Below, one piece after another: positions 1 through 64,000 of a stretch of DNA of 64,000 nt. The first letter of the stretch is position 1, and each line of letters begins with the position of its first letter. The stretch spans positions 103,876 to 167,875 of the forward strand of contig DELY01000041.1 in assembly GCA_002354655.1 (NCBI GenBank), in the 5' to 3' direction. The position numbers and the translations under genes are program-made. This DNA is from Pseudomonas sp. UBA2684. Its GTDB lineage: Bacteria > Pseudomonadota > Gammaproteobacteria > Pseudomonadales > Pseudomonadaceae. Below the pieces are notes generated by a model that was not told the origin of the DNA, searched no databases, and saw only the letters and a list, made by a program, of their open reading frames with translations.

Positions 1-30
1 AGCCGCGAAAGATCTTCAGTTTTCAAAGGT

Positions 31-50
31 TTTCGCGGATAAATCCGCTC
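31..50. repeat. REP-like palindrome at window edge
   Basis: GCGGAT and ATCCGC (35-48) form a perfect 6-bp palindrome around AA and are followed by a CTCC-type tail, the layout of the common Pseudomonas REP unit (GCGGATAAATCCGCTCC). It lies in the noncoding leader before the first gene. The rest of 1-303 holds a 23-bp repeat at 74-96 and a terminator-like hairpin; no convincing gene is seen there. Confidence 0.55.
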
Positions 51-73
51 CGACAAAAGCACGGCTTCTCCTG

Positions 74-96
74 CAACACGTAACTGGGACATAGCC
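74..96. repeat. 23-bp dispersed repeat, copy 1
   Basis: This 23-bp stretch ends in GGGACATAGCC. It differs at only two positions from a second copy at 50694-50716, about 50.6 kb away, also intergenic. Motifs of the GGGGACA type often mark the ends of elements tied to IS200-like RAYT transposases; that link is an inference, and no transposase gene lies nearby. Confidence 0.5.
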
Positions 97-153
97 TTTT
101 TTATGACCTGCCATCCCTGGCGGTCACCCTGCGGGCCGTCGCTGCGCGACGTT

Positions 154-178
154 AAAAATGGCTCCCGGCCATTTTTTT
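154..178 (+). terminator. Rho-independent terminator-like hairpin
   Basis: AAAAATGGC (154-162) pairs perfectly with GCCATTTTT (168-176) around a 5-nt loop and runs into a 7-T tract (172-178). The A-tract on the other side would let it work in both directions. It would insulate the acyl-CoA operon from an upstream gene outside the window. Confidence 0.6.
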
Positions 179-303
179 CGCCTGGGCCATGGCCTCGGGC
201 GGATGACCGAATGGGTCAATCAAGCCTGAGCGCATGGGTCATTGAGGCGGCGGGGTACGCCGCCTACGCTGCGGGACGACTTCAGCTCAGGGAGCAGACC
301 CGC

Positions 304-1443
304 ATGCAGCGCAACATCTTCGACACCGAACACAACATGTTCCGCGACGCTTTCGCCGCCTTTCTGAAGAAGGAAGTGGTGCCGCACCAGGACGAATGGG
401 AAGCAGCCGGCGTGGTCAGCCGCGAGGTGTGGAAGAAGGCCGGCGATATGGGCTTTTTGCTGCCCTGGGCGGATGAGGAGTACGGCGGTGCCGGGCTCAA
501 GGATTTCCGCTACGAGCAGATCATGTGCGAGGAGCTGGCGAAGATTAACGAGCCGGGCTTTATGCTGCCGCTGCACTCGGCGCTGTGCGGCCCCTATATC
601 GCCGAGTACGGCAATGCCGAGCAGAAGGCGCGCTTTATGCCGGGCATCATCAGCGGCGAGCTGATTCTGGCGGTGGCGATGACCGAGCCGAGCGCCGGCT
701 CCGACCTGGCCGGCATGCGCACCAGCGCGGTGGAGCAGGGCGATCACTACGTGCTCAACGGCTCCAAGGTGTTTATCTCCAACGGTCTGCTGGCCGATGT
801 GGTGATAGTCGCGGCCAAGACCGACCCGGCCAACAAGCACGCCATGGGCCTGTTCCTGGTTGAGCGTGGGATGGAAGGTTTCGAGCGCGGCAAGAACCTG
901 GAAAAGCTCGGCATGAAGAGCCAGGACACCGCCGAGCTGTTCTTCAACAACGTCAAGGTGCCCAAGGCCAACCTGTTGGGCGACGCCAAGGGCGGCTTCT
1001 TCTACCTGATGAACATGCTCGCCCAGGAACGCCTGACCAATGCTTGCGGCGCGGTGGCCGGTGCCGAGGCGGCGTTGCAGACCACCATCGACTATGTGAA
1101 GGAGCGCAAGGCCTTCGACCGGCCGATCTCGCACTTCCAGAACACCCGTTTCAAGCTGGCCGAGATGCGTACGCAGATCGACGTGGCGCAGGTGTTCGTC
1201 GATCGCTGCGTGCTGGACCACAACCAGAAGAAGCTCACTCCGGAAGTGGCCGCCGAGGCCAAGCTGTTCACCACCGAACTGCTGTGCAAGGTGGTCGACG
1301 AGGGCGTACAGCTGCATGGCGGCTGGGGCTACATGTGGGAATACCCGATCTGCAAGATGTACGCGAACGCGCGCATCCAGCGCATCTTCGCCGGCACCTC
1401 GGAGATCATGAAAGAGATCATCAGCCGTGGCATGAAGCTCTGA
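304..1443 (+). CDS. acyl-CoA dehydrogenase, long-chain (ACADL-like) type
   Basis: This 379-aa FAD flavoenzyme should oxidise an acyl-CoA to the 2,3-enoyl-CoA in the cytoplasm. The start at 304 follows GGAG (291-294); an in-frame start at 103 would add an unrelated 67-residue tail. N-terminal helical, central beta (AMTEPSAGSDL about 125-135) and C-terminal domains are all present. The C-terminal signature is HGGWGYMWEYPI, and IFAGTSEI carries Ala where medium-chain enzymes have the catalytic Glu. As in LCAD, the base is then probably on helix G, at Glu255 (GAEAAL). It is the first gene of a four-gene acyl-CoA module with an amidohydrolase-fold protein, a CoA ligase and a CoA-transferase. The substrate is unknown. 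Confidence 0.9.
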   Translation: MQRNIFDTEHNMFRDAFAAFLKKEVVPHQDEWEAAGVVSREVWKKAGDMGFLLPWADEEYGGAGLKDFRYEQIMCEELAKINEPGFMLPLHSALCGPYIAEYGNAEQKARFMPGIISGELILAVAMTEPSAGSDLAGMRTSAVEQGDHYVLNGSKVFISNGLLADVVIVAAKTDPANKHAMGLFLVERGMEGFERGKNLEKLGMKSQDTAELFFNNVKVPKANLLGDAKGGFFYLMNMLAQERLTNACGAVAGAEAALQTTIDYVKERKAFDRPISHFQNTRFKLAEMRTQIDVAQVFVDRCVLDHNQKKLTPEVAAEAKLFTTELLCKVVDEGVQLHGGWGYMWEYPICKMYANARIQRIFAGTSEIMKEIISRGMKL

Positions 1444-1463
1444 TTAGTACAGGCTGATTTACT

Positions 1464-1526
1464 GTAGGAGCCAGCTTGCTGGCGATGCTTTCTCTCGTGT
1501 CGGATCGCCAGCAAGCTGACTCCTAC
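1464..1526. repeat. REP/BIME-type inverted repeat
   Basis: The arms at 1464-1486 and 1504-1526 are 23 bp each with one mismatch, separated by 17 nt. The outer ends read GTAGGAG and CTCCTAC, the inner part CAGCTTGCTGGCGAT. This is the usual head and tail arrangement of Pseudomonas REP pairs. It sits 20 bp after the acyl-CoA dehydrogenase stop and could fold as a long mRNA hairpin between the first two genes of the module. Confidence 0.85.
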
Positions 1527-1570
1527 GGGTGGGGGGATTCTCCCAAGAGGTATGTGCACAGGAGGCATGC

Positions 1571-2401
1571 ATGCCAATCAACCGTGGAGCCATCGACGCC
1601 TGGGCGCAGCCCGCCAGCGGCCGCACCCGCGAGCTGATGCCGGAAGTCGCGCGGCTGTTCGAGAAATCCGGCTCCGGCCACTTGCTCGATCAGCGCCTGA
1701 CGCCCGAGCAGACGGTGGCCGAGATGGACAAGGCCGGCGTCGCCACGCTGATGCTGGCCGCCTGGTGCCGGCCCGAGCGCTGGGTGTGTACGAATGATGA
1801 AATCGCCGAGTACACCCGCGCCTTTCCCGAGCGCTTTGTCGGCGTGGCCACGGTTGATCTGAGCAAGCCGGTGGCGGCGGTGCGCGAGCTGGAGCGGGCG
1901 GTTAATGAGCTGGGCTGCAAGGCGCTGCGCATCGTGCCCTGGTTGTGGAAACTGCCGCCCAACCACCGGCTGTACTACCCGCTGTATGTGAAATGCATCG
2001 AGCTGGATATTCCGTTCTGCACCCAGGTCGGCCACACCGGCCCGCTGATGCCCTCGGAAACCGGGCGGCCGGTGCCCTATCTGGACGAGGTGGCGCTGGA
2101 TTTTCCCGAGCTGCGCATCGTCGCCGGGCACATCGGCCATCCCTGGACCGACGAGATGATCGGCCTGGCCTGGAAGCACGATAACGTCTATATCGATACC
2201 TCGGCCTACCTGCCGCGCTATTACCCAGCGCAGCTGTTGCAGTTCATACAGAGCTACGGGCAGGACAAGGTGTTGTTCGGCAGCAACTTCCCGCAGTTGT
2301 CGCTCAGCCGTTGCATGAGCCAGGTCAAGGAACTCGGCTTGAGCGCGGAGGTTGAGGCCGCGTTTCTGTATGGCAATGCACGCCGGGTGTTCAAGCTCTG
2401 A
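1571..2401 (+). CDS. amidohydrolase-fold (TIM-barrel) protein with degenerate metal site
   Basis: A 276-aa protein of the amidohydrolase_2 superfamily; reaction unknown. The start at 1571 (MPINRG) follows GGAGG at 1561-1565; the ATG at 1567 is out of frame. The C-terminal half is classical: GHTGPLMPSETGRP, GHIGHPWTDEMIG, an IDTSAY strand, then LFGSNFP. Two canonical metal-ligand sites are changed. The N-terminal HxH is replaced by IDAWAQP (residues 8-14), and the strand-8 Asp of the usual GSDFP is Asn. I recall a proteobacterial/actinobacterial subfamily with the same IDAW and GxNFP pattern, so this is probably a subfamily trait rather than decay. It lies 36 bp before the acyl-CoA ligase and is probably co-transcribed. 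Confidence 0.75.
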   Translation: MPINRGAIDAWAQPASGRTRELMPEVARLFEKSGSGHLLDQRLTPEQTVAEMDKAGVATLMLAAWCRPERWVCTNDEIAEYTRAFPERFVGVATVDLSKPVAAVRELERAVNELGCKALRIVPWLWKLPPNHRLYYPLYVKCIELDIPFCTQVGHTGPLMPSETGRPVPYLDEVALDFPELRIVAGHIGHPWTDEMIGLAWKHDNVYIDTSAYLPRYYPAQLLQFIQSYGQDKVLFGSNFPQLSLSRCMSQVKELGLSAEVEAAFLYGNARRVFKL

Positions 2402-2437
2402 ACGCCAGGTTTAAAACAATAACAACGAGGGCGGTAC

Positions 2438-4075
2438 ATGACGGATCAACTGCCCCTGGAGCGTTTCGCGCTCTGGGTCGAGAAGCGCCCGGATGCGGTC
2501 TGGCTCAGCCAACCGGTCAACGGCCAATGGCATGACGTTACCTGGGCGCAGGTCGACGACCAGGCGCGGCGCATGGCCAGTGCCCTGTTGGCGCTTGGCT
2601 GTCAGCCGGGCGAGCGCGTCGCGTTGCTGGCGAAGAACTGCGCCGAATGGCTGATCGCCGACCTGGCGATCATGCTCGCCGGGTTGGTCAGCGTGCCGCT
2701 GTATCCGCTGCAATCGGCCGAGAGCATCGACTATGTGCTGCGCCATGCGCAGTGCAAGGCGATCTTCCTCGGCAAGCTGGACGAGCCGGAAAAACTCGCC
2801 GCCGGCATTCCGGCCGAGGTGCTGCGCATCGCCATGCCCTATCCGACCATGGCCGCCCAGCATGAGTGGGCGGCACTGTTGGCGAGCCATGCCGCGTTAC
2901 GCGATGCTCACCGGCAGACGCCGGACGAGCTGCTGAGCATCCTGTACACCTCCGGCACCACCGGGCAGCCGAAAGGCGTGATGCTCTCGCCGCGCGCATT
3001 TGCCTTCGCCGCCAGTCGTTCGGTGCGCGAGATGCAGATTAGCGAGCAGGATCAATATTTCTCCTACCTGCCGTTGTCGCATGCCGCCGAGCGTTTTCTG
3101 GTGGAGATGAACGCTTTGTACAGCGGCGGGCGAGTTGCCTTCGTCGAATCGCTGGAAACCTTTGCCAGCGACCTGCGCCATGTGCGCCCGACCGTGTTCT
3201 TCTCCGTGCCACGGCTGTGGACGCGCTTTCAGCAGGGCGTGCTGGAAAAACTGCCGCAGGCCAAGCTGGCGCGGCTGCTGCGTATTCCGCTGCTCGGCAG
3301 CCTGGTGGCACGCAAGATTCGCCAGGGGCTGGGCCTGGACCGCGCGCGTATCCTGGTCAGCGGCGCGGCGGCGATTCCGCCGGCCTTGCTCACCTGGTAT
3401 CAACGCATCGGCCTGACCATCTGCGAGGGCTATGGCATGACCGAACACTTCGCCTATGGCACGTTCAACCGGCCGGGGCAGGTGCATTTCGGCAGCGTTG
3501 GCCGCGCCATGCCGGACAACCAACTGCGCATCGCCGACAACGGCGAAATTCTGTTTCGCAGCCCCAGTGTGATGCTCGGCTACTACCTGGAGCCGGAGAA
3601 AACCGCCGAAACCCTCAAGGACGGCTGGCTGCACACTGGCGACAAAGGCGAGGTCGATGCGGCGGGCTATCTGACAATCACCGGGCGGGTGAAGGACATT
3701 TTCAAGACCAGCAAGGGCAAATACATCGCCCCGGTGCCGATCGAGGTCGAGATCGCCAAGAACCTCTGGGTCGAGCAGGTGTGCCTGATGGGCAGCAACC
3801 TGGACCAGCCGCTGGCGCTGATCGAACTGTCGCCGGCGGCCCGCGAACAGGCCCGCGCCCAGCTCGCCGCAGCGCTCGAAAGCACTCGTCAGCAGCTCAA
3901 CGCGCAACTGCAACCGCACGAACGCATCAGCCACTTCGTGTTGGTGCGTGATGCCTGGACCGTGGACAACGGCTGCATGACGCCGACCATGAAAATCCGC
4001 CGCAATGTGCTGGAGGCGCGTTTCGCCGAGGAGCTGAACAAGCTCGACGCCAAACAGCCGCTGCATTGGCAATAG
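2438..4075 (+). CDS. AMP-dependent acyl-CoA synthetase (long-chain fatty acid-CoA ligase type)
   Basis: A 545-aa member of the ANL superfamily that activates a carboxylic acid to its CoA thioester through an acyl-adenylate. Visible motifs are the P-loop YTSGTTGQPKGVML, the GYGMTE adenine-binding stretch, the hinge TGDKGEVDAAGYLTITGR and KDIFKTSKGKYIAP before the C-terminal lid. The C-terminus has a catalytic-lysine type motif (MTPTMKIRR). The closest family pattern is the FadD15/long-chain ligase type rather than E. coli FadD. Its neighbours, an acyl-CoA dehydrogenase and a CaiB-type CoA-transferase, suggest it supplies the CoA ester used by the module. The substrate cannot be read from sequence. 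Confidence 0.88.
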   Translation: MTDQLPLERFALWVEKRPDAVWLSQPVNGQWHDVTWAQVDDQARRMASALLALGCQPGERVALLAKNCAEWLIADLAIMLAGLVSVPLYPLQSAESIDYVLRHAQCKAIFLGKLDEPEKLAAGIPAEVLRIAMPYPTMAAQHEWAALLASHAALRDAHRQTPDELLSILYTSGTTGQPKGVMLSPRAFAFAASRSVREMQISEQDQYFSYLPLSHAAERFLVEMNALYSGGRVAFVESLETFASDLRHVRPTVFFSVPRLWTRFQQGVLEKLPQAKLARLLRIPLLGSLVARKIRQGLGLDRARILVSGAAAIPPALLTWYQRIGLTICEGYGMTEHFAYGTFNRPGQVHFGSVGRAMPDNQLRIADNGEILFRSPSVMLGYYLEPEKTAETLKDGWLHTGDKGEVDAAGYLTITGRVKDIFKTSKGKYIAPVPIEVEIAKNLWVEQVCLMGSNLDQPLALIELSPAAREQARAQLAAALESTRQQLNAQLQPHERISHFVLVRDAWTVDNGCMTPTMKIRRNVLEARFAEELNKLDAKQPLHWQ

Positions 4076-4086
4076 TTGTAGACGTT

Positions 4087-4149
4087 GTAGGGTGGACAAG
4101 CCGCAGGCTTGTCCGCCACCCGCGTCGCCATGCGCCATGTCCACCCTAC
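4087..4149. repeat. GTAGGGTGG palindromic repeat, member a
   Basis: GTAGGGTGGACA at the left and TGTCCACCCTAC at the right bound a 63-bp palindromic unit with an internal AAGCC-GCA-GGCTT hairpin. It is one of at least nine related units in this window. It lies between the ligase and CoA-transferase genes of the acyl-CoA module. Confidence 0.8.
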
Positions 4150-4199
4150 ATAGGCTCCGATAGCCCGGCTAACACCGCCACACAAGGAACCCAATCGCT

Positions 4200-5381
4200 A
4201 TGCAAGGCCCACTGTCGTCCCTGAAAGTGCTGGATTTCTCCACCCTGCTGCCGGGGCCGTTCGCCTCGTTGTTGCTCGCCGATATGGGCGCCGAAGTGCT
4301 GCGCATCGAGTCACCGAGCCGCATGGACCTGGTGCGCGTGCTGCCGCCGCACGATGGCGGTGTGTCGGCCAGTCATGCCTACCTCAACCGCAATAAACGC
4401 TGCATCGCCCTCGATCTGAAACAGCCCGAAGCGGTGGCGATGGTCAAGCAGTTGGTGGCCGAATACGACATCGTTCTGGAGCAGTTTCGTCCCGGTGTGA
4501 TGGACAAGCTCGGCGTCGGCTATGCAGCGCTGAAGGCGATCAACCCCAAGCTGATCTATGTGTCGATCACCGGTTATGGCCAGACCGGGCCCTACAAGGA
4601 CCGCGCCGGCCACGATATCAACTACCTGGCCCTGGCCGGTATCGCCAGTTACACCGGGCGCCGCGAGTCCGGCCCGCTGCCGCTGGGTGTGCAGCTTGCC
4701 GATATCGCCGGTGGTTCGTTGCACGGGGTGATGGGCTTGCTGGCGGCGGTGATCCAGCGCCAGGTCACGGGGGAGGGGCAGCAGGTCGATGTCAGCATGA
4801 CCGATTGCGCTTTCAGCCTGCACGGCATGGCCGGTGCCGGTTACCTGGCCGCCGGGGTTGAGCCGGATATGCAGAATCAGGCGCTCAATGGCGGCAGCTT
4901 CTACGACTATTACCGCAGCCGGGATGGTCGCTGGTTCTCGGTGGGCAGCCTGGAGCCGCAATTTATGCAGCAGTTCTGCGCCGCCATCGGCCGCCCGGAA
5001 CTGGCCGCACGCGGGCTCTCGCAGCGCCCGGAAGACCAGCAGGCGCTCAAGCGCGAGATCGAAGTCGAGTTCGAGAAGCGCGACTTTGCCGAATGGTGTC
5101 AGGTGTTCGCCGGTCTGGACGCCTGCGTCGAGCCGATGCTCAGCCTGGCCGAAGCGGTCGAGCATCCGCAGCTCAAGGCTCGCGAGTTGGTGACCGATGT
5201 TCCGCGTGGCGGCAACGGCCCACAACAACAGATCGCCTGCCCGATCAAGTTCTCCAACGGCCTGCCCAAGCCGCGGCATATCGGTGCGCCGCTCGGCGCA
5301 CACACCGAGGAGGTGCTGCGTGAACTGGGCTATTCGCCTGAGCAGATTGCCGTGTTCAAGGCCAATAAGGTCGTGGCTTAG
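4200..5381 (+). CDS. CaiB/BaiF family (class III) CoA-transferase
   Basis: A 393-aa family III CoA-transferase or alpha-methylacyl-CoA racemase-like protein. It opens with the typical LKVLDFSTLLPGPFASLLLADMGAEV and carries the family block YVSITGYGQTGPYKDRAGHD. The expected catalytic Asp is in the LADIAGGSLHG stretch. Such enzymes move CoA between carboxylates through an aspartyl-CoA intermediate; racemases of the family instead use a His/Asp pair, and the two cannot be separated here. A GTAGGGTGG palindrome separates it by 124 bp from the ligase. It could recycle CoA onto the module's substrate. Nothing downstream on this strand appears to belong to the operon. Confidence 0.85.
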   Translation: MQGPLSSLKVLDFSTLLPGPFASLLLADMGAEVLRIESPSRMDLVRVLPPHDGGVSASHAYLNRNKRCIALDLKQPEAVAMVKQLVAEYDIVLEQFRPGVMDKLGVGYAALKAINPKLIYVSITGYGQTGPYKDRAGHDINYLALAGIASYTGRRESGPLPLGVQLADIAGGSLHGVMGLLAAVIQRQVTGEGQQVDVSMTDCAFSLHGMAGAGYLAAGVEPDMQNQALNGGSFYDYYRSRDGRWFSVGSLEPQFMQQFCAAIGRPELAARGLSQRPEDQQALKREIEVEFEKRDFAEWCQVFAGLDACVEPMLSLAEAVEHPQLKARELVTDVPRGGNGPQQQIACPIKFSNGLPKPRHIGAPLGAHTEEVLRELGYSPEQIAVFKANKVVA

Positions 5382-5425
5382 CGCCAGCGGGACAGATATC
5401 TGGCCGCTAGGTGCCAGGCGCTGCG

Positions 5426-5920
5426 TCATTCGACGCGCTGTTCACCGGTGAAACTCAAAGTCACCTTGCAGCGCCGGCAGTAGTAGCGCCGGCCCTTGGC
5501 GACCAGGGCGTGGCGTTGCGCGGAGAACGGGAATTCGCCTTGCGGGCAGGTGCAGCGGTAGATGAACCGGCTGACCTGACGGCGGGTGACCGCGTAGCTG
5601 TGGCAACGGTTTGGCGGCAGCTCGTAAACGCCGCGCATGATCAGTTGCCATTCCTCGCCGTGTGCCTGGATCTTCAGGCCGAACAGCTGATGCGCGATCA
5701 GGTGCGCGACTTCGTGGGCCACTGTCTGCTTGAGGAAGTCGTCGCGGTTTTCCCGGTACAACTGCGGGTTGAAGCGCAGCTTGTTTTCCGTCAGGTGCGC
5801 TACGCCAGCCTTCTGCCCGCGTAGCTTGAAGCTCACCTCGGGGCGCACAAAGCGCTGCTTAAAGAAGGCTTCGGCTTGCTGGTAGCAGGCTTCAACGCGG
5901 GCATAAATCTGTTCAGGCAT
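5426..5920 (-). CDS. sprT: SprT family zinc metalloprotease-like protein
   Basis: A 164-aa SprT protein with the zinc-binding HEVAH at residues 69-73 and a further His in AHGEEW. The C-terminal zinc ribbon is built from CTC near residue 124 and CRRC near residue 153. The family resembles the protease domain of Spartan/Wss1, but its cellular substrate in bacteria is not established. It is transcribed convergently with the acyl-CoA module, with 44 bp between the stops. Length and domain order are normal for the family. Confidence 0.88.
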   Translation of the reverse strand: MPEQIYARVEACYQQAEAFFKQRFVRPEVSFKLRGQKAGVAHLTENKLRFNPQLYRENRDDFLKQTVAHEVAHLIAHQLFGLKIQAHGEEWQLIMRGVYELPPNRCHSYAVTRRQVSRFIYRCTCPQGEFPFSAQRHALVAKGRRYYCRRCKVTLSFTGEQRVE

Positions 5921-5983
5921 AAATGGCTGCTGTTTCGGGTTCGCGGCGCGATTATGCCCGCGCCGTGCACGGGAGGCAGCCCC

Positions 5984-6013
5984 AAAACGACGAAACCACC
6001 CGCAGGTGGTTTC
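5984..6013 (-). terminator. Rho-independent terminator after the Yip1 gene
   Basis: GAAACCACC (5992-6000) pairs with GGTGGTTTC (6005-6013) around a 4-nt loop. Read on the minus strand the stem runs into CGTCGTTTT. It lies 20 bp beyond the stop of the Yip1-family gene. Confidence 0.65.
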
Positions 6014-6033
6014 GGTTTATCGAGTTGCAGGTA

Positions 6034-6642
6034 TCAGCTGGTGTACACCGGGCCTACCCCCAGGCCCCACAAAATCACCGAGCTGGCGATCATCGCCACC
6101 AACACCACCAGCCCCACCGCCAGCACCGAACTGGAGAACATGAAGCCCTCATCCTCGGGAATGGCCATAAAGGTCGGTATGCCCACATACAGCAGGTAGA
6201 CGGTGTAACAGATGGCCACCGTGCCCACCACCATGGCCAGCCACAGGTGCGGGTACAGCGCCGCCAGGCCACCGATGAACAGCGGAGTGGCGGTGTAGGC
6301 CGCGAACACGATGCATTGCGTCAGGCTGGGGCTGGCGTCGTAAGTCCGTGCCATCCAGTGGATAAACGCGCCCATCACCGCGACCCCGGCCAGCATGGCC
6401 AGGTAGGACATGATGGTCATTTGCAGCGCACTGGCCTCGGTCAACATCACCGGTGCTCGGTCGCCAATTGCCCAGCCAACCTGGGTGGTGCCGATAAATG
6501 CGGAAACCGCGGGGATCGCCGCGAGAATCAGCACGTGGGTGAGATACATGTGGCTGATGGATTCTTCTTCGCCACGGATTTCTTGCCATTCTTGGTCGGG
6601 ATGGGTGAAGAGCCCCCAAACGTGGTGGATCATGCCAGACAC
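6034..6642 (-). CDS. Yip1 family inner-membrane protein
   Basis: A 202-aa integral membrane protein with about five hydrophobic segments (roughly residues 32-52, 72-95, 108-128, 130-152 and 170-195) and a short soluble N-terminus. The start MIHHVWGLFTHPDQEW matches the amphipathic beginning common to bacterial Yip1-domain proteins. Its function is unknown in bacteria. The ATG is preceded by AGGAGGTG a few bases upstream on the minus strand, a strong Shine-Dalgarno sequence. A terminator hairpin follows the stop, so it is probably monocistronic. Confidence 0.8.
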   Translation of the reverse strand: MSGMIHHVWGLFTHPDQEWQEIRGEEESISHMYLTHVLILAAIPAVSAFIGTTQVGWAIGDRAPVMLTEASALQMTIMSYLAMLAGVAVMGAFIHWMARTYDASPSLTQCIVFAAYTATPLFIGGLAALYPHLWLAMVVGTVAICYTVYLLYVGIPTFMAIPEDEGFMFSSSVLAVGLVVLVAMIASSVILWGLGVGPVYTS

Positions 6643-6800
6643 CTCCTCTTGTTATAGCGGTCGCCCCCCAGCGGAGCGCCCGGCGCGCGTATGCAGCGTC
6701 ACCGGGTGCCAGGCCGAACCTATGCGACCGTATGTCGCAGTATAGGCAGCGGCTGGAGACTGCAAGGGGCGTGGCTTTAGAGCAAATTGTTCTCTGAACG

Positions 6801-7397
6801 TCAGTTGTAATAGCGCTCTAGAATTTCCATCGCTTTATTGATCGACTGCAAGCGCGAGGTGCTGCCGCCGCGATCCGGATGGTGCTGGCTCACCAACTGC
6901 CGGTAGCGGTGCTTGATAGCCGCGAGATTGAGCGGTTGCTGGCTGTCGCCCAGCTCGAACAGCTCCAGAGCGGCCTGTTTTTCTTCGCCGCCTTGCATGC
7001 GCGTCCAGAAACTCGCCAGCAGCTTTGCCACGTCACGTTCATCGGTGTCGCGCAGGTTGTGCAGGTCCAGGTAGTAGTCGCGCAGTGGGTCGTGCGGGCT
7101 AAGCTCGGCGCTGCCGGCCTGGTAGGGCAGCAACTGGATGCACAACGGGCTGATCTGCACGTAGCCGGCCTGCTCGCCCCACAGCCGTTCGCGCAGGCTG
7201 TAGAGCGCGTTGAACAGCAGGAAGTGCGTGCGAAACAGCACCAGCTTGTCGGTCAACGGCAGGTTGGGAATGTGCGTGCAGTGGCGGCTCTTCAGTTGTT
7301 GGATCAACTGGTATTCGCCGAGACCGGCAGGGGCGGCCTGCAACAGCTGCAGCAGTTGCTCCGGCAGGTCGAGCGCCGGGTCGAGATCGTCGTTCAT
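6801..7397 (-). CDS. DnaJ-related protein with C-terminal J domain
   Basis: A 198-aa protein with an N-terminal DNA-J-related helical domain (residues 1-130) and a J domain at the extreme C-terminus (about 145-198). The Hsp70-stimulating HPD is at 173-175 (QHHPDRGGS). The J domain lies at the opposite end from that in classical DnaJ, and there is no G/F or zinc-finger region. It probably recruits DnaK to a specific client, as inferred for this family. It is divergent from ttcA with 97 bp between the two start codons, so the promoters for both must lie there. Confidence 0.83.
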   Translation of the reverse strand: MNDDLDPALDLPEQLLQLLQAAPAGLGEYQLIQQLKSRHCTHIPNLPLTDKLVLFRTHFLLFNALYSLRERLWGEQAGYVQISPLCIQLLPYQAGSAELSPHDPLRDYYLDLHNLRDTDERDVAKLLASFWTRMQGGEEKQAALELFELGDSQQPLNLAAIKHRYRQLVSQHHPDRGGSTSRLQSINKAMEILERYYN

Positions 7398-7494
7398 CGG
7401 CCGAGCCTAGCACTTCAACGCTAATGGGGTAGGGCGCGCGCGGCTTTCTGCGTAAAATGTCTCGCTTTCGTGAACCTCCGGACTCCAGCGCACC

Positions 7495-8319
7495 ATGGGC
7501 ACCCTCTCGGTCAACCAGAACAAACTGCAAAAACGCTTGCGTCGCCAGGCTGGCGAAGCTGTTGCCGACTACAACATGATCGAAGACGGCGACAAGGTGA
7601 TGGTCTGCCTGTCCGGTGGCAAGGACAGCTACACCATGCTCGACGTGTTGCTGCACCTGCAGAAGGTCGCGCCGATCAAGTTCGAGATCGTCGCGGTGAA
7701 CATGGACCAGAAACAGCCGGGTTTCCCCGAGCATGTGCTGCCGGCCTATCTGCAATCGATCGGCGTGGCGTACCACATCGTCGAGAAGGACACCTACTCG
7801 GTGGTCAAGGAGAAGATCCCGGAAGGCAAGACCACCTGCTCGCTGTGCTCGCGCCTGCGCCGGGGCACGCTGTACACCTTCGCCGACGAGATCGGCGCGA
7901 CCAAGATGGCTTTGGGGCACCACCGCGACGACATCCTCGAGACCTTCTTCCTCAATATGTTCCACGGTGGCACGCTCAAGGCCATGCCGCCCAAGCTGCG
8001 TGCCGACGATGGGCGCAACGTGGTGATCCGCCCGCTGGCTTACTGCAACGAGGCGGATATCGAGGCCTACAGCACGCTCAAGCAATTCCCGATCATTCCG
8101 TGCAACCTCTGCGGCTCGCAGGAGAACCTGCAACGCCAGGTGGTCAAGGAGATGCTGCAAGAGTGGGAGCGCAAGACCCCGGGGCGCACCGAGATCATGT
8201 TCCGCGCGTTGCAGAACGTGGTGCCTTCGCAACTGGCCGACCGCAACCTGTTCGACTTCGCCAGCCTGAAGATCGACGATAACGCCACCCCGCGTTTTCT
8301 CGATGTGATGAATCTGTAG
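7495..8319 (+). CDS. ttcA: tRNA 2-thiocytidine(32) synthetase TtcA
   Basis: A 274-aa ATP-dependent tRNA thiolase that makes 2-thiocytidine at position 32. The PP-loop SGGKDS is at residues 40-45. The two CxxC motifs that carry the Fe-S cluster are visible as TCSLC and PCNLC, and the ALGHHRDD stretch is typical. Length and motif spacing match the family. The next gene, a Tag-like DNA glycosylase, starts 28 bp downstream, so the two may share a transcript. Confidence 0.96.
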
Positions 8320-8347
8320 AACTACGGAAAATAGCAAGGACTGCCCG

Positions 8348-9019
8348 ATGCGCGACTACAAATGGCTTAACGAATACTGCGTGAACCGCTTCGGTTCGCC
8401 AGCGGCGCTGGAGGCGCGTTTGCCGCAGCCGCGTAGCGCGGCCGAGTTGCGCGCGCTGAGCGATGACCGCTACCTGTCCATGATCAGCCTGCGGATCTTC
8501 CGCGCCGGCCTCAAGCACAGCCTGGTGGACGCCAAGTGGCCGGCCTTCGAGGAGGTGTTCTTCGGTTTCGATCCGGAAAAGGTCGTGCTGATGGGCGCCG
8601 AGCGCCTGGAACACCTGATGCAGGACGCGCGCATCATTCGTCACCTGGGCAAGCTCAAAAGCGTGCCGCGCAACGCACAGTTCATCCTCGATGTGCGCAA
8701 GGAAAAGGGCAGCTTTGGCGCGCTGATCGCCGACTGGCCGGTGAGCGACATCGTCGGCCTGTGGAAGTACCTGGCCAAGCACGGTGCCCAGCTCGGTGGC
8801 CTGTCGGCGCCACGCTTTTTGCGCATGGTCGGCAAGGACACCTTCATCCCCACCGACGATATGGTCGCCGCGCTCAAGGCCCAGGGCATCATCGACAAGG
8901 CGCCGACCAGCCTGAAAGACCTGGCCGCAGTACAGGGCGTCTTCAATCAATGGCATGCACAGAGCGGCCGCCCGCTGTGCCAGCTGTCGCTGATGCTGGC
9001 GCATACGGTCAATCATTAG
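8348..9019 (+). CDS. DNA-3-methyladenine glycosylase I-like (Tag/HhH superfamily) protein
   Basis: A 223-aa protein matching the Tag fold. The segment RIFRAGLKHSLVDAKWPAFE aligns with the glycosylase pocket region, and LVDAKWPAFEEVFFGFDPEKV and DARIIRHLGKL match well-conserved Tag helices. Unlike E. coli Tag there is no N-terminal RCxW cysteine and no C-terminal His-x3-Cys, so the structural zinc site that joins the termini is missing. It is a member of the Tag-like family found beside ttcA in Pseudomonas; alkyl-base excision activity is inferred only. Confidence 0.78.
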   Translation: MRDYKWLNEYCVNRFGSPAALEARLPQPRSAAELRALSDDRYLSMISLRIFRAGLKHSLVDAKWPAFEEVFFGFDPEKVVLMGAERLEHLMQDARIIRHLGKLKSVPRNAQFILDVRKEKGSFGALIADWPVSDIVGLWKYLAKHGAQLGGLSAPRFLRMVGKDTFIPTDDMVAALKAQGIIDKAPTSLKDLAAVQGVFNQWHAQSGRPLCQLSLMLAHTVNH

Positions 9020-9037
9020 CAGCAGGCGCTGCAAGAT

Positions 9038-9076
9038 TAGGGTGTGCTGGGTTTGCGGTGCGCGCGGCGCACCCTA
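9038..9076. repeat. TAGGGTG...CACCCTA palindrome, member i
   Basis: TAGGGTG (9038-9044) and CACCCTA (9070-9076) enclose GTGCGCGCGGCGC. It is a diverged member of the GTAGGGTGG repeat family, placed between the Tag-like gene and the sirtuin gene. Confidence 0.6.
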
Positions 9077-9097
9077 CGAGAGATCGAGGAGAGTGCG

Positions 9098-9877
9098 ATG
9101 GAACAGGCCATCATCCGCGTCGCCCAGGCCATCGCCCAGGCCGAACGCATTCTGGTCATCAGCGGCGCCGGGTTGTCCGCCGACTCCGGTCTGCCCACCT
9201 ACCGTGGCCTCGGCGGGCTGTACAACGGTCACACGGCCGAAGGCCTGCCAATCGAAGTCGCGTTGTCCGGGCCGATGTTGCAACGCGACCCGGCGCTGTG
9301 CTGGAAGTACCTCGCCGAGTTGGGCCAGGCCTGCCTCGGCGCAACCTTCAATGCCGGGCATGTCGCCATCGCCGAGTTGCAGCGCCTGAAGCCGCAGTGC
9401 TGGGTGCTGACGCAGAACATCGACGGCTATCACCGCGCGGCCGGCAGCCCGCCGGAACGCTTGATCGAAATCCACGGTGAACTGGCGCCGCTGTATTGCC
9501 AATCCTGTGGTGCTGAAGACCCGCAGCTCGCCGAACACCTGAGCCGGCCATTGCCGCCGAAATGCGCGCAATGCGGCGGTATCCTGCGCCCTCCGGTGGT
9601 GCTGTTCGAGGAAATGCTGCCCGAGGCGGCGATCGCCAGGCTCTATGCCGAGTTGCGCAAAGGCTTCGAGGTGGTGCTGAGCGTCGGTACCAGCGCCAGC
9701 TTCCCGTATATCGTCGAGCCGCTGCTGCGTGCGCGCCAGGCGGGCGGGTTTACCGCCGAGATCAACCCGGCCCGCACCGATTTGAGCGCTGCCGTCGACT
9801 TGCATGTGCAGGGACGGGCCTTAGATGTTTTGCCAGAACTAGTGGGTCACATTTCGAGCCATAGAATTTGCAAATAA
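9098..9877 (+). CDS. SIR2 family NAD-dependent protein deacylase (sirtuin)
   Basis: A 259-aa sirtuin that would remove acyl groups from lysines using NAD+. The start at 9098 (MEQAII) follows GAGGAGAG; an in-frame start at 9044 lies inside a repeat. The NAD motif GAGLSADSGLPTYRG is at residues 23-37, QNID at the catalytic core, the catalytic His in EIHGEL, and the zinc site is built from CQSC and CAQC. Acyl preference (acetyl or succinyl) cannot be decided; the Tyr-x2-Arg pair of the succinyl-preferring class is not obvious. Confidence 0.9.
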   Translation: MEQAIIRVAQAIAQAERILVISGAGLSADSGLPTYRGLGGLYNGHTAEGLPIEVALSGPMLQRDPALCWKYLAELGQACLGATFNAGHVAIAELQRLKPQCWVLTQNIDGYHRAAGSPPERLIEIHGELAPLYCQSCGAEDPQLAEHLSRPLPPKCAQCGGILRPPVVLFEEMLPEAAIARLYAELRKGFEVVLSVGTSASFPYIVEPLLRARQAGGFTAEINPARTDLSAAVDLHVQGRALDVLPELVGHISSHRICK

Positions 9878-9896
9878 GGACTATAGAAGGCATAGT
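9868..9896 (+). promoter_or_regulatory. candidate sigma-70 promoter for the NlpC/P60 gene
   Basis: TTGCAA (9868-9873) and CATAGT (9891-9896) are 17 bp apart and overlap the last codons of the sirtuin gene. Transcription would start near 9903, about 30 nt before the lipoprotein start codon. An ACTAT/ATAGT inverted repeat overlaps the -10 region. Confidence 0.35.
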
Positions 9897-9932
9897 CGCG
9901 CCCTTATCAAATTCTTCGACACGGTCGTGCCC

Positions 9933-10538
9933 ATGCGCAAACGCTTCGCACCCCTCGTGCCTCTCGCACTCACTATGCTGCTGGCCGCCTGTGCCAGCCA
10001 CACCCCGCAACCTCAGATCGAGGCGCCTGCCCGGCCGGTTGCGGCCCTGGAGCCCTCGGTAGAGTTCGAGGCGGCGGCGATCGATGATTTCGCCGACGAC
10101 AAACCCTATCAACTGCCGCAGCTGGCCGACAGCATCCTTTCACATGGCCTGTCGCTGGTCGGTACTCGCTACCGTTACGGCGGCAGTTCGGTGAAGTCCG
10201 GCTTCGATTGCAGCGGTTTCATCGGTTACCTGTTCAAGGAAGAGCTCGGCATGCAGTTGCCGCGCTCGACCCGCGAAATGATCAATATCGACGCGCCCCT
10301 GGTGGAGCGTGCCGAGCTTGAGCCCGGTGATCTGGTGTTCTTCAGCACCAACGGCCGTGGTCGCGTCAGCCATGCCGGCATCTACCTGGGCGATGACCAG
10401 TTCATCCATTCCTCCAGCAGTCGCAGCGGCGGCGTGCGGGTCGATAGCCTGGAAGATCGCTATTGGAACCGCACCTTCATCGAAGCTAAACGCGCTTTGG
10501 CCCTGGCCCCGACCGAGCAGGTCGCCCGCCACCCATGA
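9933..10538 (+). CDS. NlpC/P60 (C40) peptidoglycan endopeptidase lipoprotein 1
   Basis: A 201-aa lipoprotein with signal peptide and lipobox LLAACAS (lipidated Cys about residue 19), a low-complexity linker and a C-terminal NlpC/P60 domain from about residue 68. The catalytic Cys is in FDCSGFIGY, the His in VSHAGIYLG and the third polar residue in QFIHSSS. Such enzymes cut the gamma-D-Glu to diaminopimelate bond in the periplasm (MepS/Spr type). No clear Shine-Dalgarno precedes 9933; a GTG two codons upstream is an alternative start. A paralogue follows directly. Confidence 0.9.
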   Translation: MRKRFAPLVPLALTMLLAACASHTPQPQIEAPARPVAALEPSVEFEAAAIDDFADDKPYQLPQLADSILSHGLSLVGTRYRYGGSSVKSGFDCSGFIGYLFKEELGMQLPRSTREMINIDAPLVERAELEPGDLVFFSTNGRGRVSHAGIYLGDDQFIHSSSSRSGGVRVDSLEDRYWNRTFIEAKRALALAPTEQVARHP

Positions 10539-10545
10539 TTCCGTG

Positions 10546-10566
10546 GCGCAACCGCAAGGGTTGCGC
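10546..10566 (+). other. intergenic hairpin between lipoprotein paralogues
   Basis: GCGCAACC (10546-10553) pairs with GGTTGCGC (10559-10566) around a 5-nt loop, with no T-tract after it. It may stabilise the upstream mRNA or act as a weak attenuator between the two NlpC/P60 genes. Confidence 0.4.
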
Positions 10567-10621
10567 TGCTGCGCCTGAGCCGGCAGAGTAGGCCGCATTC
10601 CGGCTCTGGATCGCCTCGCTC

Positions 10622-11140
10622 ATGCCCGCACCGGCCCGTGTTGCCCTGCTTCTCCTCGCTGCGCTGCTCACCGCCTGCGCCGGCCACGCTCCCGCTCCAC
10701 AACCACCCATGCATGCCCCTAGCGGCAGCTTTCACGGCAATGCCGAGGATGTTCTGTTCCGTGCCCTTGGCCTGGTCGGTACGCCGTACCGCTATGGCGG
10801 CAACACCCCGGCTGGCGGCTTCGATTGCAGCGGCCTGATCGGTTACGTCTACCGCGATGCTGCCGGCATCAGCCTGCCGCGCTCGACCCGCGAGCTGAGC
10901 GCCATGCGCGCACCGGCGGTGGGGCGCGATGCGTTGCAGAGTGGCGACCTGGTGTTCTTCGCCACCAGCGGCGGTCGCCAGGTCAGCCATGCCGGGATCT
11001 ATGTCGGCGACGGGCGTTTCGTGCATGCCCCTTCCAGCGGCGGTACGGTGCGCCTGGACAGCCTGAGCAACAGCTACTGGCAACGCACCTACCTGGATGC
11101 CAGGCGGGTATTCAGCCCTGAGCTGGCGCGTAATCCCTGA
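10622..11140 (+). CDS. NlpC/P60 (C40) peptidoglycan endopeptidase lipoprotein 2
   Basis: A 172-aa paralogue of the preceding gene with its own lipobox (LLTACAG, Cys about residue 20), a shorter linker and the same domain. The catalytic Cys is in FDCSGLIGY, the His in VSHAGIYVG and the polar residue in RFVHAPS. The domain is clearly similar to that of copy 1, so the pair came from a tandem duplication. Both should face the periplasm from a membrane anchor. The residue after the lipidated Cys (Ala or Gly, not Asp) predicts outer-membrane sorting. Confidence 0.9.
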   Translation: MPAPARVALLLLAALLTACAGHAPAPQPPMHAPSGSFHGNAEDVLFRALGLVGTPYRYGGNTPAGGFDCSGLIGYVYRDAAGISLPRSTRELSAMRAPAVGRDALQSGDLVFFATSGGRQVSHAGIYVGDGRFVHAPSSGGTVRLDSLSNSYWQRTYLDARRVFSPELARNP

Positions 11141-11221
11141 GATACCAGCTGCGGGCGCGGGCTTTGGCTGGGCGCGGCCAGTAAGCCCTCATCATTCTGT
11201 GCATATCCCGGAGCCGTGGCC

Positions 11222-11884
11222 ATGACCAACCGCACGCTCAATCTCGACGACCGGCTCTATCAGTACCTGCTGGATGTCTCCCTGCGCGAAACTCCGCTGC
11301 TCAAACGCCTGCGCGAGGAAACCGCACAGCTGGCCACTGCGCGTTGGCAAATTGCCCCGGAGCAAGGCCAGTTCATGGCGCTGCTGGTGCAGCTGAGCGG
11401 CGCCCGGCGAATCATCGAGGTCGGCACCTTTACCGGCTACAGCGCGATTTGTATGGCCCAGGCGATGCCCGCGGATGGTCGGCTGATCTGCTGCGACATC
11501 CCCGGCGACTACAACGCCACGGCCGAGCGCTACTGGCGTGAAGCCGGACTGGCCGGGCGCATCGAACAGCGCCTGGCGCCGGCCCTGGAGACCCTCGCCG
11601 CGTTGCAGGCCGAAGGGCGGGGCGCATGTTTCGACCTGATCTTTATCGATGCCGACAAGGCCAATTACCCGGCTTACCTGGAGCACGCGCTCAGGCTGAC
11701 GCGCCAGGGCGGCTTGATCCTGTTCGACAACACCCTGTGGAGCGGGCGTGTACTGGAGAACAACCCCGATAGCGCGGATACCCGTGCGATCCAGGCGCTC
11801 AACCGGGCATTGCAGCGTGACCCGCGTATCGACCTGTCGCTGCTGCCGCTTGGCGATGGTCTGACGCTGTGCCGCAAACGCTGA
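11222..11884 (+). CDS. class I SAM-dependent O-methyltransferase (Methyltransf_3)
   Basis: A 220-aa caffeoyl-CoA/catechol O-methyltransferase-like protein. The ATG at 11222 lies 8 nt after GGAG; a GTG two codons earlier is too close to that site. SAM motif I is IIEVGTFTGYSAICMAQA, DLIFIDADKANY carries the metal-binding Asp, and FDNTLWSG completes the divalent-metal triad. The natural acceptor is unknown. It lies alone between the lipoproteins and a small HNH gene. Confidence 0.85.
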   Translation: MTNRTLNLDDRLYQYLLDVSLRETPLLKRLREETAQLATARWQIAPEQGQFMALLVQLSGARRIIEVGTFTGYSAICMAQAMPADGRLICCDIPGDYNATAERYWREAGLAGRIEQRLAPALETLAALQAEGRGACFDLIFIDADKANYPAYLEHALRLTRQGGLILFDNTLWSGRVLENNPDSADTRAIQALNRALQRDPRIDLSLLPLGDGLTLCRKR

Positions 11885-11963
11885 GCGCGATTTATCCGGC
11901 CTTTGAGCGGTGCACACGGCTGCGCTCTGCCCACCTTACGTAAGCCCGATTGCTGAGCCTGCC

Positions 11964-12284
11964 ATGCCCGAGCCGATCCGCCTGCCAACGCCGCCCGACA
12001 CCTGCGAACTCTGTGCCCGCAGCGTGCCGCTGACCCGTCACCACCTGATTCCCAAGGCGCTGCACGACAAAGCCTATGTGCAGAAACGCTACGCCAAGCA
12101 CCAGCGCATCAGTGCCACGTTGTGGGTATGCCGCGCTTGCCATAACCAGATTCATCGGCTGTTCAGCGAGAAGCAGTTGGCGCTGACCTACAACCACCGC
12201 GATGCGCTATTGGCCGACCCGCGCCTGCGTACCTTCGTCGAGTGGCTGGCGAGCAAGCCAGCGGGCTTTATGCCCCGGCATTGA
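11964..12284 (+). CDS. small HNH-type zinc protein
   Basis: A 106-aa protein with CELC near residue 14, LTRHHLIPKAL and CRACHNQIHRLFSE, which together give the Cys4/His pattern of an HNH/treble-clef nuclease fold. The His of RHHLIPK would be the general base. There is no other domain. Similar stand-alone proteins are common in Pseudomonas without a known role; nuclease activity is inferred from motif only. The start at 11964 (MPEPIRL) was preferred to an in-frame ATG at 11910 because the intervening residues look noncoding. Confidence 0.7.
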   Translation: MPEPIRLPTPPDTCELCARSVPLTRHHLIPKALHDKAYVQKRYAKHQRISATLWVCRACHNQIHRLFSEKQLALTYNHRDALLADPRLRTFVEWLASKPAGFMPRH

Positions 12285-12316
12285 CGCTGCGGGGCCGTGC
12301 GCTGGCGGGATGGGTG

Positions 12317-12400
12317 GGGCCTTGGTCACGTGAACGTGTTGCTTGAACAGCTCGCGGTCAAGACCGCTCCACTAAAGCCTGACGTCTTATGCCGCACGTG
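12317..12400. repeat. AACAGCTCGCGGTC repeat, copy 1
   Basis: A REP-like unit starting GGGGCCTTGG and containing GAACAGCTCGCGGTC followed by AAGACCGCT and a GCCTGACG tail. The same blocks recur in the same orientation at 18731-18835 and inverted at 12890-12966. It fills the gap after the HNH gene. Confidence 0.7.
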
Positions 12401-12402
12401 TA

Positions 12403-12804
12403 TCAGGCGTCGCGCAGGAGGTCGTGGGCGTTGAGCAGGGTGTAGGCGATCTCGGGGTGCTTTTCCAGCCCGCGGCGGATTGCGGCCGGGATCGACTGGC
12501 GGGTTTTGCGGCACAGGCCGGGCAGCTCGTCGATGTGTATGACGATCCCGCGCATGCTGCGCACTTCGTTGAAACCGGGGGCGATGGTCAGGCGCACGCC
12601 GAGGTTCTGGTACATCCGTTGTTGCATGTGTTCGAGGTCGTCCAGGCTCGCCAGATTCTCCAGCCGCTCAAGCAGGTGCTGTTCCTCCTGGCGGGTCAGA
12701 CGCAGGATGCGCAAATCGGCGCCGGGGGTGTCCAGCAACCGTTCGCGGTCGCAGGTGCAGGCGCCGGGTGGGCAGGATGTGCGGATGGCTAGAGAGGACG
12801 TCAT
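12403..12804 (-). CDS. conserved hypothetical protein
   Basis: A 133-aa soluble protein of unknown function. It begins with a cysteine-rich stretch (TSCPPGACTCDRERLL, three Cys), followed by two amphipathic helices (about residues 25-60) and a mixed alpha/beta C-terminal half ending in LLNAHDLLRDA. The Cys cluster could bind a metal but no family was recognised. Starts at 12804 and 12816 are both possible and neither has a clear Shine-Dalgarno. It is divergent from the cobalamin locus; I recall, without certainty, a homologue in the same place next to btuB in P. aeruginosa. Confidence 0.65.
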   Translation of the reverse strand: MTSSLAIRTSCPPGACTCDRERLLDTPGADLRILRLTRQEEQHLLERLENLASLDDLEHMQQRMYQNLGVRLTIAPGFNEVRSMRGIVIHIDELPGLCRKTRQSIPAAIRRGLEKHPEIAYTLLNAHDLLRDA

Positions 12805-12889
12805 GGGCCCGATCATAACGATATGAGGCGAGGAGACGGATACCGTCGGGAAAATAAAAACGCGCGGCCAATTACGCGTTACATGAGCA

Positions 12890-12966
12890 GCCACGCTCGT
12901 GTGGGACGCGAGCTGTTCAGGCAACGCGCTCAAGGCCGGCCAACGCGCGCGCAGCCAAGGTTCCTG
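12890..12966. repeat. AACAGCTCGCGGTC repeat, inverted copy 2
   Basis: Read on the minus strand this segment carries CCTTGG, GCGCGCGCG, then CCTTGAGCGCGTTGCC and TGAACAGCTCGC, matching the unit at 18731-18835 almost base for base over its central 30 bp. The remaining sequence between 12805 and 13060 has no other recognisable feature. Confidence 0.7.
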
Positions 12967-13060
12967 CTAGCCAGCCCATGCGCATTTAACCTGCTGCTCC
13001 CGCCTGGATGTTGTGCCTGTTGGTTAATCCGCATCCGAGGCGAGTACAGACCTGCCGTCG

Positions 13061-13090
13061 TTGACGCCTAGCCCTGCAAACCTCTACCCT
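13061..13090 (+). promoter_or_regulatory. candidate promoter for the B12 riboswitch-btuB transcript
   Basis: TTGACG (13061-13066) and TACCCT (13085-13090) are 18 bp apart. Transcription would begin near 13097, just before the first conserved block of the cobalamin aptamer. The -10 element is weak. Confidence 0.45.
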
Positions 13091-13103
13091 GCGCGCCTTG
13101 CTT

Positions 13104-13320
13104 CAGGTGCCCCCGACGTTATGCGTCCGAGGGGTGAAACAGGGAAGTCGGTGCGCTGGTCTTTTACGCCAGCTATTCCGACGCTGCCCCCGCAACGGTA
13201 GACGAGTCAAGCCAGCGCTTTTTCAACCACTGTGCATGTGCATGGGAAGGTGCGTTTGGTGGCGTTCTGAGTATTCAGTTCGCAGCTCGTAAGCCCGGAG
13301 ACCGGCCTGTAGCAGTCCAC
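13104..13320 (+). promoter_or_regulatory. cobalamin (AdoCbl-type) riboswitch
   Basis: Conserved blocks occur in the right order: AGGTGCCCC (13106 on), GGTGAAACAGGGAAGTC with GGTG, then GCTGCCCCCGCAACGGTA at about 13183, and the B12 box AAGCCCGGAGACCGGCC at about 13291-13307. The spacing over about 215 nt suits the full-length class. The leader runs a further 120 nt to btuB, room for a kissing loop and a platform that hides the Shine-Dalgarno. Bound coenzyme B12 should lower expression of btuB and the genes behind it. Confidence 0.93.
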
Positions 13321-13442
13321 GGCATCGCGGAGGGCGTTGTCTGGCGTGTGGGCTGCGCCGTCTGCTGCCCATGCGTTTTCGTTCTCCGTATGCCTTTCCC
13401 AGCCTATGTCGCACGGGTGAGAGCGACGGAGCATACAACGAG

Positions 13443-15290
13443 ATGAGTAAGTCCCTTTTGGCGCCTGCAGCGGTCGTGCTGTGTGGCGTTTCTTGCATTT
13501 CCCTGGCCCATGCGGCCGAACATGCCCAGTTGAACGATCAGGTGGTGACCGCCACCCGTACCGCGCAAACGGCCGAGCAGAGCCTGGCCGCGGTGACGGT
13601 CTTCGAGCGTGCGCAGATCGAGCAGAGTCAGGCCACCTCGGTGCCCGAGTTGCTGAAGACGGTGCCGGGTGTGTCCTTTGCCAACAACGGCGGGCCGGGC
13701 AAGTCCACCTCGCTGTTTATGCGCGGTACCGAATCCGACCATGTGCTGGTGCTGATTGACGGCATCAAGATCGGTTCGGCGACTTCCGGTGGCGCCGCGT
13801 TGCAGGATCTGCCGCTGGAGCTGATCGAGCGTATCGAGGTGGTACGCGGGCCGCGCTCCAGCCTGTATGGCTCGGAGGCGATTGGCGGGGTGATCCAGAT
13901 TTTCACCCGTAAGGGCGCTGGCCAAGGCGCCAAGCCGTTCTTCTCCGCCGGGTATGGCACCCACGACAGCTACACCGGCAGCGCCGGAGTGTCCGCTGGC
14001 AGCGACAGGGGCTGGTACAGCCTGGGCGTGGCCAGCGCGGATACCGACGGCATCAACGTCAAGTCGCCCGGCACCAGTGGCTATGAGGACGACGCCGACG
14101 GTTACCGTAATTTGTCCGCCTCCTTGCGCGGCGGGTATCGCTTCGACAACGGCCTGGAGCTGGACGCCAACCTGCTGCAAGCCAAGTCGCACAACGATTA
14201 CGACCAGGTCAATCGCGCCCGTACCCGGGGGTTTAATGCCAATGCCGATGGCGAGTCCAAGGTGCTGGGCGGCCGCGCGCGTTTCTCGCCGCTGGAGCCC
14301 TGGCAGGTGACCCTGCAAGCCGGGCGCAGCGAAGACAAGTCCGATGCGTACCTGGATGGCACATTTAACTCGCGTTTCGACACCCGTCGCGACAGCGTCA
14401 GTTGGCAGAACGACCTGAGCCTGGCCAGCGGGCATACCCTGACCCTGGGCGCCGACCACCAGCGTGACGAAGTCAACGGCAGCACGGCATACGCCGAAGA
14501 CTCGCGGGACAACAACGGCATGTTTGCCCAGTACCTCGGCGACGTCGGCCGGCATGCCTGGCAAGTGGCGTTGCGCCGCGACGACAACCAGCAGTTCGGC
14601 AAGCACGACACCGGCAATATCGGCTACGGCTATGCGTTGACCGATTGGCTGCGCGCCACGCTCAGCTACGGCACCGCGTTCAAGGCGCCGACCTTCAACG
14701 AGCTGTATTTCCCGGGCTACGGCAACCCGAACCTGGATGCGGAAACCTCCGCCAGCCTGGAAGCCGGCCTGGCCGGTCAGCATGCCTGGGGCCACTGGGC
14801 GGTCAACGCCTTCCGCACCCGTATCGACGACCTGATCGCCTACGACTCCAGCATCGAGGCGCCGGCGAATATCGACGAAGCGCGCATTCGCGGGGTCGAG
14901 TTGGTGCTCGGCAGTCAGCTGTTGGGGATGGACTGGAACGCCAACTACACGCTGATGGAGCCGGAGAACCGCGCCGGCGGTGGTAATGACGGCAACGAAC
15001 TGGCGCGTCGTGCCAAGCAGCTCTTCAACCTCGACCTGGATCGCCGCCTCGGTGCCTTCAGCGTCGGCGCCAGCCTGCATGCCGAAGGGCAGCGCTACGA
15101 CGACCTGGCCAACACCAAGGAACTGTCCGGCTACGCCACCCTGGACCTGCGCGGCGAATACCGCATCAACCCCGAATGGCGCTTGCAGACCCGCGTCGCC
15201 AACCTGCTGGACGCCGATTACGAAACCGCCGAGGGCTATAACCAGCCGGGTCAGGCGGTGTACTTCAGCGTGCGTTACCAGGCGCTTTAA
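13443..15290 (+). CDS. btuB: TonB-dependent vitamin B12 receptor BtuB
   Basis: A 615-aa outer-membrane receptor for corrinoids. The start at 13443 (MSKSLL) follows GGAG at 13428-13431 and gives a signal peptide ending near AHAAEH. The TonB box is DQVVTATRTA, the plug domain carries VPELLKTVPGV and the RIEVVRGPRSSLYGSEAIGG block, and the barrel ends in the usual aromatic-rich strand (VYFSVRYQAL). Size and order fit BtuB. The cobalamin riboswitch directly upstream confirms the substrate. An inner-membrane BtuM-like gene follows. Confidence 0.95.
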   Translation: MSKSLLAPAAVVLCGVSCISLAHAAEHAQLNDQVVTATRTAQTAEQSLAAVTVFERAQIEQSQATSVPELLKTVPGVSFANNGGPGKSTSLFMRGTESDHVLVLIDGIKIGSATSGGAALQDLPLELIERIEVVRGPRSSLYGSEAIGGVIQIFTRKGAGQGAKPFFSAGYGTHDSYTGSAGVSAGSDRGWYSLGVASADTDGINVKSPGTSGYEDDADGYRNLSASLRGGYRFDNGLELDANLLQAKSHNDYDQVNRARTRGFNANADGESKVLGGRARFSPLEPWQVTLQAGRSEDKSDAYLDGTFNSRFDTRRDSVSWQNDLSLASGHTLTLGADHQRDEVNGSTAYAEDSRDNNGMFAQYLGDVGRHAWQVALRRDDNQQFGKHDTGNIGYGYALTDWLRATLSYGTAFKAPTFNELYFPGYGNPNLDAETSASLEAGLAGQHAWGHWAVNAFRTRIDDLIAYDSSIEAPANIDEARIRGVELVLGSQLLGMDWNANYTLMEPENRAGGGNDGNELARRAKQLFNLDLDRRLGAFSVGASLHAEGQRYDDLANTKELSGYATLDLRGEYRINPEWRLQTRVANLLDADYETAEGYNQPGQAVYFSVRYQAL

Positions 15291-15305
15291 GGATTGCTGG
15301 CTGGC

Positions 15306-15336
15306 GGTGGACAAGGCTACGGCATGTCCACCCTAC
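15306..15336. repeat. GTAGGGTGG-family repeat, truncated member b
   Basis: GGTGGACA and TGTCCACCCTAC form a short palindrome between btuB and the next gene. The left arm lacks the outer GTA of full members. Confidence 0.65.
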
Positions 15337-15392
15337 GTCAACAACCGCGTAACGCATCAACCCCTTCGCTTATCAACAAGGAGATACCACGG

Positions 15393-15962
15393 ATGAACCT
15401 GTCGCCCCGTAGCCAACTGCTGATCGGCATCGCCCTGGTGGCGCTGATGGCCATGACCCGAGGCCAGCACGTGGCCACGGTCAACTTGCCCAGCGCTTCC
15501 TGGGCGGTGTTCTTCCTCGCCGGCGTGCTGCTGACGCCGCGTTGGGTGTTCCCAGCGCTGTTTCTCGAAGCCTCGCTGCTCGATTTCGCCGCCATGCAAT
15601 GGGCCGGGGTGAGTGACTGGTGCCTGTCGCCGGCGTACTGGCTGCTGGTGCCGGCCTACGCGTCGCTGTGGCTGGGCGGGCGTCTGTACGCCGGCTGGCA
15701 CCGCGAGCAGCTCAGCAGCCTGGCGTTGCTGGCGGCGGTGGCGACGATCAGTGCGTTCGTCTGCTACCTGTTCTCCGGCGGCGGCTTCCTGTTTTTCTCC
15801 GGCCGTTACCCGGAGCCGAGCCTGGCCATGCTGGTCGAGCGCATTGCCGTGTACTACCCGCGTTCCCTGGGCAACCTGGCGCTGTATGTCGGTGTGGCGG
15901 CGCTGCTGTTGCTCGGCGCGCGCTCCTGGCAAGCGGCGCAGCAGCGCGTCGAGGTCAAGTGA
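15393..15962 (+). CDS. btuM: BtuM-like vitamin B12 uptake membrane protein (solitary ECF S-component type)
   Basis: A 189-aa hydrophobic protein with about six membrane segments; ATG 15393 lies 9 nt after AAGGAG. From memory, the B12 transporter BtuM of Thiobacillus denitrificans has key residues His28, Asp67, Cys80, Tyr85 and Arg153. Here His26, Asp64, Cys77, Tyr82 and Arg150 occur with almost identical spacing (LLDFAA, DWCLSPAY, VERIAVYY). Cys77 would coordinate cobalt of the incoming cobalamin. It lies between btuB and cobO behind the riboswitch, and no BtuCD transporter is present in the window. It overlaps cobO by one base (TGATG), so the two are translationally coupled. Confidence 0.8.
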   Translation: MNLSPRSQLLIGIALVALMAMTRGQHVATVNLPSASWAVFFLAGVLLTPRWVFPALFLEASLLDFAAMQWAGVSDWCLSPAYWLLVPAYASLWLGGRLYAGWHREQLSSLALLAAVATISAFVCYLFSGGGFLFFSGRYPEPSLAMLVERIAVYYPRSLGNLALYVGVAALLLLGARSWQAAQQRVEVK

Positions 15963-16573
15963 TGAGCGAGTCGAGCGAACGCGACGCGCGGCACAAGGCG
16001 CGGATGGAGCGCAAGAAGGCCCTGATCGACGAGAAGATTGCCCAGGCCCAGGACGAATACGGTCTGTTGCTGGTGCACAGCGGCAACGGCAAGGGCAAGA
16101 GCAGCTCGGCCTTCGGCATGGTGGCGCGGGCGCTGGGGCATGGGTTCAAGGTCGGTGTGGTGCAATTTATCAAGGGTGCGGCGAGCACCGGAGAAGAGAC
16201 CTTCTTTCGGCGTTTCCCCGATGAGGTCAGCTACCACGTGATGGGCGAGGGTTTCACCTGGGAAACCCAGGACCGTCAGCGCGATATCCACAAGGCCCAG
16301 GAGGCCTGGGTGGTGGCGCGCCAGCTGCTGAACGACCCGGCGGTTGGCCTGGTGGTGCTGGACGAGCTGAACATCGCGCTGAAATACGGCTACCTGGAGC
16401 TGGACGCGGTACTCGCCGATATCGAGGCGCGGCCGTTGTTGCAGCACGTGGTGGTGACCGGTCGCGGCGCTCTGCCGGGGATGATCGAGGCGGCGGACAC
16501 CGTCACCGAGATGAGCCTGGTCAAGCATGCGTTCAAAGCTGGGGTCAAGGCGCAAAAAGGCGTGGAGTTTTGA
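15962..16573 (+). CDS. cobO: cob(I)yrinic acid a,c-diamide adenosyltransferase
   Basis: A 203-aa CobO/BtuR/CobA-type ATP:corrinoid adenosyltransferase, which attaches the 5'-deoxyadenosyl group to Co(I) corrinoids. The P-loop HSGNGKGKSS is at residues 39-48, followed by VVQFIKG, the Walker-B-like VVLDELNIALKYGYL and VVTGRGALP. An extended basic N-terminus is normal for the family. It overlaps the btuM stop and precedes cobB by 58 bp. Confidence 0.96.
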   Translation: MSESSERDARHKARMERKKALIDEKIAQAQDEYGLLLVHSGNGKGKSSSAFGMVARALGHGFKVGVVQFIKGAASTGEETFFRRFPDEVSYHVMGEGFTWETQDRQRDIHKAQEAWVVARQLLNDPAVGLVVLDELNIALKYGYLELDAVLADIEARPLLQHVVVTGRGALPGMIEAADTVTEMSLVKHAFKAGVKAQKGVEF

Positions 16574-16631
16574 TGCTCTCGCTCAGGCCATTGGCGGCCA
16601 AGTCCGCTCCCATCGGTATGCAGGTGCCGGC

Positions 16632-17939
16632 ATGAACACCTCCCGTCACTGCCCGGCGCTGTTGATCGCCGCACCGGCCTCCGGCCAGGGCAAAACCACC
16701 GTCACTGCGGCCCTGGCCCGCCTGCACAGCCGCCAGGGCAAGCGCGTGCGGGTATTCAAGTGCGGGCCGGACTTTCTCGATCCGATGATTCTCGCCCGCG
16801 CCAGCGGCGCGCCGGTGTACCAGCTGGATTTGTGGATGGTCGGCGAGGAGGACAGTCGCCGTTTGCTGTGGGAGGCGGCGGGCGAGGCCGAGCTGATTCT
16901 GATCGAGGGCGTGATGGGGCTGTTCGACGGTTCGCCGTCGGCGGCCGACCTGGCGCGGCATTTCGGCGTGCCGGTACTGGCGGTGATCGACGGCTCGGCC
17001 ATGGCCCAGACCTTCGGCGCGCTGGCCCACGGCCTGGCGACCTTCCAGGCGGATCTGCCGTTCTCCGGCGTGCTCGGCAACCGCACCGGCAGCCTGCGCC
17101 ACGGCGAGATTTTGCGCGATGCCTTGCCGCCGTCGATTCGCTGGTACGGCGCCTTGCCGCGCAGCGCCGCGGTGGAGTTGCCCAGCCGTCATCTGGGTTT
17201 GGTCCAGGCTGAGGAGCTGGCCGATCTGGACGCCCGCCTGGATGCCGCCGCCGATGCCCTCGCCGCCAGCGCCGACGTGGCCTTGCCGCCGCCAGTGAGA
17301 TTCGCCGCTGCCACGCCGCGGGTTATCGCGCCGCTGCTCGACGGTGTACGCATCGGCGTGGCCCGCGACAGCGCCTTTGCCTTCATCTACCAGGCCAACC
17401 TCGACCTGCTGCATGCGCTGGGTGCGCAGCTGTGCTTCTTCTCGCCGCTGCACGATTCGCTATTGCCGCAGGTGGACAGCCTGTACCTGCCCGGTGGCTA
17501 CCCGGAATTGCACCTGGCGCAACTGGCAGCCAACCAGGCCATGGCCGCCGCGATCCGTGCGCACCACGCGGCGGGCAAGCCGATCCATGCCGAGTGCGGC
17601 GGCATGCTCTACCTGCTCGACAAGCTGACCGACAAGCAGGGCGCCAGTGGCCGCATGCTGGGTTTGCTGGCCGGGGAAGCCACCCTGCAACCGCGTCTCA
17701 CCGCCCTGGCGTTGCAGGACGCCGAGCTGCCGGAAGGGCGCTTGCGTGGCCACACCTTCCACCATTCGGCGTTGACCACCGCGCTGACGCCGCTGGCCCG
17801 TGGCGAGTGCCCCAACTACCAGCGCACCGCCGAAGCGGTGTATCGCCTGGGGCGGCTGACGGCCTCGTACATCCACTTTTATCTGCCGTCCGATCCGCTG
17901 GCGGCGGCTGCGCTGTTCATGCCGGATGAGCGTCGATGA
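16632..17939 (+). CDS. cobB: cobyrinic/hydrogenobyrinic acid a,c-diamide synthase
   Basis: A 435-aa glutamine amidotransferase that amidates the a and c side chains of the corrin ring. The N-terminal dethiobiotin-synthetase-like ATPase has APASGQGKTT near residue 18. The C-terminal GATase domain has the nucleophile Cys in HAECGGMLYL and the conserved HTFHHS stretch. The start at 16632 (MNTSRHC) is chosen because upstream in-frame sequence overlaps cobO and has no family similarity. The stop overlaps the bluB start by ATGA. Confidence 0.95.
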   Translation: MNTSRHCPALLIAAPASGQGKTTVTAALARLHSRQGKRVRVFKCGPDFLDPMILARASGAPVYQLDLWMVGEEDSRRLLWEAAGEAELILIEGVMGLFDGSPSAADLARHFGVPVLAVIDGSAMAQTFGALAHGLATFQADLPFSGVLGNRTGSLRHGEILRDALPPSIRWYGALPRSAAVELPSRHLGLVQAEELADLDARLDAAADALAASADVALPPPVRFAAATPRVIAPLLDGVRIGVARDSAFAFIYQANLDLLHALGAQLCFFSPLHDSLLPQVDSLYLPGGYPELHLAQLAANQAMAAAIRAHHAAGKPIHAECGGMLYLLDKLTDKQGASGRMLGLLAGEATLQPRLTALALQDAELPEGRLRGHTFHHSALTTALTPLARGECPNYQRTAEAVYRLGRLTASYIHFYLPSDPLAAAALFMPDERR

Positions 17940-18595
17940 GGCGTGCCGACAACGCGCATGCGTTTAGCCCCGAGGAGCGCGCCGCGGTGTACCGGGCCAT
18001 CGCCGAGCGCCGCGATATGCGCCACTTTGTCGGCGGTGAGGTGGCGCCGCAGTTATTGGCGCGCCTGCTCGAAGCCGCGCACCAGGCGCCGAGCGTCGGC
18101 TTGATGCAGCCCTGGCGCTTTATCCGCATCAGCCGTGCGCCGCTGCGCGAGGCGATCCACGACCTGGTGGAGGCGGAGCGGGTGCGCACCGCCGACGCAC
18201 TGGGCGAGCGCAGCGACGCATTTATGCGCCTCAAGGTCGAGGGCATCCGCGAGTGCGCCGAGCTGTTGGTGGTGGCGCTGATGGATGGGCGCGAGGCGCA
18301 TGTCTTCGGCCGCCGCACCTTGCCGGAAATGGATATGGCATCTCTGGCCTGCGCCATTCAGAATCTCTGGCTGGCCGCGCGCGCCGAGGGTTTGGGCATG
18401 GGCTGGGTGTCGTTGTTCGAGCCGCAGGCGCTGGCCGAGCTGCTGGGCATGCCGCCCGGCAGCAAGCCCCTGGCGGTGTTGTGCCTGGGGCCGGTGGCGG
18501 CTTTCTACGAGGCGCCGATGCTGGTGCAACAAGGCTGGGCCGAGGTGCGGCCATTGAGCGAGCTGCTGTTTCAGGATCGCTGGGGAGCTTTCTAG
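17936..18595 (+). CDS. bluB: 5,6-dimethylbenzimidazole synthase
   Basis: A 219-aa nitroreductase-fold enzyme that fragments reduced FMN with oxygen to make 5,6-dimethylbenzimidazole, the lower ligand of B12. The start overlaps the cobB stop (ATGA). Family features are the ERRDMRHF flavin-binding N-terminus, the PSVGLMQPWRF segment and GLGMGWVSLF. It implies that this organism makes its own lower ligand aerobically, which the cobT gene further downstream would activate. Confidence 0.93.
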   Translation: MRRADNAHAFSPEERAAVYRAIAERRDMRHFVGGEVAPQLLARLLEAAHQAPSVGLMQPWRFIRISRAPLREAIHDLVEAERVRTADALGERSDAFMRLKVEGIRECAELLVVALMDGREAHVFGRRTLPEMDMASLACAIQNLWLAARAEGLGMGWVSLFEPQALAELLGMPPGSKPLAVLCLGPVAAFYEAPMLVQQGWAEVRPLSELLFQDRWGAF

Positions 18596-18616
18596 ATGGG
18601 CAACAGACCCTAGCCC

Positions 18617-18647
18617 GTAGGGTGGACATGGCGAAGCCTTGTCCACC
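18617..18647. repeat. GTAGGGTGG-family repeat, member c
   Basis: GTAGGGTGGACA and TTGTCCACC enclose a short GGCGAAGCC loop, 22 bp after the bluB stop. Together with the unit at 18731 it fills the 296-bp gap before the BtuF-like gene. Confidence 0.7.
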
Positions 18648-18730
18648 GAGTCTTGCGGCGGACTCGTCGCGGGGCGCGTCTTGCGCGAATAACTCCGTCC
18701 CCAGGAGCCGTGCAGCGGCCAGCTAAGAGG

Positions 18731-18835
18731 GGCCTTGGCCGCGCGCGCTTTGCCCTGCCTTGAGCGCGTTGCCTGAACAGCTCGCGGTCGAGACCGCTAC
18801 CACAACAGCCTGACTGCTTATGCAACCCGTAATGC
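18731..18835. repeat. AACAGCTCGCGGTC repeat, copy 3
   Basis: This unit has GGGGCCTTGG, GCGCGCGC, CCTTGAGCGCGTTGCC, TGAACAGCTCGCGGTC and GAGACCGCT in a row, then a GCCTGACTGCTTATGC tail. It matches 12317-12400 directly and 12890-12966 inverted. It separates the riboswitch-led genes from the second cobalamin operon. Confidence 0.75.
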
Positions 18836-18891
18836 TACAGAGCCATCGATAAACTAACCGCCCAGCTCACTCGCCAAGGAACGTGTCATCA

Positions 18892-19689
18892 ATGAAAGGC
18901 CCGCAACGGATCGTCTGCCTGTCCACCGAGACCTGCGAAACCCTCTATTTGCTCGGAGAACAGACGCGCATTGCGGGGATTTCCGGCTTTACCGTGCGCC
19001 CACCCCAGGCGCGCAAGGAAAAACCCAAGGTCAGCGGCTTCACCAGTGCGCGGCTCGACAAGATTCTCGCGCTCAAGCCCGATCTGGTGCTGGGCTATTG
19101 CGACCTGCAGGCGGATATCGCCGCCGATCTGGCCCGCGAAGGATTGGAGGTGCACCTGTTCAACCAGCGCGACATCGCCGGCACCTACCGGATGATCGAA
19201 ACCCTCGGCGCGCTGGTGCACGCCAATGGGCGCGCCGAGCAGTTGATCGTCGAGTTGCAGGCCGGCCTGGAGCGCATCCGCGCCAGCGCCGCGTGCCTGC
19301 CGCGTCGGCCCAGGGTGTATTTTGAAGAGTGGAACGAGCCGTTGATCAGCGGCATCGGCTGGGTCAGCGAGCTGATCGAGTTGGCCGGCGGCGAGGACTG
19401 CTTCGCCGAGCTGGGCGGCTTCAAGCGGGCCAAGCAGCGCATTATCGAAGACCCGCAGGAAGTGCTGCGCCGCGCCCCCGAGCTGATCATCGGTTCCTGG
19501 TGCGGCAAGCGTTTTCGTCCCGAGCAGGTCGCCGCGCGGCCGGGTTGGCACAGCATCCCGGCGGTGCGCAACGGCCACCTGTATGAGATCAAATCGCCGG
19601 ACATCCTCCAGGCCGGGCCGGCGGCCTTGACCGATGGCGTGCGCCAGTTGCACGCGCTGATTCGCCGCTGCGTCGAGGCGCAGCCGTGA
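18892..19689 (+). CDS. BtuF-like cobalamin-binding protein without signal peptide
   Basis: A 265-aa protein of the periplasmic-binding fold used for B12 and iron chelates ([17 protein letters not shown], then [10 protein letters not shown]). No signal peptide or lipobox is visible, and the family strands begin at once after the start. The ATG at 18892 lies 11 nt after AAGGA. True BtuF is periplasmic, so this copy may work in the cytoplasm, perhaps as a corrinoid carrier or salvage protein; that is inference. It starts the operon of overlapping genes that ends with cobS, and its stop overlaps the cobD GTG. Confidence 0.8.
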
Positions 19690-20594
19690 GCCTGGTGTTC
19701 AGCGCCGTGGCCGGCGTGGCCCTGGATGCCGCCTTGGGTGAGCCGAAGGGCTGGCATCCGCTGGTGGCGTTCGGCCGTCTGGCCGAGCGCATCGAGCAGC
19801 GTTTCAACCCGGCCGGTGGCGGCTGGCGCAGCCATGGGGTTAGCGCCTGGTGCCTGGCGGTGTTGCCGCTGACCCTGCTGGCCGGGCTGCTGGCACAGGT
19901 GCCGGCCTTTGGCTGGGCGGTGGAGATTCTCGCCCTGTACCTGGCCCTGGGCCTGAAAAGCCTGGGCGAGCATGCCCAGCCAGTGGCGCAGGCGCTGCGC
20001 CTTGGCGACCTGGCCCTGGCCCGGCAGCGGGTCGGCTACATGGTCAGCCGCCACACCGCCGCGCTGGATGCCACCGGCGTGGCCCGTGCCGGCACCGAAT
20101 CGGTGCTGGAAAATGGCTCGGATGCGGTGTTCGCCGCGTTGTTCTGGTTTCTCGTCGCCGGTGCGCCGGGCGTGGTGCTGTACCGCCTGAGCAATACCCT
20201 GGACGCCATGTGGGGCTATCGCAGCGCACGCTTCGAGCGCTTTGGCTGGGCGGCGGCGAAGATCGACGATGTGCTCAACTACGTCCCGGCGCGCTTGGTG
20301 GCGCTGACCTACGCGGTGCTCGGGCGGACCTGGCTGGCCTTGACCTGCTGGCAACGCCAGGCGCCGCAGTGGGACAGCCCCAACGCCGGCCCGGTGATGG
20401 CGGCGGGCGCTGGTGCCCTGGGTGTCAGCCTCGGCGGCGCGGCGCAGTACCACGGCGAGGTGCATGAGCGCCCGCAACTGGGTGAAGGGCCGTCGCCCAA
20501 GGCGCGGGACATCGAGCGGGCACTGAACCTGGTCAACGGCGGCGTGCTGCTGTGGCTGGCGCTACTGATCGCCATGGAGGTGCTACGTGCTTGA
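19686..20594 (+). CDS. cobD: adenosylcobinamide-phosphate synthase (CbiB/CobD)
   Basis: A 302-aa polytopic membrane protein that joins aminopropanol phosphate to adenosylcobyric acid. It starts with GTG overlapping the previous stop. Family hallmarks are [17 protein letters not shown] near the start, the conserved [13 protein letters not shown] and [13 protein letters not shown], and a [12 protein letters not shown] motif near the C-terminus. Its last 8 bp overlap the cobC gene. Confidence 0.94.
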
Positions 20595-21579
20595 ACATGG
20601 CGGCCGCTTGCGTGCGGCTTCGCAACGCTTTGCTATTCCCCTCGACGAGTGGCTCGACCTGTCCACCGGCATCGCCCCTTACGGCTGGCCGCTGCCGACG
20701 CTTGCCACACAGGCCTGGACCCGTCTGCCGGAGCTCGACGACGGCCTGGAGGCCGCTGCCCGCGATTACTACGGCGTTGCCAGTCTGTTGCCGGTGGCCG
20801 GTTCGCAGGCGGCGATCCAGGCGTTGCCACGGCTGCGCCGCAACGCCACGGTGGGCATCGTCTCGCCGGCCTACGCCGAGCACGCGGCGGCCTGGCAGCG
20901 CGAAGGCCATCGCCTGCTGGAAATCAGCGAAGCCGCGGTCAACCGCGCCCTGGAACGGCTCGACGTGCTGCTGCTGATCAACCCCAACAACCCCACCGGC
21001 CGGCGTATCGACAGCGCGCAACTGCTGGCCTGGCATGCGCGCCTGGCCGAACGCGGCGGCTGGCTGGTGGTGGATGAAGCCTTTATCGATTGCACCCCCG
21101 AGCACAGCCTGGCGACGTTCAGCCACTTGCCTGGATTGATCGTGCTGCGCTCGTTCGGCAAGTTCTTCGGCCTGGCCGGCATTCGTCTGGGGTTCGTGCT
21201 GGCCGAGCCTACGCTGCTCGAGCCACTGGCCGAGCTGCTGGGCCCCTGGACCGTCAGCGGTCCGGCGCGGGCGGTGGCCAGCGTGTTGTTGCAGGACAAC
21301 GCCGGGCAGCAGGCCCAGCGCCAGCGCTTGAGCACCGATGGCGAACGTCTGGCGGCGCTGCTTGGCGCCCACGGCTGGCCGCCGACCGGCGGCTGCGCGC
21401 TGTTTCACTGGGTCGCCAGCGAGCGCGCCGGCGCCTTGCATGAATTTCTCGCCGCTAACGGCATTCTTACCCGTTTGTTTCTCAGCCCGAGCAGCCTGCG
21501 TTTCGGCCTGCCGGCGGATGAAACCAGCTGGCAGCGCCTGGAGCAGGCGCTGCGGGTCTTCGCCCTGGAGTCTGTATGA
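20587..21579 (+). CDS. cobC: threonine-phosphate decarboxylase (PLP enzyme)
   Basis: A 330-aa class I/II aminotransferase-fold enzyme that makes aminopropanol phosphate for the nucleotide loop. The GTG start at 20587 lies inside the end of cobD. Visible motifs are the N-terminal [14 protein letters not shown], the NPNNPTGR loop, the PLP-contacting Asp in VVDEAFID and the Schiff-base Lys in [15 protein letters not shown]. The ATGA overlap with cobQ shows tight coupling. Confidence 0.94.
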
Positions 21580-23027
21580 GCGTCACCCTGATGGTGCAAG
21601 GCACCACCTCCGATGCCGGCAAAAGCACCCTGGTGACCGCGCTGTGCCGCTGGCTCAAACGCCAGGGCGTCAGTGTGGTGCCGTTCAAACCGCAGAACAT
21701 GGCGCTCAATAGCGCGGTCACCGCCGACGGCGGCGAGATCGGCCGGGCCCAGGCGGTACAGGCCCAGGCGGCCGGGCTGGCGCCGCACAGCGACATGAAC
21801 CCGGTGCTGCTCAAGCCCAACAGCGACATCGGCGCCCAGGTGATCATCCATGGCCGTGCCCTCAGCAGCATGGATGCCGTGGCCTATCACGATTACAAGA
21901 AGGTGGCGATGCAGGCGGTGCTGCAATCGCACCAGCGCTTGAGCGCGGCCTACCCGGTGGTGATGGTCGAGGGCGCGGGTTCGCCGGCGGAGATCAATCT
22001 GCGCGCCGGTGACATTGCCAATATGGGCTTTGCCGAGGCGGTGGATTGCCCGGTGATCCTGATTGCCGATATCGACAAGGGCGGCGTGTTTGCCCATCTG
22101 GTCGGCACCCTGGCGTTGCTTTCCGAGAGCGAGCAGGCGCGGGTGCAGGGTTTTGTGATCAACCGTTTTCGCGGCGACATCGCCCTGTTGCAACCGGGCC
22201 TGGACTGGCTGCAGCAGCGCACCGGCAAGCCGGTGCTCGGCGTGCTGCCGTACCTGATGGATTTCCACCTGGAGGCCGAGGACGCCATCGACACCCGCCA
22301 GACCGCCAAGGCGGCCGAGACGCTCAAGGTGGTGGTGCCGGTGCTGCCGCGCATCAGCAATCACACCGATTTCGACCCGCTGCGCCTGCACCCGCAGGTC
22401 GAGCTGAGCTTTGTCGGCCCCGGCCAGACGATCCCGCCGGCCGACCTGATCATCCTGCCCGGCTCGAAAAGCGTGCGCGCCGACCTGGCCTTCCTGCGTC
22501 AGCAGGGCTGGGCGGCGGCCATCGCCAAACACCTGCGCTATGGCGGCAAGCTGCTGGGTATCTGCGGCGGCTTGCAGATGCTCGGCACGCAGATCGACGA
22601 CCCGCATGGCCTGGAAGGGGCGGCGGGTTGCAGCGAGGGTTTCGGACTGCTGGATTTCACTACTGTGCTGGAGCCGCAAAAGCAGCTGCGCAATGTGCGC
22701 GGCCAGCTGTGCCTGGAACATGCCGCGGTCAGTGGTTACGAGATTCATGCCGGGGTCAGTACAGGTGCAGGCCTGAACGCGGCCGTGCGGCTGGACGATG
22801 GCCGCGCCGATGGCGGCCTGAGCGCCGATGGTCAGGTGCTCGGTACCTATCTGCACGGCCTGTTTGAAACCCCGCAGGCGTGCAGCGCGTTGCTGCGCTG
22901 GGCCGGCCTATGCGAGGTGCAGCAGGTGGATTACCACGCCTTGCGTGAGCGTGATATCGAGCGCTTGGCCGATCTGGTCGAGGCGCATCTGGATACTGAA
23001 AAACTGCGAACGCTATGTGGCCTGTAG
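21576..23027 (+). CDS. cobQ: cobyric acid synthase (glutamine-hydrolysing)
   Basis: A 483-aa amidotransferase that amidates corrin positions b, d, e and g. The N-terminal ATPase has [17 protein letters not shown] and the family block [12 protein letters not shown]. The GATase domain has its Cys in [10 protein letters not shown] and the His/Glu pair in GTYLHGLFE. The stop codon TAG (23025-23027) lies inside the left arm of a GTAGGGTGG-type repeat, so the repeat sets the exact C-terminus. Confidence 0.95.
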
Positions 23028-23097
23028 GGTGGATCACGCTTTATCGATCCACCATTTGCGGCGCGATGGTGGATGTAGAAAACGACATCCACCCTAC
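23024..23097. repeat. GTAGGGTGG-family repeat, member d, overlapping the cobQ stop
   Basis: GTAGGGTGGAT at the left and ATCCACCCTAC at the right bound a 74-bp composite palindrome with two inner hairpins. It is the only break in an otherwise overlapping string of genes from 18892 to 25983. Confidence 0.8.
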
Positions 23098-23115
23098 GGG
23101 GAGACAAGGTGAACC

Positions 23116-23637
23116 ATGCGTGAACTGATTCTCGGCGGTGCCCGCTCTGGCAAAAGCCGCCTGGCCGAGCGTTTGGCCAGCGAATCCGGCCTGGCGGTGA
23201 CTTATATCGCCACCAGCCAGGCGCTGGATGGCGAAATGAATACGCGCATCCAACATCACCGCGAACGCCGTCCGGCGCACTGGGGGCTGATTGAAGAGCC
23301 GCTCGAACTGGCGCGCGTGCTGCGCGAACAGGCGGCAGCGGAGCGCTGCCTGCTGGTCGATTGCCTGACCCTGTGGCTGACCAACCTGCTGCTGTTGGAC
23401 GATCCGGCGCGCTTGCAGACCGAGCGCGAGGCTCTGCTCGATGCCCTGGTCGAACTGCCGGGGCGGCTCATCCTGGTCAGCAACGAAACCGGCCTGGGCG
23501 TGGTGCCGCTGGGCGAGCTGACCCGCCGTTATGTCGACGAGGCGGGCTGGCTGCACCAGGCGCTGGCCGGGCGCTGTGAGCGGGTGGTGTTTACCGTGGC
23601 GGGCTTGCCGATGTTGTTGAAGGGAGACGCGTTATGA
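23116..23637 (+). CDS. cobP: adenosylcobinamide kinase / adenosylcobinamide-phosphate guanylyltransferase
   Basis: A 173-aa bifunctional enzyme that phosphorylates and then GMP-activates adenosylcobinamide. The P-loop [12 protein letters not shown] lies at residues 6-17, followed by the [10 protein letters not shown] block with the His that receives GMP, and [14 protein letters not shown]. It is 88 bp after cobQ, behind a repeat, and overlaps cobT by ATGA. Confidence 0.95.
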
Positions 23638-24689
23638 GTCTGCACTGGTGGCAGAACCCCTGCCAGCCGCTGGATCACGTGGCACGCGGCAAGGCCCAGG
23701 CCCGCCAGCTAGAGCTGACCAAACCGGCCGGCGCGCTCGGCCAACTGGAGCAGCTGGCGATTCAGCTGGCGGCGCTGCAAGGTCGCCAGCGGCCGAGTGT
23801 CGAGCGGCTGTGGATTGGTATCTTCGCCGCCGACCATGGCGTGGTCGCCGAGGGTGTGTCGGCCTACCCGCAGGCGGTTACCGGGCAGATGCTGCGCAAT
23901 TTCGTCGGCGGCGGGGCGGCTATCAGTGTGCTGGCCAAGCAGTTGGGGGCGACCCTGGACGTCGTCGACCTTGGCACCGCCGTACCGCTGGAAGCGCTAC
24001 CCGGCGTGCGGCATTTGCACATCGGTGCCGGTACGCAGAACTTCCTTCACGGCCCGGCGATGACCTGCGCGCAGGCGCTGATTGCCTTGGAGGCTGGCCG
24101 CGACAGCGTCGCGCGGGCGCAGCAGGCCGGCGTCGAACTGTTTATCGGCGGCGAGATGGGCATCGGCAATACCAGCACCGCCACGGCGCTGGCGTGTTGG
24201 CTGCTGGGCTGCCCGGCGGCCGAGCTGGTCGGCCCCGGCACCGGTCTGGATGCGCCTGGGCTGGCGCGCAAGACGGCGGTGATCGACGCCGCCCTGGCCC
24301 TGCATCGGCCGGCCATCGGCGAGCCGATCGAGGCCTTGGTGCGCCTGGGCGGTTTCGAGATCGCCGCACTGACTGGCGCTTACCTGGCCTGCGCCCAGCG
24401 CGGCCTGCCGGCACTGGTCGATGGCTTTATCTGCAGCGTCGCCGCCTTGCTCGCCGTGCGCCTCAATCCCGCCTGCCGCGACTGGCTGCTGTTCGCCCAC
24501 CGGGGCGCCGAGCCCGGGCATCGGCGGGTATTGCAGGCGATGCAGGCCGAACCCTTGCTCGACCTGGGCCTGCGCCTGGGCGAGGGCAGTGGCGCCGCGC
24601 TCGCCGTGCCTTTGCTGCAACTGGCCTGCCGGCTGCATAACGACATGGCCACCTTCGCCGAAGCCGCCGTGGCGGAGCGACCGGCATGA
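23634..24689 (+). CDS. cobT: nicotinate-nucleotide--dimethylbenzimidazole phosphoribosyltransferase
   Basis: A 351-aa enzyme (called CobU in the P. denitrificans scheme) that makes alpha-ribazole phosphate from nicotinate mononucleotide and dimethylbenzimidazole, the BluB product. Motifs include [19 protein letters not shown], the [12 protein letters not shown] helix and [14 protein letters not shown]. The Glu needed for base activation fits the C-terminal [12 protein letters not shown]. It overlaps its neighbours on both sides by ATGA. Confidence 0.95.
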
Positions 24690-25261
24690 CCCTGCACCTG
24701 GAACTGCTGCGCCACGGCGAAACGGAACTGGGCGGCGGCCTGCGCGGCAGCCTCGACGATGCGTTGACGGCCAAGGGCTGGGCGCAGCTGCGCGAGGCGG
24801 TTGTCGATGCCGGCCCGTGGGATCGAGTGGTCAGCTCGCCGTTGCAACGTTGTGCGCGATTTGCCGAGGAGCTGGCCGAGCAGCGCGGGCTGCCGTTGTC
24901 CCTGGAGGCGGACCTGCAAGAGCTGCATTTCGGCGCCTGGGAAGGGTGCAGCGCCGCCGAACTGATGCACCGCGATGCCGAGGCGCTGGGGCAATTCTGG
25001 AGCGACCCCTATGCCTTCACCCCGCCAGAAGGCGAGCCACTGCTGGCGTTCGAGGCGCGCGTGCTGGCGGCCCTGGCCCGGTTGCAGGCGCAACACAATG
25101 GCCAGCGCATCCTGGTGCTGACCCATGGCGGCGTGATGCGCCTACTGCTGGCGCGGGCCAGGAGCTTGCCGCGGCATGAGCTGTTACAGGTCAACGTTGG
25201 CCATGCCGAGCGCTTCCGCCTGCGCCTGGAGCGCACCGGGCATTTGCAGGAGCTGGCATGA
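24686..25261 (+). CDS. alpha-ribazole phosphatase-like histidine phosphatase
   Basis: A 191-aa histidine phosphatase with the phospho-His in [11 protein letters not shown] at the N-terminus and [12 protein letters not shown] carrying the second His. Its place between cobT and cobS suggests removal of the phosphate from alpha-ribazole 5'-phosphate or from adenosylcobalamin 5'-phosphate, the job of E. coli CobC. Sequence alone does not exclude another phosphomonoester. It overlaps both neighbours by ATGA. Confidence 0.9.
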
Positions 25262-25983
25262 CACCGCTGTTGATCGCCGTGCAATTTCTCACCCGCCTGC
25301 CGATCAGCCTGGCGGGCCTGCCAACGCCCGTGCAGATCGGCCGCTCGCAGCTCTGGTACCCGCTGGTGGGGCTGCTGCTCGGCCTGCTGCTGGTGGCCGT
25401 GCAGGCCCTGCTCGACGCTACGCCGGTGCTGTTGCAGGCTGCGCTGCTGCTCGCCCTGTGGGTCGGGCTGAGCGGTGGCCTGCACCTGGATGGCCTGGCC
25501 GATAGCGCCGATGCCTGGGTCGGCGGTTTCGGCGATAGAGAACACACCCTGGCGATCATGCAAGACCCGCGCAGCGGGCCGATTGCCGTGGTGGTGCTGG
25601 TGCTGTTGTTGCTGCTCAAGTTCGCCGCGCTGGTGGCGCTGCTCGACGCCGGGCATGGCCTGTGGTTGCTGCTCGCGCCCTGGCTAGCGCGCGGGCTGTT
25701 GCCGCTGTTGTTCCTCACCACGCCCTATGTCCGTGCCGGCGGCCTGGGCCAGGCCTTGGCCGAGCATGTACCGCGCCGGCCATTGCCCTGGGTGCTCGCC
25801 AGCCATGCCGCGGCAGTCCTGTTGTTCGGCTGGCCTGGCGTGCTGGCCTTGCTGGTGGCCGCTGGGTTGTTCGTCTACCTGCGCCGAATGATGCTCAACC
25901 GCCTGGGCGGCAGTACCGGCGACACCGCCGGCGCACTGCTGGAACTGGTCGAGTGCGCGGTGCTGGTGGCGCTGGCGCTGTGA
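25258..25983 (+). CDS. cobS: adenosylcobinamide-GDP ribazoletransferase (cobalamin synthase)
   Basis: A 241-aa polytopic membrane enzyme (CobV in the P. denitrificans scheme) that joins GDP-cobinamide to alpha-ribazole. The family signature GGLHLDGLADSADAW is present near residue 70, followed by DPRSGPIAVV, LLLAPWLARGLLPLLF and several hydrophobic helices. It is the last gene of the operon; nothing cobalamin-related follows. No strong terminator is visible after its stop. Confidence 0.94.
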   Translation: MTPLLIAVQFLTRLPISLAGLPTPVQIGRSQLWYPLVGLLLGLLLVAVQALLDATPVLLQAALLLALWVGLSGGLHLDGLADSADAWVGGFGDREHTLAIMQDPRSGPIAVVVLVLLLLLKFAALVALLDAGHGLWLLLAPWLARGLLPLLFLTTPYVRAGGLGQALAEHVPRRPLPWVLASHAAAVLLFGWPGVLALLVAAGLFVYLRRMMLNRLGGSTGDTAGALLELVECAVLVALAL

Positions 25984-26107
25984 CTCGAAGGTAAATCCAC
26001 GCGGGGTCGGCTTGCACTGTACTGTTACGATTTTCCAGCCCCAGTGCGCGCGCAACGGACATTGCTCGCCTAGGGTCTAGGGACAACCACAATTAGTTCA
26101 TAAGCCC

Positions 26108-26980
26108 ATGCTGCGAAACCTACTCATGACCCTGGGGACGATGCTGGCTGCATCTGTGCTTCAGGCGCAGCAATTGACTTGGACTGTCGTGCCGTTGCCC
26201 GGTGCCTTCAATGTGCGCGACGCACAACTGGTCGATGGTTTGCTGTTCGAAGCCATGCAATTGATCGATGCGCAGCTGCCCGAGTGGCAGACGCGCTATG
26301 AAGTGCTCTCGCTGGCTCGCCTGGAGCAGCGCATGGGCGAGCGCGGCGAATCGTGCAGCAGCGGCCAGCTGAAAAGCGCCGAGCGTGATCGACAGGGGTA
26401 TTTCGTGCCCTACCTGTTGTCCACGCCGATGCATGTGCTGGTGCGCCGGCAAACCCTTGAGCAACTGCTGATCGAGGACGGCCAGGTCAGCCTGGCCTGG
26501 TTGTTCGCCAACCCCTACCTGCGTGGCGCCTTGGCCAAAGCGCGGGCCTACCCGCCGGATATTCGCCAGGCGTTGCAACGGGCGCTAGCCGAAGGGCGTT
26601 TGCAGGAGCTGGGCGGCAGCGTGGCCGGCGATAATCTGCTGCTGATGGTCAGTCACCGGCGTCTCGACTACGTGTTCGATTACCCGCTGATCTACACCGA
26701 GGTGGCCCGCACCTATAGCCTCAGCGAACCGTTGGTCAGCGTGCCGCTGCGCGAAAGTGCACAACTGGTGCCGGTGGGTATCTATTGCCCGCGCAGCGAG
26801 TGGGGCATGCGGATGGCGCGGCGTATCGATCAGGCCGTGCGCAAGGCGGCGCAGCAGCCGCAAGACTTTATGGCGCTGCACGAGCGCTGGTTGCCGGCCG
26901 AGGTGTATCAGCGTTACCACGCACAATTGCAGGGTTACTACCGTGAACGGGCGCGGATGTCGGCTGCTCCTGCGCCTTGA
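26108..26980 (+). CDS. periplasmic solute-binding-like protein (TIGR02285-type)
   Basis: A 290-aa exported protein with a signal peptide ending near LQAQQL. The body has the layout of family 3 extracellular binding proteins, and features such as PYLLSTPMHVLVRR and DYVFDYPLIYTEVAR fit the TIGR02285-type group of unknown ligand. No permease or ATPase gene lies nearby, so it may be a sensor-type or orphan binding protein. It is 124 bp after cobS and is probably transcribed separately. Confidence 0.72.
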   Translation: MLRNLLMTLGTMLAASVLQAQQLTWTVVPLPGAFNVRDAQLVDGLLFEAMQLIDAQLPEWQTRYEVLSLARLEQRMGERGESCSSGQLKSAERDRQGYFVPYLLSTPMHVLVRRQTLEQLLIEDGQVSLAWLFANPYLRGALAKARAYPPDIRQALQRALAEGRLQELGGSVAGDNLLLMVSHRRLDYVFDYPLIYTEVARTYSLSEPLVSVPLRESAQLVPVGIYCPRSEWGMRMARRIDQAVRKAAQQPQDFMALHERWLPAEVYQRYHAQLQGYYRERARMSAAPAP

Positions 26981-26984
26981 ACAC

Positions 26985-27013
26985 GCAACGCAGAGCGGAT
27001 TTTGCGTTGCTTT
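26985..27013 (+). terminator. weak terminator-like hairpin
   Basis: GCAACGCA (26985-26992) pairs with TGCGTTGC (27003-27010) around a 10-nt loop and is followed by TTT. It is placed between the binding-protein stop and the MarR gene. The T-tract is short. Confidence 0.35.
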
Positions 27014-27035
27014 CGGGATGATGCGGGTATATACA
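27007..27035 (+). promoter_or_regulatory. candidate promoter for the marR gene
   Basis: TTGCTT (27007-27012) and TATACA (27030-27035) are 17 bp apart. The predicted start of transcription is within a base or two of the ATG at 27043, so the mRNA would be almost leaderless. The region GGTATATACACGTATCC is an imperfect palindrome that could bind the MarR protein itself. Confidence 0.35.
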
Positions 27036-27042
27036 CGTATCC

Positions 27043-27456
27043 ATGTTGCCGACCCCTTGTCTCTGTACCAAATTACGCCGTGCGACGCGCAGCGTGAGCA
27101 AGCTCTACGACGATGCGCTGATAGCTGTCGGGTTGAATGTCGCCCAATATTCGCTGCTGAAAAACCTGCAACGGCTGAATCGGCCGAGTATCACCGACCT
27201 GGCCGAGGCCGTGGGGCTGGAGCGCAGTACGCTGGGCCGCAACTTGCAGGTACTCGAGGCGAAGGGTTTGATCGTGCTGGCCGACGGCGAGGATCAGCGT
27301 AATCGTCTGGTTTGCCTGACCACGGCCGGCCAGGGTTGTCTGGCTCAGGCGTTGCAAGCCTGGGAGCAGGCGCAGGAGCAACTGTCTCAGCGCATCGGGG
27401 CGCAGCAAAAAGTGGCCTTGATGGCGCTACTCGATGATCTACAAACACTCGACTGA
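27043..27456 (+). CDS. MarR family transcriptional regulator
   Basis: A 137-aa winged-helix regulator. The recognition region is SITDLAEAVGLERSTLGRNLQVLEAKGLI, followed by the wing LADGEDQRNRLVCLT and a C-terminal dimerisation helix. The N-terminus has two Cys (PCLCTKLRRATR), which might sense oxidants. It precedes an MFS transporter by 42 bp in the same direction and probably represses it in response to the transported compound. No ligand is evident. Confidence 0.88.
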   Translation: MLPTPCLCTKLRRATRSVSKLYDDALIAVGLNVAQYSLLKNLQRLNRPSITDLAEAVGLERSTLGRNLQVLEAKGLIVLADGEDQRNRLVCLTTAGQGCLAQALQAWEQAQEQLSQRIGAQQKVALMALLDDLQTLD

Positions 27457-27498
27457 CTTTTTCGGTGAAGCGGGTCGCGACCCGCGAAAGGACGCTTT

Positions 27499-28707
27499 AT
27501 GACTGCTGTGTGGCGCAAGAGTGGCTGGATCCTTCTCGGGGCTTCCTTGATCCTGGCGCTGTCGCTGGGTATTCGCCACGGTTTCGGCCTGTTCCTGGCG
27601 CCGATGAGTGCCGAGTTCGGCTGGGGGCGCGAAGTGTTCGCCTTCGCCATCGCTTTGCAGAATTTGATCTGGGGCTTGGCGCAACCCTTTGCGGGCGCCG
27701 TGGCCGACCGTTTCGGCGCGCAGCGCACCGTGATCGTCGGCGGCATTCTGTATGCCGCCGGCCTGCTGCTGATGGGCTTGGCGGACTCGGCCGGGTCGTT
27801 GTCGCTGAGCGCCGGGTTGTTGATCGGCATCGGCCTGTCCGGCACCTCGTTTTCGGTGATTCTCGGCGTGGTCGGTCGCGCCGTACCTGTGGAGAACCGC
27901 AGCATGGCCATGGGCATCGCGGCGGCGGCGGGTTCCTTCGGTCAGTTCGCCATGTTGCCGGGCACCCTGGGGCTAATCAGCTGGCTCGGCTGGTCCGCCG
28001 CCTTGCTCGCCCTCGGCATGCTGGTAGCGCTGATCGTGCCGCTGGCGGCGATGATCAAGGACAACCCGCTGCCGGTACTGGCCCACGAGCAAACCCTCGG
28101 CGAGGCGTTGCGCGAGGCCTGCGGCCATTCAGGCTTCTGGCTGCTGGCGCTGGGCTTTTTCGTTTGCGGCTTCCAGGTGGTGTTCATCGGCGTGCATTTG
28201 CCGGCCTACCTGGTCGACCAGCACCTGCCGGCGTTGGTCGGCACCACGGTGCTGGCGCTGGTGGGGCTGTTCAATATCTTCGGCACCTACATCGCCGGCT
28301 GGCTTGGTGGGCGGATGTCCAAGCCGCGTTTGCTCAGCGCCCTGTACCTGGCCCGCGCGGTGGTGATCGCCGCCTTTATCCTGACGCCGCTGACGGTGTG
28401 GAGCGCGTATGCCTTCGGGATCACCATGGGCCTGTTGTGGTTGTCGACGGTGCCGCTGACCAACGGCACCGTGGCCACCTTGTTTGGCGTGCGCAACCTG
28501 TCGATGCTCGGTGGCATCGTCTTCCTCTTCCATCAGCTCGGCGCCTTTCTCGGTGGCTGGCTGGGCGGTTATCTGTACGACCAGAGCGGCAACTATGACC
28601 TGGTGTGGCAGATCGCGATTCTCCTCAGTCTGCTGGCGGCGGCGCTGAACTGGCCGGTGCGCGAGCAGCCCGTGGCACGTCTGCGCGATGCCGGAGCCCT
28701 GGCATGA
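27499..28707 (+). CDS. MFS transporter
   Basis: A 402-aa major facilitator protein with about twelve membrane helices. The N-terminal SLGIRHGFGLFLAPMSAEFGWGR is the pattern seen in monocarboxylate/oxalate-formate type MFS permeases, and the loop 2-3 motif is ADRFGAQRTVIVGG. Substrate unknown. The MarR regulator 42 bp upstream and a 41-aa membrane peptide that overlaps its stop by ATGA probably belong to the same transcript. Confidence 0.88.
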   Translation: MTAVWRKSGWILLGASLILALSLGIRHGFGLFLAPMSAEFGWGREVFAFAIALQNLIWGLAQPFAGAVADRFGAQRTVIVGGILYAAGLLLMGLADSAGSLSLSAGLLIGIGLSGTSFSVILGVVGRAVPVENRSMAMGIAAAAGSFGQFAMLPGTLGLISWLGWSAALLALGMLVALIVPLAAMIKDNPLPVLAHEQTLGEALREACGHSGFWLLALGFFVCGFQVVFIGVHLPAYLVDQHLPALVGTTVLALVGLFNIFGTYIAGWLGGRMSKPRLLSALYLARAVVIAAFILTPLTVWSAYAFGITMGLLWLSTVPLTNGTVATLFGVRNLSMLGGIVFLFHQLGAFLGGWLGGYLYDQSGNYDLVWQIAILLSLLAAALNWPVREQPVARLRDAGALA

Positions 28708-28829
28708 AAACCACGCCTTGGCTGGGTGCGAGCCTGGCGCTGGGCGCTGCTGCCGTGCTGGGGTTGATCTGGTGGGGCTGGCAGCAGGGCGGTTTGGCGT
28801 TTTTGCAGTTGGGCTTGGGGGTTTGCTAG
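28704..28829 (+). CDS. small single-span membrane protein
   Basis: A 41-aa peptide whose ATG overlaps the MFS transporter stop (ATGA), giving translational coupling. It has one hydrophobic helix (about residues 7-25, LGASLALGAAAVLGLIWWG) and ends in GLGVC. The coupled start and membrane character suggest a real companion of the transporter, in the manner of small accessory subunits; no family was recognised. Confidence 0.55.
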   Translation: MKTTPWLGASLALGAAAVLGLIWWGWQQGGLAFLQLGLGVC

Positions 28830-28946
28830 TTGGGCCGTGATGCCCCGGTGGCAAGTGTTGTTGCAGCTGGTTACGTCTCGCCGATTGCTGTTGGCAGGTG
28901 CGGCGAGTAGCGTTTTCCACGGTTTGTCCTGTTCGAGGTAATGCCC

Positions 28947-29513
28947 ATGTCGCTGCGCACCTTCGTTGTTCCTCTGCTGCTCGGCGTTCTGACGCTTGCA
29001 GTCATGCCGTCTGCGAGCCTGGCCGCCGAATGTCCGGCCCTGTTGCAAGGCGAGCTGCCGAAACTGCGCGCCAAGGAGCGCATCGACCTGTGCAGCCAGT
29101 TCGCCGGTAAACCGCTGGTGGTGGTCAATACCGCCAGCTTTTGCGGTTTCACCCCGCAATTCAAAGGGCTGGAAGCTTTGTACCAGCGCTATAAAGGGCA
29201 AGGCTTGCAGGTGCTCGGTGTGCCGTCGGACGACTTCAAGCAGGAGTCCGGCGATGCCGAAGAAACCGCCACGGTTTGCTTCGTCAATTACGGTGTGACC
29301 TTCAGCATGAGCGAGACGCAGATTGTCACCGGCGCGCAGGCGATTCCGTTGTTCAAGGAGCTGGCGGCGCAGAGTCAGGCGCCGCGCTGGAACTTCGCCA
29401 AGTACGTGGTGGATCGCCAGGGCAAGGTGGTCGCCAGCTTCTCCAGCCGCACTCAGCCGGATGACCCCGAGTTGATCGCGGCGGTGGAGAAGGCCATCGC
29501 CTCGGCGCCCTGA
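28947..29513 (+). CDS. glutathione peroxidase family protein, exported
   Basis: A 188-aa thiol peroxidase with a signal peptide ending near SLAAEC. ATG 28947 lies 8 nt after GAGG, better placed than the ATG at 28941. The peroxidatic Cys is in [12 protein letters not shown], and the conserved [10 protein letters not shown] and [15 protein letters not shown] blocks with the catalytic Gln/Trp are present. Cysteine, not selenocysteine, is encoded. The export signal suggests peroxide or lipid-peroxide removal in the periplasm. Confidence 0.88.
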
Positions 29514-29570
29514 GCCAGGCCCTTCACCCATCTGGGCGATGGGCTGGCACGCGTTGCCTCCTTAGACTTG

Positions 29571-29586
29571 TGGCACGCCGGACGCA
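29571..29586 (+). promoter_or_regulatory. sigma-54 type promoter for the lipase gene
   Basis: TGGCACGCCGGACGCA has GG and GC in the -24/-12 spacing of RpoN promoters (consensus TGGCACG-N4-TTGCW). The start of transcription would be near 29597, 31 nt before the lipase ATG. Family knowledge: lipase genes of P. aeruginosa and P. alcaligenes use RpoN-dependent promoters. The element overlaps an inverted repeat, CTTGTGG-CACGCCGG with CCGGCGTGCCCACAAG. Confidence 0.5.
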
Positions 29587-29627
29587 GTTTCCCGGCGTGC
29601 CCACAAGAAAAATAATGGAGGCACCCC

Positions 29628-30554
29628 ATGCGTCGCGTCTTTACTACTGCCCTGGCCGCTGTGGCCCTGGTCGGCGCCGTCGAGGCCCAGGCCAACTATA
29701 CCCAAACCAAATACCCGATCGTGCTGGTGCACGGCGTCACCGGCTTCAACACCATCGGCGGGTTGATCAACTACTTCCACACCATTCCCTGGAACCTTGA
29801 GCGTGATGGCGCCAAGGTGTATGTCGCCAGCGTGGCGGCGTTCAACGACAGCGAGCAGCGCGGCGCCGAACTGGCCCGACAAATCGTGCCATGGGCCGGC
29901 GCCAATGGCGGCAAGGTCAACCTGATCGGCCACAGTCAGGGCTCGCCGACCTCGCGCGTGGCCGCGTCCTTGCGCCCCGATCTGGTGGCCTCGGTGACCT
30001 CGATCAACGGTGTCAATAAAGGCTCGAAAGTCGCCGACGTGGTGCGCGGCGTAATCCCGGCCAACGGCGCCATCGAAGGCGGCGCCAATGCCGTCGCCAA
30101 TGCCATCGGTTCGATCATCAACCTGCTGTCCGGCAGCAACAATTCGCAGAATGGCCTGGCCGCCCTGAAAACCCTGACCACGGCCGGCACTGCGGCGCTC
30201 AACAGCCGCCACCCATGGGGCGTGAACAACTCCAGCTATTGCGCCAAGTCCAGCGAAACGCACAACGTGCGTGGGCATACCATTCGCTACTTCTCCTGGA
30301 CCGGTAACGCGTCCTACACCAATGTCTTCGATGCGGTCGATCCGTTCCTGGCCATCACCGGCCTGGCCTTCGGCAGCGAGAAGAACGATGGGCTGGTCGG
30401 CGTTTGCTCGAGCTACCTGGGCCAAGTACTCGGCGACAGCTACAACATGAACCACGTCGATGCGATCAACCACCTGTTCGGCATCCGCGGCTGGACCGAG
30501 CCAGTGTCGCTCTACCGTCAGCATGCCAACCGCCTGAAAAACAAAGGCGTCTGA
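29628..30554 (+). CDS. secreted triacylglycerol lipase, family I.1
   Basis: A 308-aa alpha/beta-hydrolase exported to the medium. The signal peptide ends at AQA (residue 22). The nucleophile Ser103 is in GHSQG, the acid is Asp254 in KNDGLVG and the His is His276 in MNHVDAIN. Two Cys (SYCAKS, GVCSS) can form the known disulfide. All positions match P. aeruginosa LipA after removing the signal. GGAGG lies 6 nt before the ATG. The next gene encodes its foldase. Folding in the periplasm followed by type II secretion is expected, though no type II genes are in the window. Confidence 0.95.
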   Translation: MRRVFTTALAAVALVGAVEAQANYTQTKYPIVLVHGVTGFNTIGGLINYFHTIPWNLERDGAKVYVASVAAFNDSEQRGAELARQIVPWAGANGGKVNLIGHSQGSPTSRVAASLRPDLVASVTSINGVNKGSKVADVVRGVIPANGAIEGGANAVANAIGSIINLLSGSNNSQNGLAALKTLTTAGTAALNSRHPWGVNNSSYCAKSSETHNVRGHTIRYFSWTGNASYTNVFDAVDPFLAITGLAFGSEKNDGLVGVCSSYLGQVLGDSYNMNHVDAINHLFGIRGWTEPVSLYRQHANRLKNKGV

Positions 30555-30568
30555 TCCCAGTCGTACTC

Positions 30569-30591
30569 GCGGGCTGCGCCCTGCAGCCCGC
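30569..30591 (+). other. perfect intercistronic hairpin between lipase and foldase genes
   Basis: GCGGGCTGC (30569-30577) pairs perfectly with GCAGCCCGC (30583-30591) around a 5-nt loop, with no T-tract. It sits immediately before the foldase Shine-Dalgarno (CCGGAGG). A role in mRNA stability or in lowering foldase relative to lipase is inferred. Confidence 0.6.
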
Positions 30592-30605
30592 TATCCGGAG
30601 GTCGC

Positions 30606-31685
30606 ATGCCCTTGCCGTTACGTTCCATCGTCTTAGTGAGCTTGCTTGCCCTCGGTGCTGCCGCACTGACCCTCTACTGGCAATGGCCGACGCCCGTCGC
30701 GCCCACAACCAGCTCCGCCAGCGTGGTTAAACCCGCTGTCGCCGCTACCCCGTCAAACCCCTCGTTCAGCCAACCGACACCAACCGTCACCGCGCGGGCA
30801 ACGCCGCAGGTGCTGCTGCCAAGCATGCTCGGTACCGAGGTCGACGGTGATTTGAAAACCGACAGCGCGGGTAATCTGCAGCTCGATTTGGCGGTGCGTG
30901 ACTACTTCGATTATTTTCTCAGCGCCGCCGATCAGGCTGGGTTAGAGGTGGCGGTCGAGGCGTTGCTGGCCGATGCCGGTAGCCGTTTGCAGGAGCCGGC
31001 GTTGGGTCAGTTGATCGGCGTGCTGGGCGATTATCTGGACTACAAACGCGCCAGCCTGGCGCTGCTGCAGCAACCACTGAGTGTGCAGCAACAAGCTCAG
31101 CCGCAGGCGCAATTAAGCATGTTGCAGCAGGCTTTTGACAGTCTGGCGCAGCTGCGTCGGACCCACTTTTCCAGTGGCGCGGTCGAGGCCTTGTTCGGCG
31201 CCGAGGAAGCCTATGCTCGGTACACGCTCGATAGCCTGATGCTGCTGGGACGCGACGATTTGAGCGAGCAGGCCAAGGCCGATGCGCAAGAGCAGTTGCG
31301 CGGGCAATTGCCGCAGGCCATGCGTGCCAGCGAGGAGCGTCAGAGCCAGGCTTTGGCGCAGCAAGCGCAGAGCGAGCAGCTGTGGCGTGAGGGCGCGAGC
31401 GAGGAACAGGTGCGGCAGTTCCTCACCTTGACCTATGATCCCGCGACGGTCGAGCGCTTGCTCGCCGAGCAACGTAGCGAGCGCAGCTGGCAACAGCGTT
31501 ATGCGGCTTACCAACAGCAGCTGGCGAGTCTGCAAGGCAATGGCCTGAGCCCGGCGGATCGACAACAGGAACAGCAGCGTTTGCGTCAGCGGTTGTTTAG
31601 CGCCGAAGACCAGCACCGAGTGGATACCTATGACGCGATTGCCGCCAAACAACAGAACAGCGCGAGCGAAACCCCGGAGCTGTAA
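30606..31685 (+). CDS. lifO: lipase-specific foldase (lipase chaperone)
   Basis: A 359-aa membrane-anchored steric chaperone. One N-terminal helix (residues 8-24, LRSIVLVSLLALGAAAL) is followed by a Ser/Thr/Pro/Ala-rich linker to about residue 65 and then a long all-helical Gln/Ala/Leu-rich domain. The folding motif R-x1-2-F-D-Y is represented by VRDYFDYFLSAAD. It lies 51 bp after the lipase and should act on it in the periplasm. Confidence 0.92.
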   Translation: MPLPLRSIVLVSLLALGAAALTLYWQWPTPVAPTTSSASVVKPAVAATPSNPSFSQPTPTVTARATPQVLLPSMLGTEVDGDLKTDSAGNLQLDLAVRDYFDYFLSAADQAGLEVAVEALLADAGSRLQEPALGQLIGVLGDYLDYKRASLALLQQPLSVQQQAQPQAQLSMLQQAFDSLAQLRRTHFSSGAVEALFGAEEAYARYTLDSLMLLGRDDLSEQAKADAQEQLRGQLPQAMRASEERQSQALAQQAQSEQLWREGASEEQVRQFLTLTYDPATVERLLAEQRSERSWQQRYAAYQQQLASLQGNGLSPADRQQEQQRLRQRLFSAEDQHRVDTYDAIAAKQQNSASETPEL

Positions 31686-31721
31686 AGCGCGCCCGGTAGT
31701 GGGCCACACAGGCTGTCAGCG

Positions 31722-33497
31722 ATGAACCTGGAGCAGGAAGAGCGCCTGCTGCTGGCGCAACAGCGCCGCGGTCATCGGCGCTTGTGTTTTGTTCCGGCTC
31801 TGGAGCAGCGCTTCGTCGAACACCGCGTGCAGCGCGTGCAACGCCGGTTGCTGCTGATCGCCAGCACGGCGATCGTGTTTCAACTGATCTACGCCGTCCT
31901 GGATTTACTGCTGCTCCCGTTGGCCGTCAGCCTCTCGGCATTGTCCTTGCGGGTGCTGGCGATGCTCGGCGTGGTGCTGGTGGTGCTCTATTACCGCCGG
32001 CCGCAAAGCCCGCCGCGCCGCGCCTTGCTCGCTTACATCGGGGCGTATGCGTTGAACGGCGTCTGCGTCGCCGTGATCATTCACCTGTGCTGGGTCCAAG
32101 GCGTGGTGATGCCGTATGACGGGTTGTTCCTGATCCTGTTGTTCGGTTATGTGCTGCTTGGGGTGTCCTTTCGCGCTGTCAGCCTGGCGGCCTGGGGCTT
32201 TTGCGCCGTATACCTGCTGCTCGGTGTACTGTTGACCGAACCCGGCGGTGTGCTCGCCTATCATGGCCTGTTTCTGACCTGTGCCAACCTGATTGGCAGC
32301 GTCGGCGCCTACCTGCAAGAGCACGGTCAGCGTGGCGCCTGGCTCAACCTGCGTTTGCTCGACCTGGCCCGCCAACGCGCCGAAGCCGACGATGCGCGCA
32401 AGCTGCGTCTGCTGGCCGCCGCCAGCCACGACCTGCGCCAACCGCTGAACGCCATGGGTTTGTATGCTCAGCACCTGCTCGAGCAAAGCCAGGAGCCGAG
32501 CATCCGGCGGGTCAGCAGCCGTCTGGCGGTTTCGGTGGAGCAACTCAGCCGCTTGCTGCAATCGTTGCTCGACTACACCCGCCTGACGCTACCCGGCGGC
32601 GTGCAGGCCAAACCGCAAGCCTTCGCGTTGCGCCCGCTGCTTGAACGCTTGAGCGGCGAGACCCGGCGCGAAGCCGAGTTACAGGGTGTCGAACTGGAGC
32701 TGCAATGCGCCGAACTGTGGGTGCGTAGCGACCCGCTGTTGCTCGAGCGGGTACTGCGTAACCTGCTCAATAATGCGCTGCGCCACGCCCAGGCGCGGCA
32801 TGTGCGCATCACCGCCAGGGAAGATGCCGGCATGCTGCTGCTGGAGGTGGCCGACGACGGCCAAGGGCTGTCGGCGGAGGAGCAGGCGCAGGTTTTCGAG
32901 GAGTTTCGCCAGCTGGACAATCCAGGGCGCAATGCCGAGCGTGGTCTGGGCCTGGGCCTGGCTATCGTCCAGCAACTGGCGGCGCTGCTGGAGCATCCGT
33001 TGCAGCTGCACTCCAGCCCGGGGCAGGGGGCGTGCTTTGGGCTGCGTTTGCCGCTTGCGGCCGCTGGCGAATGGCAGCCGCGCACCCCTGTTGGTGCGGC
33101 CCTCAGCGGACGCATCCTGCTATTGGAGGATGACAGTGCCGGGCGCGAAGCCTTGTCGGGTTTGCTACAACGCTGGGGGTGTCAGGTTTGGGCTTGCGCC
33201 GACTTGCCGACGGCCTTGCAATGTTTGGGCGAAGCGGCGCCGCAGTTGTTGATCAGTGATTACCGACTGGCGGCGGCAGAGGATGGCCTGCGCGCCATCG
33301 AGCGCTTGCGTGAGGAGGCCGGACGCATGCTGCCGGCGTTGTTGATCAGCGCCGATATCAGCCCCGAGTTGCAAGAGCGGTGCAGCCCCGCGCATGTCAC
33401 CTTGCTCGGCAAGCCTCTGCTGCCGGCACGCTTGCGCCAAGCCCTGGCGGTGATGCTGCCGACCCCGGCGGCGCACCAGGTCGCCAGCGAAGGCTGA
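31722..33497 (+). CDS. hybrid histidine kinase with membrane sensor and receiver domain
   Basis: A 591-aa kinase. Residues about 45-200 hold six hydrophobic segments with short loops, so the signal is probably sensed in or near the membrane. A short helix leads to HisKA with phospho-His236 (AASHDLRQPL). The ATPase domain follows (N box LLNNALRHA, G boxes DDGQGL and GLGLGLAI). The receiver domain near residues 465-580 has acidic LLLEDD and phospho-Asp513 (ISDYRL). It is 36 bp after the foldase and convergent with a LuxR-type response regulator that may be its partner. The lipase neighbourhood suggests control of secretion or lipid response, which is inference. Confidence 0.88.
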   Translation: MNLEQEERLLLAQQRRGHRRLCFVPALEQRFVEHRVQRVQRRLLLIASTAIVFQLIYAVLDLLLLPLAVSLSALSLRVLAMLGVVLVVLYYRRPQSPPRRALLAYIGAYALNGVCVAVIIHLCWVQGVVMPYDGLFLILLFGYVLLGVSFRAVSLAAWGFCAVYLLLGVLLTEPGGVLAYHGLFLTCANLIGSVGAYLQEHGQRGAWLNLRLLDLARQRAEADDARKLRLLAAASHDLRQPLNAMGLYAQHLLEQSQEPSIRRVSSRLAVSVEQLSRLLQSLLDYTRLTLPGGVQAKPQAFALRPLLERLSGETRREAELQGVELELQCAELWVRSDPLLLERVLRNLLNNALRHAQARHVRITAREDAGMLLLEVADDGQGLSAEEQAQVFEEFRQLDNPGRNAERGLGLGLAIVQQLAALLEHPLQLHSSPGQGACFGLRLPLAAAGEWQPRTPVGAALSGRILLLEDDSAGREALSGLLQRWGCQVWACADLPTALQCLGEAAPQLLISDYRLAAAEDGLRAIERLREEAGRMLPALLISADISPELQERCSPAHVTLLGKPLLPARLRQALAVMLPTPAAHQVASEG

Positions 33498-33546
33498 GCC
33501 CGCACCCCGCGTTCAGCCCACCGAAAGCGCGGCAATGCATGGCCTT

Positions 33547-34164
33547 TTACAGCCAGCCACGTTGCCGCGCGGCGTTTACGCAGGCGGTGCGGGTGTGCAC
33601 GTCGAACTCCTGAAACAGCGCTTTCAGGTGGGTTTTCACCGTGTCTTCGGACAGCCCCAGTTGGCGGCTGATGGCCTTGTTCGGCAAACCGTCGGCCAAT
33701 AACAGTAGGATTTCCCGCTGTCGGGGAGTGAGTTGCGGCTTGTCGCTGGCGCCTGGCGCCGGCAGGGTTTCACCCAGCAGTACGCGGGTTACTGCTTGGC
33801 GCAGGGCATCGCTGTCGGCGCTTTTCGGGATAAAACCGAGTGCCCCGGCCGCCAGCGCCGCTTGTGCATCGAGGCTGGAGTCGCTGGCGCTGAGAATCGC
33901 CACCGGTGTCAGGCGTCCTTGCTGTTGCCAGCGCTGCAACAGGTCGAGACCGGCGACATCCGGCAGGCGCAGGTCGAGCAGGATCAAATCGAAATCGTCT
34001 TGGCGCAGGCAGGCTTCCGCCTCGGCGGCATTTTGCGCGGTCTGGATATGCAGGTTCGGGCAGAGCGGCGCTAGTGCCAGGCTGAGGCCGTCGAGGAAAA
34101 TCCGATGGTCATCCACCAACAACAGGCGCAGATGTTCGGGCAAGGCAGTACAGAGTGCTGTCAT
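33547..34164 (-). CDS. LuxR/NarL-type response regulator
   Basis: A 205-aa regulator with a receiver domain (acidic pair VDDH at 18-20, phospho-Asp64 in LLDLRLPD) and a C-terminal LuxR HTH (TPRQREILLLLADGLPNKAISRQLGLSEDTVKTHL without gaps, residues about 147-181). It faces the hybrid kinase across 49 bp and is the likely output partner. It is in the same direction as fadL, 68 bp downstream of it, so read-through from fadL is possible. Confidence 0.88.
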   Translation of the reverse strand: MTALCTALPEHLRLLLVDDHRIFLDGLSLALAPLCPNLHIQTAQNAAEAEACLRQDDFDLILLDLRLPDVAGLDLLQRWQQQGRLTPVAILSASDSSLDAQAALAAGALGFIPKSADSDALRQAVTRVLLGETLPAPGASDKPQLTPRQREILLLLADGLPNKAISRQLGLSEDTVKTHLKALFQEFDVHTRTACVNAARQRGWL

Positions 34165-34232
34165 GGCTGTCTCACGCGGCTTTTTTTATGTTTATGGTCG
34201 CCGCGCGAGTGTAGCGCAAACCGCTGGTTGAA

Positions 34233-35495
34233 TTAGAAGCGGTAGGTCACTTGCGCACCCAAGCCGTGGGCGGAATTTTTGTAGGTGGAACTGTATGTGC
34301 CCTTGAGCGGTTCGTTGAGGGCGATCTCGCTGTCGTCTTCCTTGAGGTAGGAGTAGGCCACGTCGATGGTCACCTGGTCATTCGGGCTCCAGGCGGTGCC
34401 CAGGCTGAGGATTGTGCGGTCGCCGGTGGGAATGCGTGGCGAGCGGTGCCGATTGTTGGTGGGCGACTGATCGACCGCGAGGCCCGCGCGCAAGATCCAT
34501 TGCGGGTTCAACTTGTAGGCGGCACCCACGGCGTGCGCCCAGGTGTCGTGCCACTGCTGGTCTTCGGTGAGGGTGCTGAACACCGACGACAACGGCCCGC
34601 CGACGTTCTGGCTGTTGACGGTGATTTCTTCCAGGCGGCTCCAGCGCGTCCAGGTGCTGCCGGCGTAGACCGTCCAGCGCGCGTTGAGGTCGTGGGTCAC
34701 CGAGACGTCCAGCGACTCCGGGGTTTGCAGGTCGAGCGAGGCATCGTACTTGCCGGCCGCGCTGGCGAAGGTGCCACCGCCCTCGATCTCGGTGTCGCCC
34801 TTCAGCCGGTAGTCGACCTTGGAATGGTAGGTCAGGCCGAAGCGGGTGTGCGGGCTCAACTCGAACAGCACGCCGGCGTTGAAGCCCAGCGCGGTGTCGT
34901 TGCCTTTGATTGTTACCCTGCCGGTGTTGCCCGCGACGAAGGGGTCGGAGAGTGTCGAGGAGAGTTCGCCGTCGATGCGGTTAAGGGTTGGGCCGAAGCC
35001 GATCGACAGGTGCTCGTTGATGCGGTAGCTGAGGGTCGGCTGCAGAGTGATCACCCGCACTTCGCTGCGGTCGCCATAGGCGCGGCCTTGGAAGCTGCGT
35101 TCGTAGTCGGTGACCAGGCCGAACGGCACGTACATGCCGAAACCAAAGGTCCAGCGGTCATCCAGCGGGTTGACGTAATAGCCCATCGGCGCGCCGATGA
35201 ACGGCACCATGTCGCCGTCGTTGCTGCCCGGCGTGCTGCCGCTGGCATCGTCGATAGCGGTTTTGGCGTTGAGCAGGGCGACCCCGCCGCTGACTTGTTC
35301 GCGCTTCAGGCGCGCCATGCCGGCGGGGTTGCCGAATACCGTGCTGGCATCCTCGGCGGACGACGAGCGGCCAGCAAAGGCGGTGCCCATGTTGCTGACG
35401 CTCTGTTCATTGATGGCGAAGCCGCCGGCCAGGCTGTAACTGGATGCGGCGGTAATGGCGAGGGCGAAGCTGGTCTTGAGGACGCGTTGGCTCAC
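34233..35495 (-). CDS. FadL/OmpP1 family outer-membrane long-chain fatty acid transporter
   Basis: A 420-aa outer-membrane barrel. The GTG at 35495 follows AAGGAG 9 nt upstream and is preferred to an in-frame ATG at 35606 that adds a non-signal 37-residue tail. The signal peptide ends near SLAGGF, and the mature N-terminus GFAINEQSVSNMGTAFAG with STVFGNPAGMARL is the hallmark hatch region of FadL proteins. It ends in the barrel-type HGLGAQVTYRF. It would take up fatty acids such as those freed by the neighbouring lipase; this functional link is inferred from position. Confidence 0.93.
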   Translation of the reverse strand: MSQRVLKTSFALAITAASSYSLAGGFAINEQSVSNMGTAFAGRSSSAEDASTVFGNPAGMARLKREQVSGGVALLNAKTAIDDASGSTPGSNDGDMVPFIGAPMGYYVNPLDDRWTFGFGMYVPFGLVTDYERSFQGRAYGDRSEVRVITLQPTLSYRINEHLSIGFGPTLNRIDGELSSTLSDPFVAGNTGRVTIKGNDTALGFNAGVLFELSPHTRFGLTYHSKVDYRLKGDTEIEGGGTFASAAGKYDASLDLQTPESLDVSVTHDLNARWTVYAGSTWTRWSRLEEITVNSQNVGGPLSSVFSTLTEDQQWHDTWAHAVGAAYKLNPQWILRAGLAVDQSPTNNRHRSPRIPTGDRTILSLGTAWSPNDQVTIDVAYSYLKEDDSEIALNEPLKGTYSSTYKNSAHGLGAQVTYRF

Positions 35496-35530
35496 AGGGG
35501 GCTCCTTGGTTAAGCGGGGGCGCAACCTAG

Positions 35531-35702
35531 GAGCCTGTCGGACTTGACCGTTCGTCGCGAGGGAAAGTCCGGATCGAGTCAGTTTTGTTGATCTTTCGAG
35601 GCGCATAGCGAGCTATTTAACGAGAAAGAGCGGCAAACATGACCGAATCCATCCAGAAGAGGGGCTTTTTCGCAGTAGAGCAGCGTTAAGTCCGACAGGC
35701 TT
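35531..35702. mobile_element. 172-bp MITE-like element with 18-bp terminal inverted repeats
   Basis: The left end (GAGCCTGTCGGACTTGAC) and the right end read in reverse complement (AAGCCTGTCGGACTTAAC) agree at 16 of 18 positions. CTAG directly flanks both ends (35527-35530 and 35703-35706), as expected for a 4-bp target duplication. The interior has no ORF of note. It lies just upstream of fadL and may carry or displace its promoter. The parent transposase is not in the window; a 4-bp YTAR target is typical of IS5-group elements, which is only a hint. Confidence 0.72.
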
Positions 35703-35822
35703 CTAGCAGGCTCTGCTGACCCCTGACAAGCCGCTGAAGTTCCCGTAATAGAGCGGTTTTGTCCGATAAGTGAAGGCAATATGCTGGCGTTTTCCGCAGT
35801 CGTGAACGCCTGTGCAGGCCCG

Positions 35823-36302
35823 TCAGGCGACTTGGCTAAGGGTGCCGATGCAGCGTTTCCAGGCGTCGATGAAGTCGCGTGGCCGACCTTGGGGGTGGAA
35901 TACCTGACACCAGATATGCGCCAGGCCGAGGAGGTCTTCGGCTTCGGGCAATACGCTGTTTTGCGCCTCGATCAGCATCCAGGCGATGGCCGTGGCGTAA
36001 CGCAGGTTGACGGTGAGTTCCAGGTGCGGCGCCGCGAGGAAGGCATGCTGACTGGCCAGCCCGCGGACTTGGCTGGCGAGGTCGGGGTCGCGCGCCAGGT
36101 GTGAGTCCCAGAGTTGTTGATGACTGGCTTCGGCGATGCGGTACAGGCCATGGCCGTGGCAATCGTCGAGGGCGCTGCCGAGCCCGGATTGGCAGGCCGC
36201 GGCACCCAATAACAGGGCTTCGGCGGAAGGGGAGTGGCGCCCCAGGTAGATCAAGGTGGGGCGGATAACGTGCTGACGCAACTCGCAGGCGGCGATTCCC
36301 AT
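35823..36302 (-). CDS. lysozyme-like fold hypothetical protein with altered catalytic position
   Basis: A 159-aa soluble protein without signal peptide. The pattern ELRQHVIRPTLIYLGRHSP, LLLGAAACQSGLG, GLYRIAEASHQQLWDSHL, then repeated QVRGLASQHAFLA, resembles small phage-type lysozyme-like proteins in which the motif is usually V/Q-E-S and GLG-Q-x-E-P. Here Gln38 stands where the catalytic Glu is expected (recalled from memory). It may be an inactive binder or a phage remnant; no other phage gene is seen. Confidence in the gene is good, in the fold moderate. Confidence 0.6.
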   Translation of the reverse strand: MGIAACELRQHVIRPTLIYLGRHSPSAEALLLGAAACQSGLGSALDDCHGHGLYRIAEASHQQLWDSHLARDPDLASQVRGLASQHAFLAAPHLELTVNLRYATAIAWMLIEAQNSVLPEAEDLLGLAHIWCQVFHPQGRPRDFIDAWKRCIGTLSQVA

Positions 36303-36322
36303 AGAGCCCTCACGAAAGGTGA

Positions 36323-36378
36323 CCGGTGGGGCCAGGGCGCATGGCAGCTTCTGATGATTTTAATAAAGGCCCCACCGG
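36323..36378 (-). other. inverted repeat in the leader of the lysozyme-like gene
   Basis: CCGGTGGGGCC (36323-36333) and GGCCCCACCGG (36368-36378) are perfect 11-bp complements 34 nt apart, 20 bp upstream of the gene's start on the minus strand. It could fold in the mRNA leader or bind a regulator. The rest of 36379-36518 is AT-rich and holds no gene. Confidence 0.5.
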
Positions 36379-36518
36379 CAGCGGGGTTAGCCGCTTGATT
36401 TGAAGTGTAGTGCGACCTTTGGCGTGTAAAGGGCTGTTTTTAAATTGTTTTCAGCTTTCGCTTATTACCTATATTCCAGGCGGTGCTTAGCCCGCCATGA
36501 TTTGCCATAACCCTGGGA

Positions 36519-37373
36519 TCAGTCGCCAGTGGCCACCGGACGGCTCGGATCGGTGATCCATTCGCTCCACGACCCGGCATACAGCGGCGCCAGCGGGTAG
36601 CCCGCCAGGCACAGGGCGAACAGGTTGTGGCAGGCGGTGACGCCGGAGCCGCAGTAGGCCACCAGCTCGCTGGCCGGGCGCGTGTCGAGTTGCGCGGCGA
36701 AGCGTTGGCGCAACTGCGCGGCCGGCAGGAAGCGGCCGGTGCTGTCGAGGTTGTCGGTGAACACTGCGCAGCGGGCGCCGGGAATATGCCCGGCCACTGG
36801 GTCGAGCGGTTCCACCTCACCGCGAAAGCGCGGCAGGGCGCGGGCGTCGAGCAAGGTTAGCTGTGGGTTGTGCAAGCGTTGCTGGACCTGCTCGGCGCTC
36901 AGCACCAGGCTGGCATCGGCGTGCCCGGCGAAGTCGCCAGGTGCGCGGCTTGGCTGTGCTTGCGTCAGCGCGAAACCCGCCGCACGCCAGGCCTGCAGGC
37001 CGCCGTCGAGCAGGTACACGCCATCGCGCTTGCCCAGCCAGGCCAGCAACCACCAGGCGCGTGCGGCAAATGCGCCGGGGCCGTCGTCATACAGCACCAC
37101 GCTGCTGTTGGCGCACAGGCCCCATGCACGCAGGCGCGCAAGCAGTTGCGCTGGGTTCGGTAAGGGGTGACGGCCACTGATGCCTTTATGCACCGGGCCG
37201 GAGAGATCGCGCTCCAGGTCGGCGAACTGCGCGCCGGCGATGTGCCCTTCGGCAAAGCTGCGCTGGCCGTAGGCCGGGTCATCGAGGGCGAAGCGACAGT
37301 CGAGCAGGACCACGTTGGCGTTGCCGAGACGGGTATGCAGGTCGGCGGCGCTGATCAGTTGGGCAAGCGGCAT
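36519..37373 (-). CDS. sseA: 3-mercaptopyruvate sulfurtransferase
   Basis: A 284-aa two-domain rhodanese. The N-terminal rhodanese domain is inactive in form, and the C-terminal active loop is CGSGVTAC with the persulfide-forming Cys. CGSGV(T/S)A distinguishes mercaptopyruvate from thiosulfate sulfurtransferases (CRKGVTA type). It transfers sulfur from 3-mercaptopyruvate to thiols or cyanide in the cytoplasm. The gene is divergent from gdhA. Confidence 0.92.
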   Translation of the reverse strand: MPLAQLISAADLHTRLGNANVVLLDCRFALDDPAYGQRSFAEGHIAGAQFADLERDLSGPVHKGISGRHPLPNPAQLLARLRAWGLCANSSVVLYDDGPGAFAARAWWLLAWLGKRDGVYLLDGGLQAWRAAGFALTQAQPSRAPGDFAGHADASLVLSAEQVQQRLHNPQLTLLDARALPRFRGEVEPLDPVAGHIPGARCAVFTDNLDSTGRFLPAAQLRQRFAAQLDTRPASELVAYCGSGVTACHNLFALCLAGYPLAPLYAGSWSEWITDPSRPVATGD

Positions 37374-39029
<1,656 letters not shown>

Positions 39030-39036
39030 GCCGCCC

Positions 39037-39071
39037 AAAGCCGCGCATGGGCATGCGCGGCCTTGTCGTTT
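39037..39071 (+). terminator. Rho-independent terminator of gdhA
   Basis: GCCGCGCAT (39040-39048) and ATGCGCGGC (39053-39061) form a perfect 9-bp stem with a 4-nt loop, preceded by AAA and followed by CTTGTCGTTT. It starts 8 bp after the gdhA stop. Confidence 0.65.
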
Positions 39072-39220
39072 CGGCGCACGGCCGCGGTTGGCGCTGCGTA
39101 TGGCGATGTACCGGCGCGCCGCGGGCGATGCCCCTGGCGGCCTGAGGATTTGCGTCCATTGCCGCTCAACTTCAGGCATGCTGCGTGCCCCTCATTTCCC
39201 CACGCAGGTGACCGCCCAGC

Positions 39221-39901
39221 ATGAAGCGTTTTGTTTTGCTCGATACGGCTCCGATTCCCGGAACGGATGGCGCGCTCTGCCTGTTCGAATACGGCGAGGA
39301 CTTCGTGATCAAGATCGCCGGTGGCGATGGCGGTCAGTTGATGAACACGCGCATGCATGGCTCCGAGGATGCGTTGGCAGCGATTCCCTGCAAGCAAATT
39401 GCCAATCGCCCGCAGGCGCGGGTGTTGATCGGTGGGTTGGGCATGGGCTTCACTCTGGCTGCGGCGTTACAGCACCTGGGAGCCGATGCCGAGGTGGTGG
39501 TGGCCGAATTGGTGCCGGGGGTGGTCGAGTGGAATCGCGGGCCGCTCGGCGCCAAAGCCGCCTATCCGTTGCACGACCCGCGCACAACGGTGGTGCAGGA
39601 CGATGTCGCCAATCTGCTGAAAGCCGCCGAGCAGGCGTATGACGCGATCATGCTGGACGTCGACAACGGTCCCGAGGGCCTGACCCAGAAGGGCAACAGC
39701 TGGCTGTATTCCATGGATGGGCTGGCGCGCTGCAATAAGGCCTTGCGGGCGAAAGGCATGTTGGCCGTGTGGTCGTCGAGTGCCGACCGCAAGTTCTCCG
39801 AGAAGGTGCGTAAGGCCGGCTTCAAGGTGGAAGAAGTGCAGGTCTACGCCCACGGCAATAAAGGCACGCGTCACACCATCTGGATCGCGCAGAAGCTTTA
39901 G
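39221..39901 (+). CDS. spermidine synthase-like (PABS-fold) protein
   Basis: A 226-aa Rossmann-fold protein of the polyamine synthase/methyltransferase group. VLIGGLGMGFTLAAAL is the SAM/dcSAM-binding loop, VVVAELVPGVVEWN carries the ribose-binding Glu, and DAIMLDVDNGPEGLT stands where aminopropyltransferases have their catalytic Asp. The N-terminal beta domain is reduced. True SpeE proteins are longer and have additional polyamine contacts, so the reaction may be a methyl transfer rather than spermidine synthesis. Stand-alone gene after gdhA. Confidence 0.75.
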   Translation: MKRFVLLDTAPIPGTDGALCLFEYGEDFVIKIAGGDGGQLMNTRMHGSEDALAAIPCKQIANRPQARVLIGGLGMGFTLAAALQHLGADAEVVVAELVPGVVEWNRGPLGAKAAYPLHDPRTTVVQDDVANLLKAAEQAYDAIMLDVDNGPEGLTQKGNSWLYSMDGLARCNKALRAKGMLAVWSSSADRKFSEKVRKAGFKVEEVQVYAHGNKGTRHTIWIAQKL

Positions 39902-39941
39902 CCGCAGCCCATGGCTGCGAAGCGCGTAGATGAAGCAGCCC

Positions 39942-40057
39942 GTAGGGTGGGTTAGCCGTAGGCGTAACCCACCAGCCAGGTCGAACCCGTCGCGAGCGAT
40001 GCCCATGGCGCTACCGCTATCGGTGGGTTACGTCGCTACGCGGACAACCCACCCTAC
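39942..40057. repeat. GTAGGGTGGGTTAG-family repeat, member e
   Basis: GTAGGGTGGGTTAG at the left and CCCACCCTAC at the right bound a 116-bp composite of nested palindromes (GTAACCCACC and GGTGGGTTAC inside). It fills the space between two convergent genes. Confidence 0.8.
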
Positions 40058-40069
40058 ACAGGTTGCGGC

Positions 40070-41131
40070 TCAACGAATCTTCAGCTTGCCGATGCGGTCG
40101 TTGTCCAGGCTGCCGAAGTACAGGTAGTCGCCCACCGGCTTGACCGAGGTGACCATGCGCAGGTGGGTGCCGCTGGTGTCGTGCAGGCTGCGCACGATCT
40201 CGCCTTGTTCGTTGATGGCGATGGCGAAGCCGTAGGGGATCGCCTTGGGCCACAGCGCGCGCGGCAGTTTGGCCATTTGCGCTTTCAGCCACGGGTGGCG
40301 GTGGAGGAAGTCGGCATCGGCTTTGCGCGGTGTCGGCAGGGCCACCCAGAAGGTGCCGTTGCGGTCGCCTTGCAGGTTGTCCGGCAGGCCCGGCAGGTTG
40401 TCGATAAATACATCGTGGCTGCCGGCTTTCTCGCCAGTGAGCCAATAACGGGTGATGCGGTAGCGGTAGGTTTCGTTGACCAACACGAAATCTTCGTTGG
40501 CCGACAGCGCCACGCCGTTGGCGAAATACAGATCCTTGAGCAATACCTTGGTGGTGCCGCTGGCCGGGTCGTAGCTGAGCAAGCGGCCATGCGGGCGGGC
40601 TTCGAGCAGGTCGAGCAGGTAGTCCGGCTGCTCGAAGCGCGAGGAGGCGTCGCTGAAGTAGATGGTGCCGTCGCGGGCGATATCCAGGTCGTCGGTGAAT
40701 TTGAACGGCAGGCCGTCGGCCTCGCGGGTAAGTACCTTGATCTGCCCCTGGGTATCGATGCTGAGTAAGCCCTTGTAGGCATCGGCGACGATCAGCTTGC
40801 CGCTGGCGTCGAAGTCCATGCCCAGCGGGCGGCCCTGGGTGTCGGCGAAGGTCTCCACGCTGCCGTCGGCCTTGATTCGCACGATGCGCCCATCGTGCAG
40901 GCCGCTGTAGACTTGGCCCTGGGCGTCCACGGCGGTGTCTTCCGGGCCATGCACCTGGCCACGGCCGAGCAGCTCGGCCTTCATCAGGGTGTCGTTGGGC
41001 TCCAGCACGCCGGTCATGGTTGGCGCTGGCGGCGCCTCCCAGGCGAGCGGGTCGATAGGGCTGGGTGTTACCAACAGATAGAGCGCCACGGCGGCGATTA
41101 CCAGGGCGAGTAGGCCAAGCAGTTTCTTCAT
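40070..41131 (-). CDS. SMP-30/strictosidine synthase-like six-bladed beta-propeller protein
   Basis: A 353-aa protein with an N-terminal hydrophobic anchor (LLGLLALVIAAVALYLLV, residues 4-21) and a propeller. Features are GPEDTAVDAQGQVYSGLHDGRI, GRPLGMDFDASGKLIVADAYKGLL, DDLDIARDGTIYFSDAS and NGVALSANEDFVLVNETYRYRI. It probably hydrolyses a lactone or ester on the periplasmic side, but no substrate is known. The ATG at 41131 follows AAGGA; an upstream in-frame start at 41209 is unlikely. It is divergent from rnd. Confidence 0.82.
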   Translation of the reverse strand: MKKLLGLLALVIAAVALYLLVTPSPIDPLAWEAPPAPTMTGVLEPNDTLMKAELLGRGQVHGPEDTAVDAQGQVYSGLHDGRIVRIKADGSVETFADTQGRPLGMDFDASGKLIVADAYKGLLSIDTQGQIKVLTREADGLPFKFTDDLDIARDGTIYFSDASSRFEQPDYLLDLLEARPHGRLLSYDPASGTTKVLLKDLYFANGVALSANEDFVLVNETYRYRITRYWLTGEKAGSHDVFIDNLPGLPDNLQGDRNGTFWVALPTPRKADADFLHRHPWLKAQMAKLPRALWPKAIPYGFAIAINEQGEIVRSLHDTSGTHLRMVTSVKPVGDYLYFGSLDNDRIGKLKIR

Positions 41132-41311
41132 TGTTGTTATTCCTTGTGCTGAAGCTGACCGAGTGCTGTGAGCGGCCGCCAGATTACACAGGTCGCTGTC
41201 TTCACGCACCGCTGGGCATGTGGTGCGGGTCGCTCAGGCGCTCGACCACGGCTTCTGCTTGAGTTGAGCACGAAGTGGCGGCTGTAGACGTTGCGCCGCA
41301 GGTGCGATGAA

Positions 41312-41341
41312 ACGTCAGCAGACCCGCGGGCGATATATACT
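41312..41341 (+). promoter_or_regulatory. candidate rnd promoter
   Basis: TATACT at 41336-41341 is a good -10 element; the only -35 candidate, ACGTCA (41312-41317, 18-bp spacer), is weak. Transcription would begin near 41348, 21 nt before the GTG start of rnd. Confidence 0.4.
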
Positions 41342-41368
41342 GCGCGGCATTCTTCAGGGGAGAGCCGT

Positions 41369-42502
41369 GTGGCTATTGAGATTCAGTGGATTCGTGACAA
41401 CGCCAGCCTGGCGCACTACTGCGCCAGCTGGCGTAGCCTGCCATTCGTGGCTGTGGACACCGAATTTATGCGGGTCGATACGTTCTACCCGATCGCCGGT
41501 CTGTTGCAGGTCAGCGAGGGTGAGCGGGCGTACTTGATCGATCCTCTGCTGATCAGTGACTGGGCACCCTTCGCCGAACTGCTGGTGGACCCGGCCGTGG
41601 TCAAGGTGCTGCACGCCTGCAGCGAAGACCTGGAAGTGTTCCTGCGCCTGACCGGCAGCCTGCCGACGCCGCTGTTCGATACCCAACTGGCCGCCGGTTA
41701 CCTCAATCTCGGCTTCTCCATGGGCTATTCGCGCCTGGTGCAGGCGGTGCTGGCCATCGAGCTGCCGAAAGGCGAGACCCGCTCCGATTGGCTGCAACGG
41801 CCGCTGTCGGAAACCCAAGTCAGCTACGCCGCCGAAGATGTGTTGCACCTGGCCGAGGTCTACGCCGCGCTGCAACAGCAACTGGCGCCGGAAAAGAACG
41901 CCTGGGTGCTGGAAGACGGTGCCGAGCTGGTGGCCAACCTGGGCCGTGAAATTGCCCCCGAGGATGCCTACCGCGAAGCCAAACTGGCCTGGAAGCTGTC
42001 CCGCGCGCAACTGGCGGTGCTGCGCGAGCTCTGTGCCTGGCGCGAGCGTCAGGCGCGGGTGCGCAACCAGCCACGCAACCGGATCATCCGCGAGCATTCG
42101 CTGTGGCCGTTGGCCCGTACTCAACCGGATAACCTGGTGGCCCTGGCGCGGATCGAGGACATGCACCCGAAAACCGTGCGTCAGGACGGTGAATTCCTCC
42201 TGCAACTGATCAAAAGCGCCGCCGCCACAGCGCCCGCCGATTGGCCGCAAGCATTGCCCGAACCCTTGCCGGTAGACGCCTCGACGTTGCTGAAGAAGCT
42301 GCGTGCGGTTGGCCAGCGCGAAGCCGAACGCTTGAACATCGCCCCCGAGTTGATGCTGCGCAAGAAAACCCTCGAAGCCCTGCTGAAAAGCGGCTACCCC
42401 AATGGGCCTTATCAGCTGCCGGACACCTTGCGCGGCTGGCGCCGTGAATTGATGGGCCAGGCGTTGCTCGATTGCCTGGCCGCTGAAGGAGAATCCGCGT
42501 GA
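41369..42502 (+). CDS. rnd: ribonuclease D
   Basis: A 377-aa 3'-5' exoribonuclease that trims tRNA and other stable RNA precursors. GTG at 41369 (VAIEIQWI) follows GGGGAG by 6 nt and gives the normal length. The DEDD exonuclease motifs are [13 protein letters not shown] (Asp, Glu), [13 protein letters not shown] (Asp) and [10 protein letters not shown] (Tyr, Asp). The C-terminal HRDC domains follow. It overlaps ycgL by GTGA, so they are co-translated. Confidence 0.95.
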
Positions 42503-42792
42503 AACGTATCTGTTCGATCTACAAAAGCCCGCGCAAGAACGAGATGTACCTCTACGTGCTGCGCAGCGATGCACTCAAGCGCGTGCCGGAGTCCTTGCTG
42601 GTGGCCTTTGGGCCGCCGACCCATGCGTTCGACATGGTGCTCACGCCGGAGCGCACCCTGGCCCGCGAGGACATCCACGCGGTGCTGGCCAACCTCGATC
42701 AGCAGGGTTATCACCTGCAAATGCCGCCGGCGGAAGACGACTACATCGAGCACCTGCCAGACGAACTGCTACGCCGTAACGACCCGGTATAA
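42499..42792 (+). CDS. ycgL: YcgL family protein
   Basis: A 97-aa protein of the YcgL domain family (start [23 protein letters not shown] overlapping the rnd stop). The family has a small alpha/beta fold of unknown function and is found next to rnd in many gammaproteobacteria. In E. coli YcgL has been linked to RNA degradation and stress, which fits the coupling with RNase D. The C-terminus is acidic ([14 protein letters not shown]). Confidence 0.93.
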
Positions 42793-42797
42793 ACCCG

Positions 42798-43754
42798 ATG
42801 TCCGCATGCGCGCAGCCTCCCGTGCGGGTATTGCTCGGCGAAACCGAGCACGCCCGCTATGCCGACCTGCTGCGGCAGGCCGCCCCGGTGCTGGAGCTAG
42901 TGGGTAGTGACGATGCCGCTGAGCTGGCGCGCTGGGCTGACAGATGTCCGCTCTGGCTGGGGCAGCCGGATCTGCTTGCCAAACTGTTGCGCCAGGGCCA
43001 TCGGCCGCAGTGGCTGCAATCGACCTGGGCCGGCATCACGCCATTACTGGCCGCCGATTTACCGCGCGATTACCGCCTGACCCGCGCCGTGGGCATCTTC
43101 GGCCAGGTGATGGCCGAGTATGTGTTGTGTCACCTGCTGGCACATGAGCGCGAGCTGTTTGCGCGCCTGGCCGCGCAGGTCGAGCAGCGCTGGGACAACC
43201 GCCAGCCGCAGAGTTTGGCCGGGCGCCGGGTGCTGATCGTCGGTGTCGGCGATATCGGCTTGAGCGTGGCGCACTTGCTCGCGCCTTTTGCTGTGGTGCT
43301 GTGTGGCGTGGCCAGTCATGCGCGTGTAGTGCCGCCATTTAGCGAGGTGGCGGGGCTGGACGCTTTGCCACGTTTGGCCGCTGACGCCGACTACGTGATC
43401 AACTTGCTGCCGGATACTCCGGCCACCCGCGACGTATATGACGCCGCGCTGTTCGCCCGACTCAAGCCCAGCGCGTTGTTGATCAATGCCGGACGCGGCG
43501 CGGCGGTGGTCGATGCCGATCTGGTGGCGGCGCTTGAGCGCGGCCAGTTGGCGGGTGCGGTGATCGATGTCTGCCGTCAGGAACCGTTACCGCCGGGGCA
43601 TGCGTTCTGGACGGCGCCGCACCTGTTACTCACCGGGCACAGCGCCGCGCCCACCGACCCACGCCTCATGGCCCGGCTGTTTCTCGACAACCTGGCACGC
43701 TACCGCGCGGACACCGAGCTGCGTGGTTTGGTGGACTTCGTCCGCGGCTATTGA
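42798..43754 (+). CDS. D-isomer-specific 2-hydroxyacid dehydrogenase
   Basis: A 318-aa NAD(P)-dependent dehydrogenase. The Rossmann loop is IVGVGDIGLSVAHLLAPF; the catalytic residues fit NAGRGAAVVD (Arg region), the Glu before RQEP and the His in LLTGHSAAPT. It resembles the glyoxylate/hydroxypyruvate reductase (GhrA) branch. It starts 5 bp after ycgL and is likely in the rnd operon. The substrate is not fixed. Confidence 0.87.
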   Translation: MSACAQPPVRVLLGETEHARYADLLRQAAPVLELVGSDDAAELARWADRCPLWLGQPDLLAKLLRQGHRPQWLQSTWAGITPLLAADLPRDYRLTRAVGIFGQVMAEYVLCHLLAHERELFARLAAQVEQRWDNRQPQSLAGRRVLIVGVGDIGLSVAHLLAPFAVVLCGVASHARVVPPFSEVAGLDALPRLAADADYVINLLPDTPATRDVYDAALFARLKPSALLINAGRGAAVVDADLVAALERGQLAGAVIDVCRQEPLPPGHAFWTAPHLLLTGHSAAPTDPRLMARLFLDNLARYRADTELRGLVDFVRGY

Positions 43755-43786
43755 GTGCGTTGGATGAAATCCGTGATCGCGGCAGA

Positions 43787-43862
43787 CGGTGGACATGCGC
43801 AGCTTGTCCACCGTCTGCCGCTTAGGCGGCGGACAAGTCGCGCTGCGGCATGTCCGCCCTAC
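43787..43862. repeat. GTAGGGTGG-family repeat, member f
   Basis: CGGTGGACATGCGC, TTGTCCACCG, then CGGCGGACAAG and CATGTCCGCCCTACGG form a double hairpin of about 76 bp. The units differ from other members by GGCGGACA in place of GGTGGACA. It separates the dehydrogenase from ycgN. Confidence 0.75.
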
Positions 43863-43949
43863 GGCCGCCATTCGGCGTGCCAGCCTTGGCCGCAGGCAGT
43901 CGCCAGGCTAGACTGCCGGCCTTTTCGCTCGTCACTCGTAACCCTCGCC

Positions 43950-44399
43950 ATGGCCGCCAAAGTCGAACCCTTCTGGAAACGCAAAACCCTCGCTCAACTC
44001 GACCAGGACGAGTGGGAGTCGCTGTGCGACGGCTGTGGTCTGTGCTGCCTGCAAAAGCTCGAGGACGAGGACGACGGCAGCGTGTATTACACGCGCATCG
44101 CCTGCCAGCTGCTCGACCTGAAAACCTGCCGCTGCACCGACTACGCTAACCGCAGGCAGTTCGTCGCCGATTGCATCCAGCTCACTCCGGCCCAGGCCGA
44201 TCAGTTCCAGTGGTTGCCGCCGACCTGCGGCTATCGGCTGATCAGCGAGGGCAAAGACCTGCCACTGTGGCACCACCTGGTGTGCGGCGATCCCGAGGCC
44301 GTGCACATCGAACGTATTTCCCAGTCCGGGCGCATGCTCAGCGAAAAAAGCGTGGCCGAGGACGACTGGGAGGATTACCTGATCTTCCGCGCCGGTTGA
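43950..44399 (+). CDS. ycgN: YcgN/UPF0260 family cysteine-cluster protein
   Basis: A 149-aa protein of the YkgJ-type cysteine cluster family. Start [14 protein letters not shown] matches family starts; upstream in-frame sequence runs through a repeat. The Cys clusters [21 protein letters not shown] and PPTCGYRL probably bind zinc or an iron-sulfur cluster. Function unknown. In E. coli ycgN is also near ycgL. Confidence 0.9.
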
Positions 44400-44461
44400 A
44401 TTGCTGCGCTGCTTTTCGGTCTACGACTGCACTGCACCGTCCCGCCAACAAGGAGTTGCCC

Positions 44462-45688
44462 ATGCCGATTCGCCGTTTGTCGTTGTCTGCCGTAGTCCTG
44501 TGCCTGAGCGCCCCGTTGTGGGCCGCGCAGAAAGTCGACCTGGATTACCGGGTGAAATTCCTCCCGGCGAGCGATCAGGCCGAAGTCAGCCTGACCCTGG
44601 AGAAGGGCGAGCCGGTCACCAGTCTGAGCTTCGACCTGGGTGAAAAAGGCTATTACAGCGATTTCAACGGCGATGGCCAATGGACTCAGGAAAGCCCCGG
44701 GCGTGGTGTCTGGCAGCCGGGCAAAGGCAAGGCGACGCTGACCTACCGCGTGCGCATCAATCACCCACGTGAAGATAAGCGTTTCGATGCGCGGATGACC
44801 GAGAACTGGGCCTTGCTGCGTGGCGACGACCTGGTGCCCAGCGCCAAATTGCGCCAGCAGGATGGCACCGAACTGGTCTCGCGGCTGACCTTCGATCTGC
44901 CGGAAGGCTGGCGCGGCGTGGAAACCGGTTGGCCGCGCATCGGCAAGAACAAGTTCCGCATCGACAACCCGACGCGCAAGTTCGACCGCCCGACCGGCTG
45001 GATTCTCGCCGGTAAGATCGGCACCCGCCGGGCCAAGCTCGGCGAGACCGACGTGACCATCGCCGCGCCGGTGGGCGAGGGCATGCGCCGCATGGATGTC
45101 CTCACCTTGCTGACCTTCGTCTGGCCGGAAGCGCAGGCGGTATTCCCGCGCGATCCGGCAAAACTGTTGATCGTCGGTGCCGGCGACCCGATGTGGCGCG
45201 GCGGCCTGTCGGCGCCCAACTCCTACTTCATGCACGCCGAGCGCCCGCTGGTCAGCGAGAACGGCACCAGTTCCCTGGTGCATGAGCTGGTGCATGTGTT
45301 CAGCCGCATCCGCGACACCGATAAGAGCGACTGGATCAGCGAAGGCCTGGCCGAGTATTACGCCATCGAACTGATGCGTCGGGCCGGTGGCTTGAGCGAG
45401 GATCGCTACCAGAAAATCCGCGAGCAGCTGATTGAGTGGAGTCGCCCGGTGGATAGCTTGCGTAGCGAAAACTCCACCGGCCCGATCACTGCACGCGCCG
45501 TGCTGCTGTTGCAAGAGCTCGACCGGGAAATCCGCCAGGCCACCAAGGATAGCCAGCAGCGCTCGCTGGACGACGTGACCCGCGGCCTGATGCGTCTGGA
45601 CAAAGCCAGCACCAAAGGCTTCATCGAGATCAGCGAGAACGTCATGGGCAAGCCGTCCGAGGTACTCGACAGCAAGCTGCTCAAGTAG
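44462..45688 (+). CDS. exported HExxH (M1/M61-like gluzincin) peptidase-type protein
   Basis: A 408-aa exported protein; ATG 44462 follows AAGGAG, and the signal peptide ends at WAAQK. An N-terminal beta-rich domain (to about residue 210) leads to a catalytic domain with HELVHVFSRIRD followed about 18 residues later by SEGLAEYYAIEL, the zinc Glu spacing of M1/M61 gluzincins. The tail is helical. No transpeptidase or other partner lies next to it. It might act on a cell-envelope peptide or be a glycyl-peptidase of the M61 type. It is probably translated with ycgN upstream. Confidence 0.75.
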   Translation: MPIRRLSLSAVVLCLSAPLWAAQKVDLDYRVKFLPASDQAEVSLTLEKGEPVTSLSFDLGEKGYYSDFNGDGQWTQESPGRGVWQPGKGKATLTYRVRINHPREDKRFDARMTENWALLRGDDLVPSAKLRQQDGTELVSRLTFDLPEGWRGVETGWPRIGKNKFRIDNPTRKFDRPTGWILAGKIGTRRAKLGETDVTIAAPVGEGMRRMDVLTLLTFVWPEAQAVFPRDPAKLLIVGAGDPMWRGGLSAPNSYFMHAERPLVSENGTSSLVHELVHVFSRIRDTDKSDWISEGLAEYYAIELMRRAGGLSEDRYQKIREQLIEWSRPVDSLRSENSTGPITARAVLLLQELDREIRQATKDSQQRSLDDVTRGLMRLDKASTKGFIEISENVMGKPSEVLDSKLLK

Positions 45689-45713
45689 CGCCAAGCGCCG
45701 CCAGGAGTCCCGC

Positions 45714-46601
45714 ATGCGTCGTCTGCCTTCCCTTACCGCGCTGCGCACCTTCGAGTGCGCCGCCCGGCATGCGCACTTCGGCCGGGCGGCCGCTGAGCTG
45801 TGCGTCACCGACAGCGCGGTGAGTCACCAGATTCGCCAACTGGAAGAGCAGCTCGGCACGCCGCTGTTCCAGCGCGACGGCCGTCAGGTGCGCCCCACGC
45901 CGCAGGCCAAGCGCCTGTTGCGCAGCCTGCAGCAGGCCTTCGAGCTGATCCTTGATGCCTGCGACGAGCTGCGCGATCCCGGCTCCCAGGCGCAGCTGCG
46001 CATCGCGGTGACTGCCGAGCTGGCGCAGAAGTGGCTGGTCGGCCGCCTGGCCGATTTCAGCGAGCGCTACCCGCAGATCACCCTGCACCTCTACGAGCAG
46101 CCGCTGGAAGCGACCCAGCCGGGCGAGGAGATCGACCTGGCGATCACCTACGGCACCGGCCCGGCGGACGCCAGCGCATACTTTGTGCGGCCGTTGCCGA
46201 CGTTGTTGTTCTTCCCCGTGTGCAGCCCCGGCCTGTTCAACCAGCTGCCGCTCAAACACCCGCGCGACCTGGCCCGTCACTGTCTGCTGCACGATGACCA
46301 GGACGGCAAGACCTGGACCGCCTGGCTGACCACTCATGCCGGCGATATCCAGCCGCAGCGCCATCTCTACCTCGGCCATGCCGGGTTGACCATGGAGGCC
46401 GCCGCGCGCGGGCAGGGCGTGGCCATCGGCGACAACCTGACCAGCGCCGAGGACCTCGCCAGCGGCCGCCTGGTGCGCCCGTTCGCCGCCAGCGTGGCCT
46501 CGCTCGGGCAGTACGCGCTGGTCTGCGAACGCCTGCGCCTGGACAAGCCAGCGGTGGCGCAGTTCGTTGAATGGTTCACTGATCAGTTGGTCGACCTGTG
46601 A
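45714..46601 (+). CDS. LysR family transcriptional regulator (GcvA-like)
   Basis: A 295-aa regulator with the N-terminal HTH (LRTFECAARHAHFGRAAAEL, then TDSAVSHQIRQLEEQLG) and a C-terminal effector domain. The pattern PSLTALRTFE belongs to the GcvA/AmpR branch. It lies 97 bp upstream of aguA in the same direction, so it may control the agmatine genes or an unrelated target; P. aeruginosa uses the TetR-type AguR for aguBA, which is absent here. Confidence 0.87.
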   Translation: MRRLPSLTALRTFECAARHAHFGRAAAELCVTDSAVSHQIRQLEEQLGTPLFQRDGRQVRPTPQAKRLLRSLQQAFELILDACDELRDPGSQAQLRIAVTAELAQKWLVGRLADFSERYPQITLHLYEQPLEATQPGEEIDLAITYGTGPADASAYFVRPLPTLLFFPVCSPGLFNQLPLKHPRDLARHCLLHDDQDGKTWTAWLTTHAGDIQPQRHLYLGHAGLTMEAAARGQGVAIGDNLTSAEDLASGRLVRPFAASVASLGQYALVCERLRLDKPAVAQFVEWFTDQLVDL

Positions 46602-46698
46602 GTTGAATTCAGCTATTCCGCGATAATGGTCATTGGTCGCGGGCGCTCTGCCGCGGGTACTGTCGAGCTATCCAACCGCCACCGACGAGTACCTAGCA

Positions 46699-47808
46699 AT
46701 GGCCCGTTCCCTGACCTCTCTCCCCAAAGCCGACGGCTTCCGCCTGCCCGGTGAATTCGAACCCAAGGCGCGCTGCTGGCTCGGCTGGCCGGAGCGCACC
46801 GACGTGTGGCGCAACGGCGCCAAGCCGGCGCAGAAGGTCTGGGTGGAGATCGTCAGCGCCATCGCGACCAGCGAGCCGGTCACCGTGTGCGCTTCGGCCA
46901 GCCAGTACGCCAATGCCCGTCGCCAGCTGCCGGCCCATGTGCGGGTGGTGGAGATGACCTGCAACGACACCTGGTTCCGCGACAGCGGCCCGGCCTTCCT
47001 GGTCAATGACGACAGCGGCGAAGTGCGCGGCGTCGACTTCGAGTTCAACGCCTACGGCGGCCTCGACGGCGGCCTCTACTACCCGTGGGACAAGGACGAC
47101 CAGATCGCGCAGAAGATCCTCGAGATCGAGGGCTACGACCGTTACCGCGCGCCCTTTATCGCCGAGATGGGCGGCATCCAGACCGATGGCCAGCGCACTC
47201 TGCTGACCACCGAGCAGTGCCTGCTCAACCGCAATCGCAACGCTCATCTGGGCAAGGACGAAGTGACCCGCCGCCTGCAGGACTACCTCGGCGCCGAGCA
47301 GGTGATCTGGCTGCCGCGTGGCTGCAAGTTCGACGAAACCGACGGCCATATCGACGATCTGGCCTGCTTTGTGCGCCCCGGCGTGGTGGTGCAACAGTGG
47401 ACCGACGACCGCAGCGATCCGCAGTGGGAAATCTATCAGGAGGCCTATGACATCCTGCGCAGCACCCGCGATGCCCAGGGCCGCGAGCTGGAAGTGCACA
47501 AGCTGCCGCAACCGCGTGTGCTGGAGTGGACGGCGCAAGAGGCCGAGGGCCTGGATCAGGACGACGCCACCCACACGCGCCAGGCCGGCACGCAGATCTG
47601 TGCTTCCTATATCAACTACTACGCCGGCAACTCGGCCATCGTCGTGCCGCTGTTCAACGATCCGCGTGACCGCATCGCCCAGGCCACCCTGGCCGAGCTG
47701 TTCCCCCAGCACCGCATCCTCGGCATTGAGAATTCGCGGGAGATCCTCCTCGGTGGCGGCAACGTCGCCTGCATCACCATGCCGCAATACGCCGCGCCTA
47801 AGCGCTAG
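46699..47808 (+). CDS. aguA: agmatine deiminase
   Basis: A 369-aa guanidino-group modifying enzyme that turns agmatine into N-carbamoylputrescine and ammonia. Start MARSLTSLPK gives the normal length. Motifs include CNDTWFRDSGPAFLVN, YYPWDKDDQIA, the catalytic His in FDETDGHIDDLACF and the nucleophile Cys in GGGNVACITMPQ. The next gene encodes a polyamine-binding protein 9 bp away. The N-carbamoylputrescine hydrolase gene aguB, normally its partner, is not in the window. Confidence 0.95.
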   Translation: MARSLTSLPKADGFRLPGEFEPKARCWLGWPERTDVWRNGAKPAQKVWVEIVSAIATSEPVTVCASASQYANARRQLPAHVRVVEMTCNDTWFRDSGPAFLVNDDSGEVRGVDFEFNAYGGLDGGLYYPWDKDDQIAQKILEIEGYDRYRAPFIAEMGGIQTDGQRTLLTTEQCLLNRNRNAHLGKDEVTRRLQDYLGAEQVIWLPRGCKFDETDGHIDDLACFVRPGVVVQQWTDDRSDPQWEIYQEAYDILRSTRDAQGRELEVHKLPQPRVLEWTAQEAEGLDQDDATHTRQAGTQICASYINYYAGNSAIVVPLFNDPRDRIAQATLAELFPQHRILGIENSREILLGGGNVACITMPQYAAPKR

Positions 47809-47817
47809 GAGGCCCCG

Positions 47818-48909
47818 ATGAAACTGCATGCCACCCTGTTGGCCCTGGGTCTGGCCGCTAGCGCACACGCGCTGGCGGCCGAAACGCCGAAGCAGGTCAA
47901 TCTGTATATCTGGAACGAGTATCTGGCGCCGGACACCCTGTCTTCGTTTGAGCAGAAGACCGGGATCAAGGTGGTGGCCGATCACTTCGACTCGCTGGAG
48001 ACCGTGGAGACCAAGCTGCTTACCGGGCGCAGTGGTTACGACCTGGTGCTCACCGCCGGCCAGCACCTGCAACGGGCGATCAGCAGCGGTGCCTTGCAAC
48101 CGCTGAACAAGGCCGCGCTGCCGTACTTCGCCGGCCTTGATGCCGAGTTCACCGGACATATGGCGACCTTCGATCCGGGCAACCGCTATGCCGGGCTGTA
48201 CGTGTGGGGCACCACCGGCTTCGGTTATCAGCAGCAGGCCATCGCCAAGCGCATGGCCAATGCGCCGACCGACAGCTGGGCCATGCTGCTCGATCCGGCG
48301 GTGGTGGCGAAGTTCGCCGATTGTGGAGTGAGTTTTCTCAACGATCCCAACGAGGTGTTCGCCGCGACCTTTCGCTACCTGGGCCTGGACATCAATCAGC
48401 AGAGCCTCGACGACCTGAAGCTCGCCGAAGCGCATCTGGCCAAGGTGCGGCCATCGATCCGCTACTTCGACAACGACCGCAACATCGCCGACCTGGCCAA
48501 TGGCGATACCTGCCTGGCGATGTCGTGGAATGGCAACGTGTCGATCGCCGCCGGGCAGGCGCAGCAGGCGGGCAAGCCGTACAGCCTGCACTACAGCATC
48601 CCGCGCGAAGGCACGCTGATCTGGTTCGACGCGATGGTTATCCCGGCGGATGCGCCGCATCCCGAGGCCGCTCATGCGCTGATGGATCACCTGATGAGCC
48701 CGGACGTGGTGGCGGGCATCACCAACAGCATCTACTACGCCAACGCGGTGCCAGCGGCCAATTCTGCGGTCGATCCGGCGATTTTCAACGACCCCGGCAT
48801 CTACCCGCCGCAGGCCGTGCGTGCTGGGCTGTACAGCAAGAATGACAACAGTCAGGCGTTCAACCGCGCGCTGACCCGCGCCTTCAGTCGGCTCAAGTCC
48901 GGGCTGTAG
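47818..48909 (+). CDS. polyamine ABC transporter periplasmic binding protein (PotF/SpuD type)
   Basis: A 363-aa binding protein with a signal peptide ending near ALAAE. Start KQVNLYIWNEYLAPDTL and the hinge YDLVLTAGQHLQ, then YVWGTTGFGYQ and SIPREGTLIWFDAMVIP are typical for putrescine/spermidine binders. It is coupled to aguA and probably delivers agmatine or putrescine. The transporter's membrane and ATPase genes are elsewhere. Confidence 0.9.
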   Translation: MKLHATLLALGLAASAHALAAETPKQVNLYIWNEYLAPDTLSSFEQKTGIKVVADHFDSLETVETKLLTGRSGYDLVLTAGQHLQRAISSGALQPLNKAALPYFAGLDAEFTGHMATFDPGNRYAGLYVWGTTGFGYQQQAIAKRMANAPTDSWAMLLDPAVVAKFADCGVSFLNDPNEVFAATFRYLGLDINQQSLDDLKLAEAHLAKVRPSIRYFDNDRNIADLANGDTCLAMSWNGNVSIAAGQAQQAGKPYSLHYSIPREGTLIWFDAMVIPADAPHPEAAHALMDHLMSPDVVAGITNSIYYANAVPAANSAVDPAIFNDPGIYPPQAVRAGLYSKNDNSQAFNRALTRAFSRLKSGL

Positions 48910-48974
48910 CGCTAGGCCGGACATGGCGCCGCCGTGTTCACCATCAGGCTCTTCGTGGCCTGTAGGGGTAAGGC

Positions 48975-49009
48975 GTAGGGTGGGTTAGGCACGCCGTAAC
49001 CCACCCCAC
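48975..49009. repeat. GTAGGGTGGGTTAG-family repeat, member g
   Basis: GTAGGGTGGGTTAGGC and CCGTAACCCACCCCAC enclose ACG, forming a compact 35-bp palindrome between two convergent genes. Confidence 0.75.
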
Positions 49010-49034
49010 GGTCCTGTAGAAACTGCGCTGCCGC

Positions 49035-49505
49035 TTACTTGAACTTGGCCCCGGACTTGGTGTTGTTGCCTTTGGCCATGCGGTCGTAGAGCAACACGTT
49101 GACGGTGGCGGCGAGGTTCATGCAGCCCTCGGTGGGGATATAGATGACGTCCTCGCACCAGGCGCGGATGTCCTTGTCCAGCGAGCCGTCTTCCGGGCCG
49201 AAGATGTAGAGGGCGCGGTCCGGGTGGGTGTATTCCGGCAACGGCCGTGCGCCTTCGATCAGCTCCACGGCGACCGGCGTGCAACCCAGCGGGATGATCT
49301 TCTGCAAGTCGTCGATGCCGATCAGCGGAATATCCATATGCACCCGCTTGGTGTCGGTGATGAAGTCGCGGGCGCGCTCATAGCGTTTGCCGGTATAGAA
49401 CACCGAGGCGACGCCATAGCAGCCGGCCGCGCGCATCACCGCGCCGACGTTTTCCGGGGACTTGGGATTGAATAAACCAATGCAGCTGTATCGTTTGTTT
49501 GCCAC
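49035..49505 (-). CDS. SpoU/TrmH family RNA 2'-O-methyltransferase
   Basis: A 156-aa trefoil-knot methyltransferase. The three SpoU motifs are NPKSPENVGAVMRAAG, IFGPEDGSLDK and GCMNLAATVNVLLYDR. It lacks the extra RNA-binding domain of RlmB, and the size is that of TrmL-like enzymes. The RNA target cannot be decided. It lies 74 bp downstream of yajD on the same strand. Confidence 0.87.
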   Translation of the reverse strand: MANKRYSCIGLFNPKSPENVGAVMRAAGCYGVASVFYTGKRYERARDFITDTKRVHMDIPLIGIDDLQKIIPLGCTPVAVELIEGARPLPEYTHPDRALYIFGPEDGSLDKDIRAWCEDVIYIPTEGCMNLAATVNVLLYDRMAKGNNTKSGAKFK

Positions 49506-49579
49506 GTAACCGGCCTTGTCTTGGCTGTGCAGCCATCTGGGTAAAGGCCGGGATTATACGGGTGCAGGCGGGAGGCGAC

Positions 49580-49954
49580 CTATTCTTTGCTTTTCAGCCT
49601 TGCAGCCAGGTCGGCGAAGGGGTTGTGGGTCGCCTGGGAGGTTTTAGGCGTGTTCAGCGAGCCTTCGCTGAAATACTGCTGGTCGGTGTAGCGCGAGTGT
49701 TCGTTGTCATGGCAATACAGGCAGAGCAGCTCCCAGTTGGAGCCATCCTGCGGGTTGTTGTCGTGGTTGTGGTCGCGGTGGTGCACGGTCAGCTCGCTCA
49801 GGCGCTTGCCGGCGAATTCGCGGGCGCAGCGGCCGCAGACGTGCGGATACATCTTCAGGGCTTTGTCCCGGTAGCCTTCTTCGCGGCTGCGCTGGGCATC
49901 GGCGAGGATGCGGTCGAGCTTGGCGGTGGGCGAGGGGGCTTTGTCGGTGCTCAT
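49580..49954 (-). CDS. yajD: YajD family HNH nuclease
   Basis: A 124-aa protein with a basic N-terminal helix, then HVCGRC (treble-clef Cys pair), ELTVHHRDHNHDNNP (HNH His residues) and LLCLYCHDNEHSRY. The same arrangement is found in E. coli YajD. Metal-dependent nuclease activity is likely from motif, the biological role is unknown. Confidence 0.9.
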   Translation of the reverse strand: MSTDKAPSPTAKLDRILADAQRSREEGYRDKALKMYPHVCGRCAREFAGKRLSELTVHHRDHNHDNNPQDGSNWELLCLYCHDNEHSRYTDQQYFSEGSLNTPKTSQATHNPFADLAARLKSKE

Positions 49955-50085
49955 AACTGTTCTCGTGGCTTAACGCGGATACTGACAGTGTAGCCCTGCC
50001 GATGGTCGGGGAGAACCGCCGGGCGGGCACTTATCGGGCGGCGACGTGGCCCAATAGCCATGCCTGTCGATAAAGGAGATGGACG

Positions 50086-50421
50086 ATGCACCGGCCCAGC
50101 CTGTTCGCGTTAAGCCTGATTGCCCTGTGCAGCCCGGCGCTGTACGCGCAAACCTATCCATTGCCCAGCACCTACGAGCGGCCGAGCGGTGCGCCCGGCA
50201 CGGCCACACCGCAGCCGTTTACCCAGGCGGTGCCGCGCAACCTGCCAAGCACTGCGCCGAATAGCCCGCCGTTGCTTAACGATGGCACGGGGAATCCGGG
50301 CCAGCGCCTCAACCCGCCACGCGGCAACCTGGCGCCGCCGGATGGTGAGTTACCGCTGCTGGAGCAACAGCTACAGCGCAATCGCGACGCTCTGCCGCCA
50401 GGCCGCCGAACTACCGATTGA
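50086..50421 (+). CDS. small proline-rich exported protein
   Basis: A 111-aa protein with a good signal peptide (LFALSLIALCSPALYAQTY, cleaved at about residue 21) after GGAGATGGACG. The mature part is rich in Pro, Asn, Thr and Arg and probably disordered, ending in LLEQQLQRNRDALPPGR. No family is recognised. The codon pattern follows its neighbours, so it is likely real. Confidence 0.62.
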   Translation: MHRPSLFALSLIALCSPALYAQTYPLPSTYERPSGAPGTATPQPFTQAVPRNLPSTAPNSPPLLNDGTGNPGQRLNPPRGNLAPPDGELPLLEQQLQRNRDALPPGRRTTD

Positions 50422-50484
50422 GGTGTGCCTGCTAGCAGGCCATTGAAAAGGCTATGTACCCGTTAACGGTTGTACGTCGATTCG

Positions 50485-50651
50485 GTAGGGTGGGTTAGTG
50501 GCGCTGATGCGGGCTGGCAAAGCGACTGCGCAACTAGTTGCGCCACGTAACCCACCCAGCGCTAATCGGCCTAGTCCCTCTGGTGGGTTACGGCGCAATT
50601 GACTATGCAGCGGCCGATAGTCCGCGGTCATGTGCGCCTAACCCACCCTAC
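50485..50651. repeat. GTAGGGTGGGTTAG-family repeat, largest member h
   Basis: A 167-bp composite with GTAGGGTGGGTTAG and CTAACCCACCCTAC at the ends and CGTAACCCACC and GGTGGGTTACGGC inside. It fills most of the 339-bp gap between 50421 and 50761; the remainder holds only the motif at 50694 and no gene. Confidence 0.8.
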
Positions 50652-50693
50652 GCATTACCGCGCTCCAGGCATCGCCTAGCCGGCCCCACGTTC

Positions 50694-50716
50694 CAACACA
50701 TAACGGGGACATAGCC
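50694..50716. repeat. 23-bp dispersed repeat, copy 2
   Basis: Matches 74-96 with two mismatches and ends in GGGGACATAGCC. Copy 1 is followed by T-rich and this copy by A-rich sequence. Confidence 0.5.
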
Positions 50717-50760
50717 ATAAAAACTACCTACGTTACCGATACGGCGTTAAAAGCGGCCTG

Positions 50761-51234
50761 CTAGATCTGTTGTTCGATCAGTTGGCCGTCGACCATACGC
50801 AGGCGCTTGGACATGGCCACGGCGATGGCGCGGATGACCTTGGCCGCTGACTTCGGCGCCTCGTGCAGCATTTTTTCCAGCGAGTCCTTGGCCAGGATCA
50901 GCAAGGTGCAGTCGCTGACGGCAATGCAGCTGGCCGAGCGCCGCTCGCCATCCAGTACGGCCATTTCGCCGAAGGCGCGGCCCTTGCGCAGTTTGGCGAT
51001 TTCGACGACTTCGCCGCTGGAGTTGGTCTTGCGGATCGATACCGCACCGAAGTGGATGATGCACATGAACGTGCCGGCATCGCCCTCGCTGCAGATCAAC
51101 GCATCCTGATCGAAGCGGCTGATGCTGAAGTAGCCGGCGGCGCTGAGCACCTCGCTCGGCAACAGGCTGTTGAACAGGCCGCAGTCGAGGAGCATGTCGC
51201 GGATTTCATCGATCAAGTAAGAGCTGTCGGGCAT
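50761..51234 (-). CDS. cyclic nucleotide-binding domain protein
   Basis: A 157-aa protein consisting of one CNB/Crp-type domain (about residues 20-145) with no HTH. The phosphate-binding cassette is FGEMAVLDGERRSAS, with the conserved Arg. The start at 51234 (MPDSSYLID) is preferred to an upstream in-frame start at 51402, which overlaps the oligopeptidase gene. It probably binds cAMP or c-di-GMP and acts as a stand-alone sensor module. Confidence 0.85.
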   Translation of the reverse strand: MPDSSYLIDEIRDMLLDCGLFNSLLPSEVLSAAGYFSISRFDQDALICSEGDAGTFMCIIHFGAVSIRKTNSSGEVVEIAKLRKGRAFGEMAVLDGERRSASCIAVSDCTLLILAKDSLEKMLHEAPKSAAKVIRAIAVAMSKRLRMVDGQLIEQQI

Positions 51235-51352
51235 GGCTACTCTGCGGCGCGTTGGCACGTCGTGGTGGATGAGCGCGACGGTAGCCGGCGCGCGCAGACT
51301 TGCCAACTGCCGCTCGCCGGAAGCTGTGAAGGTGCGCGCAGTCGAGCGCTGT

Positions 51353-53389
51353 TCAGTGCAGCCCAAGCACCTTGAGCAAGAAGGCGTACTCCAAGGCGAC
51401 ATCCTTGAGCGCCTGGTAGCGGCCGCTCATGCCGCCATGGCCGGCGCCCAAGTCGGTCTTCAGCAGCAGCAGGTGCTTATCGCTCTTGTTGGCGCGCAGT
51501 TTGGCCACCCACTTGGCCGCCTCCCAGTACTGCACGCGGCTGTCGTTGTAGCCGGCCACGGCAAGAATCGCCGGGTAGGCCTGGGCCTTGACGTTTTCGT
51601 AGGGCGCATAGCCTTTGATGCGGGCGAACACCTCCGGTTCGTGCGGGTCGCCCCACTCGTCGTACTCGGTCACTGTCAGCGGCAGGTCGGGGTTCTGCAT
51701 GGTGTTGAGCACGTCGACGAACGGCACCTCGGCAATCGCCGCGGCGAACAGCTCCGGGCGCTGGTTGAGTACCGCGCCGATCAACAGGCCGCCGGCGCTG
51801 CCGCCGCTGATGGCGAGTTGCGCCGCTGTGGTGTAAGCGTTGGCGATCAGGTGTTCGGCGCAGGCGATGAAGTCGTTGAAGCTGTTTTGCTTGTGCGCCA
51901 GTTTGCCGGCGCGATACCAGGCTTCGCCCAACTCGCCGCCGCCGCGCACATGGGCGATGGCGAAGATAAAGCCGCGTTCGAGCAGGCTCAGGCGGGCGTG
52001 GGAGAACCATGGGTCGAGGCTTTCGCCGTAGGCGCCATAGCCGTACAGATAAAGTGGCGCGGGTTGCCGGGCGTGCAGCACCTCGCGCTGCGCCACCAGG
52101 CTGATGGGTACTTGGCTGCCGTCTGCTGCTGTGGCCCACAGGCGCTGGCTGACATAGGCGTCGGCGTCGAACGGGCCTTCCACCGGGGTTTCCTTGAGCA
52201 CCTGTTGCGCGCCGCTGGCCAGCGTCAGTTGGCGAATCTGCGCCGGGCGATTGAGGGCTTCATAGCGCAGGCGGATCGTCGGGCTGATGAACTCCAGGCT
52301 GTCCTGCACATACAGGCTGTAGGCCGCATCCGGCAGGTCGACGCGGTAGGGCGCCTGGCCGTGCGCTTGCACCTCGATGATCGGCAGGCCGCCTTCGCGC
52401 AGGCTGAGAATCAGCGCGCTGTGATTCAGGCTGACGCCTTCGAGCATGACCTGTGCGTCATGCGCCCGCAGTTCGTTCCAGTGTTGGCGCGTCGGCGCCT
52501 GTTCCGTGGCGCCGTACAGGGCGAAGTTGATGCCGCTCTGGTTGCTGCGAATCAACCAGCTCCAGGCGCCATCACGCTTGCCATGGTCGACGTAGTACTC
52601 GTGACCTTCCTCGCGCGGCGCCAGGCAGTGGAATGCCTCGGCCGGCGTGTCGGCATCGAGTACCCAGGTTTCGCTGGTGGTTTTGCTGTTGAGCAACAGC
52701 AGCAGCTGACGCTCGGAGCTGGCGCGGTAGCAGTTGAGGAAAAAGCGCCCGTCGCGTTCATGGAACACCAGCTCGGCGCCGTCGCTGCCGAGGCGATGGC
52801 GGTAGAGCTTGTGCGGCCGATGGGTGTCGTCCAGTTCGCCGAAGAACAGGGTCTGGCTGTCGTTGGCCCAGGTCATGCTGCCGTCGCAGTCGCTGAAGGG
52901 CAGTTCGCTGATGGCGCCGCTGGCCAGTTCCTTGACGAACAACTGATAAGTTTCGTCGCCGCTGGTGTCCAGGCTGTAGGCCAGGCGCTGGTGATCCGGG
53001 CTGATGCTGAACGCACCTAGCGATAGAAAACCGCCACCCGCCAGTGCGTTCAGGTCGAGCAGCAAGTGCTCGGCGCTTTCGTCGACGCTGAGCGAGTCGT
53101 CGGCCGGGCGCGGGCTGCGGTAGTGCCGTGGGTATTCATCGCCGGCGGTGGTGCGTTGGTAGTACAGGTAAGACCCCCACGGCGACGGCAGCGACAGGTC
53201 AGTCTCGCGGATGCGGCTTTTAATCTCCTGGAACAGCGTTTCACGCAGCGCCTGCTGCTCGGCCAGTTCGGCTTCCAGGTAGGCGTTTTCCGCCTGGAGG
53301 TGTTCGAGTACCTCGGCCGAGTCGCGGTTCTCCAGCCAGCAGTAAGGGTCGGCGCCGGTCTCGGTGCGGGCGATGGGGGCGTGCGGCAT
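51353..53389 (-). CDS. ptrB: oligopeptidase B (S9 prolyl oligopeptidase family)
   Basis: A 678-aa serine peptidase that cleaves small peptides after basic residues in the cytoplasm. ATG 53389 (MPHAPIART) gives the family length. Motifs are the N-terminal DPYCWLENRD, the propeller, then GYGAYGESLDPWF, HVRGGGELGEAWYRAGKLA, the nucleophile Ser in SGGSAGGLL and the His in GAGHGGMSGRY. The acidic WGDPHEPEVF stretch is typical for the basic-residue pocket of oligopeptidase B. It lies alone on the minus strand. Confidence 0.92.
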   Translation of the reverse strand: MPHAPIARTETGADPYCWLENRDSAEVLEHLQAENAYLEAELAEQQALRETLFQEIKSRIRETDLSLPSPWGSYLYYQRTTAGDEYPRHYRSPRPADDSLSVDESAEHLLLDLNALAGGGFLSLGAFSISPDHQRLAYSLDTSGDETYQLFVKELASGAISELPFSDCDGSMTWANDSQTLFFGELDDTHRPHKLYRHRLGSDGAELVFHERDGRFFLNCYRASSERQLLLLLNSKTTSETWVLDADTPAEAFHCLAPREEGHEYYVDHGKRDGAWSWLIRSNQSGINFALYGATEQAPTRQHWNELRAHDAQVMLEGVSLNHSALILSLREGGLPIIEVQAHGQAPYRVDLPDAAYSLYVQDSLEFISPTIRLRYEALNRPAQIRQLTLASGAQQVLKETPVEGPFDADAYVSQRLWATAADGSQVPISLVAQREVLHARQPAPLYLYGYGAYGESLDPWFSHARLSLLERGFIFAIAHVRGGGELGEAWYRAGKLAHKQNSFNDFIACAEHLIANAYTTAAQLAISGGSAGGLLIGAVLNQRPELFAAAIAEVPFVDVLNTMQNPDLPLTVTEYDEWGDPHEPEVFARIKGYAPYENVKAQAYPAILAVAGYNDSRVQYWEAAKWVAKLRANKSDKHLLLLKTDLGAGHGGMSGRYQALKDVALEYAFLLKVLGLH

Positions 53390-53479
53390 TGGGTCACTCC
53401 GGGCTGAGGCACGGCCGACAGCAGGGGCGCCGGGCCGGCGAAAAGCCGTTATCATAAGCCCCACTTTGTCTGCCCCGCC

Positions 53480-53980
53480 ATGCCAGGGACCCTGCGTTTT
53501 ATGATCGAGAACGACTACCTACTCGCCTGGGGCGCCTATGCCATCGCCGCGCTCGGTTGCCTATTGGTCTGGTTCCGCCTGACCCGCTGGATGTGGCGTT
53601 ATCTGCGCGAACCGCTGCGGGTATTGGTGGCGATCCTGCTGCTGACACCGACCATCGTCGACCCGGCCAAGGAGCTGTTTGCCCCGGCCATCGCCATTAC
53701 TGCCCTGGACTTACTGTTTCAGGTGGGCAATAACGCCTGGCGCGCGGTGGCCGATCTGGCCATGTATGGGCTGATCGCCTTTGCGTTGTACCTGTTGTTC
53801 GTGGTGATCCGTTGGCCGTTGGAGCGCTGGTGGAAGGGTCGGCGTGGCCCGCTTGCGCAGCCCGACGACGAGGATGCGCCGACCCTGCGCGAAATGCTGG
53901 AGCAAGAACGCGGCGACGCCGGTGATAGCCGTTATGACCAGCGTGGCGAACGCCGTTTGCGCGTCGAGCCGCGCCTCTGA
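53480..53980 (+). CDS. conserved membrane protein of unknown function
   Basis: A 166-aa protein with three to four membrane segments (about residues 13-35, 48-65, 70-90 and 92-118) and a charged C-terminal tail (DEDAPTLREMLEQERGD) that is cytoplasmic by the positive-inside rule. ATG 53480 or ATG 53501 (MIEND) are both possible. From memory a homologue lies between the oligopeptidase and HIT genes in P. aeruginosa as well. Confidence 0.75.
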   Translation: MPGTLRFMIENDYLLAWGAYAIAALGCLLVWFRLTRWMWRYLREPLRVLVAILLLTPTIVDPAKELFAPAIAITALDLLFQVGNNAWRAVADLAMYGLIAFALYLLFVVIRWPLERWWKGRRGPLAQPDDEDAPTLREMLEQERGDAGDSRYDQRGERRLRVEPRL

Positions 53981-54061
53981 TCGACACTTGCTACTCGCGA
54001 GCAGCGCTTGCACCTATCTCGTCAGGCGTTCAGCATGGGCCTTTGCGCACAAGGAGGGCTT

Positions 54062-54508
54062 ATGGACTGTGTGTTCTGCGCTATCGCCGCTAATCGCTTG
54101 CCGGCGCAGCGGGTCTATGAAGACGAGCACTTCATTGTCTTGCTGGATATTTTCCCCTTGCGTCCGGCTCACGTCCTGATCGTCAGTCGCGAACACGCGC
54201 CGTTGCTTGAGCATCTATCCGCCGCCGCCCGTGACCGTCTGCTTAGCCTTGGCCAGCGCGTCGCCGCGGCCTTGCGTGCGCTTGATTACGGGCGCGACGG
54301 GATCAACCTGTTGCTCAACGATGGCCCGGCGTCGAACCAGCACGTGCCGCACCTGCATCTGCACCTGATTCCGCGGCGCTCCGGCGATGTACCGCAACTT
54401 ATTTGGCGGGCGCTGACGCGTTTTCTACCGCTGCGGCGTAAGCGCTTGGAGGCGCGTTTGCAGCACGAAGCCGAACAATTGCGCAACGCCTTGAATCGAG
54501 AGTTTTAG
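54062..54508 (+). CDS. HIT family protein
   Basis: A 148-aa histidine triad nucleotide-binding protein. ATG 54062 follows AAGGAGGG by a few bases, the best Shine-Dalgarno in the window. The N-terminal CVFCAI zinc-type Cys pair and the HVPHLHLHLIPR triad, with the nucleophile His in the middle, identify the Ap4A/AMP-lysine hydrolase group. The substrate is not known. It is 2 bp from the amidotransferase gene. Confidence 0.9.
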   Translation: MDCVFCAIAANRLPAQRVYEDEHFIVLLDIFPLRPAHVLIVSREHAPLLEHLSAAARDRLLSLGQRVAAALRALDYGRDGINLLLNDGPASNQHVPHLHLHLIPRRSGDVPQLIWRALTRFLPLRRKRLEARLQHEAEQLRNALNREF

Positions 54509-54510
54509 CC

Positions 54511-55284
54511 ATGTGTGAGTTACTGGGTATGAGCGCCAATGTGCCCACCGATATCGTCTTCAGCTTTACCGGGCTGATGCAGCGCGGCGGGCGCACCGGG
54601 CCGCACCGTGATGGCTGGGGCATCGGTTTTTACGAGGGGCGTGGCCTGCGCCTGTTTCAGGACCCGCGTGCGAGCAGCGAGTCGGAGGTGGCGCACTTGG
54701 TGCAACGCTACCCAATCAAGAGCGAGGTGGTGATCGGCCATATTCGCCAGGCCAATGTCGGCCGCGTGTGTTTGGCCAATACCCACCCGTTCGTGCGCGA
54801 GTTGTGGGGCCGTAACTGGTGTTTTGCGCACAATGGCCAGTTGGCCGACTTTCATCCGCAGCCGAGCTTCTATTGGCCGGTCGGCGATACCGACAGCGAG
54901 GCGGCGTTTTGCGATCTGCTCAATCGCCTGCGGGCGGCGTTCCCTTCGCCAGTACCGGTCGCGGCGCTGTTACCCAACCTGGTCAGCGCGTGTGCGGCGT
55001 TTCGCAAACACGGCGTATTCAATTGCCTGCTCAGCGATGGCGACTGGTTATTCAGCTTCTGCTCGACCAAGCTGGCGCACATCACGCGGCGTGCGCCGTT
55101 TGGCCCCGCACACTTGAAAGATGCCGACATGCGTGTGGATTTCCAGGCCGAGACCACGGCCAATGATGTGGTGACGGTGCTGGCCACCGAGCCACTGACC
55201 GATAACGAGCGCTGGAGCCTTTACCAGCCGGGCGAGTGGCGCCTGTGGCGAGGCGGCGAGTGTGTGGCGCAGGGTAACGCTTAG
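54511..55284 (+). CDS. class II glutamine amidotransferase (YafJ-like)
   Basis: A 257-aa Ntn-type glutaminase. After Met removal the nucleophile Cys2 is at the N-terminus (CELLGMSAN), followed by HRDGWGIGFYEG, GHIRQANVGRVCLANTHPF and FAHNGQLADFHP. No synthase domain is attached. The YafJ group is widespread but without a proven partner. It follows the HIT gene by 2 bp. Confidence 0.9.
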   Translation: MCELLGMSANVPTDIVFSFTGLMQRGGRTGPHRDGWGIGFYEGRGLRLFQDPRASSESEVAHLVQRYPIKSEVVIGHIRQANVGRVCLANTHPFVRELWGRNWCFAHNGQLADFHPQPSFYWPVGDTDSEAAFCDLLNRLRAAFPSPVPVAALLPNLVSACAAFRKHGVFNCLLSDGDWLFSFCSTKLAHITRRAPFGPAHLKDADMRVDFQAETTANDVVTVLATEPLTDNERWSLYQPGEWRLWRGGECVAQGNA

Positions 55285-55349
55285 GGCGCTGGAGTGTTAT
55301 CCGGCTAAGTACAAGGGCGGCCCGGACGATCCGGGTTAGGGGGGCACGA

Positions 55350-55874
55350 ATGTTTAAAAGTTATCTACGACTGGCGCTGTTTGCCTTGGGCTTGCTGGTG
55401 GGGGTGCAGGTGCCGGGGTTTATCGACGATTACAGCAAGCGCGTCGAGGCTCACCGGATGGAGTCCGAGCAGGGGTTGAAGGGCTTTCGTGAAACCGCCA
55501 AGCGCTTTTTCAAGGGCGACTTGGATGCCTTGGTCACGCATTACCAGGCGAGCAACGATCCGGTGATGCGCAGCGATGCACAAAGCGTTGCTTTTCTGGT
55601 CGACCGTGCCGGTTACCTCGACCTGGAATGGCAGGCCATGCAAGGCCCTTGGTATGCGCAGGTCTGGCACCTGACGAGCGCGGCCGACCCCGAGTTGTTG
55701 CAAGAAACCTACAACGCCTACCGGTATCAGGTGTTGTTGGCGCCGCAAGCCATCGCCTGGGGCATTGTCTGCGCCTTGCTGTTGGCCTGGATCGTCGAGC
55801 TGTTGCTGCTGGCAGTCAGCTGGGTATTCGGGGCCCGCCAGGATCAGCGCGCACAGGCGCGCCATTGGCGTTGA
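55350..55874 (+). CDS. DUF2937 family membrane protein
   Basis: A 174-aa protein with one N-terminal and one C-terminal membrane helix (about residues 5-25 and 128-158) around a soluble periplasmic-type domain. FALGLLVGVQVPGFIDDYSKRVEAH is typical for DUF2937. Function unknown. It is convergent with the type I secretion operon, with only 10 bp between stops. Confidence 0.8.
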   Translation: MFKSYLRLALFALGLLVGVQVPGFIDDYSKRVEAHRMESEQGLKGFRETAKRFFKGDLDALVTHYQASNDPVMRSDAQSVAFLVDRAGYLDLEWQAMQGPWYAQVWHLTSAADPELLQETYNAYRYQVLLAPQAIAWGIVCALLLAWIVELLLLAVSWVFGARQDQRAQARHWR

Positions 55875-55884
55875 TTGGCGCGCG

Positions 55885-57228
55885 TCAAAAGCCCAAGACC
55901 AACTCCGGGCCAAGGTAGGTATTGGCCTGGTTGATGTCGTCATCGCCGAGCAGGCCAACCGCGGCGGCCAATTGTAGGCGCGCGAGCAGGTAGCGCAATT
56001 TGGCTTCGAGCAGGTCGCGGCGGGCGATGAACACCTGTTCTTCGGCATTCAATATATCGACATTGGTACTGGAACCGGCGAGGAAGCCTTTCTTCGCCGA
56101 GTCCTGTGCCCGCTCGGTGGACATCACGGCTTGCTGCAACGCGCGGATACGTGCCTGACCGCTCTGTACGCCACGAAATTCACGAGTGGTGGCGGAGAAC
56201 ACTTCCTCTCGGGTGGCGTTCAACTCTTCTCCTGCCTGTTCACGGCTGGCTACCGCTTGGCGCACCTGGGCACTTACCGCACCGCCGGAAAACAGCGGCA
56301 TATTGAACTCCACGCCGGCCGAGGCGTAACGGTTCTGCTGGTCGATGGTGGAGATCGAATCGCTTTGGCTGTCGGTATAGCCGAGCACCAGGTCGAGGGT
56401 CGGCCAATGCCCGCTGTTGGCGCGTTTGACTTCTTCTTCTGCCACGCCTTGGCTGTAATGCTTGGCGCGCAGTGTCGGGTTGTTCGCCTGGGCCTGGCTC
56501 AGCCAGGCTTGCAGGTTATTCGGTTGCAGGGCTGGGGTCGGAAAGTCATTGCGCAAGGTGGCGACATGTTCCGGGACTTCGCCGAGCATTTCCTGCAACA
56601 GGCGTAGCGCAATCAGCAGATTGTCCTGCGCTTCGATCAGCTCGGCCAGTGCCAGGTCGCGGCGAGCGGTCGCCTGGTCGACGTCGGTGATGGTGCCGTC
56701 GCCAAGGTCGAAGCGCCGTTGCGCCGCTGCGACTTGCTGCTCGAAGGCCTTGAGTTTGGCATTCGCCAGGTCGATGGTTTCGCGGGTCAGCAGCACATCG
56801 AAATAACGACTGGCCAAGCGCACGGCGACGTTCTGGGTTTTTGCGTCGAACACCGCTTCGCTGTAGTCGGCGCGCTGCTTGCCTTGGCGATATTCGGCGA
56901 GCTTTTGTCGGTTGAACAGCGGTTGGCGCAATTGCACCGCCATGTTTTCCGAGTCGTAGTTCAGGTCGCTCTCGACCGAGTTGCCCAGCGGGTTGTCTTG
57001 CTCCTGGGTGCCATCGACGCGGCTCTTGCTGGCGCTGGCGTTGAGCTGCGGCAATAAGCCGGCGCGGCCCAGGGCCCGGCTCTCCAGGCCTGCATCGCGT
57101 TCGTGCACGGCGGCTCGGTAGATCGGGCCTTGCAACTGCATCAGTTGCCAGGCGTCCTGCAAGTCCAGGGCGTAAGCTGGGACGCTGGCCAGACAGGCCA
57201 GGCAAATAAGGGTTAGGCGATCCGCCAT
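55885..57228 (-). CDS. TolC family outer-membrane channel of a type I secretion system
   Basis: A 447-aa TolC-type protein. The start at 57228 follows AAGGAGC, which lies within the end of the adaptor gene; the signal peptide ends at YALDLQD. Two coiled-coil repeats with FDLGDGTITDVDQA and the sequence KKGFLAGSSTNVDILNAEEQVF are the paired signatures of TolC/AprF/PrtF channels. It is the last gene of the three-gene secretion operon and completes the channel across the outer membrane. Confidence 0.92.
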   Translation of the reverse strand: MADRLTLICLACLASVPAYALDLQDAWQLMQLQGPIYRAAVHERDAGLESRALGRAGLLPQLNASASKSRVDGTQEQDNPLGNSVESDLNYDSENMAVQLRQPLFNRQKLAEYRQGKQRADYSEAVFDAKTQNVAVRLASRYFDVLLTRETIDLANAKLKAFEQQVAAAQRRFDLGDGTITDVDQATARRDLALAELIEAQDNLLIALRLLQEMLGEVPEHVATLRNDFPTPALQPNNLQAWLSQAQANNPTLRAKHYSQGVAEEEVKRANSGHWPTLDLVLGYTDSQSDSISTIDQQNRYASAGVEFNMPLFSGGAVSAQVRQAVASREQAGEELNATREEVFSATTREFRGVQSGQARIRALQQAVMSTERAQDSAKKGFLAGSSTNVDILNAEEQVFIARRDLLEAKLRYLLARLQLAAAVGLLGDDDINQANTYLGPELVLGF

Positions 57229-57229
57229 G

Positions 57230-58576
57230 TCATTGCTCCTTGAAGGCGCCGTCGACTCGCTCAAGCATAGGCTTCATCAGGTAACTCATCAGGTTACGTT
57301 CGCCGGTCTTGATCGTCACGGTGGCGGGCATGCCGGGGCGAATGCGGTTGCTGCCGAGCATGTCCATACCCGCCGAGGTGACCTCGACCTGGGCCAGGTA
57401 GTAGGGCTGCTTGTTGGTTTCGTCGACTAAACGGTCGGCCGATATGGTCAGTACCCGCCCGGGAATGTTCGGTGTTTGCGCATGGTTGAAGGCCGGGAAG
57501 GCGATATCCACTGGCAGCCCCGGAGTCATCTTGTCGATGGCCTGCACCGGAATCATCGCGTCCACTTGCAGCGGTTCGTCCGCCGGTACCACATCCATGA
57601 TCTCCGCGCCGGGTTGGATCACGCCGCCGACCGTCGAGACATTCAAACCGAGAATCACCCCGTCGATGGGCGAACGGATCACCGTATTGGTGACTTCGTA
57701 ATCGAGCGCGCGCAAACGGTCGGTGAGGGCGGTGGTTTCTTTTTGCGCATCGGTCAGCTGCGACTGCACTTCCTTCTGGAAGTCCTGCTCCAGTTGCAGA
57801 ATGCGCAGCTTCAGCTCGGCGATCTGGTTGCGCGTGCGGCCGATGTCGGCAATGTTCTGTGCCAGTGAAGCGCTGAGTTCTGCTGCATTGCGCTCCAGTT
57901 CGAGCATGCGATTGCGCGTGACATAGCCTTCGGCGGCCAGGCTGCGCACTCCTTCGAGCTCCTGGTTGAGCAGTTTGATCTGCGCATAGCGAGAGCCCTG
58001 TACCTGGCGCAGGCCTTTGAGTTGCTCTTCGGCGCCGAGGATATTTTCCCGGAGAATACCGGCTTCACCAGTTAGTGCGGCGCGGCGTGTGTTGAACAGC
58101 CGTTGTTGCAGGGTCATCGAGTCGTTCAGCCGCGGGTCGTTGGCGAAGTGGTTGATCAGTTCGGGGTCGAAGGTCACTTCAGCCAAGCCGTCGCGCTCGG
58201 CCTGCAAGCGGTTTTCCACAGTACGCACCACGATGTACTGGGCGCTGACCACGCCCAGCTCGGCAATCGCGCGGGTCGAATCGAGTTCGATCAGGGCCTG
58301 GTTGCGTTTCACCAGATCGCCTTCGCGCACCAGAATGGCGTCAACCGAGCCGCCGGTCAGGTGCTGGATGGTCTTGCGGTTGTCGGTGACGTTGACGGTG
58401 GCGTTGGCCACCACCCCGGCATCCAGTGGCGCCATGCTGGCCCACAGAATAAACCCGCCAAAGCCCGCGACCACCAGCCACAGGCCCCAACGGCTGGGGC
58501 TTCGGTCGTCGGTGTCGATCTCTTGCTCGGGGTCGACCGGGACTAGGTTTTTACGTTCAAACTCAAGATTCGACAT
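57230..58576 (-). CDS. HlyD family periplasmic adaptor of a type I secretion system
   Basis: A 448-aa membrane fusion protein. Residues 1-27 are cytoplasmic, 28-48 form the membrane anchor (GLWLVVAGFGGFILWASMA). A long coiled coil (about 140-280) and the lipoyl and beta-barrel domains follow, with RSPIDGVILGLNVSTVGGVI. This is the AprE/PrtE/HlyD type. It begins 6 bp after the ABC gene. It bridges the ABC exporter and TolC. Confidence 0.93.
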   Translation of the reverse strand: MSNLEFERKNLVPVDPEQEIDTDDRSPSRWGLWLVVAGFGGFILWASMAPLDAGVVANATVNVTDNRKTIQHLTGGSVDAILVREGDLVKRNQALIELDSTRAIAELGVVSAQYIVVRTVENRLQAERDGLAEVTFDPELINHFANDPRLNDSMTLQQRLFNTRRAALTGEAGILRENILGAEEQLKGLRQVQGSRYAQIKLLNQELEGVRSLAAEGYVTRNRMLELERNAAELSASLAQNIADIGRTRNQIAELKLRILQLEQDFQKEVQSQLTDAQKETTALTDRLRALDYEVTNTVIRSPIDGVILGLNVSTVGGVIQPGAEIMDVVPADEPLQVDAMIPVQAIDKMTPGLPVDIAFPAFNHAQTPNIPGRVLTISADRLVDETNKQPYYLAQVEVTSAGMDMLGSNRIRPGMPATVTIKTGERNLMSYLMKPMLERVDGAFKEQ

Positions 58577-58582
58577 GCTCCG

Positions 58583-60322
58583 TCACTCCTTGGTCTTGAC
58601 CGACGCCAGGGTCGGCGCGCCCATGGCGCTGGGCATCGCACTGGCCTGACGCAGTGCGCTGAAGACTTCATCGCGACTGCCGAACATCTGCACCGCGCCA
58701 TCGCGCAGCATCAGCACCTTGTCCACCATGTTCAGCACCGTGGGGCGGTGGGAGATCAGCACCAGGGTCTTGCCGCGGCGTTTAAGATCGATCAGGGCTT
58801 GGATCAAAGCGGCTTCGCCGACATCGTCGAGGCTGGCGTTCGGCTCATCTAGCACGATCAGCGACGGCTCGCCATACAGTGCGCGGGCCAGGCCGATGCG
58901 TTGTTTTTGTCCGCCGGACAACGAGCCGCCATCGGTGCTCAGGCGGGTGTCGTAGCCCTGCGGCAGGCGCAGGATCATTTCGTGAACGCCGGCCTGCTTG
59001 GCCGCGAGGATCACCGCTTCGCTGTCGATCTCGCCGAAGCGCGCGATGTTTTCCGCGATGCTGCCTTCAAACAGTTCGACATCCTGCGGCAGGTAACCGA
59101 GCCAGGGCCCGAGTTCCTCTTTATTCCAGTGAAATATATCGGCGCCATCGAGGCGCACTTTGCCGGCTATGGCCGGCCATACGCCGACCAGCAAGCGCGC
59201 CAGGGTCGATTTGCCCGAGGCGGAGGGGCCGATGATGCCCAGCGCCTCGCCGGGCGACAGGTTGAACGATACGCCGCGCAGGATGCCGATGCTCGTGCCG
59301 GGTGCATTGGTGAATGCGCTTTCTACGGCAAGCATGCCCACGGGTTTGGGCAGTGGCATGGACGGTTTTTGCGCGGGGAAGTCGCCCAGCAGTGCTCCCA
59401 GGCGACCCCAGGCCGCGCGGCTGGACAGCAACTGTTTCCAGGCGGCAATCACTTGCTCGACGGGGGCCAGCGCCCGGCCGGTGAGGATGGAGCTGGCGAT
59501 CATCATCCCTGGGGTGATTTTGCCTTCGATCGCCAGCAGCGCGCCGGTGCCGAGAATCAGCGATTGCAGGGTGATCCGCACGAAGCGCGTGGCGCCGTTG
59601 ATATAGGCCGCCCGGTCCGATGCCAGGGTCTGCATCTCAAGGATGTGCAGGTAGTTGCCGAACCAGCGTTGGCGGATGGCCGGCAGCATGCCCATGGCTT
59701 CGATGACTTCGGCGTTGCGCAGGTTGTTGTTGGCGAAACTGCCGGACACCAGCGACGCCTGGTTGGCTTCGGCCAGCGGTTTGCGGGTACTGATTTCAGT
59801 CAAGTAAGCCAGGCCGACCAGCAATAACGAACCAATCAGGGTAATCAACCCCAGCAGCGGATGAATCAGGTAGGTTACCAGCAGGTAAATGGGGGTCCAG
59901 GGCGCATCGAAGAAGGCGAACAGGCCATTGCCGGTGATAAATTGACGCACCTGTGACAAGTCTTGCAGGGCTTGTGCCGGGTTACCGCCGGCACGGCGCA
60001 GGTTACGTTCGAACGCGGCACCAAATATACGTTTGTTGAGCATCATATCGAGGCGGTTACCGACCCGGATCAGCACGCTCGAGCGGACCACTTCCAGCAG
60101 CGCCATCAGCACGTACAGGCCCACGACCAGCAGGGTCAGCATCAGCAGGGTGGTGACGTTGCTGCTGACCAGGGCGCGGTCGTAGACCTGCAGCATGTAC
60201 ACCGCCGGCGTCAGCATCAGCAGGTTGATCACCCCGCTGAACGCCGCCAGCACATAGAAGGTTCGACGCAGGCGAAACAGCACCTCTGCCAGCTCGGAGC
60301 GTGGGGACGGCGACATGTCCAT
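58583..60322 (-). CDS. type I secretion ABC exporter (PrtD/AprD type)
   Basis: A 579-aa half-transporter with six membrane helices (to about residue 310) and a C-terminal ATPase. Walker A is GPSASGKST at 365-373, the signature LSGGQKQRIGLARALYG, Walker B LIVLDEPNASLDD and the H-loop in VLISHRP. No N-terminal C39 peptidase domain is present, as expected for RTX exporters of the AprD class. GGAGG lies just before ATG 60322. It is divergent from the RTX peroxidase gene, its likely cargo. Confidence 0.93.
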   Translation of the reverse strand: MDMSPSPRSELAEVLFRLRRTFYVLAAFSGVINLLMLTPAVYMLQVYDRALVSSNVTTLLMLTLLVVGLYVLMALLEVVRSSVLIRVGNRLDMMLNKRIFGAAFERNLRRAGGNPAQALQDLSQVRQFITGNGLFAFFDAPWTPIYLLVTYLIHPLLGLITLIGSLLLVGLAYLTEISTRKPLAEANQASLVSGSFANNNLRNAEVIEAMGMLPAIRQRWFGNYLHILEMQTLASDRAAYINGATRFVRITLQSLILGTGALLAIEGKITPGMMIASSILTGRALAPVEQVIAAWKQLLSSRAAWGRLGALLGDFPAQKPSMPLPKPVGMLAVESAFTNAPGTSIGILRGVSFNLSPGEALGIIGPSASGKSTLARLLVGVWPAIAGKVRLDGADIFHWNKEELGPWLGYLPQDVELFEGSIAENIARFGEIDSEAVILAAKQAGVHEMILRLPQGYDTRLSTDGGSLSGGQKQRIGLARALYGEPSLIVLDEPNASLDDVGEAALIQALIDLKRRGKTLVLISHRPTVLNMVDKVLMLRDGAVQMFGSRDEVFSALRQASAMPSAMGAPTLASVKTKE

Positions 60323-60452
60323 ATAGAACCTCCAGTACTGCAGGTCACGGAGTGCTTAGCCGGGGCTAAGGCTGTTTGCCGTCCGCCCCTGGCGGTCAAG
60401 GTCATGCGCCAAAAAACGCTCACATCGGCGCTGAAGGGGGACTTGCCCACTA

Positions 60453-60482
60453 GGTATAGATTGGGTTTTCGACTTCGTGCAA
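60453..60482 (-). promoter_or_regulatory. candidate promoter of the type I secretion operon
   Basis: On the minus strand TTGCAC (60482-60477) and TATACC (60458-60453) are 18 bp apart. Transcription would start near 60446, 124 nt before the ABC gene. Confidence 0.45.
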
Positions 60483-61020
60483 GGCGTTTTGGTCGCTGAG
60501 CACAACTGTTTTTCGCGAGCTGAGCTTATTTATTCTCTTTTATTAGTAGTGACTTATGATTTCCAAGGGGTTTTGCTGTTCAGACCGACGGTATATTGAC
60601 AAGGCTAAGTACTGAGACTTTAGTCTAATCGTGTGTAACAGCTGACGAAGCATGCTGCGCAGGAGAGGGCGCGGTGGCTTATGTCGGTCGAGAACGCGTA
60701 GAGAAGAACCATGAGCACAGACTCGTTTCACCGCATAACACGCTCGTCACCGCTAGGGCATTTCTTCGATCCCCAGTTCCACGGGCCTCCTATTGCCTGA
60801 CGTTCAACACGGGAGCTGCAAGCTCGGTGTTGATGGGACGACCCCAACTCTGATCGAACACTGATGAGCGTAAGCATCTCGGTGCGAGCAGCGTTTGGCC
60901 TTTATCCCAAGGACTATCAGTTTTCTGTATTGCAACGCTGAGCCACGCCTTTGCGAGGGTTTGCATGCACGTGGCTTCCTGTTTTTTGCGTTTCGCGCGC
61001 TGAGCATCGAGGACACAGAA
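60483..61020. other. divergent intergenic region upstream of the RTX peroxidase
   Basis: The full gap between the ABC and peroxidase starts is 698 bp. It contains an AT-rich block (60530-60560), a possible plus-strand promoter TTGACA (60596-60601) with TTTAGT 17 bp downstream (60619-60624) overlapping the palindrome AGACTTTAGTCT, and a GC-poorer leader up to GAGGA at 61009-61013. No convincing small gene was found. Its length suggests room for activator binding. Confidence 0.5.
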
Positions 61021-64000
61021 ATGGCCGACTTCATCAAATCCGATCTTGAGTTCATTCTTCAGCAGATTTTCATCGCCGAGGCGCATGCCGCCGGGGCGAG
61101 CCTCAGTGATTTGTTACCGAACTCAGAAGTACCTTTTGGGCTGCGCACCGTTGACGGTACCTACAACAACCTGGTGGACGGACGTAGCACCTTTGGTGCG
61201 GCGGATCAGTCCTTCCCCCCATTTGTCGATCAGCAGTTCCGCAATGATCTGGATGGCGACAGCTTCGATGCCAATGGCCCAGCGCCGGGCGGGCTGGTCA
61301 CCAACACCAACTATGCCTCGACCACCAATGTGGCCGACGCTGATCCGCGGATCATTTCCAACCTGATCGTTGATCAGACCATCACCAACCCAGCCGCCGT
61401 GCAGGCGTATGTCGACGCCGGGCTGGGTACTTTGGATATCAACGGTGTGCTGCTCGGCCTGGATGGCGTGGCGATTCCCGCCGGCCAGCCGCTGTTTATC
61501 CCCAATACCGCGCCGGACGAGGGCCTGTCGGCGGGCTTCAATACCTGGTTCACCTTCTTTGGCCAATTCTTCGACCATGGCCTCGACCTCGTCGCCAAGG
61601 GCGGCAACGGCACCGTTTTTATCCCGTTGCAAGTCGATGATCCACTGTATGTCGCAGGTGCCTCGACCAATTTCATGGTGCTGACGCGTGCCACCAATAG
61701 TGCGGTCAATGCTGGCGCAGATGGTGTTCTGGGGACCTCGGACGATGTCCATCAGCACACCAACCTGACCACGCCGTTCGTCGATCAGAACCAGACCTAC
61801 AGCTCGCATGCCTCGCACCAGGTATTTCTGCGCGCCTATGAGCTGGATGCCAACGGTAACCCCGTGGCCACCGGTAAGTTACTGACCAATCGCGATATCG
61901 GCCCTGACGGTGTTTTCGGCACTACAGACGATATCGAACTGGGTGGGATGGCCACCTGGAGCGTACTCAAGGCCCAGGCGCGCGACATTCTCGGCATTGA
62001 GTTGGATAACTACGATGTGGGTCGGGTGCCACTGTTGGCCACCGACGAATACGGCAAATTCATCCCGGGTGATAACGGTTTTCCGCAACTGGTGACGCTC
62101 GGCGGTCTGGTTGAGGGCAATCCTGCCGTTCCGGTCGATGCGTCCCTGGCGATTTCTACCGGGCATGCCTTCCTCGACGACATCGCTCACGCGGCCAACC
62201 CGTTCAGCAGTCAGACCGGTGCGCCGCTGTTGGCGGACTCCGACCTGAGTACTGACCCTAATAATGGCGTCGGCCTGTCCGAGCCGGGTGCGTTCGACAA
62301 CGAACTGCTGGATGCACACTTTATTGCCGGTGACGGCCGGGTTAACGAGAACATCGCGCTGACCGCCGTGCACCATGTTTTTCACTCCGAGCACAACCGC
62401 CTGGTCGAACACACCAAGGCAGTCGTGCTGGAGTCGGCAGCTACCGATCTGGCGTTTCTCAATCAATGGTTACTGGTGCCGGTAACCGAGGTGCCGGCAG
62501 ACCTGTCGACCCTGCAATGGAATGGTGAGCGGCTGTTCCAGGCCGCCAAATTCGGTACCGAGATGCAGTATCAGCATCTGGTGTTCGAAGAGTTCGCGCG
62601 CAAGGTACAGCCGCAAGTCGATGCGTTCCTCGCGCCGGATGGTTATGACGCGACGATCAACCCGGCGATCATGGCCGAGTTTGCTCATACCGTTTACCGC
62701 TTCGGTCACTCGATGCTGACCGAAACAGTGGACCGCCTGGACCCGAATTTTGTCTCCAGCGAGATGGGCCTGATCGAGGCCTTCCTCAACCCACTGGCCT
62801 TCAATAACAACGGCACCTTGTCCGCCGAAGAGGCCGCCGGGGCGATCATCCGTGGCACCACTCGGCAGTTGGGCAACGAGGTCGATGAATTCGTCACCGA
62901 AGCGTTGCGCAACGAATTGCTCGGCCTGCCGCTCGATCTTGCGGCGATCAACATCGCCCGCGGCCGCGACACCGGAGTACCAACCCTGAATGCGGCGCGC
63001 GCCGAGTTCTTCGCCATGACCGGCGACAGCCAGCTCAAGCCGTATGCCAGCTGGCTCGACCTGATGCAGAACCTCAAGCACCCGGTCTCCATCGTCAACT
63101 TCATCGCCGCTTACGGTACCCATGCCAGCATTACCGGCACCCTGGAGCAGAAACGTGCCGCTGCGGCCGATATTGTCTTCGGCAATGGGGCGATTTCCGA
63201 CGTCGAACGCATGGCTTTCCTCAATGGTGCGGCGGCCACTACCGGGGTCAACGATATCGACTTCTGGGTCGGCGGCCTGGCCGAGCGGCAGATGCCGTTT
63301 GGCGGCATTCTCGGCTCGACCTTCAACTTCGTCTTCGAGACTCAGCTGGAGGCCTTGCAGAACGGTGACCGCTTCTACTACCTGGCACGCCTGGCCGGCC
63401 TTAACTTCCTCACCCAGATGGAAGACAACTCCTTCGCCAAGCTGGTGATGCGCAATACCGATGCCTTCCACCTGCCGGCGGATATCTTCTCGACCCCAGG
63501 GTTGATTCTCGAGGTCGATCAGTCTCGCCAGTTCAATGGCGAGTTGGGCGCCGCCGATCCGCTCGGCGACAACCCATTGGTTCCGTTGGTCATACGCGAT
63601 GATCCCGGCACCGTAGCGGTGGAAACCACCTACCTGCGCTACACCGGCGACGAACACGTGGTGCTCGGTGGCACTGCTGGCAACGATACGCTGATCGCCA
63701 GTATCGGCGACGACACCCTGTGGGGTGACGGCGGCAATGACCGTCTGGAGGGCGGCGACGGTAACGACATGATCGAAGGCGGTGCCGGCGACGACATCAT
63801 CACCGATTGGGGTGGCGATGACGTGCTCAAGGGTGGCGACGGCAACGACGTGATCCACGGTGGCAACGGCGCCAACCTGATTCTTGGCGGCGCCGGTAGC
63901 GACTTCATCATCACCGGCGAAGACGTCTCGGAAACGTTTGCCGGCCCCGGCAACGACTTTATCCTCGGTGCCAAGGGCAACCTGCAGACCGCCGGTAACG
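61021..64000 (+). CDS. RTX-type secreted animal haem peroxidase, 3' end outside the window
   Basis: At least 993 residues; the frame is open to the window end. ATG 61021 lies 7 nt after GAGGA and no signal peptide is present. The peroxidase core has distal FFGQFFDHG (Gln182, Asp185, His186), catalytic Arg440 and Glu443 in GDGRVNEN, WNGERLFQAAK, and the proximal His563 in YRFGHSML; these match the myeloperoxidase set. Between His186 and Arg440 there are about 110 extra residues with two GxDGVxGTxDD loops. From residue 883 on, RTX calcium-binding nonapeptides occur (GGDGNDMIEGGAGDD). Export by the divergent type I system, with a C-terminal signal off-window, is expected. MopA-like Mn(II) oxidation or halide/phenol oxidation is possible. 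Confidence 0.92.
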   Translation, partial: MADFIKSDLEFILQQIFIAEAHAAGASLSDLLPNSEVPFGLRTVDGTYNNLVDGRSTFGAADQSFPPFVDQQFRNDLDGDSFDANGPAPGGLVTNTNYASTTNVADADPRIISNLIVDQTITNPAAVQAYVDAGLGTLDINGVLLGLDGVAIPAGQPLFIPNTAPDEGLSAGFNTWFTFFGQFFDHGLDLVAKGGNGTVFIPLQVDDPLYVAGASTNFMVLTRATNSAVNAGADGVLGTSDDVHQHTNLTTPFVDQNQTYSSHASHQVFLRAYELDANGNPVATGKLLTNRDIGPDGVFGTTDDIELGGMATWSVLKAQARDILGIELDNYDVGRVPLLATDEYGKFIPGDNGFPQLVTLGGLVEGNPAVPVDASLAISTGHAFLDDIAHAANPFSSQTGAPLLADSDLSTDPNNGVGLSEPGAFDNELLDAHFIAGDGRVNENIALTAVHHVFHSEHNRLVEHTKAVVLESAATDLAFLNQWLLVPVTEVPADLSTLQWNGERLFQAAKFGTEMQYQHLVFEEFARKVQPQVDAFLAPDGYDATINPAIMAEFAHTVYRFGHSMLTETVDRLDPNFVSSEMGLIEAFLNPLAFNNNGTLSAEEAAGAIIRGTTRQLGNEVDEFVTEALRNELLGLPLDLAAINIARGRDTGVPTLNAARAEFFAMTGDSQLKPYASWLDLMQNLKHPVSIVNFIAAYGTHASITGTLEQKRAAAADIVFGNGAISDVERMAFLNGAAATTGVNDIDFWVGGLAERQMPFGGILGSTFNFVFETQLEALQNGDRFYYLARLAGLNFLTQMEDNSFAKLVMRNTDAFHLPADIFSTPGLILEVDQSRQFNGELGAADPLGDNPLVPLVIRDDPGTVAVETTYLRYTGDEHVVLGGTAGNDTLIASIGDDTLWGDGGNDRLEGGDGNDMIEGGAGDDIITDWGGDDVLKGGDGNDVIHGGNGANLILGGAGSDFIITGEDVSETFAGPGNDFILGAKGNLQTAGN

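Follow-up and report, generated by a model that had tools for sequence, protein, structure and literature searches.

A Pseudomonas locus encoding a giant RTX haem peroxidase, a type I exporter and a candidate HGPP leader peptide

Introduction

PepA (PP_2561) of Pseudomonas putida KT2440 is described as carrying two animal-type peroxidase domains, PERCAL insertions and RTX repeats (PMC3396595). MopA of Aurantimonas, Erythrobacter SD-21 and P. putida GB-1 is described with the domain order and calcium motifs of the protein analysed here (PMC6247904), and neighbouring genes of this family, mop7013 and mop7014, both described as two-domain, are reported from P. resinovorans MOB-513 (PMC9765421). 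The enzyme and exporter families are known, and MopA is reported as silent in GB-1 wild type (PMC11930936). RAPP-like arrest peptides (ApdA, ApdP, ApcA) are encoded by same-direction upstream ORFs with a near-C-terminal xAPP or xGPP, and HGPP is a published ribosome-stalling motif that was selected as an elongation staller in E. coli screens (PMC7897499, PMC10987492, PMC10951233, PMC12992588).

The window analysed here (the whole stretch of 64,000 nucleotides from Pseudomonas sp. UBA2684) ends inside a gene whose product belongs, by sequence, to the PepA/MopA family of long bacterial peroxicins, which is already known. We consider it likely (probability about 0.85) that the locus covers production, export and regulation of haem peroxidases of this family, placed on the cell surface or outside the cell. 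New here are a conserved promoter-like element and an HGPP leader ORF ahead of the peroxidase gene. Together with a two-component pair confined, in the sample, to peroxidase genomes, these provide concrete handles on the use and control of the peroxidases in ordinary laboratory strains.

Table 1. Positions of the features within the window
Feature	Coordinates	Strand	Remarks
TolC-family outer-membrane channel, 447 aa	55885..57228	-	TIGR01844, PF02321 above cut-off
HlyD-family periplasmic adaptor, 448 aa	57230..58576	-	TIGR01843, PF13437 above cut-off
PrtD-type ABC permease/ATPase, 579 aa	58583..60322	-	TIGR01842 above cut-off
Conserved promoter-like element TTGACA-N14-GACTTTAGTC	60596..60625	+	kept in divergent loci
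Short ORF in the leader, 29 codons + stop, MSTDSFHRITRSSPLGHFFDPQFHGPPIA; candidate leader peptide for ribosome stalling	60711..60800	+	
Giant RTX haem peroxidase, first 993 residues	61021..64000	+	PF03098, PF00353 above cut-off; continuation in L010
First animal-type haem-peroxidase core, PERCAL insertions at residues 232, 294	61468..63510 (limits approximate)	+	
First RTX calcium-binding nonapeptide block, continuing past the window	63673..64000	+	PF00353 from residue 885

Peroxidase genes

Residues were numbered from the ATG at 61021, which was chosen by the analyst as start codon; the mechanical ORF list begins at TTG 60895. The six core residues named in the earlier note were found at exactly those positions, with Gln182, Asp185 and His186 inside QFFDHG at 182, Arg440 and Glu443 inside GRVNE at 439, and His563 inside RFGHS at 560, and all six were invariant across 50 aligned sequences. 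The peroxidase profile was aligned to a solved chain, 8s6c (deposited as lactoperoxidase), across the Gln/Asp/His, RxxE and proximal-His motifs. The fusion of this core to RTX repeats also held, the nonapeptides beginning near residue 900 (from residue 902).

The frame continues for 6.3 kb beyond the window to the contig end, where it is still open at 3,096 residues from the ATG, and includes a second complete core (QFFDHG 1610, GRGNE 1880, RFGHS 1990). Four PERCAL motifs (GxDGxx[GN][TN]xDD) were located in the two-core protein, at 232, 294, 1640 and 1671, and its available part contains no cysteine. The next contig (C10), placed after the window contig (C40) from gene order in relatives, very likely carries the RTX end of the peroxidase as a 303-residue piece, very likely followed by a response regulator, a histidine kinase and a paralogue with one peroxidase core and one PERCAL motif, in the order seen in relatives. 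Both proteins show peroxidase domains with PERCAL insertions inside the cores, and the two-core protein has haemolysin-type calcium repeats after them and a size in the thousands of residues, which supports the MopA-type architecture first proposed from the window alone.

The end piece that very likely belongs to the two-core peroxidase and the end of the paralogue both read ADFQLA. The corresponding pattern, [AVST][DE][FWL]x[LIVF], was present at the C-terminus of 52 of 65 closed peroxidase frames; several of the 13 frames lacking it come from broken or masked assemblies. Extension past 64000, suggested earlier as a way to find the secretion signal and neighbours, yielded a second core and, on the contig that very likely follows, a C-terminus of the paralogue's kind rather than a different module, and the regulator/kinase/paralogue order. 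A further transporter downstream, which in the earlier note would have counted against its reading, was absent from the stretch examined in a genome with the same gene order (G078). At two loci (L024, L028) an ABC of the same kind stands before a second peroxidase.

The P. putida ASAD homologue (L077; 3,643 aa, 10 PERCAL motifs) shares with the window locus the divergent exporter, the promoter element and an upstream ORF with FHGPP. In the tree, the N and C cores of the window protein are placed in clades separate from those of the P. putida pair. The available part of the window protein carries 4 PERCAL motifs, and its locus adds the regulator, the kinase and the one-core paralogue. The neighbouring second gene is shared with the mop7013/mop7014 pair but encodes one core here; the C core of a peroxidase from P. 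resinovorans DSM 21078 (L015) lies in the same clade as that of the window protein.

Exporter

The minus-strand trio and the plus-strand giant gene confirmed the complete ABC-HlyD-TolC operon, divergent from the peroxidase, that had been read from the window. All three subunits of a PrtD-type type I secretion system exceeded their curated cut-offs: the ABC scored 767 bits against TIGR01842 type_I_sec_PrtD (cut-off 510), the adaptor 391 bits against TIGR01843 (cut-off 209) and the channel 312 bits against TIGR01844 (cut-off 225). A TolC orthologue was present at the loci of many relatives, and the window ABC was the only protein of the source genome above the TIGR01842 cut-off.

Co-inheritance was scored in 149 genus genomes, 27 with such peroxidases and 122 without, using a limited number of first-look candidates per genome (9 for ABC, 10 for kinase, 20 for regulator). 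An exporter orthologue (76-100% identity; next best match 57%) was found in 27/27 peroxidase genomes and 1/122 others, shared ancestry not being factored into these counts. In the ABC tree the peroxidase-linked exporters formed one clade of 47 (support 100/99), sister to an Aeromonas peroxidase-locus exporter and separate from 20 other PrtD ABCs. PrtD/AprD exporters of RTX proteases share the subfamily (TIGR01842) but constitute a separate clade; of the 20 other PrtD loci, 6 have an M10 protease motif gene in the vicinity, whereas peroxidases lie nearby here. The possibility that this is a protease (AprD) exporter, with which the earlier note would have abandoned its reading, was rejected, as the ABC does not group with exporters that have M10 protease neighbours. 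RTX repeats above cut-off in the source genome were limited to these peroxidases and one LapA-like adhesin with its own LapB-like exporter, and no further RTX cargo for the PrtD exporter was found in that genome.

Co-inheritance, an own clade, the shared C-terminus and the lack of a rival RTX cargo together support assignment of the exporter to the peroxidases. In 3 of 27 genomes (G060, G075, G138) the exporter lies on another contig than the peroxidase or at a great distance from it, and in G082 the two are 12 kb apart. The dedicated exporter of the earlier note stands (27/27 versus 1/122; clade), but its "self-contained" system was too strong a term, because the peroxidases of G138, a complete genome, lie megabases from the exporter and the regulators lie beyond the window.

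In operation, the exporter would recognise the shared C-terminal signal and secrete the chain unfolded, and calcium bound outside the cell by the RTX and PERCAL sites would bring about folding. The exported chain would then take up haem, which Asp185 and Glu443 may fix; in mammalian relatives, ester bonds form at these positions. A HasA haemophore was not found in the source genome, and was present in 4/27 peroxidase genomes versus 19/122 others. Purification of the PepA N-domain gave a haem-free protein that gained activity once haem was added (PMC3396595). With a dedicated exporter and a cysteine-free chain, haem loading becomes directly testable: is the apoprotein exported and haem acquired outside?

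Function

Once folded, the enzyme would act in biofilm or rhizosphere, where it would oxidise Mn(II) or small organic donors with the help of peroxide. A tentative but plausible account is a surface peroxidase or adhesin that, like PepA, handles peroxide and helps to hold roots or other surfaces, Mn oxidation being a side reaction. PP_2561 is described as a surface-detected protein that helps to determine root colonisation and induced systemic resistance (PMC3396595). The same source gives poor kinetics for the PepA N-domain (KM 13 mM for peroxide), which makes detoxification doubtful. Two cores and long RTX arrays are compatible with a surface protein, and c-di-GMP/FleQ regulation with a biofilm matrix.

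Somewhat doubtful is the proposal that manganese oxidation is the main task of the locus, with both peroxidases forming Mn(III,IV) oxides around the cells of a biofilm. Mn(II) oxidation by MopA proteins of the same architecture is described from Aurantimonas, Erythrobacter and Roseobacter, and by one such protein from P. putida GB-1 (PMC6247904); mop7013 and mop7014 are reported as induced by Mn(II) and c-di-GMP (PMC9765421). Against this, a strain with MopA as sole Mn oxidase is described as forming little oxide in the dark (PMC5906577), and catalytic properties are, according to PMC3396595, not predictable at present. MopA was seen in GB-1 after fleQ deletion (PMC9765421) and its activity was reported absent from the wild type (PMC11930936), so a role in Mn oxide formation is not readable from sequence. 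The exporter-peroxidase gap contained no Rfam family and hence no known Mn riboswitch. We know of no Mn-specific residue usable as a sequence test.

In animals, secreted members of the peroxidase superfamily have antimicrobial action, and toxins are also among the cargo of RTX exporters. A role as a weapon, with an oxidant generator leaving by type I secretion to kill or inhibit neighbouring cells, is nevertheless very improbable here: by eye, no immunity gene, oxidase partner or killing-associated neighbour was noticed in the ORF listings of the last 14 kb of the window and of the relatives' loci.

Regulation

Expression is probably linked to the c-di-GMP/FleQ switch; a transcriptome table lists PP_2561 as raised when fleQ is mutated and when c-di-GMP is high (PMC8125075). 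The two-component pair probably also controls expression in about half of the sampled peroxidase genomes. The kinase was found in 15/149 and the regulator in 14/149 genomes, all among the 27 with peroxidases, of which 12 lack the kinase and 13 the regulator; the G021 kinase and the G052 kinase/regulator pair are partial or broken matches.

The window's upstream ORF ends in FHGPP plus two more codons, an xGPP near the end as in RAPP-like arrest peptides, and short ORFs ending in (F)HGPP precede 55 of 100 peroxidase frames. They encode 22-42 residues, mostly 29-34, and Met lies 23 residues ahead of His in 40/55. The 76 named loci (3.95 million strand-bases) showed no such ORF at any other place. 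Differences from the RAPP-like peptides are the length, the near-fixed start-to-motif distance and the type I cargo downstream; RAPP-like Sec/YidC monitors have an N-terminal localisation signal; inspection by eye showed none in the HGPP peptides, whose first 23 residues are variable.

The HGPP leader peptide may control how much peroxidase is made, through predicted stalling. On balance we slightly favour a new family of nascent-peptide regulators, in which a stall at FHGPP would make the level of a giant type I cargo depend on translation state or on a ligand that the nascent chain senses; the stalled chain, of near-fixed length (26 residues to the first Pro), would lie inside the exit tunnel. 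It is very unlikely that the block is instead a DNA or RNA site that reads HGPP by chance. Such a site would suit its position in a conserved leader and the L018 group, which retains most of the block without an ATG, but the 12 HGPP bases are spelled in 26 synonymous ways, the Met distance is fixed in those 40 ORFs, and Shine-Dalgarno-like tetramers precede 53/55 starts (permissive list, without control). RNA structure also argues against a site, the consensus fold across 24 leaders being weak and the window leader folding no better than shuffled sequences. If the peptide reading is true, an arrest-type leader with HGPP instead of RAPP/RGPP, and without an obvious export signal, would serve a secreted, possibly metal-oxidising enzyme; with stalling, the reach of arrest peptides would come to include a secreted oxidative enzyme that has links to Mn biomineralisation and to root colonisation.

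A candidate FleQ box (14 bases from 60587) was rejected as a chance-level likeness, FleQ-like scores of at least 10/13 occurring 7 times in the 64-kb window. Of 40 divergent loci, 38 had the promoter-like element with no more than 2 of its 15 fixed bases altered. Its exact pattern occurred once each in 7/149 genus genomes (control 0), by coordinates inside the exporter-peroxidase gap in all 7.

Peroxidase gene and its probable continuation on a second contig

Numbered from its ATG, the two-core RTX haem peroxidase carries the first-core motifs QFFDHG (residue 182), GRVNE (439) and RFGHS (560), exactly where the earlier note had placed six core residues. These six residues were invariant in an alignment of 50 sequences, and a profile built from that alignment matched solved lactoperoxidase-like chains over the same motifs (best, 8s6c). 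With the three exporter genes passing their cut-offs and the core residues in place, the observation of an exporter divergent from a haem peroxidase–RTX gene was right. Asp185 and Glu443 correspond to the residues through which mammalian peroxidases form ester bonds. A passage of PMC4420034 describes the RxxE glutamate.

The source genome (G000) was assembled in 59 contigs and is 97% complete; the window is C40:103876-167875. Counted from its ATG, the two-core frame extends over 3,096 residues to the end of contig C40 and takes in another complete core and another RTX block. Contig C10 (L011) opens inside an RTX frame and continues with a regulator, a kinase and a one-core paralogue. Because the order exporter, two-core gene, regulator, kinase, one-core gene recurs in the complete genome G078 and in four loci of named relatives (L019, L025, L041 and L044), C40 and C10 very likely adjoin, with the gap lying within the repeat array. 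Among the fetched loci, the closest named relative was L019, from Pseudomonas sp. GD03944, with 86% identity over its best segment. Extension past position 64000, as the earlier note had proposed, led to the C10 piece, very likely the end of the two-core protein. It shares 90% identity with the end of the paralogue and closes on ADFQLA, the C-terminus at both peroxidase ends of this genome; the C-terminal pattern was common to 52 of 65 closed frames of named relatives. Cysteine was absent from the sequenced part of the two-core protein and from 81 of 92 peroxidase frames of named loci (the sole trimming of these frames being to the first Met).

Features of the locus, its probable continuation on contig C10 and related regulators
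Feature	Position	Strand	Remarks
TolC	55885-57228	-	NCBI cut-off passed; type I TolC
HlyD	57230-58576	-	NCBI cut-off passed; type I adaptor
ABC	58583-60322	-	NCBI cut-off passed; PrtD-type permease
Promoter-like element	60596-60625		TTGACA-N14-GACTTTAGTC; in the gap
Short ORF ending (F)HGPP	60711-60800		MSTDSFHRITRSSPLGHFFDPQFHGPPIA; leader of two-core gene
Two-core RTX haem peroxidase	ATG 61021, past window end	+	ORF, core motifs
RTX frame piece	start of C10 (L011)		303 residues; C10 opens inside frame
Response regulator	L011 1053-1721	+	LuxR-type domain; after RTX piece
Histidine kinase	L011 3263-1752	-	HisKA_3
HGPP ORF of paralogue	L011 3500-3628		before one-core gene
One-core RTX peroxidase	L011 3739-9999	+	2,086 residues
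Additional RpoS-like sigma factor	L119:5361-6398 (G138); L120; L121; L130:8265-9299 (G093)

Family placement

Long bacterial peroxicins are described in PMC3396595, PMC6247904 and PMC4420034 as having one or two cores, PERCAL insertions (a calcium motif) and RTX repeats. All three were present here; by its features the window protein is a long bacterial peroxicin, the MopA-type family call was right, and the system as first described is of a known kind. A domain tree (185 rows, quick method) separated the N and C cores of the window protein into two clades, with each core next to its L019 counterpart. The P. putida ASAD protein (L077), by contrast, fell in a joint clade made up of 37 cores of each kind, N and C (support 91). 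This difference agrees with PMC3396595, according to which joint clustering of the two domains is confined to the P. putida strains examined there. In Ensifer and Rhizobium loci (L054, L058, L079), RTX peroxidase frames exceed 4,200 residues and include a third core motif that diverges strongly from the others. Contig C54 of the source genome encodes a 916-residue animal-peroxidase-family protein without an RTX match (L012:4973-7723, minus strand), whose nearest solved structures are plant-type fatty-acid alpha-dioxygenases.

Association of the exporter with the peroxidase

RTX-type peroxidases were found in 27 of 149 genomes of the genus sample; seven further genomes, distinguished by frame length, held a short peroxidase only (frames ≤953 aa). 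ABC orthologues (76-100% identity) occurred in 28 genomes, comprising all 27 RTX-peroxidase genomes and G145; the P values for this co-occurrence assume independence among the genomes, which does not hold. The next PrtD ABCs in the sample were at most 57% identical to the window ABC, and any ABC match at 1e-100 was obtained in 119/149 genomes. By coordinates, 24/27 genomes have exporter and peroxidase no more than 15 kb apart on a single contig (exceptions G060, G075 and G138). Of 58 named loci offering 4 kb or more of upstream sequence, 40 have a divergent ABC gene within 3 kb; ten of the other 18 are non-Pseudomonas, some with exporters in other orders.

An ABC tree of 77 sequences was built by a careful method. 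The 47 peroxidase-type Pseudomonas ABCs (G145 included) formed one clade (100/99) with the Aeromonas ABC as sister (100/99), and 20 other PrtD ABCs, six of them near a gene with an M10 protease motif, fell outside it. Membership of a protease system was rejected on this clade together with the co-occurrence with peroxidases; the grouping with protease exporters that the earlier note had named as a refuter did not occur. The window ABC was the sole PrtD ABC over cut-off in its genome, and the only other protein with RTX repeats over cut-off was a LapA-like adhesin, which has a LapB-like ABC to itself; another RTX cargo for the window exporter was rejected on this ground. An exporter dedicated to the peroxidase, the earlier note's claim, is well supported by sequence comparison (27/27 co-occurrence, separate clade).

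The LapA-like adhesin is apparently split over two contigs, with its LapB-like exporter (L128, L129; G000:C3, C10:39061-40677), and was the sole other RTX/type I pair seen in this genome. G145 (L118) carries an orphan exporter, with ABC, HlyD and TolC matches, other genes upstream of ABC and no peroxidase match in the genome. In G138 and G060 (L119, L120, L126, L127) the exporter sits together with the regulators, at a distance from the peroxidase genes; by eye, the peroxidase genes of G138 adjoin frames resembling chain-length determinants.

Promoter-like element and regulators

The 698-base gap between the ABC and peroxidase genes contains an element that can be read as a -35/-10 pair with 17-base spacing; a consensus promoter scan called no promoter there. 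The element was present in 38 of 40 divergent loci when up to two of its 15 fixed bases were allowed to differ (the random windows serving as controls for this count and for the ORF described below overlapped real sites), and the start codon followed 362-402 bases past it in 33/39 leaders. The exact pattern occurred once each in seven of 149 genomes, always in this gap, with no control matches, and was absent from 20 of 27 peroxidase genomes. The palindrome GACTTnAGTC was rejected as the response regulator's site: G057, G072 and G081 carry the element without the regulator, and many loci have AACTTTAGTC, which is not palindromic.

Kinase matches were found in 15/149 genomes (that of G021 a fragment) and regulator matches in 14/149, all within the 27 RTX-peroxidase genomes; both genes are broken in G052. 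By coordinates, the kinase lay within about 15 kb of exporter or peroxidase in 11 of 15 genomes. The sensor region of the L019 orthologue gave no Pfam family match. More than one strong RpoS-like match was obtained in four of 149 genomes (G060, G082, G093 and G138), in each of which one such factor adjoins the kinase/regulator pair; the additional G138 copy passes both RpoS models. The source genome has a single RpoS-like match, located elsewhere than the pair.

Published work ties the peroxidase family to c-di-GMP and FleQ: in a table of PMC8125075, PP_2561 is raised 5.8-fold in the absence of FleQ and 2.8-fold when c-di-GMP is high, and a passage of PMC9765421 reports MopA overproduction upon fleQ deletion. 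A FleQ box in the gap was rejected, similarity to the consensus as printed in PMC6120874 and PMC8125075 being only at chance level.

A leader ORF ending in (F)HGPP

Following the exporter–peroxidase gap led to an unexpected part of the locus, a putative leader peptide encoded by a short ORF. Such ORFs, usually with 2 or 7 codons after (F)HGPP, precede 55 of 100 peroxidase frames (49 with a narrower first pattern). Named loci supplied 92 of the 100 frames, a few of these being interrupted by assembly or by a contig end; the other eight are from the window, G000, G075, G078, G082 and G138. Among the 55 are the one-core paralogue and an Aeromonas gene (L065). Met and His were 23 residues apart in 40/55 and 24 in 8/55 (15-30 allowed), with highly variable residues between; HGPP was spelled in 26 ways, preceded by F in 41/55, and a Shine-Dalgarno-like tetramer stood before 53/55 starts. 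As a specificity control, 76 named loci (3.95 million strand-bases) were scanned, and all 50 such ORFs sit in peroxidase leaders, two first counted elsewhere being alternative starts at known sites. Because the 55 ORFs were selected on HGPP, the independent evidence is the start spacing, the synonymous spellings and the zero count elsewhere.

The ORF was present in 29 of 40 divergent-exporter loci and lacking in 11, namely L018, L025, L039, L041, L043, L044 and the five short-leader loci listed next. From 39 element-carrying leaders, 24 were chosen by excluding near-copies, L035 and five short-leader loci (L046, L081, L082, L086, L087), the last five having no HGPP ORF; HGPP was kept in 21 of the 24 and HG in all. 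Neither ORF nor element was found in L039 and L043, and most non-Pseudomonas loci lacked the ORF. Before the two-core genes of L018, L025, L041 and L044, HGSP or HGSH replaced HGPP, and as aligned or listed the leader block of L018, L025 and L044 had no ATG. Across the P. chengduensis/toyotomiensis group (these four and L122) the two-core leader reads HGSP/HGSH where listed and its block seems to lack an ATG; the HGPP ORFs before the one-core genes of L025, L041 and L044 provide a natural control.

RNA structure was considered for the leader. A riboswitch was rejected, the gap having no Rfam match (in five loci the only match was a tRNA outside the gap), as was a structured leader, the window leader folding no better than shuffles; the consensus fold over the 24 leaders was weak. 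In 18 leaders a GC hairpin precedes the start codon; it was kept mostly by one-sided changes and hence is not claimed.

E. coli screens for stalled elongation selected HGPP, which is counted among RAPP-like motifs, as described in PMC7897499, PMC10987492, PMC10951233 and PMC12992588; the word peroxidase is absent from the main text of PMC10987492 and PMC12992588. A literature search, with most subscription journals outside it, returned no title or abstract opening describing such an ORF before peroxidase genes.

Proposed working

Biofilm or stationary signals would open the promoter, and ribosomes on the leader ORF may stall at FHGPP under some condition, raising or lowering peroxidase output. 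The co-inheritance, the C-terminus and the lack of cysteine suggest that the divergent system exports the chain, which would then fold with calcium outside the cell and take up haem. Late haem addition is shown for the PepA N-domain, which was purified haem-free and then reconstituted with haem (PMC3396595). HasA was rejected as haem supplier, having no association with peroxidase genomes. Mn(II) and organic donors are candidates for the natural substrate.
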